This document shows, one piece after another, positions 1-64,000 of a stretch of 64,000 nt of DNA. The notes beneath the pieces were generated by a model. That model was not told the origin of the DNA, did not search any database, and was given only the letters and a program-made list of their open reading frames with translations. The position numbers and the translations under genes are program-made. The stretch comes from Propionimicrobium sp. PCR01-08-3 (GTDB lineage: Bacteria; Actinomycetota; Actinomycetes; Propionibacteriales; Propionibacteriaceae), in contig NZ_CP127390.1 in NCBI RefSeq assembly GCF_030286045.1, forward strand, positions 2,683,482 through 2,747,481, given 5' to 3'. The stretch's first letter is position 1. Each line of letters opens with the position of its first letter.

Positions 1-46
1 TTGAAGCTACTCGCCACCTGCGTCTTCGCGGCTCAGCGAGTTCGCA

Positions 47-205
47 TTAACCCGTCGGCTCATCAATTTGCGCTTCGTCGTGGACGCTCGGACAGCCTGC
101 GATGCAACAGCCGCAGTAGTCATAGCCGTACTCGGCGAGATCGGCGATGCCGTCGCAACGGCAGCGTCCTACCCGGCATTGGCAGGTAGCTTCTCCGGTT
201 GTCAT
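47..205 (-). CDS. Small Cys-rich protein, metallothionein-like
   Basis: A 52-residue protein with eight Cys (residues 8, 10, 15, 17, 31, 33, 34, 38) in CxC, CxC and CxCC-x3-C groups, plus one His near residue 42. Clustered CxC pairs and small size are typical of metal-thiolate proteins, so a Zn/Cu-binding bacterial metallothionein or metal chaperone is the best guess; an exact family is not recognised. The ATG at 205 is chosen over an in-frame start at 271 because a strong GAGAGGAG Shine-Dalgarno lies about 7 nt upstream and the extension would overlap nothing conserved. It lies about 60 bp downstream of a vapC-like toxin on the same strand, but no functional link is evident. Confidence 0.6.
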   Translation of the reverse strand: MTTGEATCQCRVGRCRCDGIADLAEYGYDYCGCCIAGCPSVHDEAQIDEPTG

Positions 206-267
206 GTCACGTCTCCTCTCAGCTATCGCAGCACCGAATCTCGCCGCAAACCGCGCCGATCCGGAGT

Positions 268-645
268 TCAATACGGAGCAGTCAGTCCATTGAACATCGG
301 GAAATGCTTCACATTACAGGTGAGAATCGGGGCATCCAGCAGTGTCGCCGTCGCAGCAATCGCGAGGTCTGCAGAGTCGATACCGCGGTTGCCCGGGAGC
401 CATCGTCTGCCGAGTTCACCGGCGATCTCGGCAACCTCTTCGTCCACACTGTGCCAGGTGAGAGCGCCTAGCAGAGCACGAGTGGAAGTCTCCTCGGATG
501 GCCGCATGCCAGCCAAAACTTCGAGCCGCGTGATTTCGCTCGCGTGAAGCAGTCCATTCATGCGAGCAGTCTTCAGGACTACAGCGGCTGGGCGATGGCC
601 ACGAAGCACATCGATGAGCACCGAGGTATCAATGAGCACGCTCAT
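268..645 (-). CDS. vapC: PIN-domain toxin, VapC family
   Basis: 125-residue PIN-domain ribonuclease, the toxin of a VapBC-type type II module. The N-terminal LIDTSVLID strand carries the first catalytic Asp (D6), a conserved Glu follows in the RLEVLAG helix (near residue 41), and the GIDSADLAIAA segment supplies the later acidic residues. Length is normal for VapC. Its ATG overlaps the stop of the upstream ribbon-helix-helix antitoxin by 4 nt (ATGA), so the pair is translationally coupled. Target RNA cannot be told from sequence. Confidence 0.9.
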   Translation of the reverse strand: MSVLIDTSVLIDVLRGHRPAAVVLKTARMNGLLHASEITRLEVLAGMRPSEETSTRALLGALTWHSVDEEVAEIAGELGRRWLPGNRGIDSADLAIAATATLLDAPILTCNVKHFPMFNGLTAPY

Positions 646-899
646 CGCGCTCGAGCCTCAGCCAAGCGGGTGCCGGATCGGATGCCTTCGACATACGACC
701 CGCCATCGATATCCCGATCACGCCACGAACCGAACGCGTCCTCAATCGCCTGCAGATCGTCTTGCGCACCTCGTTTGGAGCCATAGGCCTGGACGACGGC
801 GTCTCGGATCAGCGCAGAGATCGATCGTCCGGTTCTCGCGGCCTCGGCATCAAGGAGAGCGCGGTCATCCTCGGTCAAGGAAATCTGGGTGCGCATCAT
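642..899 (-). CDS. vapB: Ribbon-helix-helix antitoxin partner of VapC
   Basis: 85-residue protein. The N-terminal segment (MRTQISLTEDD then a helix ending GRSISALIRDAV) is a ribbon-helix-helix DNA-binding fold of the CopG/Arc type; the C-terminal half is charged and likely wraps the PIN toxin. Start is one of two tandem ATGs (899 or 896). No Shine-Dalgarno is visible; instead a TATCAT -10 sits 6 nt upstream inside a perfect inverted repeat, so the mRNA is probably leaderless and autorepressed. The family is known for autoregulation with its toxin. Confidence 0.85.
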   Translation of the reverse strand: MMRTQISLTEDDRALLDAEAARTGRSISALIRDAVVQAYGSKRGAQDDLQAIEDAFGSWRDRDIDGGSYVEGIRSGTRLAEARAR

Positions 900-916
900 G
901 ATGTAATGATACATCA
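899..916. promoter_or_regulatory. Inverted-repeat operator over the vapB start
   Basis: Perfect 7-bp inverted repeat TGATGTA-N4-TACATCA that spans the first base of the antitoxin ATG and contains a minus-strand TATCAT -10 box (906-911) ending 6 nt before the start codon. Placement fits autorepression by the ribbon-helix-helix antitoxin and leaderless transcription. Confidence 0.6.
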
Positions 917-983
917 CGTTCGCGCTAACCATGCTAGTAGTCAACAGCCGCGTGATTTCACCCGCGTGACGCGGTCCGCCCAT

Positions 984-1041
984 GTGCGAAATTGCGCACC
1001 TCGCAGAAACCCCCGTCCAGCGCCCCTGATAGAATAACGAT
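984..1041 (+). promoter_or_regulatory. Probable abiEi promoter/operator, leaderless
   Basis: A TAGAAT -10 box (1030-1035) ends exactly 6 nt before the ATG at 1042 and there is no Shine-Dalgarno, so transcription likely starts on the start codon. Upstream, GTGCG-N6-CGCAC (984-999) is a short inverted repeat that could bind the AbiEi-like regulator. Confidence 0.4.
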
Positions 1042-1743
1042 ATGGACACAACTTCCGAATTGGCGCGCCGTTTGGGTGTCTCGATTCCGCGCGTCCATCG
1101 CGAGTTGGACGAGCTCCAGGTTGCCCGGACGAAACGTGGGGTGGCCAGGCACATTCCAGATGGCGCGTACGAAGCCATATCTCGCGAGATCGGAGCCACT
1201 CCGCTCATCCCCGATGGCATGACTCGCGAGCAGGTGCTCATTTTGGCAGCCCTCATTCGTTCTCCCCTCGGCCTGGCATCAGCGCGCGCGGCCGCCACCA
1301 AATCAGGCATCAGCCCGACGGTAGCGTCCAGGGTCTTACAGAAATTGGAAAAGGACGGCCTGGCTGAACGTAAATCAAGAACGGAAGCCAGGGGACGCGC
1401 GATGAATGTGACCCGCTGGCATGCCCGAAGTGAAGGTGAATGGCCACAGGCGATTCGGCATGCGGCACGATCGGCGACGCTCCCAACCCCAGTTCGTCCT
1501 GCAATTCCCGAGCATCTACCCAGGAGATTCCAGCATCTGTTCTGGAACACAGATCCAAACGCCTTGTCCCTTCCCGAGGACGCAGCTTTCGTCGCTCACC
1601 GCATGCTGACTTCAGACGGCGCCGAGGCAATGTTGTGGGCACTTCAGCATCTCCCGCCTGAAGCGATCCGGAACGCCGTTTCTGTCCGCGGCGTCGACGC
1701 CAGAACCAAATCACTCGCACGTTTGGTTGCTGGCGATGACTGA
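1042..1743 (+). CDS. Winged-helix antitoxin/regulator, AbiEi-like
   Basis: 233 residues. Two helix-turn-helix-like regions are visible: residues 1-30 (SELARRLGVSIPRVHRELDE) and a MarR-like winged helix around residues 65-115 (GISPTVASRVLQKLEKDGL). The C-terminal part has no motif I recognise. It overlaps by 8 bp a nucleotidyltransferase of the AbiEii class, and this gene order matches type IV abortive-infection toxin-antitoxin pairs, in which the AbiEi-type protein represses the operon. Assignment rests mostly on the partner gene. Alternative: a MarR-like regulator unrelated to AbiEi. Confidence 0.6.
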   Translation: MDTTSELARRLGVSIPRVHRELDELQVARTKRGVARHIPDGAYEAISREIGATPLIPDGMTREQVLILAALIRSPLGLASARAAATKSGISPTVASRVLQKLEKDGLAERKSRTEARGRAMNVTRWHARSEGEWPQAIRHAARSATLPTPVRPAIPEHLPRRFQHLFWNTDPNALSLPEDAAFVAHRMLTSDGAEAMLWALQHLPPEAIRNAVSVRGVDARTKSLARLVAGDD

Positions 1744-2389
1744 GTCAGGGGTCAGCCACGACCTGGCGTCGGTCCAGGAGATTCTTCCAGGCGGGACCGC
1801 CGAGACATGGACGGCGATCACTCCGGTTGTTCCCAAGTCTGCATATTTGGCTGGGGGCACAGCGCTCGCCGTCCACCTGAAACACCGCATTTCACGAGAC
1901 CTGGATTTCTTTACCGAGCGTGAATTCAATGTCGATCAACTCGCGGCACAACTATCTGAATTGGGCGACTTCGCTCCGACACTTGTAGTGCCAGGCACGC
2001 TCAACGGCATCTTCAACCGCACCAAGATCCAATTTCTTAAGGCCGGCTCTCAACGCAATGTGGAAGCGCCCACCGTCTTCGCCGGAATCCGTATCGCGTC
2101 CGTGGCTGATCTGATGGCAAGCAAACTCAAGGTCATCGGAGATCGCGGCGAATTGCGGGACTATTTCGACATCATGATGATCGAGGAGCAAACCGACATC
2201 TCGTTGGAGAATGGCTTGGAGCTATTCATTCAGCGATACCAGCCAAAAGTTCCGGACGCCGCGATCGCTCATTTGCTGCGCGGGCTCGGCTACATGGACG
2301 ATGTTGCCGATGATCCGGGACTGCCCGTTTCGCGAAGGTTAATCGAGGATTTCTGGACCGCACGCATGCGGACTCTGAATCCGTTCTGA
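1736..2389 (+). CDS. AbiEii-type nucleotidyltransferase toxin
   Basis: 217 residues from the ATG at 1736, which overlaps the upstream TGA; a TTG three codons earlier is less likely. The core YLAGGTALAVHL followed by RISRDLDFF is the nucleotidyltransferase signature (GG...T/S and DxD) of the AbiEii/DUF1814 family. Later ADLMASKLKVIGDRGELRDYFD matches the family's K/D-containing helices. Known members act as the toxin in AbiE phage-abortive systems, and related enzymes modify tRNA acceptor ends. The overlap implies translational coupling with the AbiEi-like gene. Confidence 0.8.
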   Translation: MTESGVSHDLASVQEILPGGTAETWTAITPVVPKSAYLAGGTALAVHLKHRISRDLDFFTEREFNVDQLAAQLSELGDFAPTLVVPGTLNGIFNRTKIQFLKAGSQRNVEAPTVFAGIRIASVADLMASKLKVIGDRGELRDYFDIMMIEEQTDISLENGLELFIQRYQPKVPDAAIAHLLRGLGYMDDVADDPGLPVSRRLIEDFWTARMRTLNPF

Positions 2390-2414
2390 CACTCACGTGT
2401 GGCGATAGCCCGCG

Positions 2415-3584
2415 TCAACGCCCGTCGATCACCTTGATCTGGTCGTCCAAACGGTAGGGACGCGAATGCACGACCGTGCCCAGTTCACCGTTGATGCGGC
2501 AGATCTCCGCGCGGACTGCGGCCGTGGCATCCGGGCGTCCATAGACCGCCTCGGCCAGCTCGCGGGCACTCACTCCGGCCGGATGATCGGCCAGCCAGGC
2601 CACGATCTGGGCGCGGCGTCCCTGCAACTCGTGCGTCGCGCCGGCGGTGCTGCCCTGCACGGTGAATCGGCAGCGATGCTCCGACAGAGTCAATTCCAAC
2701 CGTTCCTGCACGCTCGCCCATGTTCCCGCGGGACGCAGCAGCCAACCGCCGGCCACCCTGTCCCCTGTCACCAACCCGAGCCTGTCGACCGTGAACACTC
2801 CCTGCGGATTGCCGGGCAGCCGAAGCTTCCCTTTCGTCGGCATCTCACCCGCCGCAGCCACCCAGCCCCAGTCGTCGACGAGCGCCCATCGTCCGCTCAC
2901 CGGGGTTCTGGTCGAGGCAGTCAACCGATCGAGGCTTCGCCCGTGCTCCGCTTTGAGTTCGACCCCGATCTGGCGGGCGACACTGGCCACCAGCGCAATC
3001 GCCATCGGGTTCGCGTCTTCGACGGGAAACGACAAGTCGATGGCACCAAGCGGGCGCATGGTTCGTGGGTCGATCACCGGTGCCGCCGCACAACTCCACG
3101 CGTGGTGGCTGACACAGAAATGCTCCGCAGCATGAACGTGCACCGGGATTCCGGCGCTCAGCGCGGTGCCGATGGCGTTGGTGCCGACGGCCTTCTCCGA
3201 CCACCTGTTGCCGGGCTGAAAGGAGAACTCATCGGCCCGCTTCATGATCGCACGCTCCCCCGAGCGCCAACGGATCGTCCCTTGCGCGTCGGAGAGCACC
3301 AAAAGCACCCGCGAGTCGTCAACCAGCGGGCCGAGAATCGACTCGATGACCGGCAGCAGAGTCAGGATCGCGGCGTCACCGGCGTCCGGTTCGGATTCGA
3401 CCGTGGCGGGTATCTTCGCCGGGTTCATTCCGGCACGTCTCACCCGCAGCCATGAATCCCTGATCACCGGACGAGGCTGAGCAGGCGGACGATCACCGCT
3501 GAACCAGGCCGCATGAATCCGCTCCAGCACCTCCCGGTGCGAACCTTCGTCCGACTGCGCGAACGCCACGTCGTAAGAGCCCAT
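2415..3584 (-). CDS. acoR: GAF-domain activator of the acetoin operon (AcoR-like)
   Basis: 389 residues from the ATG at 3584, preceded by GGTGAGG; an in-frame start at 3632 lacks a better site. Residues about 60-230 form a GAF-type sensor region (VIRDSWLRVRRAG..., NAIGTALSAGIPV, HHAWSCAAAPV), as in AcoR-family regulators. The AAA+ sigma-54 module of proteobacterial AcoR is absent, and the C-terminal region (SARELAEAVYGR, residues about 310-389) looks like a winged-helix DNA-binding domain. This fits actinobacteria, which lack sigma-54. It is divergent from acoABCL across about 280 bp, so it probably senses acetoin or a related inducer. Confidence 0.8.
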   Translation of the reverse strand: MGSYDVAFAQSDEGSHREVLERIHAAWFSGDRPPAQPRPVIRDSWLRVRRAGMNPAKIPATVESEPDAGDAAILTLLPVIESILGPLVDDSRVLLVLSDAQGTIRWRSGERAIMKRADEFSFQPGNRWSEKAVGTNAIGTALSAGIPVHVHAAEHFCVSHHAWSCAAAPVIDPRTMRPLGAIDLSFPVEDANPMAIALVASVARQIGVELKAEHGRSLDRLTASTRTPVSGRWALVDDWGWVAAAGEMPTKGKLRLPGNPQGVFTVDRLGLVTGDRVAGGWLLRPAGTWASVQERLELTLSEHRCRFTVQGSTAGATHELQGRRAQIVAWLADHPAGVSARELAEAVYGRPDATAAVRAEICRINGELGTVVHSRPYRLDDQIKVIDGR

Positions 3585-3708
3585 GATGACCTCACCTGCG
3601 CTACCCCATTGACGCGTGGGCGATTGCCTCAATCGTAACCCGGGATCCGCGGATTCCCACCTGCCCGGATCGGCACAATCCTGTTACCCGCACGGCATGA
3701 CCTCGCCC

Positions 3709-3725
3709 GAACGTTGCAGAACGTT
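3709..3725. promoter_or_regulatory. Direct repeat in acoR-acoA intergenic region
   Basis: GAACGTT occurs twice, 10 bp apart (3709-3715 and 3719-3725), i.e. one helical turn. Each copy contains the palindrome AACGTT. It lies between the divergent acoR and acoA genes and is a plausible AcoR binding site; this is inference from position and spacing. Confidence 0.35.
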
Positions 3726-3865
3726 ACATGCGCGAATCACACCTAGCCACCCCTCGCTTTGCGGGCACGCCTACGCGATCCTCTGGTCGCTATGCCGGCG
3801 CCGTCGTAGCGTCAATCAACCCGCAGAGCCAGCGGGAGCCTCACACGAATCGATGGAGATATCAC

Positions 3866-4858
3866 ATGAGTGCACCTACTACCGAAGCGATCCGGATGGA
3901 CTATCCGCATGAAGAGCTACTCGGTGCCTATCGGCGGATGACCGAGATCCGTGCCTTCGAGGATCGTCTGCATATCGAGAACATGACCGGCGACCTGCCC
4001 GGCTTCATCCATCTGTATGCGGGTGAAGAGGCCACGGCCGTCGGCGTCTGTGACAATTTGAGGCCAACCGACTACATATCGTCCACCCACCGAGGGCATG
4101 GGCATTGCCTCGCCAAGGGCTGCGAGATCCGCGGCATGATGTGCGAGATCTTCGGCAAGGACGAAGGGCTGTGCCGCGGCAAGGGCGGTTCGATGCACAT
4201 CGCCGACCTCTCGGTCGGCATGCTCGGCGCCAACGGCATCGTCGGCGGCGGCCCGCCGCTGGCCATCGGCGCAGCACTGTCAGCGAAGACGCTCGGCAAC
4301 GACGGCGTCGCCGTCAGCTTCACCGGCGACGGCGGCTCGAATCAGGGCACCGCATTCGAAGCCATGAACATGGCCGTCGTCCTCAATCTGCCGGTCATTT
4401 TTGTCTATGAGAACAACGGCATCGGCGAGGGCACCGCGGCCGCCTTCTCTGTTGGCTCGGGCGATATCGCCGGACGCGCCGCAGCCTTCGGGTTGCCTGC
4501 CGTGAAGGTGGACGGCGCCGACTATTTCGCCGTCCGACAGGCCGCCCGGCAGGCCGTCGACCGCGCCCGCTCCGGAGAGGGACCATCGGTTATTGAGGCC
4601 AGCTCAGTGCGTTTCTACGGGCATTTCGAAGGAGACGCGGCACTGATCCGCAGCCCCGAGCAACTGGAGGAACAGAAGGCCACCCGGGATCCGTTGAAGA
4701 TCTTCCGTGAGAAGACAACAGATGTCATCGATCCGGCCGAGCTCGATGCCCTCGACGTCGCCGCCGAGAAGGAAGTCGACGAAGCCGTCGCATATGCGCG
4801 GGCAGCAGCCTGGCCCGACGCCAGCCAGGTGACCACCGACGTCTACGCGTCCTACTGA
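3866..4858 (+). CDS. acoA: Acetoin dehydrogenase E1 component, alpha subunit
   Basis: 330 residues. Thiamine-diphosphate-dependent E1 alpha that cleaves acetoin with AcoB in the cytoplasmic complex. The ThDP motif starts at GDG (154-156) and ends at NN (183-184); the HRGHGH and RGKGGSMH loops are also typical of E1 alpha. The ATG at 3866 has GGAG 7 nt upstream; an upstream in-frame start at 3728 would add 46 residues without conservation. First gene of acoABCL, 15 bp before acoB. Pyruvate or branched-chain E1 alpha are alternatives, but the AcoR neighbour and short length favour acetoin. Confidence 0.85.
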   Translation: MSAPTTEAIRMDYPHEELLGAYRRMTEIRAFEDRLHIENMTGDLPGFIHLYAGEEATAVGVCDNLRPTDYISSTHRGHGHCLAKGCEIRGMMCEIFGKDEGLCRGKGGSMHIADLSVGMLGANGIVGGGPPLAIGAALSAKTLGNDGVAVSFTGDGGSNQGTAFEAMNMAVVLNLPVIFVYENNGIGEGTAAAFSVGSGDIAGRAAAFGLPAVKVDGADYFAVRQAARQAVDRARSGEGPSVIEASSVRFYGHFEGDAALIRSPEQLEEQKATRDPLKIFREKTTDVIDPAELDALDVAAEKEVDEAVAYARAAAWPDASQVTTDVYASY

Positions 4859-4873
4859 GCCAAGGAGACAAAC

Positions 4874-5890
4874 ATGACTGAAATGAGTTACCGCGAGGCC
4901 ATCCGGGCCGGCCTGACAGACGCGATGCGCGAAGACCCGACCGTCGTGGTCATCGGCGAAGACCAGCGCGGCGGCAAGGGCGGCACCAATCCCGACCCAA
5001 ACATCGAAGCATTCGGCGGCGTCCTCGGCGTCACCAAAGGGTTGTGGACAGAGTTCGGCGACGAACGGGTCATCGACACCCCGATCACCGAATCCGCGAT
5101 CCTCGGCCTTGCCGCGGGGTCGGCCGCGACCGGGCTTCGGCCGGTGGCCGAGTTGATGTTCATGGACTTCTTCGGAGTCTGCTACGACCTGATCTGGAAT
5201 CAGGCGTCCAAGTTCCGCTACATGTTCGGCGGCAAGGCCAGAACGCCTATGGTGATGCGCGGCATCATCGGCGCCGGTATCGGTGCCGCCGCCCAGCACT
5301 CGGCGTCGCCCTACAACTTGTTCACCGCAACGGCCGGCATGAAGGTTGCCTGCCCGTCGAGCCCGTATGACGCTCGCGGCCTGATGCTGGCGGCGATCCG
5401 TGACGACGATCCGGTGATCTTCTGCGAGCACAAGGCCTTATACGACATCAAAGGTGAGGTGCCCGACAGCCCGTACACGATTCCGTTTGGCGTGGCCAAC
5501 TACACCCGCCAAGGTGACGATGTGACGATCGTGGCCCTGGCCAATATGGTCACGGTGGCCAATCAGGTCGCCGACAAACTTACTGGTGAGGGGATCTCAG
5601 TAGAGGTCGTGGATCCCCGCACCACGAGCCCGCTCGACGAAGAAGGCATTCTCGAATCGGTCGCATCAACCGGACGAGCGGTCGTCGTCGACGAGTCCAC
5701 TGCCCGCTGCGGGTTCGGCCACGATGTGGTCGCCACGATCGCGACCAATCTCTTTAGCGAGCTCAAGGCGCCGATCAAGCTGATCACCCCACCGCACGCC
5801 CCGGTTCCGTTCTCCCCAGCACTGGAGAAGGAATGGGTGCCGAGCGCTGCCAAGGTCGAAGACGCCGTTCGAGCCGTTGTGGGGGCCTGA
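4874..5890 (+). CDS. acoB: Acetoin dehydrogenase E1 component, beta subunit
   Basis: 338 residues, the normal size for E1 beta. Recognisable family segments are YREAIRAGLTDAM, VVVIGEDQ, DTPITESAILGLAAG (with the ThDP-binding Glu), AQHSAS and VVDPRTTSPLDEE in the C-terminal transketolase-like domain. It pairs with AcoA to form the ThDP active site. A good AAGGAG precedes the ATG; the stop lies 3 bp before acoC. Confidence 0.88.
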   Translation: MTEMSYREAIRAGLTDAMREDPTVVVIGEDQRGGKGGTNPDPNIEAFGGVLGVTKGLWTEFGDERVIDTPITESAILGLAAGSAATGLRPVAELMFMDFFGVCYDLIWNQASKFRYMFGGKARTPMVMRGIIGAGIGAAAQHSASPYNLFTATAGMKVACPSSPYDARGLMLAAIRDDDPVIFCEHKALYDIKGEVPDSPYTIPFGVANYTRQGDDVTIVALANMVTVANQVADKLTGEGISVEVVDPRTTSPLDEEGILESVASTGRAVVVDESTARCGFGHDVVATIATNLFSELKAPIKLITPPHAPVPFSPALEKEWVPSAAKVEDAVRAVVGA

Positions 5891-5893
5891 GCC

Positions 5894-7450
5894 ATGGCCG
5901 AGATTCAAGCCATCACCCTCCCGAAGTGGGGGCTGACCATGGAAGAAGGCACTTTCGGCAGTTGGAATATCGCCGAGGGTGAGTCCTTCACGCAAGGCCA
6001 GGTGTTGTGCACGGTCGAGTCGTCCAAGCTCGTCAATGACATGGAGGCCTCGTTCGACGGCACCATGCGCCGGTTGATCGCCCGGCCTGGTGAGGTTTTC
6101 CCGGTGGGTGCGCTGATCGCGGTCAGTGCACCGTCAGAGGTGGCGGACGCCGAGATCGATGCGTTCATCGCCGCCCAGAGCGGGGTCACCGCGGCCACAG
6201 ATGGTGAAGAGTCGGCGGCACCGCAGGCCTCCGCGCCCACACCAGCTCACGCATCTACCGCCGCGACCACTGAAGGGCCTTCCGCAGCAAAGCGGGCCGC
6301 GGCCGCACCGCCCGCTCCTCGTCCGGGTGAACTTATGATTCCCGAAGACCTGCGGGGCGCCTCCGCGCCCGACGTGTGGGCGACCCCTCGCGCCGTGAAG
6401 TTCGCAGCCGCCAACGGCATCGACCTGGGCAAGGTCGCCGGTTCGGGGCGCGACGGCAGGGTCAGCATCGCCGACGTCGAGCAAGCCATCACCGCTGGTG
6501 GCGGCCAGCTCGCGGCGAAGCCGAAGACCGAACGCGGGCAGGTGCGGCTGCGCTCGCACACCGATGATTCCGCCGTCGCGGCCACGCCTGTTGCCCGCAA
6601 GCTCGCGCACGTGCGCGGCATCAATCTGCATGACTGCCGGGCCACCGGTTCGAGGGGACGCGTGTGCCGGGCCGATGTCGAAGAGGCGATCCGCAAGCTG
6701 CAATCGGGTGAACCGACGCCGACGACTCAAGCTGCCGCGCAACCGGTCGTCCAGGCCAATGAGGCGACGCCGCAGCCGCTGTCCCCGATGCGCCGGACGA
6801 TCGGTCAGCGATTGCAGTCGTCCTACCAGACCTCGCCGCATTTCCGGGTGAACACCGAGATCGAAATGGACGCTGCGCTCGCGCTGCGCGCCGAGATCAA
6901 CGCCACGGTGCCGGGCGTGAAGGTCAGCGTCAACGATCTGGTGGTGAAGGCGGCGGGGCTCGCGCTGACCAGGATTCCCGAAGTCAACGCGCAGTTCGAT
7001 GAAGCCAGTCAGACCGTCGTCCAGTTCGCCGATGCCGATATCGCCGTCGCGGTTTCGCTGCCCGAAGGGCTGATCACCCCGATCGTGCGCGGTGTGAACA
7101 AGAAGCCGCTCGGTCAGGTCTCGGCCGAGGTGAGTGATCTGGTCACCCGGGCAAAGGCGAAGACCCTGGCCGCCGACGACTTCCAAGGTGGCACCTTCAC
7201 CGTCTCGAACCTGGGAATGTATGGGGTGACAAGCTTCGACGCGATCATCAATCCGCCGCAGGCCGCGATTCTGGCGGTCAGTGCCGGGGTGAAACGGCTG
7301 GTGGTGGACGATGAGGATCAGGTCGACGTGCACACCATCATGGAGGTCTCGCTGGCCAGTGACCACAGGATCGTCGACGGGGCTTTGGCAGCCCGGTTCG
7401 CCGCCGAGTTGCGGTCGATCCTCGAGGCTCCGGCCCAGATGCTGGTGTGA
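5894..7450 (+). CDS. acoC: Acetoin dehydrogenase E2, dihydrolipoamide acetyltransferase
   Basis: 518 residues. Order of domains: lipoyl domain (1-80) with lipoylated Lys45 in VESSKLVND; Ala/Pro-rich linker; two peripheral-subunit-binding domains (about 155-197, starting TPRAVKFAAANGIDL, and about 230-272, starting TPVARKLAHVRGINL); second linker; C-terminal acyltransferase domain ending in the catalytic DHRIVDGALAARF motif. It moves the acetyl group from E1 to CoA. Two binding domains instead of one is unusual and may raise E1/E3 occupancy on the core. Confidence 0.88.
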   Translation: MAEIQAITLPKWGLTMEEGTFGSWNIAEGESFTQGQVLCTVESSKLVNDMEASFDGTMRRLIARPGEVFPVGALIAVSAPSEVADAEIDAFIAAQSGVTAATDGEESAAPQASAPTPAHASTAATTEGPSAAKRAAAAPPAPRPGELMIPEDLRGASAPDVWATPRAVKFAAANGIDLGKVAGSGRDGRVSIADVEQAITAGGGQLAAKPKTERGQVRLRSHTDDSAVAATPVARKLAHVRGINLHDCRATGSRGRVCRADVEEAIRKLQSGEPTPTTQAAAQPVVQANEATPQPLSPMRRTIGQRLQSSYQTSPHFRVNTEIEMDAALALRAEINATVPGVKVSVNDLVVKAAGLALTRIPEVNAQFDEASQTVVQFADADIAVAVSLPEGLITPIVRGVNKKPLGQVSAEVSDLVTRAKAKTLAADDFQGGTFTVSNLGMYGVTSFDAIINPPQAAILAVSAGVKRLVVDDEDQVDVHTIMEVSLASDHRIVDGALAARFAAELRSILEAPAQMLV

Positions 7451-7453
7451 ACG

Positions 7454-9130
7454 ATGACTGCCATGAATGATTCGTTCGATGTGTTGGTGATCGGTGCCGG
7501 GCCGGGCGGTTATGTCGCCGCGATCCGGGCCGCCCAGCACGGGCTGCGAACTGCCATCGTCGAGCGCGGAAACGTAGGTGGGGTCTGTCTCAATGTGGGC
7601 TGCATCCCGACCAAGGCGATGCTGCACGGCGCCCAGGTTGCCCACACATTGGCCGATGCCGGCACGTATGGTTTCACCGTGCCGGGCGGAACCGTGTTCG
7701 ACATCGGGCAGCTGGTGAAGTTCTCGGATTCGGTGGTGTCCCAGCTGGTCGCGGGCGTCCGTGCTTTGCTGGCAGCAAACGGAGTCGAGGTCATCACCGG
7801 TTCCGCGAAACTGACCGGCAAGGGCGAGGTGAGTGTTACCGATCAGGCAGGAGCGACACCTGATGGACGCCAGCGAGCGGGTGAGCCGCACAGTGCGGAG
7901 ACCGTGCGGTCCCATGACGGGACCCGCCGACCCGACGCATCGCAGCTCGAGGATGCGGGAGCACGTGGCTCCGGTCGTATCCTGCGGAACGGCACGAGCG
8001 CGGGCCCGGCGCGCGTGCTGCACGCCGATCACGTCATCGTCGCGACCGGTGCGCGTCCGAGGGTGCTGCCCGGCATTACACCGGATGGCAAGAACATCTG
8101 GACCTCAACCGACGCCCTGCGTCCGACGAAGCTGCCGGAATCGCTGGTGATCATCGGTTCCGGCGCGATCGGCACCGAGTTCGCGAGTCTGTATGCGGGC
8201 CTCGGCACCAGGGTCACGCTGTTGGAGGCGCTCGATTCGATCCTTCCGGCCGAGGACGCAGCAGTCTCGGCAGCCATGGTGCGTCAACTGCAGGCTCAGG
8301 GGGTGCGGTGCGAAGCAGGCGTACGGGTTGTTTCGGTCACCTCACAGGAGCCAGAAGCACTCGCGGGATCATCTCCAGCCGACCATGACATGCCGCCGGG
8401 CAGCATCTTAGGATCAGCCGAAGCGGGCAGCGGCGACGCCGCCCGGGACAACGGAGCCGGCGTCACCACCACGATCACTCTCGCGAACGGACAATCCGAA
8501 ACCATCCACAGCGAGCACGTGCTGGTCGCCGCCGGAGTGGTGCCCAATACCGAGGGACTCGGATTGGCCGAGCTCGGCGTCCGGTTCGAGCGCGGCTTCA
8601 TTGCCACGGACGAATGGTGCCGCACCGGGGTGGCAGGGCTCTATGCCATCGGAGATGTCGCGGGCGGTCCATGCCTGGCTCATAAGGCCAGTCATGAGGC
8701 GATCATCTGTGTGGACCATCTCGCCGGAGTTGCGGGGGTTCGTCCGCTGGACCGGGTCTTCGTGCCTCGCTGCACCTATTCTCGTCCGCAGATTGCGAGC
8801 CTCGGATACACCGAAAAACAGGCCCGCGAGTTCGGGCGCCGAATCGAGATGGGTGTCTTCGATCTGGCAGCCAATGGCAAGGCCCTGGCCCAGGGTGAAG
8901 CCGCCGGGTTCGTGAAGACCATCTTCGACTCCGAATCCGGTGAACTGCTCGGCGCGCATATGGTCGGGCCGGAGGTCACCGAAATGATTCAGGGATTCTC
9001 GATCGCTCGCAGCTTGGAGGCCACCGCCGACGAGCTAGCCGAGACCGTCTTCCCGCATCCATCGGTCTCCGAAGCAATGCACGAGTCGGTGCTGGCTTCG
9101 CTGGGCCGGGCAATCCACGCACTGCCGTAA
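7454..9130 (+). CDS. acoL: Dihydrolipoamide dehydrogenase (E3) with two extra loops
   Basis: 558 residues, about 90 longer than typical E3. FAD motif GAGPGG (14-19), redox pair Cys45/Cys50 in GGVCLNVGCIPTK, NAD motif GSGAIG (235-240), second FAD motif YAIGDVAGG, and the C-terminal PHPSVSEAMHE with the catalytic His-Glu pair are all present. Extra length is two Gly/Ala/Ser/Asp-rich insertions at about 131-184 and 297-336, both in surface loops between strands, so activity is probably kept. It reoxidises the E2 lipoyl group. Last gene of acoABCL. Confidence 0.87.
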   Translation: MTAMNDSFDVLVIGAGPGGYVAAIRAAQHGLRTAIVERGNVGGVCLNVGCIPTKAMLHGAQVAHTLADAGTYGFTVPGGTVFDIGQLVKFSDSVVSQLVAGVRALLAANGVEVITGSAKLTGKGEVSVTDQAGATPDGRQRAGEPHSAETVRSHDGTRRPDASQLEDAGARGSGRILRNGTSAGPARVLHADHVIVATGARPRVLPGITPDGKNIWTSTDALRPTKLPESLVIIGSGAIGTEFASLYAGLGTRVTLLEALDSILPAEDAAVSAAMVRQLQAQGVRCEAGVRVVSVTSQEPEALAGSSPADHDMPPGSILGSAEAGSGDAARDNGAGVTTTITLANGQSETIHSEHVLVAAGVVPNTEGLGLAELGVRFERGFIATDEWCRTGVAGLYAIGDVAGGPCLAHKASHEAIICVDHLAGVAGVRPLDRVFVPRCTYSRPQIASLGYTEKQAREFGRRIEMGVFDLAANGKALAQGEAAGFVKTIFDSESGELLGAHMVGPEVTEMIQGFSIARSLEATADELAETVFPHPSVSEAMHESVLASLGRAIHALP

Positions 9131-9134
9131 ACCT

Positions 9135-9174
9135 GTTTGGGCCCTTGCCGATCCCCTCCGGCAGGGGCCCAAAC
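9135..9174. terminator. Bidirectional terminator hairpin
   Basis: A 16-bp stem (9135-9150 with 9159-9174, one G:U pair) built on GTTTGGGCCC / GGGCCCAAAC. It sits between the convergent acoL and helicase genes and can end both transcripts. Confidence 0.75.
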
Positions 9175-9183
9175 TCCTACTCA

Positions 9184-12100
9184 TCATTGCGAAGCTTCGT
9201 CTGGAACGAAATGCTCGTGGATGACCCTGTCTTGCTGAATGACTGTGATCTGAGTGCCTGCTTGCTTGGCCCATGAATCGGCGTCCAGCAGGTGCCGCCA
9301 GTCCATATCGGTAGTCATGCTCCAGCAATCGTCAGGTGCGCCTCGCCAGGTAAAACCGGACGACTTGAGATCCGCTCTCCATCCGTCGAGGTCAGGGCCC
9401 AAGGCATTACTGACCAGGATCTCCACCCGATCGTCCGGGCTTAATGCGCCAGGCATGTCCGGCAAGACGGCGAGAGTAGCGGAGAAGGCCTTCCAGAACG
9501 GTGACGCGCCCGACGCGGACGTGAGCACATCGAGATACTCGCGTGGGCGGCTGATCCCGACATAGAACAATCGCCGTTCGGCATCGGTCAACTTCTCAGG
9601 AGTGTCCCCGAACACCTGCAGCATCTGCCAGGTCGGGTGAACGAACGGATGATTGTGGTCGTCCACATCGACCAGAATGACGGCGTCGGCCTCTTGCCCC
9701 TTGAAGCTGTGAATCGTACCGAAATGGACGCTGTCCGAGTCTTCTACACCCAGCAGTTCGAGGAACTTAGAGCCGTATTCATCGAACGAACCCCATACCG
9801 ATTGATGAGCCGCGGCCTTGCCGCTGCCAAAGTGAACGAACCGGCCGTGGCCGTTTCTGCGCAACACAGCCACCGTTCGTCCATGTGCCAGGTGTTCGGC
9901 GATCAGCCGTAATAGTGCGGGTGTTAGCCGGTCGCAGGCGTCGAACAGTTTCTGCTCGTCTGCAGTGGGCCAAAACCCATCCAGGTCGAAGGTGCGGATG
10001 ACTCCCTCGCCGGCATCGGCCGCCGGTTTCGCTGGTGTTCCGCGCCCGCTCATCAGGGTGTTACCGGCCTTCACGATGGCCTTCGCGGAGCGGCGATTGG
10101 TCACCAATTCAAGGCGTTGTGCTCCCGGAAATTCCTTTTCGAAATCGTGGAAATATCTGGTGTCGCTGCCTGCGAATTCGTTGATCGCCTGCCAGTCGTC
10201 GCCCACCGTCATCACCGTGCAGCCGGGCGCTACCGCCAAGATCGCCTGAATAAGCTCGTCGAACATCAGCGAAAAATCTTGAAACTCATCAATGACGATG
10301 TGCCGAAGCCCGGCCAACGAACCCACCTCCCGCGCACCACCGCCGAACTCGGTCTCGCCACTGCGAACCTTGCCGATGGCCTGCCACATCAGACCCGGAA
10401 AATCATTGCTGTGACTGTCGGCCAACTTCGCCTCATATCGGCCGAGCACATCCGCTGCCAGTTCGGTAACCGCGCCCGGCCCGACAGCGCCATGCGGTGC
10501 TTGACCCAGCTCGGTTTTCAGCTGTGCACTGCTCCAACTGCGCTGCCGCGCTCGGGAAATGATCTGCCGGACGACTGAGGTGAACCTGTCGATAGCGCGT
10601 TCTCCCACCCGCTCCCACATGTCATCCTCGCCCAGCTTCGGTGGCTGAGGCAGACCGGCAGCCCGCAGGTCATGCAACAGCGCCGCCTCGAAACCCGGGT
10701 CCGCGACATTTTCAGGAAGGTACCCCAGGAAGGTCACAGATTCGGACGGGTTCTTCTCAATCCATTCCGCCCAGTAGTCGCGCTTCTTCTGCGAAATCTG
10801 GTCATATTCCAGATCGCCCACCATGCCGAAATATTCGATGACCACATGCTTGCGCCGCTTGCCGGAGCTCGTATCAACCGGATCGAAGATCATAAAATCA
10901 GGCTTGTAATTGGCTCCGTTCCAGAAGACGTCAGCTTCGTATTTGTAGGTCCATTCGTTCGTGTGCTCCGAGTCGCCAGTGAACCCGTTCAGATACAAAG
11001 CATTTGCGATCGCTTTTTCGCCATAAGACTTCACGAAATCGCCCTTGATACTCTCGCGGGCGAGTCCTGCTCGCTCGGCCAGGCCCTGTCTCGCAGATAC
11101 CTGGCCGAACGCCTTGATGCGTTCCCAGTCACCCTTGAAGTACTCGAGCATCACGTCCCTGACGCGACGCTCCCAGTCCGGGTCATCCATGAGCTCGTCA
11201 ATACATTTCTGAACAAACCAGGAAAGCTCACCACCGGTACCGGACGCATCAGACGCATCGGCAAGCAGCGTCCCTGTTGGGTGGACGATCCGGTGGGCGA
11301 GCGCGTGAAAGGTCAGCACATAGGGCAATTGCTCTGGTCCGAGTTGGCTCGCCAGCCTGGTCTCGATCTCTTTGGCCGCATCTTTGTTGAACGCGAGCAT
11401 CATGATCGATTTCGGGTCAGCCCCGCGTCCTTTGATGAGAAATACCGTGCGGGCGACCATGGTTGCGGTCTTCCCACTCCCAGCACGCGCCGCCACCAGC
11501 GCATGCTGCCCGGTCGTTGCGATAACGGCCGCCTGCTCCCGATTCGGGACGAAGGGTCTACCGCTGCCGAAAGCAACGTTCTCGCGACACCATTCGACGA
11601 CGTGATCAATGATGACCGACCGGGCATGTGGGCCGAGACCGGCCAGGTCAACACCCGCGGCCGGGAACCCGTCCTGGAGCCACTGCACGAGGCAGGCTTC
11701 GTAGATTCTGGCGGTACCGATTTGTTCGAGGAGCCAAGAGGATTCCATCAAGTGATCGGTGCCTGCCAGATCGCCCCTGATCCTATCCGGCAAGGCATTT
11801 CGGCACCATCGGGCGATCTGAGTGTCCATCGCGTCTCGGATTCTGGGCCGGGTTCGCAACCGGGACTGCGTGATTCTCCCGATAGTGGGTTCCGGATCGG
11901 AGGTCAGTTCCTCGACCAGGTGGGTTCTCACCCAATCGGTGACGCATTGATCGAAACGGTAACCGAGGTCGCACCGGTCGAGTAGCCCGCTGGACTGGAT
12001 CTGCACTGTGACCTGCCAAAAGTCACACTCCAAGTCGGCAGGAAGAGTGCCGGTGATGCGTTCAGCAGTGGGCTGATACCAGGTGGACGCCGGCTGCAGC

Positions 12101-12341
12101 TCGCTCTTGGCCGCAGGCGCGCCCGGCGTTGATTCCGCTGACGCCGGCACGTCCGCACCGGTCATTACAGAATCATTCAGCGGTGCGCCGAACTTCGCGC
12201 GCACTCGCCGAACAACCGGAGCCTCCAGTGTCGAAGACGTCGAGCGGACGAACCCCCCATCTCGGTGAGCGTGGCGAGCAGTTCGCGGGAGCTGATCCCG
12301 AGTTCCCGCGCGAGTTCGTACACCCGAGCCTTGGTCGTCAT
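9184..12341 (-). CDS. SF1 helicase with IF2_N domain and nuclease-like insert, frameshifted near N-terminus
   Basis: Starting at ATG 12341 (GTGAGGA upstream) the first 29 codons read as the IF2_N fold seen at the start of bacterial IF-2 (KARVYELARELGISSREL...). At 12257-12262 a run of six G shifts the frame; the second half (FVRSTSSTLEAPVVRRVRAKF) continues in the frame used by the rest. Frame-corrected product is about 1052 residues. Helicase motifs: AGSGKT (about 290), DEFQDF (about 687), VGDDWQAI (about 716), TNRRS (about 748), THSF-type TIHSFKGQEAD (about 877), FYVGISRPRE (about 927). Between motifs I and II, residues about 440-530 carry YKPDF...VIEYFG, as in HelD-like helicases with a PD-(D/E)XK-like insert. 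It follows a ClpB-D2-like ATPase by 9 bp. Without frameshifting, translation could only restart near ATG 12165. Confidence 0.75.
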
Positions 12342-12350
12342 GGTCTGTCC

Positions 12351-13448
12351 TCACGCTGCTTCGGAGACTTCGAGCCAGCGTCCGTCGTCCGCGACCGAGA
12401 CCCGGGCATTGCGGGAGTGGATCTTTGCAAGCGGACGCAACAGGTGCCGCTCAATCGTCCGCTGGAGATATCGGGCCCCATGGGCCGGATCGTAGTCGAC
12501 GTCCGCGATCCAGGCCGGCACATTTTCGTCGCACAAGATGTGCCAGCCTCGCTCATCCAGACGCTCCGTGAGCCCAGAAACCTCCTTGCGAGCGATCTCG
12601 CGGATCGCATAGCGATCGAGTGGATCGAAGACCACCGTTGCGCTCATGCGTCCTATGAATTCGGGCGGCAGAGCCTTGGCGATGACCCCGAGCTGGCGCT
12701 CAGCGTCAAAGCTCACTTCTCCGTCTGTGGCGCCGAAGCCGACCTGCGGAGCAGTGGCCTCTTCGGCACCGAGATTACTTGTCATCACGATGATCGACTC
12801 GTCGAAGTGAGCAGTCTTACCCCAGCCATCGGTGAGTATCCCTTCATCGAAGATCTGCAGAAACAGTGGCCAGATACTCGGATCCGACTTCTCGAATTCG
12901 TCGAGCAAAAGGACATTGAGCGGCTTGCGGCGCACACGGGTGGTGAGCAAACCCTCGGTTGAACTGTTCTTCCAGATCCGGGATCCCCCGATGAGCTTCA
13001 TGCGCGCATCCTGGCCATCGGCGTACTCGCTCATGTCTAGGCGGATCAATGCCCGGTCGGTGCCGTAAACGACACGGGCGAGCGACTTGGCGAGCTGGGT
13101 CTTGCCGACCCCGGTCGGCCCTGCGAAGAAGAACACTGCATGTGGACGCTCGGGTCTGATCTTCAAGCCTGCGAGAGGGGCAGCGAGACTCTCGGCCACC
13201 GTGGCGATGGCCTTCTCCTGGCCCCGAACGTCCTGGGCCAATGCCGACACGATGGCCTCGGACGACAGATCCCGCTGGATCTCCGGAAACTCGGGCTCCA
13301 GCTCGCCGAAGCCGAAATTGAAGCTGAACTCTTCGATGGCTTCGTCCGAATTGTCGGTGGTCGCATTCGGGTCGCAGGCAAAGGGGTCTTGGTCGTCGAC
13401 GACTTCGGGGTTCTTGGGGGTATCGATCAGCTGTGCCATAGCGACCAC
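12351..13448 (-). CDS. Stand-alone ClpA/ClpB D2-type AAA+ ATPase
   Basis: 365 residues. After an acidic N-terminal tail (1-60) it holds one AAA+ module matching the second ring of ClpA/ClpB: Walker A GPTGVGKT (110-117), Walker B LLLDE (180-184), sensor 1 Asn in MTSNLG (about 225), arginine-finger-like R267 in PEFIGRMS, and sensor 2 GAR (324-326). The Clp N-domain, first AAA+ ring and ClpB coiled coil are missing, and no IGF/LGF ClpP loop is evident. A GTG start at 13448 is preceded by GGAG at 7 nt. It is the first gene of a two-gene operon with the IF2_N-helicase, suggesting a joint remodelling role, possibly in DNA repair or defence. Confidence 0.8.
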   Translation of the reverse strand: MVAMAQLIDTPKNPEVVDDQDPFACDPNATTDNSDEAIEEFSFNFGFGELEPEFPEIQRDLSSEAIVSALAQDVRGQEKAIATVAESLAAPLAGLKIRPERPHAVFFFAGPTGVGKTQLAKSLARVVYGTDRALIRLDMSEYADGQDARMKLIGGSRIWKNSSTEGLLTTRVRRKPLNVLLLDEFEKSDPSIWPLFLQIFDEGILTDGWGKTAHFDESIIVMTSNLGAEEATAPQVGFGATDGEVSFDAERQLGVIAKALPPEFIGRMSATVVFDPLDRYAIREIARKEVSGLTERLDERGWHILCDENVPAWIADVDYDPAHGARYLQRTIERHLLRPLAKIHSRNARVSVADDGRWLEVSEAA

Positions 13449-13802
13449 AGTAGGTCTCCGAAGGCTTCAAATCATCCCGAAAACCGAGAATAACCGCTAG
13501 TCAGAGAGGTTTAGGCTCGCGCGACATTTCCGTCCCGGATGAATAGACCAAAGCTCTTGTGAGCCTAACAGGGCGTTCAAATATGCTCAGGGCGAACAGA
13601 AGCCGAACTATTGCCCGCAAACCTCCGCGCCGCGAATCAGGGGCACGGGCAAGCACCGACGGTGCCTCATCTCACCAGGCGGTCCGATCGAAGCGCCATC
13701 ATCCCTTGCCACCTGCCATTGCAGGCGTCCACGAGGTGTCGGTTGCGAGGCAGCAATTGCGCCGGAAGCTAGCCTTGTTGAGAAGGCGAAAGAAGGACGA
13801 TC
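13449..13802. other. 354-bp divergent intergenic region before ilvD
   Basis: No gene is seen. It contains a perfect 8-bp inverted repeat, TTAGGCTC (13511-13518) and GAGCCTAA (13561-13568), about 40 bp apart, and AGAAGGA just before the ilvD ATG. I find no leader peptide rich in Ile/Val/Leu codons and no T-box. Confidence 0.4.
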
Positions 13803-15650
13803 ATGCCGAAGCTGCGATCTCGCACGACCACCGACGGCCGCAATATGGCCGGAGCCCGCGCACTCTGGCGCGCCACCGGGCTCACCAACGAGGATTTCGG
13901 CAAGCCGATCATCGCGATCGCCAACAGCTTCACCCAGTTCGTACCCGGCCACGTCGGGCTGCGCGACGTCGGCACCATTGTCGCCGACGCGGTGAAAGAG
14001 GCCGGCGGCATCGCCCGCGAGTTCAACACGATCGCCATCGATGACGGCATCGCGATGGGCCACGACGGCATGCTGTACTCGTTGCCCAGCCGCGAAATCA
14101 TCGCCGACTCGGTCGAATACATGGTCAACGGCCACAAGGCCGACGCGCTGGTGTGCATCTCCAACTGTGACAAGATCACTCCCGGCATGCTGATTGCGGC
14201 CATGCGGCTGAATATTCCGACAGTCTTCGTCTCGGGCGGCCCGATGGAGTCCGGGCGTCCGGTGACCATGGACGACGGCTCCCAGTCGCACCGGCTCGAC
14301 CTGATCGACGCGATGACCAACGCCGTCGACCAGCAGGTTTCGGACGACGAACTGTGGCGCATGGAGCAGGCTGCCTGCCCGACCTGCGGCTCGTGCTCGG
14401 GCATGTTCACCGCCAACTCGATGAACTGCCTGACCGAGGCGCTCGGCCTGGCGCTGCCGGGCAACGGCACCACGCTGGCCACCCATGCCTTCCGAAAAGA
14501 ACTCTTTCAAGAGGCCGGACGCACCGTCGTCCAGATCGCCAAGCGTTACTACGACCAGGACGATGACTCGGTGCTGCCGCTGTCGATCGCCACCAAGAAG
14601 GCCTTCTCGAACGCCATGACGATGGACATCGCCATGGGCGGTTCGACGAACACGATCCTGCATCTGTTGGCGGCCGCTCAGGAGGCGAGAGTTGACTTCA
14701 CTCAGGACGACATTGACGAGCTGAGCCGTCACGTCCCCTGCATCTGCAAGGTGGCTCCGAACACCAAGAACTACTTCATCGAAGACGTGCACCGCGCCGG
14801 CGGAATCCCAGCAATCCTGGGTGAGCTCAATCGTTCCGGCCTGCTCGACCCTGAGGTGCACTCGATCCATCACGATTCGATCCAGGGCTACCTGGACGAT
14901 TGGGACATCCGCGGAGGCAAGGCTGTACCCGAGGCCGATCGGCTGTTCCATGCCGCACCGGGCGGCGTCCGCACTACTGAGATGTTCTCAGCGAGCGCGT
15001 TGTGGGACACTCTCGACCTGGACGCAGAATTGGGCTGCATTCGCTCGGTCGAGCACGCCTACACCACAGACGGCGGCCTGGGCATTCTGAAGGGCAATAT
15101 CGCCCTCGATGGCTGCGTGGTCAAGACCGCCGGTGTGCCCACCGACCAGTGGGTGTTCCGTGGCCCGGCGAAGGTTACCGAGTCTCAGGAGGAGGCCGTC
15201 GACGCGATCCTTTCCGGACGCATCGAGGCCGGCGATGTGGTGGTCGTCCGCTACGAGGGTCCGAAGGGCGGGCCGGGTATGCAGGAGATGCTCTACCCCA
15301 CCAGCTACCTGAAGGGTGTCGGGCTCGGCCCGAAGTGCGCGCTGATCACCGACGGCCGATTCTCGGGCGGTTCGTCCGGCCTGTCGCTCGGCCACATCAG
15401 CCCCGAAGCCGCCAGTGGCGGCGCTATCGGTCTGGTGCGGGACGGCGACATCATCTCGATCGATATCCCCGGCCGCACGATCAACGTCGAGCTCTCGGAC
15501 GAAGAGTTGGCGACTCGCCGCGCTGAGCAGGACAAGATCGGCTGGCACCCGGCCACCCGTGATCGCAAGGTCTCCAACTCGCTGAAGATCTTCGCGCTGC
15601 TCGCCCAAAGCGCCGACAAGGGCGCGGCCCGCCGCCAACTCGAAGACTGA
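13803..15650 (+). CDS. ilvD: Dihydroxy-acid dehydratase
   Basis: 615 residues. Dehydrates 2,3-dihydroxy-isovalerate and -methylvalerate, the third step of branched-chain amino acid synthesis, in the cytoplasm. Fe-S and metal-site signatures [12 protein letters not shown] and [19 protein letters not shown] place all cluster Cys in view; the C-terminal [14 protein letters not shown]-type motif ([18 protein letters not shown] region) and GRFSGGSSG are intact. Length is normal for the family. AGAAGGA precedes the ATG. No other ilv genes are adjacent. Confidence 0.95.
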
Positions 15651-15782
15651 AAGTTTGTCGTGCAGTTTGCCGGAGCAACGTCCCACAACGATCCTTGGCC
15701 CCACAGGATGATGCTTACTACCGATGCACACCCGCCGCGGATCCGCTCCCAGCGTCCGCCGGACCAGACTCAGGTTGGTTGA

Positions 15783-17066
15783 TCACTCTCGATGCTTCAC
15801 TGGCGTCCACAGTCTATCGATCGGCATGACATGGATGCGATCGTCGTAGGTAAAGGATCGTTGCCCCGTAGTCAGCACGATCCCAGCGGCAAAGTGCGAG
15901 CCTAATGCGGCCCGTAATTGCTGTAGTCCTTTGAAATCAGGTGCTGTCGCACGTTGATTGGCCTTGACCTCGAACGCGACGACCGTTCCATCTTCGAACT
16001 CGATTACGAGATCAACCTCGGCGCCGTCGCTTGTGCGCCAGTGTCCAAGCACCACTGGCTCCTCAAGCCAAGAGGTCTGCTTGCGAATTTCGCCTACCAC
16101 AAAGGTCTCCAGCAAGTTGCCAAATTCCGTCAAGGGCGCGGGGTCCAGCGATCCGAGCTTTGCCGGAGTAAGTCGCAGCAGCCTAGCAGCAAGTCCAGAG
16201 TCCACCACGTGTGCTTTTGGACGCGCACTCACCCTTGACCGCAAGGTTTTCCCCCACGCCGGCAGTCTAGAAACCAAGAAGAGATCTTCAAGTAATCGCA
16301 AATGGGCTTCCGCCGTTTTGCGCTCCACACCGATTGACTCGGCCGCCTTAGTGATGTTCAGCAATTGACCAGTTTGCGCGGCAACGTAAGTGACCAAATC
16401 GGCCAGCGACTGTCTTTGCCTGACCTTGAGCAGTTTGGTTGCATCACGTTCGATTGACTGACGCAAGTAATCATCAAACCAGCGGGCACGAGCAGCATCC
16501 GAACGTCGAACGGCAAGCGGAAATCCGCCCGCGCAGACCCGTGCCACATAATCTTCGCGAGAAGTGCCGGACTTGGAGTGCTGTGCCACCACAGAGTCCG
16601 AACAGATCCGAAGCTCCTCAATAAGGTTCTCCGTCACGCCAGCCATCTCACCCTGCGACATCGGCCAGAGGACCATCGAGTGGACGCGCCCCGTCAAGGC
16701 CTGAGCCGTCATCGGCAGTGCATCCTGCCTCGTAGATCCAGTAATGATCGCTATTCCAGGTTGGCTTCCTTCTCGGTTAAGACGGGCTTTGATCGCGTCC
16801 AGAACGTCTGGAACACGCTGATACTCGTCTATGCACAGCGGGATTTGCCCGTCACCGATCAAGCTCAGATTGCCGGCTACTGCTTCGCGCACATCCACGT
16901 CATCAAGATCTATGATCTCAACGCCACAGCTTGAGGCGAGACTGCGAAGCACCGTGGACTTTCCCACGGACCTCGGTCCATGCAACGCGACCACTGGCTC
17001 GTCTAGAAGCCTGCTTGACAACACCGCTGTTACCCGGCGTTCCAGTAGCGGAGACGCATCGATCAT
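15783..17066 (-). CDS. AAA_14/DUF4143-type ATPase
   Basis: 427 residues. N-terminal P-loop GPRSVGKST (about 30-38), Walker B-like CIDEYQRVPDVLDAIK, and sensor segment IAIITGSTRQD form the AAA_14 domain; the C-terminal part (TVVAFEVKANQRATAPDFKGLQQL) is the DUF4143 nuclease-like fold with E/K residues. Such proteins are common, often horizontally mobile, and of unknown role. An AT-richer stretch just upstream with GAGTAG-N5-CTACTC (17110-17126) may hold its promoter/operator. Convergent with ilvD. Confidence 0.85.
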   Translation of the reverse strand: MIDASPLLERRVTAVLSSRLLDEPVVALHGPRSVGKSTVLRSLASSCGVEIIDLDDVDVREAVAGNLSLIGDGQIPLCIDEYQRVPDVLDAIKARLNREGSQPGIAIITGSTRQDALPMTAQALTGRVHSMVLWPMSQGEMAGVTENLIEELRICSDSVVAQHSKSGTSREDYVARVCAGGFPLAVRRSDAARARWFDDYLRQSIERDATKLLKVRQRQSLADLVTYVAAQTGQLLNITKAAESIGVERKTAEAHLRLLEDLFLVSRLPAWGKTLRSRVSARPKAHVVDSGLAARLLRLTPAKLGSLDPAPLTEFGNLLETFVVGEIRKQTSWLEEPVVLGHWRTSDGAEVDLVIEFEDGTVVAFEVKANQRATAPDFKGLQQLRAALGSHFAAGIVLTTGQRSFTYDDRIHVMPIDRLWTPVKHRE

Positions 17067-17157
17067 GATTCCAAGGTACCAAACATGAGCACGTCAACTA
17101 CCCGACTACGAGTAGATTTACTACTCAAATATGAGCGCTTCTAGCGTACAAACATGA

Positions 17158-17331
17158 CATCTCGAAGAGCCTCATCCTAAGGCTGTCGCCTTCGATGGCC
17201 CGGAGGACCACCACGCCCGGATCGAGAACCCCACCCTCGGCATCGACGAGCACACGTTGCTGTTCATGCGCGGCGCGGCCGCATATCAACACGTCGCCCA
17301 AACCTCGGGGGTTCCGCGCGCCAGCCACTGA
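17158..17331 (+). pseudogene. Fragment of an IlvD/Edd-family sugar-acid dehydratase
   Basis: Read in this frame the DNA gives AVAFDGPEDHHARIENP, LGIDEHTLLFMRG and then a non-homologous tail to TGA 17329. The motif FDGPEDYHARI..P.L.IDE...L..RG is characteristic of YjhG/xylonate-type members of the IlvD/Edd family, from the C-terminal half of the protein. There is no start codon, no N-terminal domain and no downstream region, so this is a relic of a lost gene distinct from the intact ilvD 2 kb away. Confidence 0.55.
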
Positions 17332-17607
17332 CCGATCGCCCACCGTCAAGTGGCTACTGAAATAGACGATGACTGCCGATACCAGGCATGATCAGTGTCC
17401 TGGCTGCCGGTATGGACGATGGCGCGTGCTATGCCGCGAGCCAGGATCTATTTCGGCAGTAAAAGGCAGTCGCTCGACATGGCTCGCACACTATCGGGTG
17501 ACCCGGATTCCGAACAGCCAACGCCCGACTCGAGCAGCCCACACCCGTCCGTCAGGAATAAATCAACAAGATTGACTTAGTCCTTACGCGGAGATCAATC
17601 TGACGGC
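17332..17607. promoter_or_regulatory. Region upstream of ABC-2 operon with inverted repeat
   Basis: No recognisable gene. An inverted repeat AGATTGA (17569-17575) / TCAATCT (17595-17601), 19 bp apart, lies 7 bp before the exporter start and includes TTGACT. It is a plausible operator for the TetR regulator encoded at the end of the operon. Confidence 0.35.
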
Positions 17608-18681
17608 ATGCGAGCCATGATCGTCAAAGAGTTCCGGGAACTGGCCAGGGATCATCGCACCCTTGCGATGACTCTTGTGCTGCCCATATTGCTGCTGGTG
17701 GTCTTCGGATACGCCGCGAACTTCAACGTCGATCAGGTGCCGACCGCACTAATCGGCAGCAACACTCAGACCGTGCAAGACCGGTTGCCCGACCTGTTCG
17801 AGGTGACCGAACTCACAGGGTCAACGAGCCAGGGCGACAACAGCAACCCAGAGCAGATTCTGCGCTCGGGCCAGGTCGATGTCGTACTCGACACCTCGGC
17901 CACGCCGGTGACCGCATACATCGACGGCTCGGCACTGTTCGCCGCCCAGTCGGTGCAGATAGCCGTCGGCCAATCGGGCGGCCTGCTGCAATCAGAGGTG
18001 CTGTTCAACCCCGACCTGACAACGTCGTGGGTGCTGGTGCCCGCGATCGCCGGACTGATCATGGCGCTGATCGGCACCATTATCACCTCGATCGGCCTGG
18101 TCAGGGAGAAGGAGACCGGCACCATCGAGCAGCTGGCGGTGCTGCCGATCCGGCCGTCCGCCGTCATCATCGGCAAGATCGCGCCCTACTTCGTGCTGGC
18201 CACCGCAGACATCACGATCGTCACCCTGCTCGGACTGTGGCTTTTCGGCGTGCCGTTCAACGGGCCGGTGTGGGTGTATGCGCTCGGCGCCGGCTGTTTC
18301 CTTCTCGTGGTGCTCGGCTTCGGCGTCTTCGCCTCCACCGTCTCGACGACAACCGGCCAGGCCATCCAGACGGCGATGTTCTTCATGTTCCCGCAGATCC
18401 TGCTGTCCGGCATGGTCTTCCCGCTGGACGCCATGCCCTGGGGCGTGCGGTGGATCGGCTTTATCCTGCCCCTGACCTACTTCATCAAGGTCGCTCTCGG
18501 CGTGCTGCTGCAGGGCGCCGGCATCGCCGAGCTGTGGCCGAATCTGGTCGTCTTGGCAGGCATGGCGCTGGTCGTGCTCTCGGCGGCGACCCTGCGATTC
18601 GGACGATCACTCGCGCCGCGCCAGCCCCGATCCGTCCGTCGCTCTGAAGCCGAGGCTGCCACAGACCGCGAGGCAGCATGA
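17608..18681 (+). CDS. ABC-2 type export permease
   Basis: 357 residues. N-terminal transmembrane helix (about 17-35, LAMTLVLPILLLVVFGYAA), a large outside loop (to about residue 145) and five further helices, including the conserved ABC-2 segments SIGLVREKETGTIEQL and MVFPLDAMPWGVRWIGFILPLTYFI. Multidrug or lipid-type substrates are typical for this class. Its stop overlaps the ATPase gene by ATGA, so the two form one exporter; as the only permease here it probably homodimerises. Confidence 0.88.
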   Translation: MRAMIVKEFRELARDHRTLAMTLVLPILLLVVFGYAANFNVDQVPTALIGSNTQTVQDRLPDLFEVTELTGSTSQGDNSNPEQILRSGQVDVVLDTSATPVTAYIDGSALFAAQSVQIAVGQSGGLLQSEVLFNPDLTTSWVLVPAIAGLIMALIGTIITSIGLVREKETGTIEQLAVLPIRPSAVIIGKIAPYFVLATADITIVTLLGLWLFGVPFNGPVWVYALGAGCFLLVVLGFGVFASTVSTTTGQAIQTAMFFMFPQILLSGMVFPLDAMPWGVRWIGFILPLTYFIKVALGVLLQGAGIAELWPNLVVLAGMALVVLSAATLRFGRSLAPRQPRSVRRSEAEAATDREAA

Positions 18682-20618
18682 TGTTCGGCGTCCACGATGT
18701 CACGGTGAGGTTCGGCGACCGGCTTGCCCTCCGCGAGGTGAGTCTGGACGCCCCGCCCGGGGCTGTCACGACCGTCGTCGGCGGCGACGGCGCCGGCAAG
18801 TCGACCCTGCTGAAAGTGCTGGCCGGACGCATCCTGCCCGATCGGGGAACCGTTCACGCTCCCCCAGCCGGCCGGTTGGGCATGCTGCCGGCCACCGATG
18901 GTTCCTGGGCGAATCTGACGGTGCAGCAGAACCTCGAGTTCGCCGCGGCTGCCCACGGCCTGGCGCGATCCGAATCCCGCGGACGAATCAACGAGCTGAT
19001 CTCTTCTGCCGGTCTGGACGCCGCCCGGAACCGGCTGAGCTCAGCGTCGTCGGGAGGCATGCGCCGCAAGCTCGGCGTGATCATGGCGCTGGTCGCGCGT
19101 CCGGACCTTGTGTTGCTCGATGAACCGAGCACCGGCGTCGATCCGGTGAGCCGTGTCGAGCTGTGGCGGCTGATCAGTCGGGCTGCTGCCGATGGTGCAG
19201 CCGTTGTCACGACGACGACCTATCTGGACGAGGCCGAGCGCGCCAGTTGGTTCCTGGCGCTCGACGCCGGGCGTCCATTGCTGTGTGGCGAGCCCGCCAC
19301 GGCGAAGACCACCTTCAGCGGAGCATTCTGGGCATCTTCCGACCGGCGATCAGGCCTTGCCTGGAGACGGGGCCGCTCCTGGCATCACTGGGGTCGGGAG
19401 CTTCCCAAGGACGCAGCTGCCCGGCAGCCCGATCTCCACGACCTGGTAGTAGCAGCCTCGCTCCGCGCCCAACTCGAACCCACCGACCAGAACGATCAGA
19501 ATGGCGCCCGGGCAAGCGAGACCTCAACCGGCAAACGAACAGCCGGTGCCGCTGTCCAACGCGCCACCACCGGCGGAAACCGGGTCATCCCGAATCTGGC
19601 GAAGCGTGCGGCCGTGCCCCTGCTCAGCATCAGGTCGCTCAGCAAATCATTCGGACGCTTCGACGCCGTAAGAGAGGTCAGCCTCGAGGTGAACCCGGGC
19701 GAAATCGTCGGACTGCTCGGCGCCAACGGCGCGGGCAAGACGACCTTGATGCGCTGCGCGCTGGGGATCCTCGCGGCAAGCCACGGCTCCTCAATGCTCT
19801 TCGGCCAGGCCCCTTCACGCGAGGGCCGCGCCCGCATCGGCTATGTCCCTCAGATTCGCGGGCTGTATCCCGACCTGACCGCCCGCCAGAACGCAGAGTT
19901 CAGTGCGTCCGTCTTCGGTCAGCTGAAGGCGGAGCGCCGACGGCAAACAGAGTTCCGCCCGGTCCGCGGTAGGGCTGAGGCAGCAAGACGCCGATCGGAC
20001 AGCAGCCAGGACGAGGCTCTCTCAGCCGATCCGAATCAATCAACGAGCCCGGCTCGGGCAAATGATCAAGCCGAGCCGAGAGCGGGTCTCGCTGCCGCCG
20101 GCTATCGCGACGTGCCCGTCCGCGATCTGCCCGCCGGCCGGCAACGCCGGCTCGCGTTCGATCTCGCGCTCGCCCATCGTCCGGAGCTGCTGGTGCTCGA
20201 CGAGCCGACATCGGGAGTCGGTCCGCTCGAATCGTCCGAACTGTGGGAGATCATCGGTGCGCAGGCCGAGTCGGGCATTGGCGTCCTGGTGACCACGCAC
20301 AACATGGCCGAGGCCGCCCAGTGCGACCGATTGGCGATCATGACCGACGGACGACTAGCTGCCGAGGGAACCGAATCCGAGATCATCGGGGACACTCAGG
20401 TGGTCACCGTCGAGACCATCGACTGGCAGATGGCCTTCGAACTTTTGTCGGACGCACACCTCATGGTGACCCTGATCGGACGATCGGTCCGCGTCTTGGG
20501 AGCCGGCTTGGAACACGTCGGCCAGGTGCTCGGCAATCTCCCCGGAGGGATCGCTTCGGCCATCATCACCATGGAAAGGGCGACCCTCGACGAGTGCATG
20601 GCACTGTTGACGATATGA
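18678..20618 (+). CDS. Tandem ABC ATPase (two nucleotide-binding domains)
   Basis: 646 residues with two ATPase domains, as in YbhF-type exporters. Domain 1 (1-225): Walker A GGDGAGKST, signature SSGGM, LLDEPSTGVDP, but the switch His is replaced (VVTTTTYLDEAE). Domain 2 (about 310-600): GANGAGKTT, LVLDEPTSGVGP and switch His in VTTHNMAEA, but its signature reads LPAGR instead of LSGGQ. Two Gly/Ala/Arg/Ser-rich linkers, about 240-305 between domains and about 415-475 inside domain 2, add length. Asymmetric ATP sites are implied. It overlaps both neighbours by ATGA. Confidence 0.87.
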   Translation: MMFGVHDVTVRFGDRLALREVSLDAPPGAVTTVVGGDGAGKSTLLKVLAGRILPDRGTVHAPPAGRLGMLPATDGSWANLTVQQNLEFAAAAHGLARSESRGRINELISSAGLDAARNRLSSASSGGMRRKLGVIMALVARPDLVLLDEPSTGVDPVSRVELWRLISRAAADGAAVVTTTTYLDEAERASWFLALDAGRPLLCGEPATAKTTFSGAFWASSDRRSGLAWRRGRSWHHWGRELPKDAAARQPDLHDLVVAASLRAQLEPTDQNDQNGARASETSTGKRTAGAAVQRATTGGNRVIPNLAKRAAVPLLSIRSLSKSFGRFDAVREVSLEVNPGEIVGLLGANGAGKTTLMRCALGILAASHGSSMLFGQAPSREGRARIGYVPQIRGLYPDLTARQNAEFSASVFGQLKAERRRQTEFRPVRGRAEAARRRSDSSQDEALSADPNQSTSPARANDQAEPRAGLAAAGYRDVPVRDLPAGRQRRLAFDLALAHRPELLVLDEPTSGVGPLESSELWEIIGAQAESGIGVLVTTHNMAEAAQCDRLAIMTDGRLAAEGTESEIIGDTQVVTVETIDWQMAFELLSDAHLMVTLIGRSVRVLGAGLEHVGQVLGNLPGGIASAIITMERATLDECMALLTI

Positions 20619-21211
20619 GCACGCGAGCGCGAGGTCGTCGTCCCGGAATCTCGACGACCAGGGACGAGATCGTGCGTGCCACGGCTGAGATCGTCGAGGC
20701 CGAAGGCATCAACCGGGCAACCGCCCGCGCCATCGCCAGCCGTGCCAAAGTCGATCCCGCGCTCATCTACCGCCATTTCGGAAACAAGGATGCCCTCTTC
20801 GATGAGGTCTTCCAGAAGATCTTCGCCAGCATGCCCGGCTACGATCGCGACATCGCAAATGGACGCGAGCTGGTCGAACTGGCCCTCGACCTGTGGGAAA
20901 ACCCCGGACGCAGAATGATCGGCATGAGCGTGATCCGCTCGGCCACCGCCAGCGAACGGGCATCGCTCACGGCACGCAAGGTGATCACGCGCACCATCCT
21001 GAAGAAGGTCGGAAGCTGCGTGCGATCCGACCACCACGACCTGCGCGTTGCGCTGATCGCCGCGCAGATGGTCGGCATCGTGCTGGTGCGCCACGGCATC
21101 AGGCTCCCCGCACTGTCGAGGGCCACGCGCGCCGACATCATCCGCGCCGCCGCTCCGGTCATCGAGCATTTTATGCACGGCGATCTGGGCCCCGAGCACA
21201 GCTCGCACTGA
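20615..21211 (+). CDS. TetR-family regulator of the exporter
   Basis: 198 residues from the ATG at 20615, which overlaps the upstream TGA. N-terminal HTH (residues about 15-62, TRDEIVRATAEIVEAEG ... ARAIASRAKVDPALIYRHFGNKDALF) is classic TetR; the C-terminal helical domain would bind an inducer. Being third in the operon it probably represses its own exporter, perhaps at the inverted repeat near 17569-17601. Confidence 0.9.
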   Translation: MSTRARGRRPGISTTRDEIVRATAEIVEAEGINRATARAIASRAKVDPALIYRHFGNKDALFDEVFQKIFASMPGYDRDIANGRELVELALDLWENPGRRMIGMSVIRSATASERASLTARKVITRTILKKVGSCVRSDHHDLRVALIAAQMVGIVLVRHGIRLPALSRATRADIIRAAAPVIEHFMHGDLGPEHSSH

Positions 21212-21395
21212 ATCGGTCACAGAGCTGCCCTGGGCCGAGGGCCACGTGCAGATAGCAGGAGAGTCCTGCGCTTCACGTGCCGTGCTCGCCCACGGCGGCA
21301 GGCTGCACTGCTCATCTTGTGAGACCCACGAGAACTCTTGCCGAACTCCCGGCGTTAGGCGTAGTTTCCCTCCTAGCGACAACGTTCTAGCAGTT

Positions 21396-21408
21396 CTCTG
21401 AATCAGAG
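21396..21408. promoter_or_regulatory. Palindrome upstream of sugar porter
   Basis: CTCTGA-A-TCAGAG, a perfect 6-bp inverted repeat, lies 50 bp before the transporter start; GACAACGTT just upstream (21378-21386) resembles a LacI-family half site. Either could be the operator for sugar control. The rest of 21212-21458 shows no gene. Confidence 0.3.
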
Positions 21409-21458
21409 CTGGGTCGCGCCGCAGCAAGAATCTGTACCCCAGGCAAGGAACTACCCCA

Positions 21459-22865
21459 ATGTCGGATACCGCTGTTTTACAAAAGAGCTCGGGTGCCAAT
21501 TCGCTGGTCATCCGCAGCGCTATCGTCGCGTCCATCGGTGGCCTGATCTTCGGCTTCGATACCGCCGTGATCTCAGGCACCACGACCTCACTCGAGCGAG
21601 TATTCAATCTCTCGTCGAGCGGTCTTGGTTTCACCGTGGCGATCGCCACCATCGGCACCATCGTCGGCGCGATGTTCTCCGGCCAATTGGCCGACAAGTA
21701 CGGCCGCCACAAGATGCTGTTCATCATCGGCAGCTTCTATATCATCGGAGCGCTCGGCACCGCGCTGGCGCCCGAGAGCGCGACCGGCCACAACCTGTTC
21801 ATGCTTTTCCGGTTCCTCGGCGGTATCGGCGTCGGTATGTCCAGCGTCTGTGCTCCGATCTACACCGCCGAGATCGCGCCGCCATCGCAACGCGGACGCC
21901 TCGTCGGCCTCGTCCAGCTGAATATCGTGATCGGCATTCTGCTCGCCTACCTGAGCAACTACATCATCCGCCAGATCGTCTCCGAGGAGAACGCCTGGCG
22001 CTGGATGCTCGGCGTGATGGCCTTCCCGGCAGTGATCTTCCTGCTGTTGCTGCTCACCGTGCCCGAGACGCCGCGCTGGCTGATGGCGCATGGACGCGAA
22101 AACGATGCCGTCGCGATCAGCCGCAAACTCTGCCGGACTCAGGAGGAGTCGGACGGCCAGGTCGCCGAGATCCGCGCTCAGATTCAGGCGGATATCAATG
22201 CCAAGGCAACCAAGGTGCCCTTCTTCACCAAGCGCTACCGCAAGGTCATCTTGATGGCGTTTGCGATCGCCATGTTCAACCAGCTCTCCGGCGTGAACGC
22301 GATCCTCTACTACGCTCCGGTCGTCATGCAGCAGGCAGGCGCCTCCGACAACGCCTCTTACCTGATGAGCGTCGCCGTCGGCTTCATGAACCTGGTCGCC
22401 ACCATGACCGCACTCACCGTGATCGACCGTATCGGACGCCGTTCGCTGATGATCGTCGGTTCGATCGGCTACCTGATCAGCCTGGGCTTCTTGACCATCA
22501 TCATGTTCTTCTACGAGGGACGCTACGACTCGACCTCCTCGGTGCTGGTGCTGGTCGGCCTGCTCTGCTTCATCGCGGCGCACGCCTTCGGCCAAGGCTC
22601 GGTCATCTGGGTCTTCATCTCGGAGATCTTCCCGAACCGGGTCCGTGGCCGTGGCCAGTCGTTCGGCAGCCTCACCCACTGGACGTTCGCGGCGATCACG
22701 ACTTACGCGTTCCCGCCGGTTCTCGATATTCTCGGTGGAGGCGTCGGGTTCGCCATCTTCTTCTGCTTCATGTGTGCGCAGCTCTTCTGGGTGTTGAAGG
22801 TGATGCCCGAGACCAAGGGCGTCCCGCTGGAAGAGATGGAAACCAAGCTGGGCCTCGACAAGTAG
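21459..22865 (+). CDS. MFS sugar porter (SP family)
   Basis: 468 residues, 12 predicted transmembrane segments. SP-family signatures: GFDTAVISG in helix 1, DKYGRHKML between helices 2 and 3, PETPRWLM before the central loop, QLSGVNAILYYAP in helix 7, DRIGRRSL, and the C-terminal PETKGVPLEEME. These proton symporters take up hexoses, pentoses or polyols. The PfkB kinase downstream suggests a ketose or hexose such as fructose; that substrate is inferred from context only. Confidence 0.9.
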   Translation: MSDTAVLQKSSGANSLVIRSAIVASIGGLIFGFDTAVISGTTTSLERVFNLSSSGLGFTVAIATIGTIVGAMFSGQLADKYGRHKMLFIIGSFYIIGALGTALAPESATGHNLFMLFRFLGGIGVGMSSVCAPIYTAEIAPPSQRGRLVGLVQLNIVIGILLAYLSNYIIRQIVSEENAWRWMLGVMAFPAVIFLLLLLTVPETPRWLMAHGRENDAVAISRKLCRTQEESDGQVAEIRAQIQADINAKATKVPFFTKRYRKVILMAFAIAMFNQLSGVNAILYYAPVVMQQAGASDNASYLMSVAVGFMNLVATMTALTVIDRIGRRSLMIVGSIGYLISLGFLTIIMFFYEGRYDSTSSVLVLVGLLCFIAAHAFGQGSVIWVFISEIFPNRVRGRGQSFGSLTHWTFAAITTYAFPPVLDILGGGVGFAIFFCFMCAQLFWVLKVMPETKGVPLEEMETKLGLDK

Positions 22866-22900
22866 TAGTTGTTGTGGGCGATCATCGCGATTGCCCACAT

Positions 22901-22957
22901 CCCCTGATCCACCGGTGAGCGCCATTGCATAATTGGTGCAGATTGGTGGATCAGGGG
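22901..22957. terminator. Hairpin between sugar porter and kinase
   Basis: Perfect 13-bp arms CCCCTGATCCACC (22901-22913) and GGTGGATCAGGGG (22945-22957) with a 31-nt loop, followed by TTTG. It sits 36 bp after the porter stop and 33 bp before the kinase start, so it may terminate or attenuate transcription between them. Confidence 0.55.
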
Positions 22958-22989
22958 TTTGAACCATCAGCGTGATTCAAAGGAGTGTC

Positions 22990-23982
22990 ATGACGCATTC
23001 ACCCGCCGCACCCGCGGTCCCGGTCCGCAGCGAGGCCCCGGTCTTGTGTTTGGGCGAGGCGCTGGTCGACATCATCATTCGTAATGGGGAGATCCTCTCC
23101 GAGCACGTCGGAGGCAGCCCGCTCAACGTGGCCTGTGGACTGACCGGGCTCGGTCATCCGGCACTGATCGCCTCCTGGTGGGGTGACGACGAACGTGGCA
23201 AGGCCATTGAAGAGCACGCCACCGCCCACACCGTCGGCATCGTTTCCGGGAGCGACAAGGCCGACAACACCGCCATCGCCAACGCCCATCTGGACGAGCA
23301 GGGCCGCGCGACTTACGACTTCGATCTGGTCTGGGACGTTCCCGCCCTGCCGCCGCCCGCTTCGCTCGCCCATCTGCACACCGGTAGTTTCGCCGCCACC
23401 TTGGCGCCGGGCGGCGCGAAGGTACTGGCCGCGGTGAAAAAGATGGCCATCAATGGCACGGTCAGCTACGACCCGAACGTGCGTCCGGCTTTGATGGAGT
23501 CCCCGGACAAGGTGATCGGACGAGTCGAAGAGATCGTTTCACTATCCGACATCGTGAAGGCCAGCGATGAAGACCTCGCCTGGCTGTATGGCGAAGACAC
23601 TCCTGTCGAGCAGGTCATGCGCAAATGGGCCAAGATGGGGCCAGGCCTGGTGGTGTGCACCCGTGGCCCCTGGGGCGCGTACGCGTTGCTGTCGGGCGAC
23701 CGCGACATGCTGGTCATCGACCCGCTGAACGTCGAGATTGCCGATACCGTGGGGGCCGGCGATTCGTTCATGGCGGGTTTGCTTTCCGGCCTGTTGGACG
23801 CGGGCCTGGCGGGCAGCCCGGAGGCAAAGACCAGGCTGAAGGCAGCCGATTGGAGCCAGGTACGCACCGCGCTGCATCGCGCCGTGGTCACCTCGGGGCT
23901 CACCGTCAGTCACTCGGGTGCCTATTCGCCGAACCGGGCCGAGGTCGCCCGGGTGCTGACCGCCGATCCGCTGCTGCGCTAG
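22990..23982 (+). CDS. PfkB-family sugar kinase, probable fructokinase
   Basis: 330 residues from the ATG at 22990, preceded by AAAGGAG at 6 nt; a GTG at 22972 is less supported. PfkB signatures: GGSPLNVACGLTGLG near the N-terminus and DTVGAGDSFMAGLLSGLL with the catalytic Asp and anion hole near residue 255. CLGEALVDI at the start is typical of fructokinases. It phosphorylates the sugar likely imported by the upstream porter, feeding the aldolase encoded convergently. Confidence 0.85.
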   Translation: MTHSPAAPAVPVRSEAPVLCLGEALVDIIIRNGEILSEHVGGSPLNVACGLTGLGHPALIASWWGDDERGKAIEEHATAHTVGIVSGSDKADNTAIANAHLDEQGRATYDFDLVWDVPALPPPASLAHLHTGSFAATLAPGGAKVLAAVKKMAINGTVSYDPNVRPALMESPDKVIGRVEEIVSLSDIVKASDEDLAWLYGEDTPVEQVMRKWAKMGPGLVVCTRGPWGAYALLSGDRDMLVIDPLNVEIADTVGAGDSFMAGLLSGLLDAGLAGSPEAKTRLKAADWSQVRTALHRAVVTSGLTVSHSGAYSPNRAEVARVLTADPLLR

Positions 23983-24003
23983 CCCGGACCGATTGCCCGA
24001 CCC

Positions 24004-24115
24004 ATTCCGGCTCGCGTTGCGCTCGCGTTGCGCGCCCCCGGGTTCCCTTCCCGCTCGCGTTGTAGATTCCGGCTCGCAGCACAACACGAGCAAACGCCAT
24101 ATCGCGAGCCGGAAT
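24004..24115. repeat. Short repeat cluster in a convergent intergenic region
   Basis: ATTCCGGCTCGC occurs at 24004-24015 and 24066-24077 and inverted (GCGAGCCGGAAT) at 24104-24115, so the last two can form a 12-bp stem. GCTCGCGTTG appears three times (24010, 24021, 24053). This looks like a repetitive extragenic palindrome-type element rather than a gene. Confidence 0.5.
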
Positions 24116-24159
24116 GAGCCCATCGTCCAGAACGCGAGCTGGATAACCATCACAACATG

Positions 24160-24198
24160 AAGGAACTGGGGCAGACCCATCGTCTGCCCCAGTTCCTT
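24160..24198. terminator. Strong bidirectional terminator
   Basis: A perfect 17-bp stem (24160-24176 with 24182-24198) with a 5-nt loop CCATC and a short T-run on the plus strand. It separates the convergent kinase and aldolase genes. Confidence 0.9.
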
Positions 24199-24219
24199 TA
24201 TGCGTGTCAGTAACAGCTA

Positions 24220-25242
<1,023 letters not shown>

Positions 25243-25262
25243 ATCTGCTTCTTTCTGTCGTT

Positions 25263-25282
25263 CTCGCGGCGCTCGCCGCGAG
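25263..25282 (-). promoter_or_regulatory. Hairpin in fba leader
   Basis: CTCGCGGC-GCTC-GCCGCGAG, a perfect 8-bp stem with a tetraloop, 20 bp before the fba start. It could stabilise the 5' end of the mRNA. The remaining 25283-25398 shows no gene. Confidence 0.35.
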
Positions 25283-25398
25283 TATTCGTGGATTCGCGAT
25301 GGCCGTTGGCACTATGGGCGTTCCAAAGAATGACCGCTGCGCGCTGATTCTTCGTCACGCCCTATTGTGTCAAATTCCGTCGGCGGTCACCGAACCGC

Positions 25399-26031
25399 TC
25401 ACCAAATGTCATCTACTGAACTCAAATCGAGTCCGAATCTGCCGAGCGAGAAGGCTCGCAGCGCCGAATCGACGGCGCTCGGGGAGGCGTCCAGCACGAT
25501 GATCGGGACCGACCAGCTGCGGTTTTCGTCCCAGTGGATTTCGAGTCGGGGCCCGGGGTTGACGATCTTGTTGGTCCCTTTGATCGACGTGACCTGTTCC
25601 CAGTCGATCCGCTCGCCTTCCGGACGAGTCGACAGCACGAGCCCGTGGTCGTCGATCTGGAAGGCAGGGCCGAGTGGCACCTGCGCGGTCGACTTGCGGG
25701 CCCTTTTCAGTTGGACGAACTTCACGATGATGTTGGCCACCGTGTAGGCGGCGGATGCGATCAGCAGCCAGAAGAAGACGCTGGTGGTCTCCGGCTTGAA
25801 ATAGAGATACAGCGCCACGGTGATGATCAGGCTGATCACGCCCATGATCGTCGTCCGGTCGAGGTTTTTGCGTATTCCGCCGGCTCGCTGTGCAATGGCG
25901 ATCGGTGAATAGCTGACCAGCATTCCCATGCCATCGGACGACGGCGCCTGGGCGTTCAGCGCTGCCTCGCCGGCGATGCCCGGATGATCGGGGGTCCCGG
26001 GAACCACCGGGCCTACTGTTTCAGCGCTCAC
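25399..26031 (-). CDS. Membrane protein with PH-like domain
   Basis: 210 residues. About 55 polar residues, then two transmembrane helices (about 63-80 and 88-105), then a soluble domain of alternating strands (FQIDDHGLVLSTRPEGERIDWEQVTSIKGTNK... LEIHWDENRSW) that resembles bacterial PH/YcxB-like domains. GTG 26031 is chosen because GAGG lies 8 nt upstream; GTG 26037 would be too close to it. Function unknown. Confidence 0.65.
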   Translation of the reverse strand: MSAETVGPVVPGTPDHPGIAGEAALNAQAPSSDGMGMLVSYSPIAIAQRAGGIRKNLDRTTIMGVISLIITVALYLYFKPETTSVFFWLLIASAAYTVANIIVKFVQLKRARKSTAQVPLGPAFQIDDHGLVLSTRPEGERIDWEQVTSIKGTNKIVNPGPRLEIHWDENRSWSVPIIVLDASPSAVDSALRAFSLGRFGLDLSSVDDIW

Positions 26032-26055
26032 GAACACATCCTCATCTGGTCAACC

Positions 26056-27105
26056 TCAGTAGAAGAGCTTGGTGTTGACCACGTTACGCATCGGAGCGTC
26101 ATCGAGGAAGGCATGCAGGTTTTCGATGAACAAGTCGGCGATCCGCGAATCCTCCTTGGCCGAGTTCGCCGCGGTGTGGGGTGAGATCACCACATTGGGC
26201 AGATCCCACAGCGGGCTGGATTCCGGGAGCGGCTCGACCTTGGTGACATCGAGCGCCGCAAATCCGAGGTGTCCACAGGCCAGCAGTTCGATCATGGCGT
26301 CCTCGTCGATGCACTGGCCCCGCCCGACGCTGGCGATGATCGCACCGGGAGCGAGTGCTTCGAGCACCTCCCGGCTGATCAACTCTTCGGTGCCGACCGC
26401 GCCCGGCAGCGCGTTCACCAGCGCATCCGCGCCCTTGGCCGCTTCGACGATCTGGTCGGAGGTGAAAAGCTTCTCGATCGCCTCGACCGGCTTGATCGAG
26501 CGGTTCACGCCGATCACGGTGGCGCCGAGCTGGTGGAATCGCTTGGCGCATTCCTGGCCGATCGCCCCCATGCCGACGACCACGATCCTCATGTCGGAGA
26601 TCATGCCCATCAGCCGGCGGCTCGGCGGCCACAGGTGTTTCTTCTTGTCTTCCTCCAGTTCGGGGAGCTGCTTCGCCCCGGCGAGCACGCCGAACAGGGC
26701 GAACTCGGCCAACGTGCCGGCGTGCACGCCCGCGGACGTGGTGAAGATAACCCGCTTCAATTCCTCATCGGTCAGCTGAGCCGCTTTCACCGCGGCGCCG
26801 CCGCCGGCGGCCATGATGTGCACCCACTTCAGTTTGGGGTTGGCGCGCACGATCCTGGCGAGCTCGGCCGGGTCGAGGTCGGGAAAGCTGTAGAGAATAT
26901 CCGCGCTATCGACCAGTTCGTCGAGCCTGGCCTGCTGTTCGGGGGTCCGTTTGAAATTGGGGTCGCCATGATGGTCGGAGGGCCAGCGCATCGGCGCCAT
27001 CAGATCGCCTTCGTAGACGACCTCGACCCTCGGATCACAGGCGCGGAGCCGATCGACGTACTCTTCGGCCAGCGGCTTTGCTATCACGATGCGCAGTTTT
27101 TCCAT
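26056..27105 (-). CDS. D-isomer-specific 2-hydroxyacid dehydrogenase
   Basis: 349 residues from the ATG at 27105 with GGGAGGG upstream. NAD-binding motif GMGAIG (in VVVGMGAIGQECAKRF), VGRGQCIDEDAMIELL and the catalytic His in VVISPHTAAN are present. The family reduces or oxidises 2-keto/2-hydroxy acids such as glyoxylate, hydroxypyruvate or phosphoglycerate; substrate is not evident. The N-terminal part is longer than usual between strands 1 and 2. Confidence 0.85.
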   Translation of the reverse strand: MEKLRIVIAKPLAEEYVDRLRACDPRVEVVYEGDLMAPMRWPSDHHGDPNFKRTPEQQARLDELVDSADILYSFPDLDPAELARIVRANPKLKWVHIMAAGGGAAVKAAQLTDEELKRVIFTTSAGVHAGTLAEFALFGVLAGAKQLPELEEDKKKHLWPPSRRLMGMISDMRIVVVGMGAIGQECAKRFHQLGATVIGVNRSIKPVEAIEKLFTSDQIVEAAKGADALVNALPGAVGTEELISREVLEALAPGAIIASVGRGQCIDEDAMIELLACGHLGFAALDVTKVEPLPESSPLWDLPNVVISPHTAANSAKEDSRIADLFIENLHAFLDDAPMRNVVNTKLFY

Positions 27106-27257
27106 TTTGCCCTCCCCGCCATATTCAACCAGGTTTGGGCAGGACGCATCGTCCCACCCGACGCATCTGCACGGGAGGTGACCGGCGAGATCAAAGGTGC
27201 AGCCGGTACATTGGTGCATTGGCGATCGATCCACAAGCCAACGAGAAGGTCCAACGC

Positions 27258-27863
27258 ATGACGTATTCGCCCAACTCCGGTTTTACACCCGACGGTCCGC
27301 GCCAGCGCGGCAATCGTGGTCCCGAGCAGTGGCACACCTTCGGCGCACCATCGGGTGGGGGCGGCGATGAGGGCGAGCGGACGCGCACCGTGCTGATCAC
27401 CATCTTGGTTTGCGTGGCGATGGCCGTTGTTCTCGGCGCGATCATGTTGTTCCGGCCGGGCCCCCATCTCACCGAGGTCACTCCGGCGCCGAGTGGCAGT
27501 CAGAGCACGACTGCTCAGGAATCGGCCCAGCCGAGTGCTGAGGCGACGGCCACCGTGACCGTTACGGTGCCGGCCTCTCCTTCGGCGAAGTCATCGTCCT
27601 CGTCGGCCAAGCCGTCCACATCGTCGGCACAGTGGCCGCCCACCGATGCTGCGGCCTGCGGCGACAAGGTCGCAGCGAACTCGGTCACCAGTTGTGGATT
27701 CGCCGAAGAAGTCCAGAAGGTCTTCGCCTCCTCGGGAGCGGGCACCTACGATGTCAAGAGCCCGACCACCGGCAGGACCTATTCGATGACCTGCACGAAA
27801 GCCGAAGCAGGCATCGCGACCTGTTCGGGCGGGGACAATGCCAAGGTTTACATCAAGGCGTGA
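27258..27863 (+). CDS. Single-pass membrane protein with Ser/Thr/Pro-rich stalk
   Basis: 201 residues from ATG 27258 (AAGG upstream). A Gly/Pro-rich cytoplasmic segment of about 45 residues, one transmembrane helix (about 47-67, VLITILVCVAMAVVLGAIMLF), a Ser/Thr/Ala/Pro-rich stalk (about 80-125), and an outer domain with four Cys (near 133, 145, 174 and 182) likely forming two disulfides. Not a recognised family; topology suggests a cell-surface or secretion-associated protein. Convergent with the aminotransferase and abutting it. Confidence 0.6.
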   Translation: MTYSPNSGFTPDGPRQRGNRGPEQWHTFGAPSGGGGDEGERTRTVLITILVCVAMAVVLGAIMLFRPGPHLTEVTPAPSGSQSTTAQESAQPSAEATATVTVTVPASPSAKSSSSSAKPSTSSAQWPPTDAAACGDKVAANSVTSCGFAEEVQKVFASSGAGTYDVKSPTTGRTYSMTCTKAEAGIATCSGGDNAKVYIKA

Positions 27864-29027
27864 TCACTTCGGCAGCGCGTCGGCCATTTTCTCGATGGCC
27901 TCGATGAGCACCGGCCTGGGCATCGCGAAGTTGAACCGCACCTGTCCGCGTCCGATCTCACCGCATTCGGCGCCGGCGGTGACCGCCACTCCCGCTTCGA
28001 GGAAGTGCCGCTGGGGATCGTCCAGGCCCACGGGACGGAAATCGAGCCAGGCCAGGAAGGATGCCTGCGGTTCGATGTATTTCACGCCGGGCAGCAGTTC
28101 GGAAACCATTTTGGTGACCACTGCACGGTTTCCATCAAGATAGTCGAGCACCTCGCCGAGCCACGGCGTCCCCTCGCGGAAAGCCGCGATGTTGGCGGCC
28201 ATGCCCAGCGGCGACGACTCGTAGGGCAGCCCGTGGCCTTGGGTTTCATAGAAACGCTGCTGGGTGGGGTTGGTGAGCACCATTTGCGCGCATTTCAGCC
28301 CGGCGATATTGAATGACTTGGACGCCGACATTGCGGTAACGGTGTGCGCGGCAGCGGTTTCGTTGATGCTCGCATAAGGGATATGAGGATTGCTCGCCGG
28401 GTAGACCAGCGGCGCGTGGATTTCGTCGCTGAAGACCATGCCGTGATGCCGCTCGACGATCTCGCAGATCGCCTCCAATTCGGCCCGGTCGAACACCTTG
28501 CCGATCGGGTTGTGCGGATTGCACAGGATCAGCAGTTTGGCTCCGGCGGCGAATTCGCGGTCGAGGGCGTCGAAGTCCATCGTCCACTCATCATTGCCGC
28601 GCAGCATGGGGAGGTCGACGCGTTCGTGACCGAAGGTGACCGGCATGTCGACGAAGGGGAAATAGCACGGCGTCGGGACGATGATCTTCGAATGCGCGGG
28701 CAGCCAGTGGGTCATCACGATGCCCAGCCCGGTCAGCACATCGGGCAACCACTGCACCTTCGGCCAATCAACCTGCCAGCCGTAACGCGCGGCGAGGAAC
28801 TCCGAGGTCGCCTGCTTGAGTTCGGTACGCATCGCCATCGGCGCGTATCCGGTTTGCTGCCGGGCCACCATGTCGCCGAGCGCGTCCTGGATCTTTGGGG
28901 CGATGCCGAAGTCCATCTCGGCGATCCACGCTCCGATCGCGCCGGGATAGGTCGTCCATTTCAGACTGCCTGCTGTGCGCAGGTCATCAGGGGTCAGGGC
29001 ATCGATTCGGTCGGCAAACTCGCTCAC
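27864..29027 (-). CDS. MalY/PatB-type PLP aminotransferase (C-S lyase)
   Basis: 387 residues, GTG start. Fold type I PLP enzyme: ILCNPHNPIGKVF, the cofactor-contacting SDEIHAPLVYP, and the Schiff-base Lys in MSASKSFNIAGLK. Members cleave cystathionine and other C-S bonds (MetC-like) and in some species act as regulators. The C-terminal RFNFAMPRPVL carries the substrate-carboxylate Arg. Confidence 0.88.
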   Translation of the reverse strand: MSEFADRIDALTPDDLRTAGSLKWTTYPGAIGAWIAEMDFGIAPKIQDALGDMVARQQTGYAPMAMRTELKQATSEFLAARYGWQVDWPKVQWLPDVLTGLGIVMTHWLPAHSKIIVPTPCYFPFVDMPVTFGHERVDLPMLRGNDEWTMDFDALDREFAAGAKLLILCNPHNPIGKVFDRAELEAICEIVERHHGMVFSDEIHAPLVYPASNPHIPYASINETAAAHTVTAMSASKSFNIAGLKCAQMVLTNPTQQRFYETQGHGLPYESSPLGMAANIAAFREGTPWLGEVLDYLDGNRAVVTKMVSELLPGVKYIEPQASFLAWLDFRPVGLDDPQRHFLEAGVAVTAGAECGEIGRGQVRFNFAMPRPVLIEAIEKMADALPK

Positions 29028-29036
29028 GCAGCTACC

Positions 29037-29711
29037 CTATTCCCGAACGCGTGCAGGCCCAGCGTGGGTGAGCGTCCACTGATACAAGGTGATGGCGGCT
29101 GCGGCTCCCGCGTTGAACGAGCGCGTCGAGCCGTATTGGCTGATGGCTACCAGCTTCTCGCATTTGTCCACCATTTCCGGGGTGAGACCGGGGCCCTCCG
29201 ACCCGAAGACCAGGCAACACGCTTGCGGCAATTCGGTGGTCTCGAGCGGCACCGATCCCGGCAGGTTGTCGACCCCCACCATGGTCAGTTCTTCTGCCTT
29301 GCAGTGGTCTGCAAGAGCTTGCTCGTCTGGTTGATGGACGACGTGCAGATACCGGTCGGTGACCATGGCTCCGCGCCGGTTCCAGCGGCGTCGTCCGACG
29401 ATATGCACCAGTTCGACGTTGAAAGCGTTGGCGGTGCGCACCATCGATCCGATGTTGAAATCGTGCTGCCAGTTCTGGATAGCGACCTGTAATCGGGCCG
29501 GACGAATCGCTTGGCGCCGGGCATCCAGGTCGGCGATGATCGCAGGCATCGTCCAATAGCGGTAGCGATCGATCACATTGCGCCGGTCGCCTTGGGCGAG
29601 CAGTTCGGGGTCGAACCGCGGGTCATCGGGCCAAGGCCCGGGATAGGGGCCGACACCGACGTCCGTATTGGTCGGATCGTCCGGTTCTGGCGGCTCAGAT
29701 GTCGAGGTCAT
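29037..29711 (-). CDS. SpoU/TrmH-family RNA 2'-O-methyltransferase
   Basis: 224 residues. All three SpoU motifs are seen: NIGSMVRTANAF (motif 1), CLVFGSEGPGLTPEMV (motif 2) and SRSFN-type QYGSTRSFNAGAAAAI (motif 3), forming the knotted SAM site. A Pro/Asp-rich N-terminal tail precedes it. Target (tRNA or rRNA) is not evident. It overlaps the end of pyrE by 17 bp, so the two are cotranscribed. Confidence 0.88.
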   Translation of the reverse strand: MTSTSEPPEPDDPTNTDVGVGPYPGPWPDDPRFDPELLAQGDRRNVIDRYRYWTMPAIIADLDARRQAIRPARLQVAIQNWQHDFNIGSMVRTANAFNVELVHIVGRRRWNRRGAMVTDRYLHVVHQPDEQALADHCKAEELTMVGVDNLPGSVPLETTELPQACCLVFGSEGPGLTPEMVDKCEKLVAISQYGSTRSFNAGAAAAITLYQWTLTHAGPARVRE

Positions 29712-30234
29712 CGATGCCGTAGGCGTAGCGGTATTCCAGGCCCGCGGCGTTGACCGCCTCGGCGGCGCCGGTCGAGCGGTCGACGATCACGGCGACTCCG
29801 ACCACCTCTGCCCCGGCTTCGCGCAGCGCGGCGACCGCCTGCAAGGACGATCCGCCGGTGGTGGAGGTGTCCTCGACGACCAGCACCTTGCGTCCGGCAA
29901 TATCGGGGCCCTCGATGCGCTTTTGCAGACCGTGCGACTTCGCGTCCTTGCGGACGACGAACGCGTCGAGCCTCTCGCCTTCAGCTGCCGCGGCATGCAA
30001 CATGGCGATGGCTACCGGATCAGCACCCATGGTCAGCCCACCGACGGCCTCGAACTCCCAATCGGCGACCAGTTCGCACATGATGCGTCCGACCAGCGGA
30101 GCAGCCTCGCCGTCGAGTGTGACGCGGCGAACGTCGACGTAGTAGTCGGCTTCGCGGCCGGAGGCGAGCGTCACCTTGCCCCGGACGACGGCCAGTTCGT
30201 TGATCAGTTCGCGCAGGCGTTCACGGTCAGTCAT
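29695..30234 (-). CDS. pyrE: Orotate phosphoribosyltransferase
   Basis: 179 residues. Transfers ribose-5-phosphate from PRPP to orotate in pyrimidine synthesis. The PRPP motif VLVVEDTSTTGGSS, GGLTMGADPVAIAM and the Lys-rich flexible loop RKDAKSHG are intact. Length is normal. Lies between a sortase-like gene and a SpoU methyltransferase on the same strand. Confidence 0.93.
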   Translation of the reverse strand: MTDRERLRELINELAVVRGKVTLASGREADYYVDVRRVTLDGEAAPLVGRIMCELVADWEFEAVGGLTMGADPVAIAMLHAAAAEGERLDAFVVRKDAKSHGLQKRIEGPDIAGRKVLVVEDTSTTGGSSLQAVAALREAGAEVVGVAVIVDRSTGAAEAVNAAGLEYRYAYGIDDLDI

Positions 30235-30256
30235 GGCCTCAGCTTATCGGGTGGAT

Positions 30257-30931
30257 TCAGCGTGGTTCGGACGAGATCAGATGCCCCACGCCCACCGAGC
30301 GATCCTTGGTCGGCAGCAGGTCCTGACTGGTGACCAGGGTGATCATCTGTCCGGTCGGGCGCTTCCCCGAGTCGCCGGGAACTGCGTCCAGCACCCAGTC
30401 ATCGCCTGATTGGACGGTCAGCTCGCGTGGGGCCACATCGAGTTCATAGCTGAAAACATCGGTGCAGGTGGTGATCTCGACCCGGTCGCCCTCGTTGAGG
30501 TCGAGCAGGTTCGCGAACGGCGCGCCGTGGGTGATCCGGTATCCGGCCAGCACGGTGTTGCCGACCTCGCCCACGCCCGCGGTCTGCGGATACCATCCGA
30601 CGCCGGCGCCGAGCTCGTCCGCGCCTGTTCCGGCCAAGATCGGCCAGGACTCCTCGCCATGCCCCGGGAAGCTCAGCAATCCGATCACTTCTGCATCGGT
30701 TTCCGAGGTACCGGTGCCGGTAGCATCACCGGTGGCGCATGAGGCCTCGAATTGTTCGATCGCGTCGCGGGCCTGAGCGGCCGCCCGTTGATCGGTGCCG
30801 ACATAGACCCAGAACGACCAGACCGCTACGGCAACGATCGCCACGGCAAGCAACAGCCAGGCGGCCTTCAGTAACCGTCCGCCCCAGCTTCTGGACGGAC
30901 GGGCGCTGGTCGCGCCTGACTTCTTGCTCAC
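30257..30931 (-). CDS. Class E sortase homologue lacking catalytic His and Cys
   Basis: 224 residues, GTG start with AGGA at 8 nt. One transmembrane helix (about 22-43) anchors an extracytoplasmic sortase beta-barrel. Family landmarks are clear: GVGWYPQTAGVGEVGNTVLAG, THGAPFANLLDLNEGDRVEI, and MITLVTS...RSVGVG. The catalytic His is Tyr131 (AGYRITHG; normally AGHR.THG) and the catalytic Cys is Ser202 (TLVTS; normally TL.TC). Only the Arg (R211) of the triad remains. Both changes need single-base substitutions. Transpeptidation should be lost; it may be a pseudoenzyme that binds sorting signals or pilin-like proteins, or a recently decayed enzyme. Confidence 0.8.
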   Translation of the reverse strand: MSKKSGATSARPSRSWGGRLLKAAWLLLAVAIVAVAVWSFWVYVGTDQRAAAQARDAIEQFEASCATGDATGTGTSETDAEVIGLLSFPGHGEESWPILAGTGADELGAGVGWYPQTAGVGEVGNTVLAGYRITHGAPFANLLDLNEGDRVEITTCTDVFSYELDVAPRELTVQSGDDWVLDAVPGDSGKRPTGQMITLVTSQDLLPTKDRSVGVGHLISSEPR

Positions 30932-30953
30932 CTGGATGATCCTAATGCCAGAT

Positions 30954-31880
30954 TCACCGGCGGACGCGCGACAGGAAGGCTTGCGTCCGGTCTGCTTGCG
31001 GGTGGTCGAGGACCTGCTCGGGCGTCCCTGACTCGACGACCACGCCGGCGTCCATGAAATAGGCCCGGTCGGCGACCTCGTGAGCGAAACCCATCTCGTG
31101 GGTGACGACGATCATCGTGACGCCCTCGGCGGCCAGGGTCTTCATCACTTGCAGCACCTCCCCCACCAGTTCGGGGTCGAGCGCCGAGGTCGGCTCGTCG
31201 AAGAGCATCAACTCGGGATCCATGGCCAATGCGCGGGCGATGGCGATGCGCTGCTGTTGGCCGCCGGATAGTTGCGCCGGGTAGGCGTCCGCCTTGTCGG
31301 TCAGGCCGACCTGGGCGAGCAGATCCCAGGCGCGCTCGCCGGCGTCCTTCTTCGACTTCTTGGTGACAACGATCTGGCCTTCGGTGATGTTCTCCAGCGC
31401 GGTCTTGTGTGGGAAGAGGTTGAATCGCTGAAAGACCATACCGATCTTCGACCGCTGACGGTCGATCTCGGAATCCTTGCGCTGATAGAGCCTGCCGTTC
31501 CGTTCCTGGTAGCCGATCAGTTCGCCGTTGATCCAGATGCGTCCGCCGGTCAACGTCTCCATCTGGTTGATCAGCCGCAAGAAGGTGGTCTTGCCCGACC
31601 CGGAGGGCCCGAGCAAAACGACCGCCTCGCCCGGGTAAACCTCCAAGTCGATGCCCTTCAGCACCTCGGTTTCGCCGAACGACTTGTGTACGTTGACCGC
31701 CCGCACCAGCGGTTCGCCGCTGCGATCGATATGGGACGCATGACCACCATCCGGCACCAACCCCGCTGCGGACGACGAGACATCGCCGTGCGTGCCAGGC
31801 ATGATACCCGGGCCGGGTTCTCCAGCACCGGAATCAGGGCACCCGGCGGTCCCACGGGCCTCATCCAGGTAGTCGTTCAT
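30954..31880 (-). CDS. Polar amino-acid ABC transporter ATPase
   Basis: 308 residues. GlnQ/HisP-type ATPase: Walker [10 protein letters not shown]-loop [13 protein letters not shown], signature LSGGQQQR, Walker [13 protein letters not shown], switch THEMGFA. A Gly/Pro/Asp-rich N-terminal extension of about 60 residues precedes the first strand ([11 protein letters not shown]) and is not part of the family. Start overlaps the permease stop (TGATG), so SBP, permease and ATPase are translated in series. Confidence 0.9.
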
Positions 31881-32854
31881 CAGTGGTCGCTCCCCGGAAA
31901 CATGATCGCCGTCCTATGGGTCTTGGCGTCCGCCTTTGCCCGCCGTTTGCCGTTGGCGGGTTCGGTCGGGTTATAGCCGCGTCCGAAGTGCTTCTCCAGC
32001 CACGACTGCCCAAATCCCAGAACTGTCGCGGTGACGACGTAATACAAGGTTGCGCCCATGTAGGAGGGAATCAGGTTGTAGGTATTGGTGCCGATCATCC
32101 GCAGCTGGAAGAACATCTCGTTGGCCAGCGGCAAGGCGCTCAGCAGCGAGGTGTCCTTGAACATCGCGATGGTCTCGTTGCCGGTCGGCGGCACGATCAC
32201 TCGCATGGCCTGCGGCAAGACGATGCGCCGCATGGTCTGCCCGTTGCTCATGCCGATGGCCCGGGCCGCCTCCCACTGGCCACGATCGACACTCAGGATT
32301 CCGGAGCGGGCGATCTCTGCCATATAGGCGGCCTCCGACAACCCCAGTCCCAAGATCGCCATCCAGATGGTGGTCGAGATGCGGTTCAGATCGAGCCGGA
32401 ATACCTCCCAGGAACCATCGACCGGCCACACCCCGATCGGCAGCCCGCCCAGGGCGAACGCCCCGGCCGCTCCCAGGATCATCAGCAGCACGTAGCGGGG
32501 AATGGCGCGGAAGAACCAGATGTAGGTGCTCGCCGTCACCCTGAGGATCGGATTGTCCGACATTCGCATGACGGCGAGCAGAACCCCCAGCACCACGCCG
32601 AGCACCATGGAGCCGACGGTGGCGACCAGGGTTCCGGTGACGAAGCCTTTGATGACCTGCTTCTGGTTCATCGCCTCGAAGGTGAACGCCCAGTCGAAGG
32701 CCTGATTGGTGATCAGCTGATAGACGATGAAGACGCCTATCAGCACCATCACGAATCCGGCGACGATCCGGCCGGGACGACGCAACGGGATCGCGTCGAT
32801 CACCCCCGGCCGCTCGTCGCCGGATTCATTGCTTGCTTGTTGAGGTTGGGTCAT
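31880..32854 (-). CDS. Polar amino-acid ABC transporter permease
   Basis: 324 residues. HisM/GlnP-type: about five to six transmembrane helices and the EAA loop around [26 protein letters not shown] polar N-terminal tail of about 25 residues and a basic C-terminal tail flank the core. ATGA overlap with the binding protein upstream. As the only permease it would homodimerise. Confidence 0.9.
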
Positions 32855-33753
32855 GACACCTGTGGGTTAACCGGGAATTCGTCTACGGCAGCCGCCGAGA
32901 CGCCGTACTTGTCAAGGATGGCCTCGTAGACGCCGTCAGCTTTCAACTCTTCCAACGCCTTCGAAATGACCGATGCCAACTCTAGGTTGTCCTTGGCCAT
33001 GGTGAATCCGTAGGGTGCCTGGCCGTACTGTTCGCCGAGCGCCTCCATTTTGCCGTCGGAGGTTTGAATCGCGCTCTGGACGATCGGGTAGTCGGCTGCC
33101 ATCGCGTCCGCCTTGCCGATCATCAGCGCATTGTTGACCTCGTCTTGGCCCTGGTAGGACAGTTCGCTGATCGGGTCGGAGGCGCAGGTGGTCTCCTGCA
33201 GTTCCTTGATCTCTTCTTCCTGGGTGGTGCCGGTCTGGTAGGCGATCGTCGTGCCGCACGGGTCGGCCTGATCGACGTCGGAAGGATTACCGGTCAGCGT
33301 CGCCCATTGGGAACCGACGTTCAGGTATTCCACGAAGGTGACCGACTCCAGGCGCTCGGGCGTGATGGTGAACGACGAGCTGCCGATGTTGTACTTGCCT
33401 GCCTCGACACCGGCCAGAATCGAATCGAAGGCGGCCGGGTTCCAGTTGTTCTCGACACCGAGTTTCGCGGCCACCGCATCGAAGACCTCGACGTTCATGC
33501 CGACCACAGTGGTGCCGTCCATGTACTCGTTGGGCTTATAGGTCGCATCCACACCGACCTCGATGGTGCCGGCGTCTTTGATCGCATCGGGCAGCGAATC
33601 GTGCAGCTCCTGCGACACCTCGACGGCGGGGATACCCGCATCGGATCCCTCTCCCGAGGCCGAGCCGGTGCTCAACGAATCTGAGCCGCAGCCGCTCATC
33701 AGCAGCGCAGCGGCGGACAACACGGCCGCAGCCGCAGCGAATGGACGTTTCAT
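32851..33753 (-). CDS. Amino-acid ABC transporter binding lipoprotein (copy 1)
   Basis: 300 residues from ATG 33753 (GGAAGG at 8 nt). Signal peptide with lipobox LLMSGCG (lipid on Cys23), then SBP_bac_3 fold: IEVGVDATYKPNEY, FDAVAAKLGV, STILAGV-type FDSILAGVEAGKYNIG, and AYQTGTTQE. Captures a polar amino acid or related compound for the permease translated directly after it. Roughly 75 percent identical by eye to the second copy at 34132-35037. Confidence 0.92.
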   Translation of the reverse strand: MKRPFAAAAAVLSAAALLMSGCGSDSLSTGSASGEGSDAGIPAVEVSQELHDSLPDAIKDAGTIEVGVDATYKPNEYMDGTTVVGMNVEVFDAVAAKLGVENNWNPAAFDSILAGVEAGKYNIGSSSFTITPERLESVTFVEYLNVGSQWATLTGNPSDVDQADPCGTTIAYQTGTTQEEEIKELQETTCASDPISELSYQGQDEVNNALMIGKADAMAADYPIVQSAIQTSDGKMEALGEQYGQAPYGFTMAKDNLELASVISKALEELKADGVYEAILDKYGVSAAAVDEFPVNPQVS

Positions 33754-34106
33754 CGGTGGACCTTCCTTGATGATCTGGCGGAGCCCATCACCGGGCTTCG
33801 TCTCGGCACAAGACTGACACCCCTGGCCTGGCCCGGCCACGGCGTCCACCGATTAGTCGGTTACAACTTCGTAACCGGGGCAGGCTAGATGCTCCTCCAG
33901 ATTGCGCTCGTCCTGGATGCGGGCTCAGCCTCAACCCAGATCCGCTGCGGGGCGCCGGATCGATATCCGGGTACCGGTTCGAATGCTCCAGTCTGTATCC
34001 GGGACTACATTGGCCGCCGCCGCTCGCCGGACAGAAAAGATAGGCTCGCTTTCCGGCGGCCAATTCCGCCCCTTCAAATTACGATGAGTGCCACGCAGCA
34101 TGCGGA
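33754..34106. promoter_or_regulatory. Intergenic region with palindrome between the two binding-protein genes
   Basis: No gene. CGGTTAC-N6-GTAACCG (33858-33877) is a perfect 7-bp inverted repeat about 105 bp upstream of copy 1 and may be an operator, so the transporter operon likely has its own promoter here. Confidence 0.4.
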
Positions 34107-34138
34107 TTCAGGCTCAGGCCTGAATTCAGGCTCAGGCC
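34106..34138. repeat. Tandem 15-bp repeat at the end of binding protein copy 2
   Basis: ATTCAGGCTCAGGCC is repeated at 34106-34120 and 34124-34138; TTCAGGC-TCAG-GCCTGAA (34107-34124) makes a 7-bp hairpin right after the stop, possibly a terminator. The second copy covers the stop codon and last codons. Confidence 0.5.
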
Positions 34139-35037
34139 AACTCGGGATTGATCGGGAATTGCTCCACTGCGGCGTCGGCGACGCCGTACTTGTCGAGGAT
34201 GGCGTCGTACACGCCGGAGGCCTTCAGGTCGTCCAGCGCCTGCGCGATGGCCTCGGCCAACTGCAGATTGTCCTTGGCCATGGTGAATCCGTAGGGCGCC
34301 GCACCGTATTGCTCGCCCAGGGCCTCCATCTCGCCCTCGGCTGCCTGAATGGCGTTCTGGACGATCGGGTAGTCGGCGGTCATCGCGTCCGCCTTGCCGA
34401 TCATCAGCGCATTGTTGACCTCATCCTGACCGGTGTAGGCGAGCTCGGCCATCGGGTCGGACGCGCACGTTGTTTCTTGCAGTTCCTTGATCTCCACTTC
34501 CTGGGTGGTGCCGGTCTGGTAGGCGACGGTCTTTCCGCAGGGAGCGGCCGGATCGAAATCACCGGGGTTGCCGGTCAAGGTGGCCCACTGCGAGCCGACA
34601 TTCAAATACTCGACGAATGTCAGAGTCTCCATGCGCTCATTGGTGATGGTGAAAGACGAGCTGCCCACGTCGTATTTACCCGCCTGCACACCGGCGAGAA
34701 TCGAATCGAAGGCCGCCATATTCCAGTTGTTTTCGACGCCCAGGCGCGCGGCCACGGCGTCGAAAAGCTCGGGGTTCATGCCCTTGATCTCGGTGCCGTC
34801 GAGGTATTCATTGGGCTTGTAGGTGGCCTCGGCCCCCACCTGGATGACGCCCGCTTCTTGGATGGCATCGGGCAGCGAGTCGTGCAGCTCTTGGGAGGCC
34901 TCGACGGCGGGAATCTCGGCATCGGATGCTGCCGGACCGGACGATCCGTCGGTGCTCAGCGAGTCGGATCCACACCCACTCAGGACAAGGGCCGCCGCAG
35001 AGAATACGGTAGCGGCCAGGGCAAGTGGGCGTTTCAT
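34132..35037 (-). CDS. Amino-acid ABC transporter binding lipoprotein (copy 2)
   Basis: 301 residues, GGAAGG at 8 nt from ATG. Lipobox LVLSGCG and the same SBP_bac_3 body as copy 1 (IQVGAEATYKPNEY, FDSILAGVQAGKYDVG, AYQTGTTQE). Differences cluster in the region after the lipobox and in scattered surface positions. A tandem duplicate that probably shares the permease/ATPase 1.3 kb downstream, perhaps with altered ligand preference. Confidence 0.92.
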   Translation of the reverse strand: MKRPLALAATVFSAAALVLSGCGSDSLSTDGSSGPAASDAEIPAVEASQELHDSLPDAIQEAGVIQVGAEATYKPNEYLDGTEIKGMNPELFDAVAARLGVENNWNMAAFDSILAGVQAGKYDVGSSSFTITNERMETLTFVEYLNVGSQWATLTGNPGDFDPAAPCGKTVAYQTGTTQEVEIKELQETTCASDPMAELAYTGQDEVNNALMIGKADAMTADYPIVQNAIQAAEGEMEALGEQYGAAPYGFTMAKDNLQLAEAIAQALDDLKASGVYDAILDKYGVADAAVEQFPINPELA

Positions 35038-35186
35038 CGGGAAGCCTTCCGTCGAGAGAAGCAGTCAGGGAGCAGGCATGCGGTACGGACCGCCCGCCGG
35101 GCTCAGCCTAGCCACTCGCCTGTTCGAGCCTTCACCCGGGCTCCTTCGCCGCCAAGCCCGGTATCGATGTGTTCGGGTGGACAAGA

Positions 35187-35272
35187 CAGTCAGGCGGGAT
35201 ATTTGAGAACTGAAAGAGGGCATTCAGGGCCCGTATAACACACAACGCAGTCAGGCGGGATGCTGAATGCCC
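35187..35272. repeat. 14-bp direct repeat and hairpin downstream of the spermidine synthase-like gene
   Basis: CAGTCAGGCGGGAT occurs at 35187-35200 and 35248-35261. GGGCATTCAG (35218-35227) pairs with CTGAATGCCC (35263-35272), a 10-bp stem with a 35-nt loop that could terminate the minus-strand operon ending at 35279. Confidence 0.5.
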
Positions 35273-35278
35273 TTTCTC

Positions 35279-36079
35279 TCATTCGAAATGCAGCAGGCCA
35301 CGCTCCACCACAGGCGACGGCTCGGCGTCCGCGTCAGTGAAGGGCTCCGCGCCACCGATGAAACTCACCAGCTTGGCGCCGTGCATCACCCGATAGGGGA
35401 AGTCCGCGCCCGCCGCCTTGCGGACGATCTGGTCTACTGGCAGCTCGGCCCGGCTCGCGGCCAGCACCAGGTTGCCGTGCCGTCTGCCCTTGAGAACCGC
35501 CAATTCGGCGCTCAATGCGAGATGCCCGGCGAACTGCGAGATGCCGGCCAGCACCCGTTTCGTCCAGGCCAGCGGAAAGGTGTCGATGACATTGACCAAC
35601 AGCATCCCGTCCGCGTGCAGCACCCGGAAACACTGCTCGAAGAACTCGGTGCTGATCAACGACTTCGGTACCCGGGCGTCCGCAAACGCGTCCACCACGA
35701 TGGCCTGCGCATAGTCGTCCGGCATCTCGGTGACACCTTCGCGTCCGCCCAGCGGACGCACTTTGACGCCCGATCTCGGCGGCAATGGCAGGTACTCGCG
35801 CACCTTGGCGGTGAGTTCAACGTTGGGTTCCAGCACGATCTGCGCAGAGGTCGGGCGCGTGGCGGCCACATACCGTGGCAGGCTCATCGCCCCGCCACCG
35901 ATGTGGATCACCCACATCCGCTCGCCGGGCCCGGCGGCCAGGTCGAGGTAGTCGGCGAGCCGCACCATGTAGGCGAACTCCAACCGGGTGGGATCGTCGG
36001 GATCGACCCACGAGTGAGCAACCTCGTCCATGGTCAGCACCCAGCCCGAGCCGTCCGGCTGGAACGAAATCTCGCTCAT
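35279..36079 (-). CDS. Spermidine synthase-like methyltransferase-fold protein
   Basis: 266 residues. Rossmann SAM/dcSAM-type core: VIHIGGGAMSLPRYV (glycine-rich loop), IVLEPNVEL (acidic end of strand 2), and AIVVDAFADARVPKSLISTEFF resembling the spermidine synthase active region (D-A-F/Y). It lacks the N-terminal beta-hairpin domain seen in full SpeE, so its reaction is uncertain. Its ATG overlaps the stop of the sugar permease gene (TGATG), suggesting coupling to that operon though the functions look unrelated. Confidence 0.7.
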   Translation of the reverse strand: MSEISFQPDGSGWVLTMDEVAHSWVDPDDPTRLEFAYMVRLADYLDLAAGPGERMWVIHIGGGAMSLPRYVAATRPTSAQIVLEPNVELTAKVREYLPLPPRSGVKVRPLGGREGVTEMPDDYAQAIVVDAFADARVPKSLISTEFFEQCFRVLHADGMLLVNVIDTFPLAWTKRVLAGISQFAGHLALSAELAVLKGRRHGNLVLAASRAELPVDQIVRKAAGADFPYRVMHGAKLVSFIGGAEPFTDADAEPSPVVERGLLHFE

Positions 36080-37123
36080 CAGCTCAGCGTAGCCGCCTGG
36101 CTCGGTGGTGACTGAACCAGTTCTTCGGTGGCCTCCACCCTGCGTTTGCGGACGCTGCGCCTGGCCAGCCAGCGGGAGAATCCGAGGATGGCGATCAGCA
36201 ACACGCCCCAGGCGAAATCGGACGCGAACGCCGCGCCCGACCAGCCGCCGAGAATCATGTTCAGCCCGGTCTGCAACTCCTGAGCCACGATGGCCGCCAG
36301 AATCACCATGGAGATCCGCCCCGAGCCGCCGTAGGGATTCATGCCTGCCACCACGGCGATCAACAGCGCCTGGGTGAGATAGGACGAACCGAACGACACA
36401 TTTGCCGCGTTCAGTCCGGCGAAGAGCAGCAGCCCTGCGATGGAGGCGATCAGGCCGGACACCGCGTAGGTGACGATCTGGTCACGTTCCACATTCGTGC
36501 GCCCGAACCTGGCGACCTTGGTCTGTTCACCGATGGCGTACAGCCGGAAACCGAATTGGGTACGTTGCGTCAGCAGCCACAGCACCGCGACCCCCGATCA
36601 GGAAAAACCAGAACGAAATCGGCAACACCGCGACCGTGGTGGTGCTGATCCAGCCCAGCGTGCCCTGACCGTAGACGGTGCTGCCCGAGGTGGCGCCGGT
36701 GAAGATACCGAGGAAAACCGCAGAAGTGCCGAGCGTGGTCCGGATCGGATGCACCCGCAAGATCGCGATCACGGTGCCGTTCAGTAGTCCGGCCGCGAGC
36801 CCCGTGGCGAGTCCCGCGACGATACCGATCACGGTCGCCGTGCCCGCGCCGGTGCCAGGGGTCAGCGCGTTCATCACCAGCGCGGCCACGATCGCCGACC
36901 CGTTGGCCACGTTCACGCATGACAGGTCGATGCCGCCGATCAGAAAGGTGATGGCGATGCACAAGGCGAGCAGCCCCAACGGGGCGATCTGGACGGCCAT
37001 CGATTGCAGGTTGGCGATCTTCGGGAAGGTATGGGGCGCCAGCACGCTCAACACCGCCGTCAGCACCACCAGCAGGACGATCAGCGACCAGGTGTGAGAT
37101 CTGGGCCCGAACCTGGATTCCAT
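36079..37123 (-). pseudogene. Sugar ABC permease 2, frameshifted
   Basis: A RbsC/LsrD-type permease split in two frames. The N-terminal part (from ATG 37123, about 175 codons) ends ...PISFWFFLI and continues in another frame as VLWLLTQRTQFGFRLYAIGE. The break is a run of five G on the coding strand (36591-36595); four G would restore one reading frame of about 347 residues. Conserved LNGTVIAILRVHPIRTTLGT and YAIGEQTKVARFG segments confirm the family. Either an inactivated gene or a sequencing error in the homopolymer. Confidence 0.8.
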
Positions 37124-38124
37124 CAGTCGTCCACCACCTTTCCGCGCTTGATCCGCTCTCTTCGATCGCGGAAGGCCGGCATCACGACGCCGATCAGCAA
37201 GAAGCCACCGACGAAGACCTGCTGCCAGGCCGAAGGTATCCCGACCAGCACCAGCGAATTGCCGACAACGGTGATCAGCAGAACGCCCAGCACCGTGCCC
37301 GTCACCGTGCCCCTGCCACCGGTCACGTTCGCGCCGCCCAACACGACTGCGGCGAGCACCGACATCTCGAAGCCGATCAAGGTGGACGGATCGGCCGCCC
37401 GGTTCATGGACGCATAGAAGATGCCGCCCAGGCCCGCCAGCAGGCCGGACAGCACGAAGGCCGAGATCCTCGTCCGGTTGATCTTGACGCCCAGCCGTTC
37501 GGCGGCCTCCTCGTTGTCACCGATCGCATAGAGATATCGGCCCCACCAGGTGCGTTTCAGCAGCAGCGCGAGCCCGACCGCCAATAGCGCCCAGATCAGC
37601 ACGGTGACGCTCAACGAGGCGATGCGGCCGCCGGAGTTGACCGAGAACAGCGATAGCTGGCCGAATTCGGACATCTGAGCCGGCAGCACGCGGATGCGCT
37701 CGGTGCCGACGAAGGCGAGCAGACCACCCCGGTAGAGGGTCAGTGTGCCGATGGTCACGATCATCGCGGGCAGCCTCAGCCAGGCCACCAATATGCCGTT
37801 GACCAGGCCGAGCACGGCACCGATCAAACAGCCGACGGCGATCGCCAGCAACACGGTGCCCTGAAAGTTGATGGCGTTCAGGGTCACGGTGGTCAGATAC
37901 ATGGAGACCACCTCGATCGCGGGCACCGAAATATCGATGCCGTTGGTGACCAGCACCGTCATCACGCCGAGGGCCATGATGCCCAGCACCACGGCACTTC
38001 TGGCCACACCGAATAGATGGGCCGCCGAGAAGAAGCTGGGGTTCGCGACGCCGAAGAGCACCATGATCACCACCAGCACCACGCCCAGCAGAGCCTCGCG
38101 GTGTGCGAACAGGCGCCCGATCAT
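37123..38124 (-). CDS. Sugar ABC permease 1 (RbsC/LsrC type)
   Basis: 333 residues from ATG 38124, overlapping the ATPase stop by ATGA. About eight to ten transmembrane helices with family segments GLVNGILVAWLRLPAMIVTIGTL, YAIGDNEEAAERLGV and VLAAVVLGGANVTGGRGTVTGT. A longer in-frame reading (to 38739) is non-coding antisense-like sequence inside the ATPase and is rejected. Partner of permease 2 in an Lsr/Rha-type heterodimeric channel. Confidence 0.88.
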   Translation of the reverse strand: MIGRLFAHREALLGVVLVVIMVLFGVANPSFFSAAHLFGVARSAVVLGIMALGVMTVLVTNGIDISVPAIEVVSMYLTTVTLNAINFQGTVLLAIAVGCLIGAVLGLVNGILVAWLRLPAMIVTIGTLTLYRGGLLAFVGTERIRVLPAQMSEFGQLSLFSVNSGGRIASLSVTVLIWALLAVGLALLLKRTWWGRYLYAIGDNEEAAERLGVKINRTRISAFVLSGLLAGLGGIFYASMNRAADPSTLIGFEMSVLAAVVLGGANVTGGRGTVTGTVLGVLLITVVGNSLVLVGIPSAWQQVFVGGFLLIGVVMPAFRDRRERIKRGKVVDD

Positions 38125-39724
38125 GCGGCCACCTCGCTCTGGTTGATGTCGATGATGCGCTCCTCGGTGAGGCCGTCGGCCGCGTGGGTTTCGGTCAATC
38201 GTCCAGAAATCACGAATCCGACATCGTCGCTGACGGCGAGCAGTTCGGCCGGCTCGTCCGAGATCAGCAGGACTGCCGTGCCCTCGTTCGCCACCGTCCT
38301 GATGAGGTCGTGGATCGCGGCCCGCGAGCCGACATCGACACCGACCGTCGGGTTGTTGAAGATCATCACGTCGGGGCGCGGGGCAAGCGCCCTGGCCAGC
38401 AGCACGCGCTGTTGATTGCCGCCGGACAATGACGAGACCGGGGCTTCGACGGTCGGGGTCTTGATGGAAAGCTTCGACCGCCATTGCTCGGCCAGGGCCT
38501 GCTGCCTGCCGGTGCTGAGCAGGTGCGCCGGGTTGCGGGTTTCGGCAAGGCTGGAGGCCACCACGTTCTCGGCTATCGACCAGTCGAGGTAGAGCCCCTC
38601 GGTCAGCCGGTCGTCGGGCAGGTACTGAATGTCGCGGCGGCTGCGCGCCGAATGAACCCGCTTGCCATGCAGCGCGATGGTGCCGGACTCGGTGGGGATG
38701 AGCCCTGCGATCGCCAGCCCGATGGAGATCTTTCCGCAACCGACCAGACCGGAGAGCCCGAGGATGCGCCCGGCGTAGAGATCGAGATCGATCTGCTGAA
38801 AGGTCTCCCCCAGGCTCAGTCCGCTCACCCGCAGCGTCGGTTCGCCCGTAGCCTGCGCCACATCGGTGCGCCGCACATTGACGACCTGGTTGCCGGTCAT
38901 CAAGAAGCTGATCTTGTCGGTGTCGAATTCGGACGCCGGGCCGGTCGCGATCAGTTTTCCGTCGCGGATCACCGAGACGTCGTCGGCGATGTCGACCACC
39001 TCGCGCAGTTTGTGCGAGATGAAGATGAAAGAGACCCCACCGGCGGCGAGGGTGCGCACCGAGGCGAGCAACGAGTCGATCTCGTCCTGGGTGAGGGCCG
39101 CGGTCGGCTCGTCCATCACAATGATCTGGCCGTCGCTGGAGATGGCCCGGGCGATGGCGACCAGTTGCCGTTCGGCGGTCGACAGATCGCCCAGCCGGGC
39201 GTTTGGGTCGATCTCTGCGCCCAACCGGGCAGCGCAGCTGCCGCGGACGCGACAGCCTGCTTGCCGGGGGCCTTGCCGAACGGACGGGCGCCGCCTTCGA
39301 ACGCGATGTTCTCGGCCACTGTCATATTCGGGAACAGCGCCAGATCCTGGTAGATCACCCGCACCCCGTGAGCGATCGCGTCACGTGGAGTGATGGCCTC
39401 GATCTCGGTGCCGCCGATGATGATCTGGCCGGAGTCGGGCGCGTGGGCACCGGCGATGATCTTCGTCAGGGTGGACTTGCCGGAGCCGTTCTCGCCGACC
39501 AGTGCGTGCACGGTGCCCCGGCGCAGCACCAGATCGACGCCGTCCAGGGCCTGGACGCTGCCGAATGCCTTGGAGATCTTTCGGCATTCGACAGCGGGAA
39601 CATCCCCGGCTGCCGTCTCCGGGGCAACGCCGACAGGGGAACCACCCGTTCCGGCCGCCAGATCGGCGGCCGGAGCCACCTGGTCCCCGTCCGGATCTTC
39701 GTCAGAAGTCATACTCGTCGGCAT
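38121..39724 (-). pseudogene. Sugar ABC transporter tandem ATPase (RbsA type), frameshifted
   Basis: Tandem-ATPase gene in two frames. N-terminal part: Walker A GENGSGKST, VRVIYQDLALFPNMTV. C-terminal part: signature LSTAERQL, VMDEPTAALT, second domain GLVGCGK, SLSGGNQQRV. The frames meet near 39226-39231 where one base is missing (CTGCCCGG instead of a 9-base CTG-NCC-CGG), in the linker before ARLGAEIDP. Corrected length about 534 residues. Start is ATG 39724 or 39712, overlapping the binding-protein stop. Without both halves in one chain the importer should not work. Confidence 0.82.
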
Positions 39725-40739
39725 TGTCTTTGGTGACGTTGATCCAGGCGTTCTCGCCGTAAATGACCTTGTCCTCGATGGTGATCGTGGCGTATCCCTC
39801 GGCGTCCAGCTTCATGGATTCGTCAACCGTGCCGCCGTCCAGCATGATCTTGGCGACCTCGTTCTGGGCGTAGGCGGCCTGCCCGGGATCCCAGAACTGG
39901 ATGAGATCGATCGCGCCGCTGGCCAGCAGATCTTTGGTGTCCTTCGGGGTCGAGGTGCCGCAGACCACGATCGTGTCCTGCAGCCCGGCCTCCTCGACGG
40001 CCTGGCCGACACCCACGACATCGGTGGACGCAGAACCTTGCACACCTGCCAGGTTCGGGAACGCGGATAGCGCCTCCTGCATCTTCTGATAGGCCTGCTG
40101 GGAGTCGTCTGACGTCTCGATCCGATCGCCCACCCTGGTCATATTCGGATAATTATCCAGCTGGTACTTTTCGGCGGCTTCCACCCATTCCATATGGGTG
40201 GTGGACGATAGTGATCCGACCATTTGAATGTATTCGCCGGTCTCATTCATCCGGGAGGCGAGTTCCTTCATCAAATTGATGCCGTAATCCTCATTCTGGA
40301 AGGCTTCGATGTCGTAATCGGCATTGTCGATACCCGGCGCCTCGTGGGTGATGACGATGATGCCCGCCTCCATCGCCTGCCGCAGCACCTGCTCCACGGC
40401 GTCCGGCTGGAAGGGGCAGACCAGCAATGCGGAGACGTTCGAGGCGATCAGGTCTTGGATCACCTTGACCTGGGCGTTGGCGTCGGCCTGGCTCGAACCC
40501 TGATAGTAGGCGTTGTTGCCGGTGTCGGAGGCATATTGCTTGACGCCCTCCTCCATCCGGTTGAACCAGGCGATGCCGGTGAGCTTCGGCACCGTGACCA
40601 TCGCCCCGGCGGCATCGCCGCCGCCGGACCCGCTCGCTTCGGTGGATCCCCCGGTCGTCCCGCAGGCCGACAGTGCACCCATGGCGGCCACGCCGGCACC
40701 GATATACATGAATTGACGACGATTGAATTCGATTGACAT
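39702..40739 (-). CDS. Sugar/polyol ABC binding lipoprotein, Tat-type signal
   Basis: 345 residues. Signal peptide begins MSIEFNRRQFMYIG, a twin-arginine motif, followed by lipobox LSACG, so it is probably exported folded by Tat and lipidated. Body is a Peripla_BP_4 fold as in RhaS/LsrB/RbsB. First gene of the transporter operon. Ligand unknown; the adjacent DhaK-DhaL kinase suggests a small polyol or ketose such as erythritol/threitol. CGGAG lies upstream of the ATG. Confidence 0.88.
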   Translation of the reverse strand: MSIEFNRRQFMYIGAGVAAMGALSACGTTGGSTEASGSGGGDAAGAMVTVPKLTGIAWFNRMEEGVKQYASDTGNNAYYQGSSQADANAQVKVIQDLIASNVSALLVCPFQPDAVEQVLRQAMEAGIIVITHEAPGIDNADYDIEAFQNEDYGINLMKELASRMNETGEYIQMVGSLSSTTHMEWVEAAEKYQLDNYPNMTRVGDRIETSDDSQQAYQKMQEALSAFPNLAGVQGSASTDVVGVGQAVEEAGLQDTIVVCGTSTPKDTKDLLASGAIDLIQFWDPGQAAYAQNEVAKIMLDGGTVDESMKLDAEGYATITIEDKVIYGENAWINVTKDNADEYDF

Positions 40740-40895
40740 TGCTACTCCGCTCCGTGTCGTTCGCTCACCACGTTGACTAATACCTAAATATCGAACTATG
40801 CAAAAGATGTCGACTAAGGGGCCTGCAGATAAATTTCCGTTGCGTTTATTTATCGTCAGGCGCTAAACCCTGATCCGGGCCAAGACTGGATCCGG

Positions 40896-42660
40896 CTAGA
40901 TAACGCGCGCGATTTCTTCGAGCAGTCGTAAGAAGGCGACCGATCCGGGATCCTTGCGGCCGACGGAACGTTCCCCCACCCAAGCGGCCCTGCCGCGCTG
41001 AGAGGTCTGCCCGGTCTGGGTCTCCACGACACCGGTGGCGACCTGCACGGCGCCGGCGGCCACTGCTTTGGCGTCGCTGCTGGTGGTCTGCTCCAGGTAG
41101 TTGGCGATGGCATCGATCACGTCGACGACCGTCTTGTCGCCCACCTGGGCGCCGCCTCTGGCCATGATCTTCTCGGCCATGGTGTGCGCGGCGGCAGCGA
41201 ATGCGTTGGCGCCGACGCGATCATCGGCGAAGGCGGTCGAAGCGGCGATCATCCCGCCGCCCAGCAGGGCTGCGTAGGTCGACGGGTTCGCGGACGAGAA
41301 TGCCGTGCCGAGTGCCTTGAAGATCTCTGCCGGGGCGGCATTGTCGGGCAGGGCCGCAACGGCGGCGTTCTGCGCTTTGGCTCCCTCGCCGACCGTGATG
41401 CCCAGGTCGCCATCGCCGAGGGCAGCGTCCAGTTCACGAAGCTCTTCGGAGTAGCCCGGCAGCCCGGCGGTGACCGCCAGCACGATATCGCGCAGCCGGC
41501 TGGGCTCCTCGACGGTGCGTATCCCCTCGTCAACTCCATCTTCAGTAGTGGCAGCGGTGTGGCTGGCGGTCGTGCGCACCCCCTCGGTCAGCTGCACCGA
41601 GCCGTGTTGGAAGAACGGCGAACGAGCGGGCTCATCCATCAATTCGGCCAGTTTGTCGTCCAATTGGCAGATGGAAAGAGAGGCGCCGGCCATTTCGAGT
41701 GAGGTTGCGTATTCGCCGATGAACAGATTCCGGACGACCGCCCTACGTTCGGTCAGTTGCTGATGCACCCGGCGGTAAATGACATACAGTTCTTCGAGCG
41801 GGGTCGACCCCAAGCCGTTGACGAGCACGGCCAGTTGCCTGCCCTGCGAAAGGTCGAGTTCCTTCTCCAACTCCGTGAGGAATCTATCGGTGATCTGATC
41901 GGCGGTTTCCAGCGGCCCGCGGAACTGGCCGGGTTCACCGTGAATACCGATACCGATCTCCATTTCGCCCTCGTCGAGAGTGAATGTCGGTTCTCCCGCC
42001 GCGGGCAGAATCGTCGGCGACAGCCCAACGCCCATCGTCCGGGTGGCGTCACAGGTGCGCTGCGCGATCTCGGTCACCTTGTCGAGGTCGCATCCCTTTT
42101 CGGCGGCCGCCCCGGCCGTCTTGTAAGCAAAGAAAAGACCCGCCACACCGCGACGGGTATCTGCCTTTTCGGGAGGAGCGGAAAGGATATCGTCGCGTCC
42201 CAATACCGTTGTGGTACGAATGCCCTCGGTCGATGCCAGGTCTGCTGCGATATCGAAATTGAAGATATCTCCGCCGTAGTTTCCATAGAGATAGAGAACG
42301 CCTGCGCCATCGTCGCTGGCTACCGTCGCTGCGTGAATCTGCTCGGGCGAGGGAGAGCTGAACACATTCCCGACCGCGCAGCCAGACGCCAGTCCCCGGC
42401 CCACGTATCCGAGGAAGAGCGGCCGCGCCTGAAATAGCCCGAGCGCGGCCCGCCCCCCGGCCCACGTATCCGAGGAAGAGCGGTAGGTGGCCCGATCCGC
42501 CGCCGGTGACGATGCCGACCCGGCCGTTGGTTCCGGCGTCGGTCCTCACCAGGGCTCTTCGATCAGGATCGACTGCCTTCAGTTCGTCGGGATGCCCCCA
42601 CAGGATTCCATCCACGACTTCGTCGACAAAACTACCCGGATCATTGATGATCTTGCGCAT
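40896..42660 (-). pseudogene. dhaK: Fused DhaK-DhaL dihydroxyacetone/erythrulose-type kinase, disrupted
   Basis: From ATG 42660 (GAGGGAG upstream) DhaK begins normally (RTDAGTNGRVGIVTGGGSGH) until PLFLGYVGRG, after which a 61-bp insertion shifts the frame. PLFLGYVGRGLASG then resumes in the frame used by the rest: GIHGEPG with the ketose-binding His, and DhaL with DGDLGITVGEGAK. The single-chain ATP-dependent type matches DAK and erythrulose kinases of actinobacterial polyol pathways. Removing 61 bp restores one frame of about 567 residues. It lies upstream of the damaged sugar transporter. Confidence 0.83.
42394..42483. repeat. 29-bp direct repeat flanking a hairpin insertion in dhaK
   Basis: An identical 29-bp sequence (CCCACGTATCCGAGGAAGAG at its core) occurs at 42394-42422 and 42455-42483, separated by 32 bp. 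The separator and repeat edges contain GGCCGCGC (42421-42428) / GCGCGGCC (42443-42450), an 8-bp inverted repeat with a 14-nt loop. Together they add 61 bp relative to an uninterrupted dhaK. Confidence 0.85.
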
Positions 42661-42702
42661 CAGCACTCCCTCGTACCGCGGTTCTCAAGTAGTCAGGACA
42701 AT

Positions 42703-42721
42703 AGCGCAAATCTATTGCGCT
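42703..42721. promoter_or_regulatory. Operator-like inverted repeat upstream of dhaK
   Basis: AGCGCAA-N5-TTGCGCT, perfect 7-bp arms, 43 bp before the dhaK ATG. The TTGCGC core resembles LacI-family operators, suitable for polyol control; no regulator gene is adjacent. Confidence 0.45.
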
Positions 42722-43065
42722 GGGAACCGCCCGGCGTCCGAAATAATCGAGCACGAGATTCGTTTAGAACGTGACGATAAATTAACGCGTCGAGTGGCGG
42801 TTTCGGGGTGGGATGCATGACAAAGCGGAGGCATAACCTCGTGCCGATGGCACGTGGGCGGGCCGATAACGCAATCAGGCGCCCGATCCCAGAAGCGACA
42901 CGCAGCGGGAATATATCGGATGGTTCTTATCACATAGCAGCAGCTGCGTAAAGAGCAGACCCCCCTTACGAACGGGTTTCGCCGGTATATATTCATTCCT
43001 TCAGTGGCCGTTTTTATCCGAAATTATTTCGGGCTACGCGCTTACACCAATACCGGCAACGACGA
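42722..43065. other. Gene-free region between dhaK and clpB
   Basis: About 340 bp with lower GC than its flanks and no supported ORF on either strand, lying upstream of dhaK and downstream of clpB. I see no recognisable RNA or mobile element. Confidence 0.4.
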
Positions 43066-43109
43066 GGCCCGCCGTCATGCCGCCTTTCGGCGGATCATGA
43101 CGGCGGGCC
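43066..43109 (-). terminator. clpB terminator hairpin
   Basis: GGCCCGCCGTCATG (43066-43079) pairs perfectly with CATGACGGCGGGCC (43096-43109), with an inner CCGCC/GGCGG stem. It starts 14 bp after the clpB stop; no T-run follows. Confidence 0.75.
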
Positions 43110-43122
43110 GGCAGTTATTTCG

Positions 43123-45705
<2,583 letters not shown>

Positions 45706-45789
45706 CAGGTCTCCGCGTAGTAGATCTTTGCCGGATCCATCAAAGGAGCGCTAACTGCGCGTCCGTTGACGAATCCGATCCAACTCAAA

Positions 45790-45810
45790 GTTGAGTCTAT
45801 GCCACTCAAC
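45790..45810. promoter_or_regulatory. HAIR element (HspR-binding site) upstream of clpB
   Basis: GTTGAGT-N7-ACTCAAC matches the HspR operator pattern CTTGAGT-N7-ACTCAAG of actinobacterial heat-shock genes. An extra half site ACTCAA precedes it (45783-45788). It lies 85 bp upstream of the clpB ATG. HspR repression of clpB is established in Streptomyces and mycobacteria; here it is inferred from the motif. Confidence 0.8.
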
Positions 45811-45858
45811 TCTGGTTCGGGGTCTGGTATTCCCTACTTGCGGGGTTGCTCCGGAGGT

Positions 45859-46179
45859 CTATGCCCGGGACCGGTCAGTGATCATCTTCGTCGTCCTTGC
45901 CGGATCTTGCTTGACATGAATAACCGCCACCACCTCAATGACCCCGGTTTCGGCAAGGTAATAGACCATGTACGGGAAGCTGGGCAGTTTCAGTCGCCGC
46001 GACTCTGCGACCCCTTCTGGCCCAATATACGGGTAGTGTTGTGCGAGCTTGACACCATCATTGAATTCCTTGCGCCAGCGGCGCACGAGGTCGCGGTCGA
46101 TCTCGGCGTAGTAGGAAAGCGCCTTATCTATGTCGATCCAGACATCTGGATGAATACTAAGGTGCCATCTCACTGCCAC
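45859..46179 (-). CDS. RelE/ParE-family toxin
   Basis: 106 residues. ParE/RelE fold features: WIDIDKALSYYAEIDRDLVRRWRKEF helical hairpin, YPYIGPEG, ESRRLKLPSFPYMVYYLAETGVIEVVAVIHVKQDP. It overlaps its antitoxin by 10 bp. ParE-like (gyrase) and RelE-like (mRNA) activities cannot be separated from sequence. Confidence 0.83.
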   Translation of the reverse strand: MAVRWHLSIHPDVWIDIDKALSYYAEIDRDLVRRWRKEFNDGVKLAQHYPYIGPEGVAESRRLKLPSFPYMVYYLAETGVIEVVAVIHVKQDPARTTKMITDRSRA

Positions 46180-46391
46180 TTTTCATCCAGTCGCCGATTC
46201 AGCTCCTCCAACGAGATACCGAGGGCAGAATCAGCACGTATCTCGGCCGCACGCCGACTTACGAGTTGAGCTTGCGAATCGGTGATCGATTCTTCTTGAG
46301 CCGCCGTCGAAATCTTCAGGTACTCAAGCAGATCAACCCGTTCGGCGTATGTCAGGGCGTCCACCGCAACCTGAACTGTCTGGCTAACCAT
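46170..46391 (-). CDS. Antitoxin of the RelE/ParE-like pair
   Basis: 73 residues from ATG 46391. Motif VAVDALTYAERVDLLEYL and a C-terminal segment EIRADSALGISLEELNRRLDEK resembles addiction-module antitoxins that pair with RelE/ParE toxins (DUF2281/StbD-like helices). A TATAAG -10 box (46401-46406) lies 9 nt upstream and no Shine-Dalgarno is seen, so the transcript is probably leaderless. A longer in-frame start at 46499 has no support. Confidence 0.75.
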   Translation of the reverse strand: MVSQTVQVAVDALTYAERVDLLEYLKISTAAQEESITDSQAQLVSRRAAEIRADSALGISLEELNRRLDEKWQ

Positions 46392-46458
46392 GCGATCAAT
46401 CTTATAATGGGCAGACGACCACGACCGAGGTGCGGGCGACAAGAGGCGCCACTGGCAC

Positions 46459-46899
46459 TCAGGCACTCCAGACGTCCACCCACTGCCGGTCAGCAGCAAT
46501 CAGCGATTCTCGAATCGCCGCATCGAAGGTCGCGAGTTTCGTGGCGTGAGCCGCTGCCAGGCCCACCAGGTGGAGGTCGGTCACTTGCCTGCGGCCCATC
46601 AATACCCGGGTGTCGATAAGGGAATCCGCAAGCGTGGTCGAATCCGGCAGCCATTTCCACCCCGGCACTTGCCGAATCGCACGCAACTGCTCCAGCGCCT
46701 CCGCTCCGCTGACCCTTCGGCCGACAACTGCTTCGGTCAGAAGCAGCCGCAAAAGACCAGACTCGGTTACCGAACAGGTACTCCACTCATCCAGCTTCGC
46801 GAAATGGGCATGAGCCGCAGCGTGATGCACATGCTGATCCCAACTGAGAGCCAGGAGCACATTGACATCAAGCAGCATCGGCGGCAGGGGTGTCGTCAT
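46459..46899 (-). CDS. vapC: PIN-domain toxin, VapC family (second)
   Basis: 146 residues. Catalytic acidic residues in MLLDVNVLLAL (Asp11), a Glu near residue 46, and QVTDLHLVGLA (Asp near 107); C-terminal ATFD. The start overlaps the antitoxin gene by 32 bp; an internal ATG at 46878 is possible but would remove residues just before the first catalytic strand. Only distantly similar to the VapC at 268-645. Confidence 0.88.
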   Translation of the reverse strand: MTTPLPPMLLDVNVLLALSWDQHVHHAAAHAHFAKLDEWSTCSVTESGLLRLLLTEAVVGRRVSGAEALEQLRAIRQVPGWKWLPDSTTLADSLIDTRVLMGRRQVTDLHLVGLAAAHATKLATFDAAIRESLIAADRQWVDVWSA

Positions 46900-47113
46900 C
46901 TCGGTATTGGGCGACCATTTCGTCCGTGACGAGATGATCCGGCGAGCCCGTCATCACGGGAAAGCCATCTTGCCCGGTGACTGGAGCCTGACGCACGCGC
47001 AGACCCTGAAGTGCGAGTTCAGATATTGCCTTGCCGATGGAAATTCGCTCAGCTGTGGCCTTGGCACGGGCCGCGCTCAGCACTGCATCATCGATGTCCA
47101 ACGTCGTCCGCAT
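46868..47113 (-). CDS. vapB: VapB antitoxin (MRTTLDIDD type)
   Basis: 81 residues. N-terminal MRTTLDIDDAVLSAARAKA followed by ISIGKAISELAL is the ribbon-helix-helix start typical of VapB antitoxins; the C-terminal acidic tail (VTDEMVAQYRDDD) contacts the toxin. Probably leaderless (see -10 box upstream). Confidence 0.88.
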   Translation of the reverse strand: MRTTLDIDDAVLSAARAKATAERISIGKAISELALQGLRVRQAPVTGQDGFPVMTGSPDHLVTDEMVAQYRDDDTPAADAA

Positions 47114-47119
47114 GTCGTC

Positions 47120-47125
47120 ATCATA
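47120..47125 (-). promoter_or_regulatory. vapB -10 box, leaderless start
   Basis: TATGAT on the minus strand ends exactly 6 nt before the vapB ATG and no Shine-Dalgarno is present, placing the expected transcription start on the start codon. Confidence 0.45.
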
Positions 47126-47213
47126 TCATCAGCGCATCAACTCGGAACGTTCGCAAAGTCCGCCAGCGGTCAAGCGGACAACCCAAGCAGACGCTGAGCC
47201 TGGCCCGATCAAA

Positions 47214-47264
47214 ATTATTGGGTTCGGTTTTACAGCCATAGTCTGCAAAACCGAACCCAATAAT
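47214..47264 (-). terminator. ino1 terminator
   Basis: Perfect 18-bp stem (47214-47231 with 47247-47264), 15-nt loop, followed on the minus strand by TTTTG. It lies 15 bp after the ino1 stop. Confidence 0.88.
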
Positions 47265-47278
47265 CGTCCGTCGAAGAA

Positions 47279-48358
47279 CTACCGCTCGACCTCACCGGCG
47301 ATGAAGGCCTCGACCGACGCCTGGGCGTCCTCATCGTGGCGCTGTTCGGGCGGAGACTTCATGAAGAAGCTGGCCGGAGACAGCAGCGGACCACCGACGC
47401 CGCGATCGAGCCCGATCTTTGCCGCGCGGATCGCATCGATCACCACACCCGCCGAGTTCGGCGAATCCCAGACCTCGAGCTTGTATTCGAGGCTGACCGG
47501 TGCGCCGCCGAAGTTGCGTCCCTCCAGCCGGACGAAGGCCCACTTGCGGTCGTCCAGCCAATCGACGTAGTCAGACGGCCCGACGTGGATGTCGCGGTCT
47601 TCGAAATGATGCTCCACATTGCTGGTGACGGCTTGGGTTTTGGAGATCTTCTTCGACACCAGACGCTCGCGCTCCAGCATGTTCTTGAAGTCCATGTTGC
47701 CGCCGACGTTCAGCTGGTAGGTGCGGTCGATGGTGATACCGCGGTCCTCGAACAGCTTGGCCAGCACGCGGTGGGTGATGGTGGCGCCGATCTGGCTCTT
47801 GATGTCGTCGCCCACGATCGGCAGCTTGGCATCGGTGAACTTCTGCGCCCACTCGGGGGTGGACGCGATGAACACCGGCAGGCAGTTGACCATCGCGCAG
47901 CCGGCGTCGATCGCGCACTGCGCGTAATACTTGTCCGCCTCCTCCGAACCGACCGGAAGGTAGCTGACCAGCACGTCGACTTGCGCGTCCTTGAGCGCCT
48001 GGACGACATCAACCGGGGTTTCGGCCGATTCTTCGACGGTCTCGCGGTAATACTTGCCGAAACCATCAAGAGTCACGCCACGTTGCACCGTGACGCCGGT
48101 TTGCGGAACGTCGCAGATTCTGATGGTGCAATTGTCGCTGGCATTGATCGCGTCGGCGAGGTCGAGACCGACTTTTGCGGCGTCGACGTCGAATGCGGCA
48201 ACGAATTCGATATCGCTGACATGATAATCACCGAATTGCACGTGCATCAGTCCCGGAACGGTTTCCTCGGGTGACGCGTCGTGGTAATAGGTGACACCTT
48301 GCACCAGGGATGATGCACAGTTGCCCACCCCAACGATCGCAACACGGATCGCGCTCAT
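47279..48358 (-). CDS. ino1: myo-Inositol-1-phosphate synthase
   Basis: 359 residues, the short actinobacterial/archaeal form. Converts glucose-6-phosphate to inositol-1-phosphate with NAD, feeding phosphatidylinositol and mycothiol. Rossmann start [38 protein letters not shown] and [14 protein letters not shown] are family hallmarks with the active-site Lys/Asp. Abuts a PadR regulator, an order also found at ino1 (Rv0046c-Rv0047c) in mycobacteria. Confidence 0.95.
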
Positions 48359-48919
48359 CTATTCTCCTTCTTGAATTCCGTCTTTTTGAATTCCGGTTTC
48401 CTCGGCGGCAATCATTTGGTCGAGCCAGGACAATTCGCCTGCCAGGACGTCGCGAGTGTGCCGAACGAGTTCTTGTCCGTAATGGTCCAAACCCGATAAT
48501 GACCAAGAATCAATCGCAGCGAGCCTGGATGTTGATCCCTCACGCCGCCCGTGCAGAATGCGCAGCCGGTTACGTGGGCTGGTCATCCCCAGCAAAGAGA
48601 AGCGGACGCCGAAGTCGTCGCTCCACACACTGGGATCTGTGGTGGCCAGTTGCTGCGTGAGGTATTCCTCACCGGCCGGCGTCAGGTGATAGATACGACG
48701 CGAACGACCACCGACCAGCAGTGGACGCTCGGTGCCGCAATCACATATCAGGCCCCGCTCCAGCAGCCGGCGCAGAGCCGGATACAGCGAGCCGAACGAC
48801 ACCTTGTGCAGGTAACCGACCACCATATTGACGTGCTTGCGCACCTCGTAGCCATAGGACGGGCCATGTGACAGTCGCCCAAGGATCGCAAGATCCAAAG
48901 TCGGTTGCCGCAGGGCCAT
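48359..48919 (-). CDS. PadR-family regulator next to ino1
   Basis: 186 residues. N-terminal winged helix (ILGRLSHGPSYGYEV ... VSFGSLYPALRRLLERGLI) and C-terminal dimerisation helices are typical of PadR. The stop is immediately before the ino1 ATG, so both are cotranscribed. GAGGTG precedes the ATG. It likely autoregulates at the palindromes near 49022-49043. Confidence 0.88.
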   Translation of the reverse strand: MALRQPTLDLAILGRLSHGPSYGYEVRKHVNMVVGYLHKVSFGSLYPALRRLLERGLICDCGTERPLLVGGRSRRIYHLTPAGEEYLTQQLATTDPSVWSDDFGVRFSLLGMTSPRNRLRILHGRREGSTSRLAAIDSWSLSGLDHYGQELVRHTRDVLAGELSWLDQMIAAEETGIQKDGIQEGE

Positions 48920-49021
48920 CTACGCACCTCACTTCTACTTCTTCGTGGAGACCAAGGCGCTCCTGGTGTTCGTCCAGAATCGGCCAAGTGGCGCCTTACC
49001 CATGTCGGGTTGCCGAACCAT

Positions 49022-49043
49022 ATATATCGGCTCGATATATCGA
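49022..49043. promoter_or_regulatory. Palindromes upstream of padR
   Basis: ATATATCG-GCT-CGATATAT (49022-49040) is a perfect 8-bp inverted repeat and overlaps TCGATATATCGA (49032-49043). AT-rich palindromes of this kind are used by PadR proteins; this is about 100 bp before the padR start. Confidence 0.5.
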
Positions 49044-49176
49044 GATGCTACATGCTCCGCACGCCTGGTGTCACATGCCGACACGCAGCCGTGCCTGATC
49101 TGCGAACACACGCCTGCTCGGACGCGAGCCCGGGCGACTCGGACGATCCATTCAACGAACGCGTCGCCACATATGC

Positions 49177-51078
49177 TTGGCAACCGTGGGTTTGTTCAAG
49201 AAACAGGCAAAGCCCGGGCAGGCGTCCGCTAGACGCGAGTTCCCCCGGCTGCGCCGCGCGCCCAAACGAGAGATCCCCGGACCGAGCCGCGCGTTCGGCA
49301 AGGGCGGGCGCGTCAGGCCCCGGCTCCCCCTGCACCGCACCAGGCTGCCGGGCAAAGGGCTCGCCGCATTCGTCGAAACCCGCTGGAAGATCGCCGCCGC
49401 GCGAACCCATGAACTGGCCCAGGTCACCGTTCCCGAGACGCTCACCGGCTGGAGCGCCTACGCGGCGTCCTATTCGCCCAGCCTGCTGGCCAGACCCTGG
49501 TACTGGCAGGGCTTCATCGCAGGCCTGAGCGCGATGTTCGGGTACCAGGTGGGCCTGCTGACCAGCACCGCCGCCCGGCTGCTGGCCGACAAGACCGGCG
49601 TCCGGATCAAGCTGACGCCGGGCACCGGGCAAGGGGGCATGATCGCGGGCGGCGCCGTCTTGGCGGCTGCGGCGATAGCGGTTCCGCTGCGTTCGGTGCG
49701 CTGGAATCGCCGCACCGCCGACTACGCGCGGGTCGCCGGCCCCAACGCCTTCTGGGCGGTGGCCTCCGCGGCCGCGGCCGCAGCCACGTTCTCACTGCTT
49801 TTGGCGCAGTGGAAGGGCATTTTGTGGTCGATCAACTACCTGTCGGGGCACCTGCGCAATCGGTTCGCCTGGCAGGCCCTCGGACGCCTGGTCTCGACGC
49901 TGGTGATCATCACGACCATCCTGGTGGTCTTCGATCAGGTGATCTGGCGGGCGATCCTGGGAGTCACCATCTCGGCGTCCGCGAAGGTCGATCTGCGCAT
50001 CCCGCCGGGCGTCCATCAGCCTGATTCCCCCCTGCATTCGGGCAGCGAGGAATCCTTCGAGAAATGGAACTCCTTGGGTCTGCAAGGCAAGAGATACGCC
50101 TGCGGCGGCCCGTCCAAGCAACGCATCGAAGAAGTGCTCGGCGAACAGGCCAAGCAACCAATCCGGGCCTACGCGTCCATGAATGGACGAAGCACGCCCG
50201 AGGTCATCGATGCGGTGCTCGCCGAACTCGACCGGACGAACGCCTGGGCGCGCAAGGCGATCCTGATCGTGACCACCACCGGACGCGGCAATGTCAACGA
50301 GTGGAGCACCTCGGCCTTCGAGTTCTTGATGCGCGGCGACTGCGCAACTGCCGCCATGCAGTACTCAGGCCTGCCGTCGGCAGTCACCATCTTGTCGAGC
50401 AAGCAGATCCCGGTGGACGCTTCCCGGCTGCTCTTCGGCGCGATCGAGGAGCGGGTGTCGGCCTTGCCGATCGGTGAGCGTCCGCAACTGTATGTCGCGG
50501 GCGAGTCACTGGGGGCATACGGCTCCAACGGCATCTTCGCCAGCCCGGAAGACATGCTCTCGCGCGCCGCCGGTGGAGTGTGGACGGGATGCCCGTCGTT
50601 CTCGCCCATTCAAAGCGAATGGTCGCGCCGCCGCACCGCCGGATCGACACTGGTGCGTCCGGTCGTCGATCGGGGACGCCACGTGCGATTCGCTTGCCGG
50701 CCCGATGATTTGACGCTCGGATTGCAGGGCGAGCGACTCGGCGAATGGCTGGCGCCGAGGTTCTGCTACCTGCAGAACGACACCGATCCGGTGGTCTGGT
50801 GGGAGCCCCGGTTGCTGTGGCACAAGCCCGAATGGCTGGACGAGATGCGCGGCACGGGCACGCCGATGGCCGCGATGACCTGGTGGCCGTTCATCACCTT
50901 CTGGCAGGTGGCCGCCGACATGCCGGTGTGCCGCAATGTCGGGCCCGGCTTTGGCCACAAGTACCACGCATCCCAGTGCGTCCCGGCCTGGGCGGGAGTG
51001 TTGGGGCTCGACCCCGAAGCCGAGTGGTCGCAGGTGATCGACGCGCTGAACGTCGACGTGCCGCCGGTGAATCCGTAG
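49177..51078 (+). CDS. Abhydrolase_9 membrane protein
   Basis: 633 residues. Basic N-terminal tail (about 1-100), four or so transmembrane helices (about 110-270) of the Abhydrolase_9_N type (YSPSLLARPWYWQG), then an alpha/beta-hydrolase domain (about 290-630) with nucleophile motif GESLG (GxSxG) and WWEPRLLWHKPEW. The pair of domains is common in actinobacteria, and its substrate is unknown; a role at the cell envelope is plausible. The start codon is unsure (TTG 49177 or GTG 49186), no Shine-Dalgarno. Confidence 0.82.
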   Translation: MATVGLFKKQAKPGQASARREFPRLRRAPKREIPGPSRAFGKGGRVRPRLPLHRTRLPGKGLAAFVETRWKIAAARTHELAQVTVPETLTGWSAYAASYSPSLLARPWYWQGFIAGLSAMFGYQVGLLTSTAARLLADKTGVRIKLTPGTGQGGMIAGGAVLAAAAIAVPLRSVRWNRRTADYARVAGPNAFWAVASAAAAAATFSLLLAQWKGILWSINYLSGHLRNRFAWQALGRLVSTLVIITTILVVFDQVIWRAILGVTISASAKVDLRIPPGVHQPDSPLHSGSEESFEKWNSLGLQGKRYACGGPSKQRIEEVLGEQAKQPIRAYASMNGRSTPEVIDAVLAELDRTNAWARKAILIVTTTGRGNVNEWSTSAFEFLMRGDCATAAMQYSGLPSAVTILSSKQIPVDASRLLFGAIEERVSALPIGERPQLYVAGESLGAYGSNGIFASPEDMLSRAAGGVWTGCPSFSPIQSEWSRRRTAGSTLVRPVVDRGRHVRFACRPDDLTLGLQGERLGEWLAPRFCYLQNDTDPVVWWEPRLLWHKPEWLDEMRGTGTPMAAMTWWPFITFWQVAADMPVCRNVGPGFGHKYHASQCVPAWAGVLGLDPEAEWSQVIDALNVDVPPVNP

Positions 51079-51165
51079 GCCCGATCCGGCCACACCCCGC
51101 CGCGCTTCCGCTCCCGGGCGAGTTCGGGCGGGTAGCGTGAACATGACCACGCAGAAGGGAACGCC

Positions 51166-51657
51166 ATGTCCAACACCCGCTCGGCCGCCGGAACCGCGAG
51201 CCAAGCCGTGCTCTTTCTGATCGTCCGGCTCGGATTCGCCGCAATCTTGCTCGCCCGCGCCTGGTGGCGCTGGCAGATCGAAGGCATGGACGCACAAGTC
51301 GCCCGGCTCACAGATTCAGGCCTGCCGGCGCCCGAGGTGCTGGCCTGGGGCACCGTCGCGTTGGAGGGCATCGGCGGCGTGCTGCTGGTGTTCGGCCTGC
51401 TCACCCGCTTCATCGGCCTGATGGTCACCATCGAGAACATCGCGATCATCATCTTCATTCGATGGCAGGCCGGCCCGTTCCTGGGCGACGGCGGCTATGA
51501 ATACAACATCGCCCTCGCTCTGCTGGGGCTGACCTTCCTGGCGGCCGGCGCGTATTACACCGGCCTCGACAGCCTTTTCTTCCGTCCGCGGAAGAAGACC
51601 AGAACCGATGAGAGCACCGACCTGTATCAGCCCAAGCTGGGTTCCACCGAGTACTGA
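51166..51657 (+). CDS. DoxX-family membrane protein
   Basis: 163 residues with four transmembrane helices (about 14-32, 60-80, 85-102, 113-130) and the DoxX-type RLGFAAILLARAWWRW and GLLTRFIGLMVTIENIAI segments. Members have been linked to redox and membrane stress in mycobacteria; precise role unknown. AGAAGGG precedes the ATG. Confidence 0.83.
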   Translation: MSNTRSAAGTASQAVLFLIVRLGFAAILLARAWWRWQIEGMDAQVARLTDSGLPAPEVLAWGTVALEGIGGVLLVFGLLTRFIGLMVTIENIAIIIFIRWQAGPFLGDGGYEYNIALALLGLTFLAAGAYYTGLDSLFFRPRKKTRTDESTDLYQPKLGSTEY

Positions 51658-51745
51658 GAGCCTGACAGAACGGGCGCCTGCCGCACACAGCTGATCCACA
51701 GCCGGCCCACAGCGAATCCTGTGAAATCCCTGTCAGGATACTGTT

Positions 51746-52474
51746 ATGGCGAATACGAAACCTGAGCAACTGACCCGCCCTGACGGGACGCCGCTACGCG
51801 TCCTCGCTGTGGACGACGAGCCCAGCCTCACCGAGCTTCTGGGCATGGCGTTGCGCTACGAAGGATGGGAGGCCAGAACCGCCGGCCGCGGCTCCGAAGC
51901 GGTCAAGGCGGCTCGGGAATTCAAACCGGACGCCATCATCCTCGACATGATGCTGCCGGACTTCGACGGGCTCGAGGTGATGCGCCGGGTGCGAGCAGAT
52001 CAGCCCTACGTCCCGGTGATATTCCTCACCGCCCGCGACGCGGTGTCCGACCGGGTGACCGGGCTGACCGCCGGCGGCGACGACTACGTGACCAAGCCGT
52101 TCAGCATCGAAGAGTTGATCGCCCGGCTGCGTTCCTTGTTGCGGCGCAGCGGGGCCGCGTCCAAACGCTCGGAGGCTCAGCTGGTGGTCGGTGATCTCAC
52201 CCTTGATGAAGACACCCACGAGGTCTACCGAGCCGGCGATTCGATTCATCTGACCGCCACCGAATTCGAGTTGCTGCGCTTCATGATGCGCAACCCGCGC
52301 CGGGTGCTTTCGAAGGCGCAGATTCTGGACAGGGTCTGGAATTACGATTTCGGCGGGCAGGCCAACGTGGTCGAGCTCTACATCAGCTATTTGCGCAAGA
52401 AGATCGACGTGGGCCGGAAGCCGATGATTCATACCATGCGCGGGGCAGGATACGTTCTCAAGCCCGCGGCCTAG
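51746..52474 (+). CDS. OmpR-family response regulator
   Basis: 242 residues. Receiver domain with acidic DDEP (23-26), phospho-acceptor Asp67 in AIILDMMLPD and Lys in YVTKPFS; C-terminal winged helix ending VRGAGYVLKP-type (TMRGAGYVLKPAA). Partner of the histidine kinase 47 bp downstream. An ATCCTG/CAGGAT repeat (51717-51739) just upstream may be its own binding site. Confidence 0.93.
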   Translation: MANTKPEQLTRPDGTPLRVLAVDDEPSLTELLGMALRYEGWEARTAGRGSEAVKAAREFKPDAIILDMMLPDFDGLEVMRRVRADQPYVPVIFLTARDAVSDRVTGLTAGGDDYVTKPFSIEELIARLRSLLRRSGAASKRSEAQLVVGDLTLDEDTHEVYRAGDSIHLTATEFELLRFMMRNPRRVLSKAQILDRVWNYDFGGQANVVELYISYLRKKIDVGRKPMIHTMRGAGYVLKPAA

Positions 52475-52521
52475 ATCCGGAGCCGCTGGCTCAGCCACCG
52501 GAAACGAAACGAAAGGCTGAT

Positions 52522-54054
52522 GTGCCAGACATTGCAGAAGCGCCCGTAACGACACTTGCCGGTGGGGCCAAGCGCATCCGGCAAGGGCGGACCCTGAAAC
52601 GGCAGCTCGTCGTCCGGATCACGGCGATCGTCGCGATCGTCGCGATCGTGCTGTCGGCTTGTTCGACGCTTCTGGTCTCCTACATCCTGACCGCAAAGCT
52701 CGATCAGCAATTGCTCTATGCCGTGCGAGCGAGCGACGATCGTCCGCAAGGCCCGAAGAATGAGAACGAGCCCGACCTGCCGCCCGACGGCACACTGCGC
52801 GTCGGTGGCCTGCCTATCGGCAGCATCGCGCTGTCGGTTTCGGAATCGGGTGCTGTGCGAGGCACGATGACCGGCGATTACGGCACGGTACCAACGGATA
52901 GCCAGCTGAGTCGGCTGGCAGTGCTACTCGACCTGCCGGTCGATGGCACGGTGCGGAAAGTCACCATCTTTGGATGGGGGAACTATCGGGCGGTCGCCCT
53001 GAGCAGCGAGACAGATTCAGGGACCGCGACCCTGGTGGTCGCCGCGCCGACCGCCGTCAATGATGCCGTCATCACCGCGATGGTCTGGATCGAGCTCGGC
53101 TGCACGATCGTTGCAGCGTTCGTCGCCTGGGGCGTTTCGACCGTCGTCGTGCGCAGATCGCTGCGTCCCCTGAGCCGGCTGGCCGATACCGCGACGCAGG
53201 TGGCCGACCTGCCGCTGGAGTCGGGTGAAGTCGAGATCGACGTGCGAGTGCCGTGCCCTGCTGAGAGCGCCAACAGCGAGGTCGGACGCGTGAGTAGCGC
53301 ATTCAATGCGATGCTCGACAACGTCGAGACCTCGCTGCAGGCCAGGCAGGCGTCCGAAACCAAGGTGCGCCAGTTCGTGGCCGATGCCAGCCATGAGCTG
53401 CGCAATCCTTTGGCGTCCATCCGCGGTTATGCCGAACTGACCAGGCGTGGACGCGACGAGCTGCCGCCGGACACCGTCTTCGCGCTCGGACGCATCGAAT
53501 CGGAGTCGCAACGGATGAGTCATCTGGTCGAGCAGATGCTGCTGCTGGCCAGGCTCGACAACGATCCGCGGCAGGTGCGCGCCGAACTCGATCTCGGCGA
53601 GGTGGCGCTCAACGCGATGAGCGATGCCCAGGCTGCCGGACCCGACCACCACTGGCGAATTCAGGTGCCTGATGAGCCCATCAACATCGTCGGCGACGCC
53701 GCGCAACTGCAGCAGTTGATGGTGAATCTGCTGGGCAATGCCCGCAAACACACTCCGGCCGGCACCACCGTGACCACCACGGTCGAGGTGACGGACAGCT
53801 GGATACGCATCGAGGTGGCCGACAACGGTCCCGGTATTGCGCCCAGCATGGTAAGTCAGATCTTCGAACGCTTCACCAAGGCCGACACCTCCCGCGCACA
53901 CGATGAGGAGGGCTCAACCGGGCTCGGGCTTGCCATCGTCGCGGCAGTTGCGCACGCTCATGGCGGCAGGGTTCGGGTGGAATCGGAGCAGGCGACGCAA
54001 ACGCACGCCGGATTCTCGACGTTCATCGTCGATCTGCCACTGGTGGCGCGCTGA
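52522..54054 (+). CDS. Sensor histidine kinase
   Basis: 510 residues, GTG start with GAAAGG at 6 nt. Two transmembrane helices (about 31-57 and 183-207) flank an extracytoplasmic sensor of about 125 residues; then HAMP, dimerisation domain with phospho-His291 in ASHELRNPLASI, and ATPase domain with NLLGNARKHTP, VADNGPGIAP and GSTGLGLAIV. Cognate to the upstream OmpR-type regulator. Signal unknown. Confidence 0.93.
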   Translation: MPDIAEAPVTTLAGGAKRIRQGRTLKRQLVVRITAIVAIVAIVLSACSTLLVSYILTAKLDQQLLYAVRASDDRPQGPKNENEPDLPPDGTLRVGGLPIGSIALSVSESGAVRGTMTGDYGTVPTDSQLSRLAVLLDLPVDGTVRKVTIFGWGNYRAVALSSETDSGTATLVVAAPTAVNDAVITAMVWIELGCTIVAAFVAWGVSTVVVRRSLRPLSRLADTATQVADLPLESGEVEIDVRVPCPAESANSEVGRVSSAFNAMLDNVETSLQARQASETKVRQFVADASHELRNPLASIRGYAELTRRGRDELPPDTVFALGRIESESQRMSHLVEQMLLLARLDNDPRQVRAELDLGEVALNAMSDAQAAGPDHHWRIQVPDEPINIVGDAAQLQQLMVNLLGNARKHTPAGTTVTTTVEVTDSWIRIEVADNGPGIAPSMVSQIFERFTKADTSRAHDEEGSTGLGLAIVAAVAHAHGGRVRVESEQATQTHAGFSTFIVDLPLVAR

Positions 54055-54189
54055 CCACCGTTCGTTCGCTCGCCGTGGTTTTCATCCGCTCGCACTAACT
54101 GAGTTCGCTGCTGTTGCAACGTAGGCTAACTCGGTTTGACTAGGCGTTTGTGCCGGAAGGTGAGCGTTTAGGTCGGCGACACGGCGGAA

Positions 54190-54807
54190 TCAGTCGTCGA
54201 ACCCTCGGGCGACCAGGGCATCTCCCATCGCTTCCGCATCGCGCAGCGCCCGCACCATCAGCGGCACCGCGAACGCCTTGAAGCTGGTCGTTGCCGCCCG
54301 CGCGATCTGCGCCTCGCGTACCTCGCGGGCCAGCCCCGCCACCACCGGCACACACCGGATGCCCAGCATCAGGGTGAGGCCGACTCGATCGGGATCGACG
54401 CCGACCTTGCGCAGTGGTCCGGCGGCCCACACCACGACCTCGATCAACCGGCTCATCGGGGTGGTTAGGGTGACCAGCCCGGCCGCAGCCACCAGCATCG
54501 CGATCATGCCGGGCACGGCAATACCCTTCTGCCAACCGAATGACCACCAGTTCATCGCCGCGATGAAGATCAGCAGCCACCACATCGGACGCAGCTGCTT
54601 CAGCATCAATCCGAGAGGAAATCCCGCCACCAGATATGCGGCAAACACAACACCCAGCACCACCAGCACCAGCCACCACCGTGTTTGCAGCCATACCGAT
54701 GCCACACCCAGCCCGAGCAGTAGCGCAAGCTTCGCACCCGCGGGGGCCCGGTGAATGACGGAGGTTCCCTGCCGGTAGAGACCGAGAGTATTGATACCGA
54801 TCGACAT
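54190..54807 (-). CDS. bioN: ECF transporter T component, biotin module
   Basis: 205 residues, four to five transmembrane helices and the EcfT coupling motifs with Ala-Arg-Gly (GDALVARGF) near the C-terminus. It couples the ATPase to BioY. Last gene of bioYMN; its start overlaps the ATPase stop. Confidence 0.88.
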   Translation of the reverse strand: MSIGINTLGLYRQGTSVIHRAPAGAKLALLLGLGVASVWLQTRWWLVLVVLGVVFAAYLVAGFPLGLMLKQLRPMWWLLIFIAAMNWWSFGWQKGIAVPGMIAMLVAAAGLVTLTTPMSRLIEVVVWAAGPLRKVGVDPDRVGLTLMLGIRCVPVVAGLAREVREAQIARAATTSFKAFAVPLMVRALRDAEAMGDALVARGFDD

Positions 54808-55502
54808 CAGGCGTCCATCAGTTCGCGGTAATAGGCGATCGATTCGGCAGGCGAGCCGTCGGCAACCAGACGCCCGCCGTCGAAGACGAGCACCCTGTCG
54901 AAGTCGTCCAATAGATAGAGGTGATGGGTGGCCAACACGACCGTCTGCGACAACTCGCGAATCACCTGCCCAATCATCCGGGCATTACGCAGGTCGAGCA
55001 GGGTCGTCGGCTCGTCCATGATGATCAACTCCGGTGAGGTGATCAGCACCGAGGCAAGCGCCAGCAGCTGTTTCTGCCCGCCGGAAAGCAGATGTGCCGG
55101 GTGATCGCGATGCTCACCCAGGCCGAACCGGACGAGTAATTCGTCGACTCGCGCCGCGATCTCCGACTTGCTCAGACCGGACTTGCGCAACCCGAAGGCG
55201 ACGTCTTCGGCGACGGTCGGCATGATGATCTGGGTGTCCGGATCGGTGAACAAGAAGCCGGCCAGTTTACGCACCTTGGCCGGATCCTTGGCGGTATCCA
55301 GCCCGTTCACCCGGATGGCGCCCTCGCTCGGAATGTGCAGGGCGTTGAGCATCCTCACGAAGGTCGATTTGCCCGACCCGTTGTGCCCGACCACCCCGAC
55401 CCGCTGCTCGGTCAGGTCGAGATTGATGTCATCCAGCACCTGCCGGGCGAGCGGCCCTTGACCATAGACGTGCCCGACGTGATCGGCCTCGATATGTACC
55501 AC
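54807..55502 (-). CDS. bioM: ECF transporter ATPase, biotin module
   Basis: 231 residues. Walker A GHNGSGKST, Q-loop LFTDPDTQIIMPTVAEDV (Gln in the ECF-type DPxxQ), signature LSGGQKQLLA, Walker B LIIMDEPTT, switch TTHHLYLL-type ATHHLY. Powers uptake of biotin with BioN and BioY. Confidence 0.92.
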   Translation of the reverse strand: MVHIEADHVGHVYGQGPLARQVLDDINLDLTEQRVGVVGHNGSGKSTFVRMLNALHIPSEGAIRVNGLDTAKDPAKVRKLAGFLFTDPDTQIIMPTVAEDVAFGLRKSGLSKSEIAARVDELLVRFGLGEHRDHPAHLLSGGQKQLLALASVLITSPELIIMDEPTTLLDLRNARMIGQVIRELSQTVVLATHHLYLLDDFDRVLVFDGGRLVADGSPAESIAYYRELMDA

Positions 55503-55518
55503 GGCAGATCAGCGTAGT

Positions 55519-56154
55519 TCAGCGCGCCGCGGCTGCGCTGTCGGCGTTGAATTTGTCGTGTGCCGCGGCCGCCGCTTCTGCTTTTGCGCCACCCCAGGGC
55601 AACATGCCCGGCAGCGCGGCGTGCACACCCTTTGCGACGATCAAGGCGATGACGATCTTGGCAATGTCGCCTGGCAGATAGGGGATATTGGCCACGACGG
55701 CCTGAGTGAAGCTCAAGTGTCCCGACACCATCATTCCCGGGATACCCAGCCCGTACATCAGCACCAATCCGCCCAGCACCAACACGATCGCGCCCTTCCA
55801 GATCGAGTACGGTGCACCGATCCGGTAGGTGGCCCAACCGATGAACCAGGCGCACGCCACGAACGCGATCAAGAAACCCCAGGTGGGAGAGACGAAGACG
55901 CCGATACCGCCGCGTCCACCCGCAAGCAGCGGCAGCCCCAGCGCGACCAGCGTCAAGAAGAGCAACTGAGAAAGGCCTGCCCGTCGTCCGCCCAGAATCA
56001 CACCGGCCAACATCGGCCCGAGCGACTGAGCGGTGATCGGAGCGGGTGAGATAGGCACCACGATCGGCGGGATCGCACCGAGCGCTGCGGTAACTCCGGC
56101 GAATACGGCGATCAGCGCGAGATCACGCGCCGGCTGGGATTGCTGATTACTCAT
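55519..56154 (-). CDS. bioY: Biotin transporter substrate-binding subunit BioY
   Basis: 211 residues from ATG 56154 with GAAAGG upstream; an in-frame ATG at 56202 lies inside the predicted BioQ site and is less likely. Six transmembrane helices with BioY signatures PAPITAQSLGPMLAGVILGGRRAG and SPTWGFLIAFV ... LPGDIAKIVIA. First gene of bioYMN. Confidence 0.93.
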   Translation of the reverse strand: MSNQQSQPARDLALIAVFAGVTAALGAIPPIVVPISPAPITAQSLGPMLAGVILGGRRAGLSQLLFLTLVALGLPLLAGGRGGIGVFVSPTWGFLIAFVACAWFIGWATYRIGAPYSIWKGAIVLVLGGLVLMYGLGIPGMMVSGHLSFTQAVVANIPYLPGDIAKIVIALIVAKGVHAALPGMLPWGGAKAEAAAAAHDKFNADSAAAAR

Positions 56155-56188
56155 GAGCAGTGGCCTTTCAAGCAAGAACGGCATTACT

Positions 56189-56201
56189 TTAACACTGTTC
56201 A
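56189..56201. promoter_or_regulatory. BioQ-like operator before bioYMN
   Basis: On the minus strand TGAAC-AGT-GTTAA, one base from the TGAAC-N3-GTTAC site described for the TetR regulator BioQ of biotin genes in Corynebacterium and mycobacteria. It lies 35 bp before the BioY start. Confidence 0.6.
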
Positions 56202-56202
56202 T

Positions 56203-56537
56203 TGATGGGGTTCGACGTGGTTACCTTCGATCGTCGTGACGAACCTTCCGCAAGTCATCAGGGTTTGTCACCCGACCGAATGCCGGGAGTAGTCGCGGGC
56301 ATAGTTGCGGAAGTTTGGTCACGACTCATACCGGTGACGGCGGGGCACTGCACGACAGAACCTAACCCTGAACGCTCCGATGGGCCGTATCACAGGCAGC
56401 CCATCGGCGAATCTGAGCGAATAAGGGAAGCCCCTAGTAACCAAAATGCTGCTTATACCACTGCGGTGGACGTTAACTCACACTGGGGGCCCAAAAAAAT
56501 TGGGTTTACCCCCTGACTTAGGTGTAAGTTCACGGTC
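56203..56537. promoter_or_regulatory. bioY-cydA divergent intergenic region
   Basis: 335 bp without a gene. CCGATGGGC (56377-56385) and GCCCATCGG (56399-56407) form a perfect 9-bp stem with a 13-nt loop, possibly in the cydA leader. The last 60 bp before cydA are AT-richer (GGGCCCAAAAAAATTGGG, then CTTAGGTGTAAGTT), the likely promoter. No Rex or CRP-type site is obvious. Confidence 0.4.
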
Positions 56538-58052
56538 ATGGACGCACAGGTACTCGCGCGTTGGCAGTTCGGTATAACGACTGTCTACCACTTCTTTTTT
56601 GTGCCGATGACCATCGGCACAGCTTGGATGGTTGCAGTTCTGCAAACTCGCTGGATACGCAGCGGGGACAATCAATGGCTGCGCCTCACCAAGTTCTTCT
56701 CCAAGCTCTTCCTCATCAACTTCACCGCCGGCGTGGTCACCGGTATCGTGCAGGAGTTCCAGTTCGGCATGAACTGGTCCGAATACTCCCGGTTCGTCGG
56801 CGATATCTTCGGTGCTCCGCTAGCCCTTGAAGCCCTGATCGCCTTCTTCCTCGAATCGGTGTTCATCGGCGTGTGGATCTTCGGTTGGGACAAGTTGCCC
56901 CGTGGCCTGCACAACTTGTGCATGTATCTGGTAGCACTCGGCTCGACGATCTCGGCAGTTTTCATTTTGGCCGCGAACTGCTTCATGCAGAACCCGGTGG
57001 GAGCCGTCTACGAAAATGGACGCGCAGAGCTCTCCGATTTCACTGCGCTGTTCACCAATCCGTTCTTCATCGTCACCTTCCCCCACCAGATCGCCGCCTC
57101 GCTGATGGTCGGCGGCTCGCTGGTAGCAGGCGTGGGCGCTTGGAGGCTCGCCAAGCTACACAAGGACCATCCTGAAGGCCATGCGGACGAAGAGGCTTGG
57201 CGCAAGTCGTCCCGGATGGGCGCCTGGGTACTGATCGCCGCCTGCCTGGCAGTGTTCGGCACCGGCCACGCACAGGCTCAGGTCGAAGCCAAGTTTCAGC
57301 CGATGAAGCTTGCCGCCTCCGAGGGGCTGCTCGACACCACGACGGCAGCAGGGTTCTCCATTGTCGGCATTTACACGCAAGAACGTAACTCTGAGGGAAT
57401 CACCGAAGTCACCGAAGTATTCAGCTTCGAGGTGCCTTATGTGCTGAGCTTCTTGGCCTTCAATGATCCCAACGCCGAAGTCATGGGCATCAATGATTTG
57501 ACCGAGCAGTATCTGAACGACGGTTTCCTGAATGTCGATGGGGAGCGCACCGCACTTCAGGAGCAGTTCTCCAGTGAGCTTGCCGAGATGGGGGTCGATC
57601 CGGTCCCCAACGTGATGATCTCCTATTACAGCTTCCGCCTGATGATCGGTTTGGGCACCCTCGGTCTGTTGGTCGGGCTGGCGATCTTGTGGTTCACCCG
57701 CAAGGGCCACTACCCACCAACTGAAAAGAACTGGCAGTTCAAGACCTGGAAGTACACAATGGGCGCGCTGCCCTTCATGCCGCTGTTCGCCAACTCGTTC
57801 GGCTGGATTCTGACCGAGATGGGCCGCCAACCCTGGATCGTCTACGGAGTGCTGCCCACATGGACAGCGAATTCACCCAATGTCAGTGCCGGCCAGATCT
57901 TGTTCTCGATGATCGCGTTCACGCTGGTCTACGGCATCATCGCGGTGCTCGTGCTGAAGCTCTTCTTCACCTTCGTCGCCAAGGGCCTGCCCGATGTGAC
58001 CCCGCCCGAGGTGTCCAAGGACGCCGACCAGCCGATGTCGTTCGCTTACTGA
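56538..58052 (+). CDS. cydA: Cytochrome bd ubiquinol/menaquinol oxidase subunit I
   Basis: 504 residues. About nine transmembrane helices; heme ligands and quinol-site landmarks visible: RWQFGITTVYHFFFVPMTIG (His in helix 1), GRQPW (MGRQPWIVYGVLPT), and a short Q-loop type. Catalyses O2 reduction at low oxygen. First gene of cydABDC, 15 bp before cydB. Confidence 0.95.
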   Translation: MDAQVLARWQFGITTVYHFFFVPMTIGTAWMVAVLQTRWIRSGDNQWLRLTKFFSKLFLINFTAGVVTGIVQEFQFGMNWSEYSRFVGDIFGAPLALEALIAFFLESVFIGVWIFGWDKLPRGLHNLCMYLVALGSTISAVFILAANCFMQNPVGAVYENGRAELSDFTALFTNPFFIVTFPHQIAASLMVGGSLVAGVGAWRLAKLHKDHPEGHADEEAWRKSSRMGAWVLIAACLAVFGTGHAQAQVEAKFQPMKLAASEGLLDTTTAAGFSIVGIYTQERNSEGITEVTEVFSFEVPYVLSFLAFNDPNAEVMGINDLTEQYLNDGFLNVDGERTALQEQFSSELAEMGVDPVPNVMISYYSFRLMIGLGTLGLLVGLAILWFTRKGHYPPTEKNWQFKTWKYTMGALPFMPLFANSFGWILTEMGRQPWIVYGVLPTWTANSPNVSAGQILFSMIAFTLVYGIIAVLVLKLFFTFVAKGLPDVTPPEVSKDADQPMSFAY

Positions 58053-58067
58053 GGCCGAGGAGATTTC

Positions 58068-59153
58068 ATGTCACACGATCAACTGATTGTCTTGTGGTTC
58101 TTGTTGGTAGCCGTGCTGTGGATCGGCTTCTTCTTCCTCGAAGGCTTCGACTTCGGAGTCGCGATGCTCTATCCGGTGATCGGTAAGGACCCCACCGAAC
58201 GCCGCGTCATGATCAATTCGATCGGCCCGGTCTGGGACGGTAACGAGGTCTGGTTGATCACTGCGGGCGGTGCGATGTTCGCGGCCTTCCCGGGCTGGTA
58301 TTCGACGCTGTTCAGCGGGCTCTACGTACCCTTGCTGCTGGTGTTGCTCGGGTTGATCATCCGAGGGGTCTCGTTCGAATACCGCGCTCTCGGCAATGAG
58401 GATTGGCGCGACACCTTCGACTGGTGCGCGATCATCGGCTCGTACCTCGTGCCGCTGGTCTTCGGCATCGGCTTCGCCAACATGTGGAAGGGCATGACCG
58501 TCGCCGGTGAGCCTCCGCACATGAGCGGTTTCTGGAATCTGTTCACCCCGTTCACGCTGCTCGGTGGCCTCGCGCTGATCGTGCTCTTCATGGTGCACGG
58601 TGCGGTCTTCCTCTGCCTGAAGACCTCCGGCACCGTGCACGAGAAGGCCAACGGCGTGGTCAAGGTCGCCGGCCCGATCGCGCTGGCCCTGCTCGCCGGG
58701 TTCGTCGTCATCGGCAACATCGTCTACCCCGCGACTCAGAATCCGAACCTGGGTGCCGGGGCGTCCGTGGCGATGTGGATCACCGGGCTGGTCTCGGTGG
58801 CCGCTCTCGGCTACGCGATTCTCATGCACACCCAGCACGGCGTACAAAGGCGCGAGAATCTCGCCTTCTTCGGCACCGGTGTGTCGATCGCGACGCTCTT
58901 CGCGACGATCTTCATCAAGATGTTCGGGACGCTCGGTTTCGTGCCCACCGAGGGAACCAACTTCGACATGTGGATCGCCGCCAGCTCGCCGGACACTCTC
59001 GATCTGATGAGCAAGGCCGCTTTGGTGGGCGTGCCGGTCGTACTCATCTACAGCATTTGGACCTACCGGGTATTCCGCCGCCGCATCTCAGTGGCGAACA
59101 TGCCGCAAGATGCCGGATCGGCTCAGGCGACCGTCAACGTCACGGGAGACTGA
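58068..59153 (+). CDS. cydB: Cytochrome bd oxidase subunit II
   Basis: 361 residues, eight to nine transmembrane helices. FFFLEGFDFGVAMLYPVIG, WDGNEVWLITAGGAMFAAFP and FRALGN-type EYRALGNEDWRD are CydB hallmarks. A GAGGAG site precedes the ATG. Forms the oxidase with CydA. Confidence 0.95.
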   Translation: MSHDQLIVLWFLLVAVLWIGFFFLEGFDFGVAMLYPVIGKDPTERRVMINSIGPVWDGNEVWLITAGGAMFAAFPGWYSTLFSGLYVPLLLVLLGLIIRGVSFEYRALGNEDWRDTFDWCAIIGSYLVPLVFGIGFANMWKGMTVAGEPPHMSGFWNLFTPFTLLGGLALIVLFMVHGAVFLCLKTSGTVHEKANGVVKVAGPIALALLAGFVVIGNIVYPATQNPNLGAGASVAMWITGLVSVAALGYAILMHTQHGVQRRENLAFFGTGVSIATLFATIFIKMFGTLGFVPTEGTNFDMWIAASSPDTLDLMSKAALVGVPVVLIYSIWTYRVFRRRISVANMPQDAGSAQATVNVTGD

Positions 59154-59155
59154 TT

Positions 59156-60817
59156 TTGGCGGGACCGCTTGATCCGCGGCTTCTCAAGCGTGCGACGGCG
59201 ACCAGGGGTTTCCTGGTCGCCGTCGCCGCGACCGGGATAGTGGGCGCTTGCTGCATCATCGTGCAGGCCTGGCTGATCGCCCAGGCGGTCTCCGGAGTCT
59301 TCTACGCGGGTTCGATCGATTTCGACGGCCCGCTCGCCGGATTCTCGTCCTATCTGTGGGCGCTGGCCGGCGTCTTCTGTCTGCGGGCGGGGCTGAGCTG
59401 GCTGAATTCGTGGCTGGCGCACCGGGCGTCCGCGTCCGTGAAGAGCCAGCTGCGCACCGACCTGATGGCTGCCCGGTTGGCCCGGCCGCTGGACGCCTCG
59501 ACCCCGTCGAGCACCCTGATTCATCTGGCCACCCAAGGCCTGGACGCGCTGGACGGATACTTCTCGAAGTACCTCCCACAGCTCGTGATGGCCGCCTTCA
59601 TTCCGCTGCTGATCTGGGTGGTGATTCTTCGCCAGGACACCGAGTCGGCGATCATCATCGCGATCACGATTCCGCTGATTCCTTTCTTCATGGCGTTGAT
59701 CGGCGTCACCACCCGCGACCAGGTCAACCGCAGGCTGAAATACCAGACCAGACTGGCCAACCACTTCGCCGACCTGGTTACCGGCCTGCCGACCCTGCAG
59801 GTCTTCGGACGCGCCCGCGCGCAGTTGCGTGGTCTTCGCGAGACCGAGGGCCGCTCGCGCACCGAGACCATGAAGACCTTGCGCATCGCGTTCTTGTCCG
59901 GCGGGGTGCTGGAGCTGCTGGCCACCTTGTCGGTGGCGCTGGTTGCGGTCACCGTCGGATTTCGGGTGGTCGCCGGCGAGCTCGACCTGACCACGGCCCT
60001 GTTCGTGCTGGTGCTGGCGCCCGAGGCCTATCTGCCGGTGCGGATGGTGGGCGTCCACTTTCATGATTCCGCCGATGGCACGGCTGCCGCCGATGCCGTG
60101 TTCAAGGTGATCGAGTCGTCCCTCGAGGCTGAGGCCGAGGTGGTCGTGCCTCCGGATCTTGGCTCAGCGGAGATCTGCTTCGACCAGGTCAGCGTGCAGT
60201 ATCCGGGCACCGATCGCCCGAGCCTGGACAACCTGTCGTTCACCATGCGTCCCGGCGATGTGCTCGCACTGATCGGACGATCGGGTGGCGGCAAGTCGAC
60301 CGCGCTCAGTGTGCTGATGGGTTTCGTGGCGCCCACCTCGGGAACCGTTCGGATCGGCGGTCTGGATCTGGCCCGGATCGACCTCGATCAGTGGCGGCGG
60401 CAGATCGCCTGGGTCGGGCAGAATCCGGGCATGTTGCGCGGCACCATCGCGTCCAATCTGCGGTTGGGGTATGACCAGGCGTCCGATGACCAGCTGCGCG
60501 AGGCGCTCGATCGGGCCGGTGGCTCGGAGCTTGCCCTCGACCGGACGATCGCCGACGACGGCGAGGGTCTGTCGGCGGGCGAGCGGCGGCGGGTGGCGCT
60601 GGCCAGGGCCCTGCTGCGCATTGAGTTGGGCGGCGCCAAACTGCTCGTCCTCGATGAACCGACGGCGGGGCTCGATCAGGCGACTGAGGCCCAGGCGGTG
60701 GCTGCGGTGCGGGCGGCAGGCGTCGGGGCGATCGTGGTGAGCCATCGGGAGGCTCTGCTGAAGCTGGCTGACGAGATGGTGGCCGTCGGGGAGGTGACCC
60801 ATGGCGCCGATGCGTGA
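59156..60817 (+). CDS. cydD: ABC transporter CydD, cytochrome bd assembly
   Basis: 553 residues from a TTG at 59156 (GGGAG upstream), only 2 bp after cydB. Six-helix transmembrane domain, then ATPase with GRSGGGKST, LSAGERRRVALARALL and LVLDEPTAGLD. With CydC it exports reductants (cysteine/glutathione in E. coli) needed for heme insertion into cytochrome bd. The signature Ser-Ala-Gly-Glu (SAGER) departs from LSGGQ. Confidence 0.9.
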   Translation: MAGPLDPRLLKRATATRGFLVAVAATGIVGACCIIVQAWLIAQAVSGVFYAGSIDFDGPLAGFSSYLWALAGVFCLRAGLSWLNSWLAHRASASVKSQLRTDLMAARLARPLDASTPSSTLIHLATQGLDALDGYFSKYLPQLVMAAFIPLLIWVVILRQDTESAIIIAITIPLIPFFMALIGVTTRDQVNRRLKYQTRLANHFADLVTGLPTLQVFGRARAQLRGLRETEGRSRTETMKTLRIAFLSGGVLELLATLSVALVAVTVGFRVVAGELDLTTALFVLVLAPEAYLPVRMVGVHFHDSADGTAAADAVFKVIESSLEAEAEVVVPPDLGSAEICFDQVSVQYPGTDRPSLDNLSFTMRPGDVLALIGRSGGGKSTALSVLMGFVAPTSGTVRIGGLDLARIDLDQWRRQIAWVGQNPGMLRGTIASNLRLGYDQASDDQLREALDRAGGSELALDRTIADDGEGLSAGERRRVALARALLRIELGGAKLLVLDEPTAGLDQATEAQAVAAVRAAGVGAIVVSHREALLKLADEMVAVGEVTHGADA

Positions 60818-62423
60818 TGTCTGGGCTCTGCTCGTCCGGTTATTGAGGGGCACGCCGCGGGGACGCTGGCGGCTGTTCGTGTCGGTGTTGCTGGCGATCT
60901 TCGCCAGCGGCTGCTCGGTGGCCCTGATGGGGGTGTCGGCCTGGCTGCTCAGCCGGGCCGCCGAACACCCGCCGGTGCTGTATCTGCTGGCGGCTTCGGT
61001 GGGCGTCCGGTTCTTCGGTATCGGACGCGGGGTCGGCCGCTATTTCGAGCGGCTCGTCGGGCATGACCTGGCGCTCCGGATGCAGAGCTCGCTCCGCGAA
61101 CTCAGCTATGACAAGCTATCTCGCACCACCTTGCTGGGACAGCGCTTCGGCGATCTGCTGGTTCGCATCACCGCCGATGTCGAGGCCATCGTCGACCTGG
61201 TGGTGCGGGTGGTGCTGCCGTTCTGCTCGGCCGCCGTGGTCTTTCTCGGCACCAGCGCCATCTTGACCATCTTCAACCCGTTGGACGCCGTGGTGCTGCT
61301 GGCGATCTCCGTCTTCGCCGGGGTCGTCGTCCCGTGGCTTGCCGGACGCTGGTCACGCGCCGCGGACGAGCGGGCGATACCGGCCCGCGGGGCCTTGGGC
61401 GACAAGGTGCGTGAGATGTCGCTCGGCGCGCCCGACCTGGTCGCCTACGGGCAGGCCGACCGCGAACTCGACGCATTGGGCGCGATCGATGCCGAACTGC
61501 GCGACAGCGAACGCGAGGGCGCCTGGACACGCGGTGTTGCCGAGGCCGCCCAGATGCTAGCAACCGGGCTCGCCGTCGTCCTTGGCCTGGTGATAGGCGC
61601 ACCCGCTGTTGCCTCCGGAGCGATGCTCGGGCGCGACCTGGCGATCCTCGCGCTGGTGCCGCTGGCGCTGCACGAGGTCTACGCCGACTTCTCGAAGGCC
61701 GCCCAGACCCTGACCAGGTCGAGGGCGGCGCTGGCCCGGGTGATCGATGTCTTGCAGGCGGATCCGGTGGGGACAGGCGACCGAGCGACGGACGATGCTT
61801 CTGCAACGGCACCCGCCCACTTGATGCTCCACGATCTGGCGGTCGGCTGGCCCGACGGACCGGTCTTGTTGTCAGGGGTCAACCTTGATGTGCACTCCGG
61901 GGAATCGGTCGCGCTGGTCGGCCCCTCGGGGCTCGGCAAGACCACACTGGCCGCCACGATCATGGGGCTGATCCCGGCCCGTAGCGGCGAGCTGGCGGCC
62001 CCGACTCGGATCGGATATCTGGCGCAGAACGCACATATCTTCGCGACCACGCTGGCCGAGAACGTCAAGATCGGCAACAAGGACGCCACCGGCGAGCAGG
62101 TCGCCTCGGCGATGCATCAGGCCGGGCTTGGTCTTGACGCCGAACGCGAGGTCGGCGAGCAAGGAGCGACACTGTCGGGGGGCGAGGCGCAGCGGGTGGC
62201 GCTGGCCCGGTTGCTGGTTGCCGACACCACACCCGACCTGGTGATTCTGGACGAGCCCACCGAGCATCTCGACCGCGAAACCGCCGATGCCCTGCTGGAC
62301 GATCTGTTCGCGTCGCTGGCCGAGACGGCATTGCTGGTCATCACCCACGACGAAGATCTGATGGGCCGCTGCAACCAGGTCATCGACCTGCGCCAATGGG
62401 AGTCGGCAAGCGGCACACGCTGA
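60801..62423 (+). CDS. cydC: ABC transporter CydC, cytochrome bd assembly
   Basis: 540 residues, overlapping cydD by 17 bp. Transmembrane domain (1-320) and ATPase with GPSGLGKTT, LSGGEAQRVALARLL, LVILDEPTEHLD and switch THDEDL. Partner half of CydDC. An ACCTGAC-A-GTCAGGT palindrome lies 18 bp after the stop (62441-62455). The following 190 bp up to the yafQ gene hold nothing I can name. Confidence 0.9.
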   Translation: MAPMRDVWALLVRLLRGTPRGRWRLFVSVLLAIFASGCSVALMGVSAWLLSRAAEHPPVLYLLAASVGVRFFGIGRGVGRYFERLVGHDLALRMQSSLRELSYDKLSRTTLLGQRFGDLLVRITADVEAIVDLVVRVVLPFCSAAVVFLGTSAILTIFNPLDAVVLLAISVFAGVVVPWLAGRWSRAADERAIPARGALGDKVREMSLGAPDLVAYGQADRELDALGAIDAELRDSEREGAWTRGVAEAAQMLATGLAVVLGLVIGAPAVASGAMLGRDLAILALVPLALHEVYADFSKAAQTLTRSRAALARVIDVLQADPVGTGDRATDDASATAPAHLMLHDLAVGWPDGPVLLSGVNLDVHSGESVALVGPSGLGKTTLAATIMGLIPARSGELAAPTRIGYLAQNAHIFATTLAENVKIGNKDATGEQVASAMHQAGLGLDAEREVGEQGATLSGGEAQRVALARLLVADTTPDLVILDEPTEHLDRETADALLDDLFASLAETALLVITHDEDLMGRCNQVIDLRQWESASGTR

Positions 62424-62648
62424 ATCCGGGCAACGGATCAACCTGACAGTCAGGTGATTCCTTGATCCCAGCCGACCTGGTCGGTGAGCGACACTGCGGA
62501 ACTCCACTTGGCAGACCGCGAGGAAGACGCACGTTCCATCGTCCAGATGACGTTGGCGCCGACGACGTGCTCTACAAGCGGCGATTCCGAGAGCTTACGG
62601 CCAAGTAAGCGTGCGCGGGGTTTCGGACCAGACCGTCCAGGGACGTGC

Positions 62649-62924
62649 CTAGAACAGGTCCGCGTGTGTACCTGTTCGCATACACATGAGAACGAGGGCG
62701 TTCTCATCCTTTTCATAGACGAGAAGCCAGTCAGGCTCTATGTGACACTCGCGGGTTCCGCCCCAGTTCTTTGCCAACGCGTGGCCTCGGTTTGCTGGGG
62801 CAAGGGTCCTGTCTTCCGCAAGCTGCTCGATGATGCTGAAGAGCTTGTCCATGCTCTTGCCGCGCTTCTTCGCGGCCTTCACATCTTTCTTGAATGCGCT
62901 GGTATAGGCAATCGAATACGACAC
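62649..62924 (-). CDS. yafQ: YafQ-type mRNA interferase toxin
   Basis: 91 residues. RelE-superfamily toxin: AFKKDVKAAKKRGKSM basic helix, GHALAKNWGGTRECHIEPDWLLVYE and a C-terminal RTGTHADLF with the catalytic His of YafQ. In E. coli YafQ cuts AAA Lys codons on ribosomes. It follows its antitoxin by 5 bp. Confidence 0.9.
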   Translation of the reverse strand: MSYSIAYTSAFKKDVKAAKKRGKSMDKLFSIIEQLAEDRTLAPANRGHALAKNWGGTRECHIEPDWLLVYEKDENALVLMCMRTGTHADLF

Positions 62925-62929
62925 GAGGA

Positions 62930-63202
62930 CTACACACCCAGTGACTTACGCAGCGCGTTCACGTCGGAAAACTTTGGGGTAGACGGGTCAGCCAGCTTCG
63001 CCTTGCCCTCCGCGATCGCATCGGCGGTGGCGGAATTGAAGGGCTCCGCAGTGATCTCAAAGGGGATACGGCGCTCACGCACTGCCTGTCTCAGAAAGGC
63101 ATTAACAGCCACCGAGGTATTCAAGCCAAGCTCCGAGAACAATGACTCCGCTGCCAGCTTCGTCGTGTCGTCGACCCGAACCGTAATTGTTGACTTGGAC
63201 AT
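62930..63202 (-). CDS. dinJ: RelB/DinJ-family antitoxin
   Basis: 90 residues. ITVRVDDTTKLAAESLFSELGLNTSVAVNAFLRQAVRERRIPFEI is a typical RelB/DinJ ribbon-helix-helix. Unlike the other antitoxin genes here it has a strong AAGGAGGT 5 nt before ATG, so its mRNA has a normal leader. Confidence 0.92.
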   Translation of the reverse strand: MSKSTITVRVDDTTKLAAESLFSELGLNTSVAVNAFLRQAVRERRIPFEITAEPFNSATADAIAEGKAKLADPSTPKFSDVNALRKSLGV

Positions 63203-63214
63203 AGCGACCTCCTT

Positions 63215-63245
63215 TGTATAGCCATTGTAACACTTCCGCTATACA
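63215..63245. promoter_or_regulatory. dinJ operator
   Basis: TGTATAGC (63215-63222) and GCTATACA (63238-63245), a perfect 8-bp inverted repeat 15 bp apart, 13 bp upstream of the dinJ start. Fits DinJ-YafQ autorepression. Confidence 0.55.
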
Positions 63246-63314
63246 GCGAGTTGGCCGATCGCTCGCTAAGTCATTCGGCGCCAATTACGAAACGACTTGC
63301 GCGAGCGGAGAACG

Positions 63315-64000
63315 CTAGCCGAGCAGTTCCCGCACCCGGGGGATGACCTGCGTCCCGTAGAGCTCGATCGACTTCATGATCAGCTCGTGCGAGAGCACGC
63401 CGGTGCTGACCCGGATCGTCACGCGTCCGGCGTCCAGCAGCTCGATGACCTTCGCGAGCTTGCCGGCGACCGATTCCGGCGAGCCGACGAACAGCGATCC
63501 TTGAGCGATCTCCAACTCGAACTGGGCACGGCTCGGGGCCATCCAGCCGCGCTCGCGTCCGAGCTTGGTCATGTAGTCGCGCCACGGCTCGAAGAATTGC
63601 TCCTTCGCCTCGTCATCGGTTTCGGCAATGAATCCGGACGACTGGAAGCCGACCGGCAGGCCCGGCTTGCCGAATTCTGCCAGCGACTGGCGGTACCGGT
63701 CGGCGATGGGCGCGAACCTGGCGTGCGGTCCGTTGAGAACCGCCACGATGACCGGCAGCCCGTGGCGAGCGGCCCGGATAGCCGATTCCGGGTTGCCGCC
63801 CACTGCCACCCACATCGGCAGTGGATCGTCCGACTCGAGTTCGGGATGCAGCGTCACATCGTTCAGGCTCTGGGTGAATGTCCCTTCCCAGGTGACCGGC
63901 TGTTGAGTGCGAAGCTTGTCGAGAAGGTCAAGCTTTTCCTCGAATAGCGAACCATAATCGTCCAGGCTGAAACCGAAAAGCGGGAACGATTCGGTGAAAG
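63315..64000 (-). CDS. LLM-class flavin-dependent oxidoreductase (N-terminus outside window)
   Basis: About 228 residues of the C-terminal part are in the window; the reading frame continues past base 64000 (FGFSLDDYGSLFEEKLDLL precedes the first internal GTG at 63857). PLPMWVAVGGNPESAIRAARHGLPV and the final VTIRVSTGVLSHELIMKSIELYGTQVIPRVRELL are typical of bacterial luciferase-like F420 or FMN monooxygenases. Substrate not determinable. Confidence 0.82.
   Translation of the reverse strand, partial: FTESFPLFGFSLDDYGSLFEEKLDLLDKLRTQQPVTWEGTFTQSLNDVTLHPELESDDPLPMWVAVGGNPESAIRAARHGLPVIVAVLNGPHARFAPIADRYRQSLAEFGKPGLPVGFQSSGFIAETDDEAKEQFFEPWRDYMTKLGRERGWMAPSRAQFELEIAQGSLFVGSPESVAGKLAKVIELLDAGRVTIRVSTGVLSHELIMKSIELYGTQVIPRVRELLG

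Follow-up and report, generated by a model that had tools for sequence, protein, structure and literature searches.

Do two neighbouring genes, one encoding a Clp-type AAA+ ATPase and the other a helicase with a nuclease-like insert, constitute one system? The original prediction had treated them as such a two-gene system, possibly acting in repair or anti-phage defence. Within the window, i.e. the whole stretch of 64,000 nucleotides that was analysed, both genes are part of an insertion:

9127..13767, no strand assigned: inserted islet, absent from the sister genomes G005 and G007
12351..13448, minus strand: Clp-type AAA+ ATPase, D2 ring only, 365 amino acids (profile searches, motifs)
9184..12354, minus strand: helicase ORF, 1056 amino acids from a GTG overlapping the ATPase stop codon (profiles, fold)

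Location and composition of the islet

The islet comprises about 4.6 kb and has lpd on one side and ilvD on the other. In the two sister genomes these genes are direct neighbours: there, the interval measures about 0.2 kb between the aligned ends and contains no islet. The GC content of the two islet genes is 60.0 and 61.2% versus 63.5-66.5% for lpd, E2, E1beta, and ilvD. A comparison of the islet ends for common or inverted words of at least 9 bases was empty, which rules out obvious transposon ends, and a promoter and terminator scan gave signals not above those of shuffled sequences. The flanking genes on both sides serve metabolism or transport. A PADLOC scan of ten neighbouring proteins yielded no match for nine of them; the tenth, an ABC ATPase, matched general ATPase models. 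The sole candidate defence gene found nearby encodes a DUF4143 ATPase and lies 2.3 kb off.

The ATPase belongs to a family separate from ClpB

The following elements, all on the minus strand, were assigned by motif reading, or by alignment in case of the pore loop; their names are the customary ones:

13098-13121: Walker A
12957..12977: pore-loop position, IWKNSST
12888-12911: Walker B
12768-12785: sensor 1
12642-12659: Arg-finger loop
12459-12479: sensor 2

In a profile search, the protein matched AAA_2 (1.1e-35) and ClpB_D2-small (7.1e-15), and its alignment with the ClpB profile covered positions 562-828 of 853, which is the D2 half only. These results bear out the expected stand-alone AAA+ protein that resembles nothing but the second ring of ClpB. 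The layout represented by TIGR03346 is that of a complete ClpB, which has an N domain and a middle domain besides its two AAA rings; for this model the score was 227 bits, contributed by the D2 part, as compared to a curated score of 1232 bits. The ClpX match was weak (3.1e-7). The CLPB homologue (caseinolytic peptidase B protein homolog) is a single-ring protein with a Clp D2 ring and no first ring. Among the solved structures, two-ring ClpB was matched at 2.2e-54 and the CLPB homologue (PDB 7ttr) at 4.9e-31, the latter being the more distant of the two; no ankyrin match was found in the islet ATPase. The assumption that ClpB needs both rings thus does not hold as a general rule.

In a tree of D2 rings, the ATPase is located in a clade with its relatives (support 100/100), apart from ClpB. 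This rules out a remnant of ClpB; the family is an accessory actinobacterial one. The clade includes the Clp-like AAA+ proteins linked to TY-Chap1 (L163, L164, L170); the islet ATPase shares their D2 ring, but it has no TY-Chap1 neighbour and its pore loop is changed to WKNSST. Positions 12957..12977 presumably encode the pore loop, where ClpB has a GYVG-type loop; among the alignment rows listed, W[KR]NSST occurs in the islet ATPase and its closest relative (L168) only. The ORFs of eight relatives are longer (517-841 versus 365 amino acids), and four of the five that were scanned, a set that does not comprise L169, L170, and L203, have a second P-loop-type match ahead of D2. TY-Chap1, TIR, or Mrr genes adjoin the relative in five of seven cases (TY-Chap1 in three, TIR and Mrr in one each; the neighbours of L203 are not counted). 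The name TY-Chap was not found in the literature examined for it.

The helicase contains a PD-(D/E)XK-like insert

The features of the helicase, all on the minus strand, are:

11467..11490: SF1 motif I, ARAGSGKT (motif reading; customary name)
10645..11055: PD-(D/E)XK-like insert, residues 434-570 (fold prediction, profile, alignment)
10276..10290: SF1 motif II, DEFQD (motif reading; customary name)
9541..9576: SF1 motif VI, RRLFYVGISRPR (motif reading; customary name)
9208..9426: C-terminal alpha/beta domain, residues 977-1049 (alignment)

The ORF has the UvrD_N and UvrD_C domains (UvrD-helicase match, 9e-31), the main SF1 motifs, and the fold of a UvrD-type SF1 helicase, whose core begins at about residue 240; an SF1 helicase of some 1050 residues had been predicted correctly. 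Two relatives (L033 and L038) end in a stretch which, judged by eye on the alignment, is like the C-terminal domain. In a further one (L043), the N-terminal module is an RNase H.

For the insert, the AF2 model (pLDDT 91) displays the alpha-beta-beta-beta-alpha-beta order of a PD-(D/E)XK core. Many of the top Foldseek rows were PD-(D/E)XK nucleases, with unrelated folds among them and none below an E-value of 0.001; the best one was the protein of the R2 retrotransposon, with an E-value of 1.4e-3 and a TM score of 0.42 normalised by query length. In a profile search, the insert matched T7 endonuclease I (E 0.0039). A PD-(D/E)XK-like fold is predicted for the insert, as originally proposed. The residues concerned are E446, D486, E507, and K524, and the position of the usual lysine (509) is occupied by Phe. 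In an alignment of 26 rows, from which L049 with its degenerate insert and lost motif was left out, E507 and K524 are present in all rows, E446 in 25, and D486 in 24. The usual lysine position is F, W, Y, or L throughout; K524, which follows farther on, is invariant and a mere candidate substitute for the catalytic lysine.

The IF2_N domain is split between two reading frames

Further elements on the minus strand are found at the junction of both genes:

12342..12350: 9-bp gap between the ATPase stop codon and the ATG of the IF2_N frame (sequence)
12255..12335: first half of IF2_N, PF04760 positions 2-28 (profile, 32.5 bits)
12253..12258: run of six G on the coding strand, site of the frame change (sequence)
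12190..12252: second half of IF2_N, in the helicase frame (comparison with the genome's own IF2)

An ATG (12339-12341), preceded by a GAGGA box, is sited exactly 9 bp past the ATPase stop, which is the spacing that had been ascribed to the helicase. However, its frame closes after 54 codons and holds the first half of IF2_N only (32.5 bits versus a PF04760 cut-off of 25.3). The second half (beginning FVRSTSSTLEAPVVRRV) is encoded in the helicase ORF, one base off; residues 1 to about 34 of this ORF, whose earliest start is the overlapping GTG, are an out-of-frame reading of the beginning of IF2_N. When compared with the genome's own IF2, the two pieces scored 91 and 72, while the maxima of 500 shuffles each were 35 and 37, and they were collinear on IF2 with one residue between them; therefore, the similarity is more than chance. 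An IF2_N domain at the front of the helicase, as had been claimed, is thus present, but it is divided, and no frame of the assembled sequence runs through the whole of IF2_N and the helicase.

How did the break arise? An error of sequencing or assembly in the G run, with an IF2_N-helicase fusion as the true gene, is a reasonable possibility, to which we give slightly less than even odds: the break coincides with one of only five G/C runs of at least 6 bases in the 64-kb window, although the flanking genes that were compared are intact ORFs. An error of this kind would look identical to a real mutation in a decaying islet, which strips IF2_N from the enzyme; the core would then be translated from the overlapping GTG or from a start within the ORF, if it is made at all. 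This possibility is likewise tentative and we hold it somewhat less probable than its negation; two collinear halves in frames one base apart fit it well. The helicase frame and motifs are otherwise intact over 1056 amino acids, so that the shorter enzyme could still be made, and a frame of this length speaks against old decay. A break with a regulatory function is improbable. Sites of -1 ribosomal frameshifting follow the pattern X_XXY_YYZ, which G_GGG_GGT matches in the right frame, the helicase frame being the -1 frame; moreover, the stretch of 70 nucleotides that begins 5 nt downstream has a folding energy of -31.7 kcal/mol, and 4% of the gene's 70-nt windows are as stable. This value is, however, only about 1.5 sd beyond that of composition shuffles (-26.6, sd 3.4), and the site was not found in any homologue. 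Slippage as an on/off switch would suit a longer tract, as six G are short for phase variation.

Homologues of both genes occur apart

Among 198 genomes of the family, the helicase was found in its own genome only (E 1e-40). The ATPase was absent from all 121 helicase loci within the flanks covered (at least 1.2 kb upstream in 93, at least 3 kb on both sides in 61) and was not found in 17 helicase-bearing genomes, 15 of which are sources of these loci. Conversely, no helicase was detected at eight loci of ATPase relatives or in seven of their genomes (E 1e-15; the genome-wide search did not include G1273). The E-value cut-offs of the ATPase searches were set to shut out ordinary ClpB; consequently, weaker members of the family would escape. 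A viral scan with the ATPase gave no relative. The best 40 of 1846 matching plasmid records did not exceed 40.4% identity; 16 of these 40 are annotated as ClpB or Clp and one as AAA family ATPase, the others being nameless. For the helicase, 25 phage records contained distant matches only, as judged from the best 15. A conserved two-gene system is ruled out for the genomes and loci searched: the homologues are apart wherever examined, which was the outcome named beforehand as contradicting the proposal, and the claim therefore fails.

Relation to known systems

Two helicase relatives with the insert are located inside BREX operons, one between PglZ and BrxL (L052, in which Asn replaces the conserved Asp of the insert) and one after BrxC-PglX (L042). 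The islet itself gave no sign of BREX: PADLOC matches for its two proteins (the best 25 of 51 for the helicase), the DUF4143 protein, and the ten neighbours included no PglX, PglZ, BrxC, or BrxL. A term search of the main text of a 2026 BREX survey (PMC12839542) did not find "UvrD", and a literature search gave no paper combining BREX, UvrD, BrxL, and nuclease. Dodola (DolA-DolB) is, according to the part of PMC11514479 considered here, also a pair of genes including a Clp-like ATPase; the second gene of the islet, in contrast, encodes a helicase. DolA is absent from the PADLOC matches of the helicase (best 25 of 51) and of the DUF4143 protein (all 9). The DolB match is non-specific (4.4e-29 for the islet ATPase, 2.7e-29 for the genome's true ClpB), and membership in Dodola or PDC-M37 is ruled out because the DolB and PDC-M37B profiles fit the genome's ClpB equally well or better. 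The helicase matched GajB (7.7e-37, best stretch within the helicase core), but unlike in Gabija the neighbour is an AAA_2 protein and GajA is missing. HelD, which recycles RNA polymerase, is a poor match (24.3 bits versus a curated 419).

Which explanation fits the islet best?

With a probability of roughly 45%, we interpret the locus as an islet of two accessory genes for DNA processing, which was either gained after the lineage had separated from the two sister genomes or lost from these genomes. Based on the BREX loci of the helicase and the TY-Chap1, TIR, and Mrr neighbours of the ATPase, both families look accessory or conflict-type. The purpose of the islet is probably DNA defence or repair; the support for this part of the original prediction is indirect, and the islet itself lies among metabolic and transport genes. 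That the pair was found once only, that the fusion is frame-broken, and that Phe replaces the usual lysine of the nuclease all count against this interpretation. It may well be, at a little under even chances, that two unrelated accessory genes without joint function share one insertion, given the separate occurrence of their homologues and the TY-Chap1 partners of three ATPase relatives; the 9-bp spacing and the Shine-Dalgarno-like GAGGA suggest co-translation instead. The partnership is suggested by this spacing and the common insertion alone, and no result pointed to an action of the ATPase on the helicase. A shared function is no more than a possibility, because the genes are apart in relatives and the helicase front is split. 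Less probable, and in our view unlikely, is an ordinary DNA repair helicase accompanied by a bystander ATPase. DNA helicase IV (NF008276, E. coli HelD type) shares the SF1 core and is the best curated match (171.4 bits, 3e-50), and most of the closest helicase loci appear stand-alone by gene spacing, most neighbours being judged by eye. Yet the cut-off is 543 bits, Helicase_IV_N is not matched, the long N-terminus is unrelated, and the rarity of the helicase, its presence in an islet, and its two relatives in BREX operons do not suit this role.

If the islet of accessory genes is indeed a DNA-processing unit, defence against mobile DNA would be its likeliest purpose and DNA repair the second. 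The helicase would move along forked or single-stranded DNA, which the insert would cut. IF2_N, when joined to the helicase, might bring it to nucleic acid, to stalled forks, or to the translation machinery, and the ATPase ring could pull bound proteins off the DNA on which the helicase acts. An analogy is offered by phage Mu: in the portion of PMC3334882 considered here, ClpX, IF2, and PriA act in turn on one nucleoprotein complex during the switch from transposition to replication, and IF2 forms without the N-terminus still bound Mu DNA. The islet likewise combines an AAA+ remodeller, an IF2 element, and a helicase, although its ATPase is hardly ClpX-like (3.1e-7). A compact machine against mobile elements with this switch logic in two genes, in which the Clp-type ring takes apart the nucleoprotein complex of the invader, the IF2-like domain, similar to that of the host factor, docks at the exposed fork, the attached helicase-nuclease destroys it, and a frameshift site at the IF2_N boundary sets the amount of dockable enzyme, is conceivable but most improbable.

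Implications

The helicase-nuclease family is little described and carries differing N-terminal modules, namely the IF2_N coding sequence here and RNase H in L043; due to its presence inside two BREX operons, it is a candidate defence part. Literature searches yielded nothing for IF2_N plus caspase and only a survey of E. coli RNA-binding proteins for IF2_N plus UvrD. In a sample of 42 genomes, the clearest other IF2_N outside IF2 is located on a caspase-like protein (L200) with a DO-GTPase2 gene nearby, which hints at a possible adaptor role of IF2_N in conflict systems. Should the two genes of the pair indeed cooperate, a protein unfoldase would be connected with a translation-factor domain and a helicase-nuclease.

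Gene pair and insertion site

Two genes, encoded on the same strand, constitute the pair:

12351-13448, minus strand: AAA+ gene (AAA), 365 aa
9184-12354, minus strand: helicase ORF downstream of the AAA gene, 1056 aa

AAA gave matches to AAA_2 and ClpB_D2-small and corresponds only to the second ring of ClpB. It has the Walker A and Walker B motifs, sensor 1, the arginine-finger loop and sensor 2. At the pore-loop position, IWKNSST replaces a GYVG-type loop; in the rows listed, W[KR]NSST is common only to AAA and its closest relative (G928, 58% identity). The helicase carries the main SF1 motifs, and its structure model is a UvrD-type fold.

The flanks of the pair consist of a 2-oxoacid dehydrogenase cluster, ilvD and an ABC transporter. 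In the sister genomes G005 and G007 (IlvD identity to the window, 92%), lpd and ilvD are adjacent, and about 0.2 kb is found at the site occupied here by 9127-13767. GC content is 60.0% for the helicase and 61.2% for AAA, compared with 63.5-66.5% for lpd, E2, E1beta and ilvD. At E 1e-40, the helicase was not found in the other 197 of the 198 family genomes. The two genes are real and accessory. A PADLOC scan of 10 neighbouring proteins left nine without match; the tenth, an ABC ATPase, matched general ATPase models.

Right after ilvD lies a second insertion not present in G005 and G007, an AAA_14/DUF4143 ATPase (15783-17066, minus strand; PADLOC PDC-S01, 7e-140; GC 56.7%). Within the Lpd gene (558 aa), 7842-8011 and 8327-8450 are unaligned to the sister genomes, whose gaps there are about 17-19 bases.

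A frame break in IF2_N

The original prediction placed an IF2_N-helicase 9 bp behind the AAA gene. An ATG preceded by GAGGA does follow the AAA stop after 9 bp, but its frame is open for only 54 codons. This frame matches positions 2-28 of PF04760 with 32.5 bits (cut-off 25.3), a piece also recovered by a genome-wide PF04760 search, and the following stretch of IF2_N is found in the helicase frame. Aligned with the genome's own IF2, the two pieces scored 91 and 72 (maxima of 500 shuffles each, 35 and 37); they follow one another collinearly, with a gap of a single residue. The frame switch at 12253-12258 coincides with one of five G/C runs of at least six in the window. Before the run, third-position GC favours the ATG frame (0.85 versus 0.48, 27 codons); after it, the frames are barely separated (0.65 versus 0.70, 66 codons). 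Mutation, sequencing error and regulation are all possible causes of the break.

Apart from the one in the window, the only clear IF2_N outside IF2 among 42 genomes is C-terminal in L200, a caspase-like protein of 618 aa. IF2 and non-IF2 matches were told apart by paired matches and frame length; short or contig-end frames (G001, G020, G021) and one match below the cut-off (G019) were set aside. L200 (5120-6973) combines the caspase-like domain (PF00656, 7.7e-7) with IF2_N (5.6e-12); a DO-GTPase2 gene (1.3e-8) lies nearby at 2158-3399.

Occurrence of the pair

No AAA match was obtained at E 1e-4 at any of 121 helicase loci (117 plus L033, L034, L035 and L038; at least 1.2 kb upstream in 93 of them), while 5 of 5 control loci gave one. 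In 17 helicase genomes, 38 of 39 Clp matches fell in open frames of at least 660 aa; the exception is a 376-aa frame, whose match starts 165 bases into its contig. Likewise, the helicase was found neither in the stretch fetched for each of the eight AAA-relative loci (only 5.7 kb for G017) nor, at E 1e-15, in the seven AAA-relative genomes other than G1273. The pair is therefore known once, and homologues of the two genes lay apart at every locus searched. Only the spacing and the common insertion speak for a putative joint function. The original observation was real, but partly mis-read.

Relatives of AAA

The eight relatives of AAA stem from G017, G023, G583, G661, G928, G919, G950 and G1273. 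In a D2-ring tree computed without G1273, AAA groups with seven relatives in a single clade (100/100), separate from 38 ClpB/Clp rows; due to long branches, the order within the clade is unsure. A TY-Chap1 gene lies directly 5' of the Clp-like AAA in three of seven relatives (L163, L164, L170), possibly as a chaperone/co-chaperone pair. TIR and Mrr each adjoin one of seven (L037 and L036, respectively). In L037, the TIR-domain gene and the AAA gene overlap (7286-9666), and a CHAT/TCAD7 protein (14497-16560) follows further down the map, about 5.7 kb from the AAA gene. The single upstream gene scanned gave no match in L168, AAA's closest relative, and an HTH in L169.

Helicase family and nuclease-like insert

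The insert is the following feature:

Helicase residues 434-570: insert with conserved E446, D486, E507 and K524

In an alignment of 26 rows, which leaves out L049 with its degenerate insert, E446 is conserved in 25 rows, D486 in 24, and E507 and K524 in all 26; the usual lysine position holds F, W, Y or L instead. The L049 relative (6493-6807) has a nuclease-like insert without the conserved residues. The insert profile matched T7 endonuclease I (E 0.0039). The insert model (pLDDT 91) resembled most closely an R2 retrotransposon protein (E 1.4e-3), followed by XisH proteins and, lower, many nucleases (Card1, cap-snatching endonucleases, BstEII); all these fold matches are weak and mixed with unrelated folds.

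Two relatives lie within BREX operons: L052 (PglX-like, PglZ, helicase at 5269-8136, BrxL), where Asn replaces the conserved Asp of the insert, and L042 (BrxC, PglX, helicase at 5443-8424, and a further helicase-like ATPase). Judged by gene spacing, the remaining relatives mostly look stand-alone; integrase genes adjoin L034 and L050. In L043 (5164-8355), an RNase H domain is fused at the helicase N-terminus (6.8e-18).

Proposed mechanism

The domains, the fold, the insertion and the frame break are established. In the proposed mechanism, AAA would strip proteins, IF2_N would provide targeting, and the helicase would translocate on DNA and cleave it. According to PMC3334882, IF2 binding to phage Mu ends requires ClpX first, and PriA helicase afterwards displaces IF2. 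Since that text also reports Mu DNA bound by IF2 forms without the N-terminus, the likeness of ClpX-IF2-PriA to AAA, IF2_N and helicase is only an analogy. Conflict systems with AAA+ chaperones, with SF1 helicases among the effectors, are described in PMC7159879.
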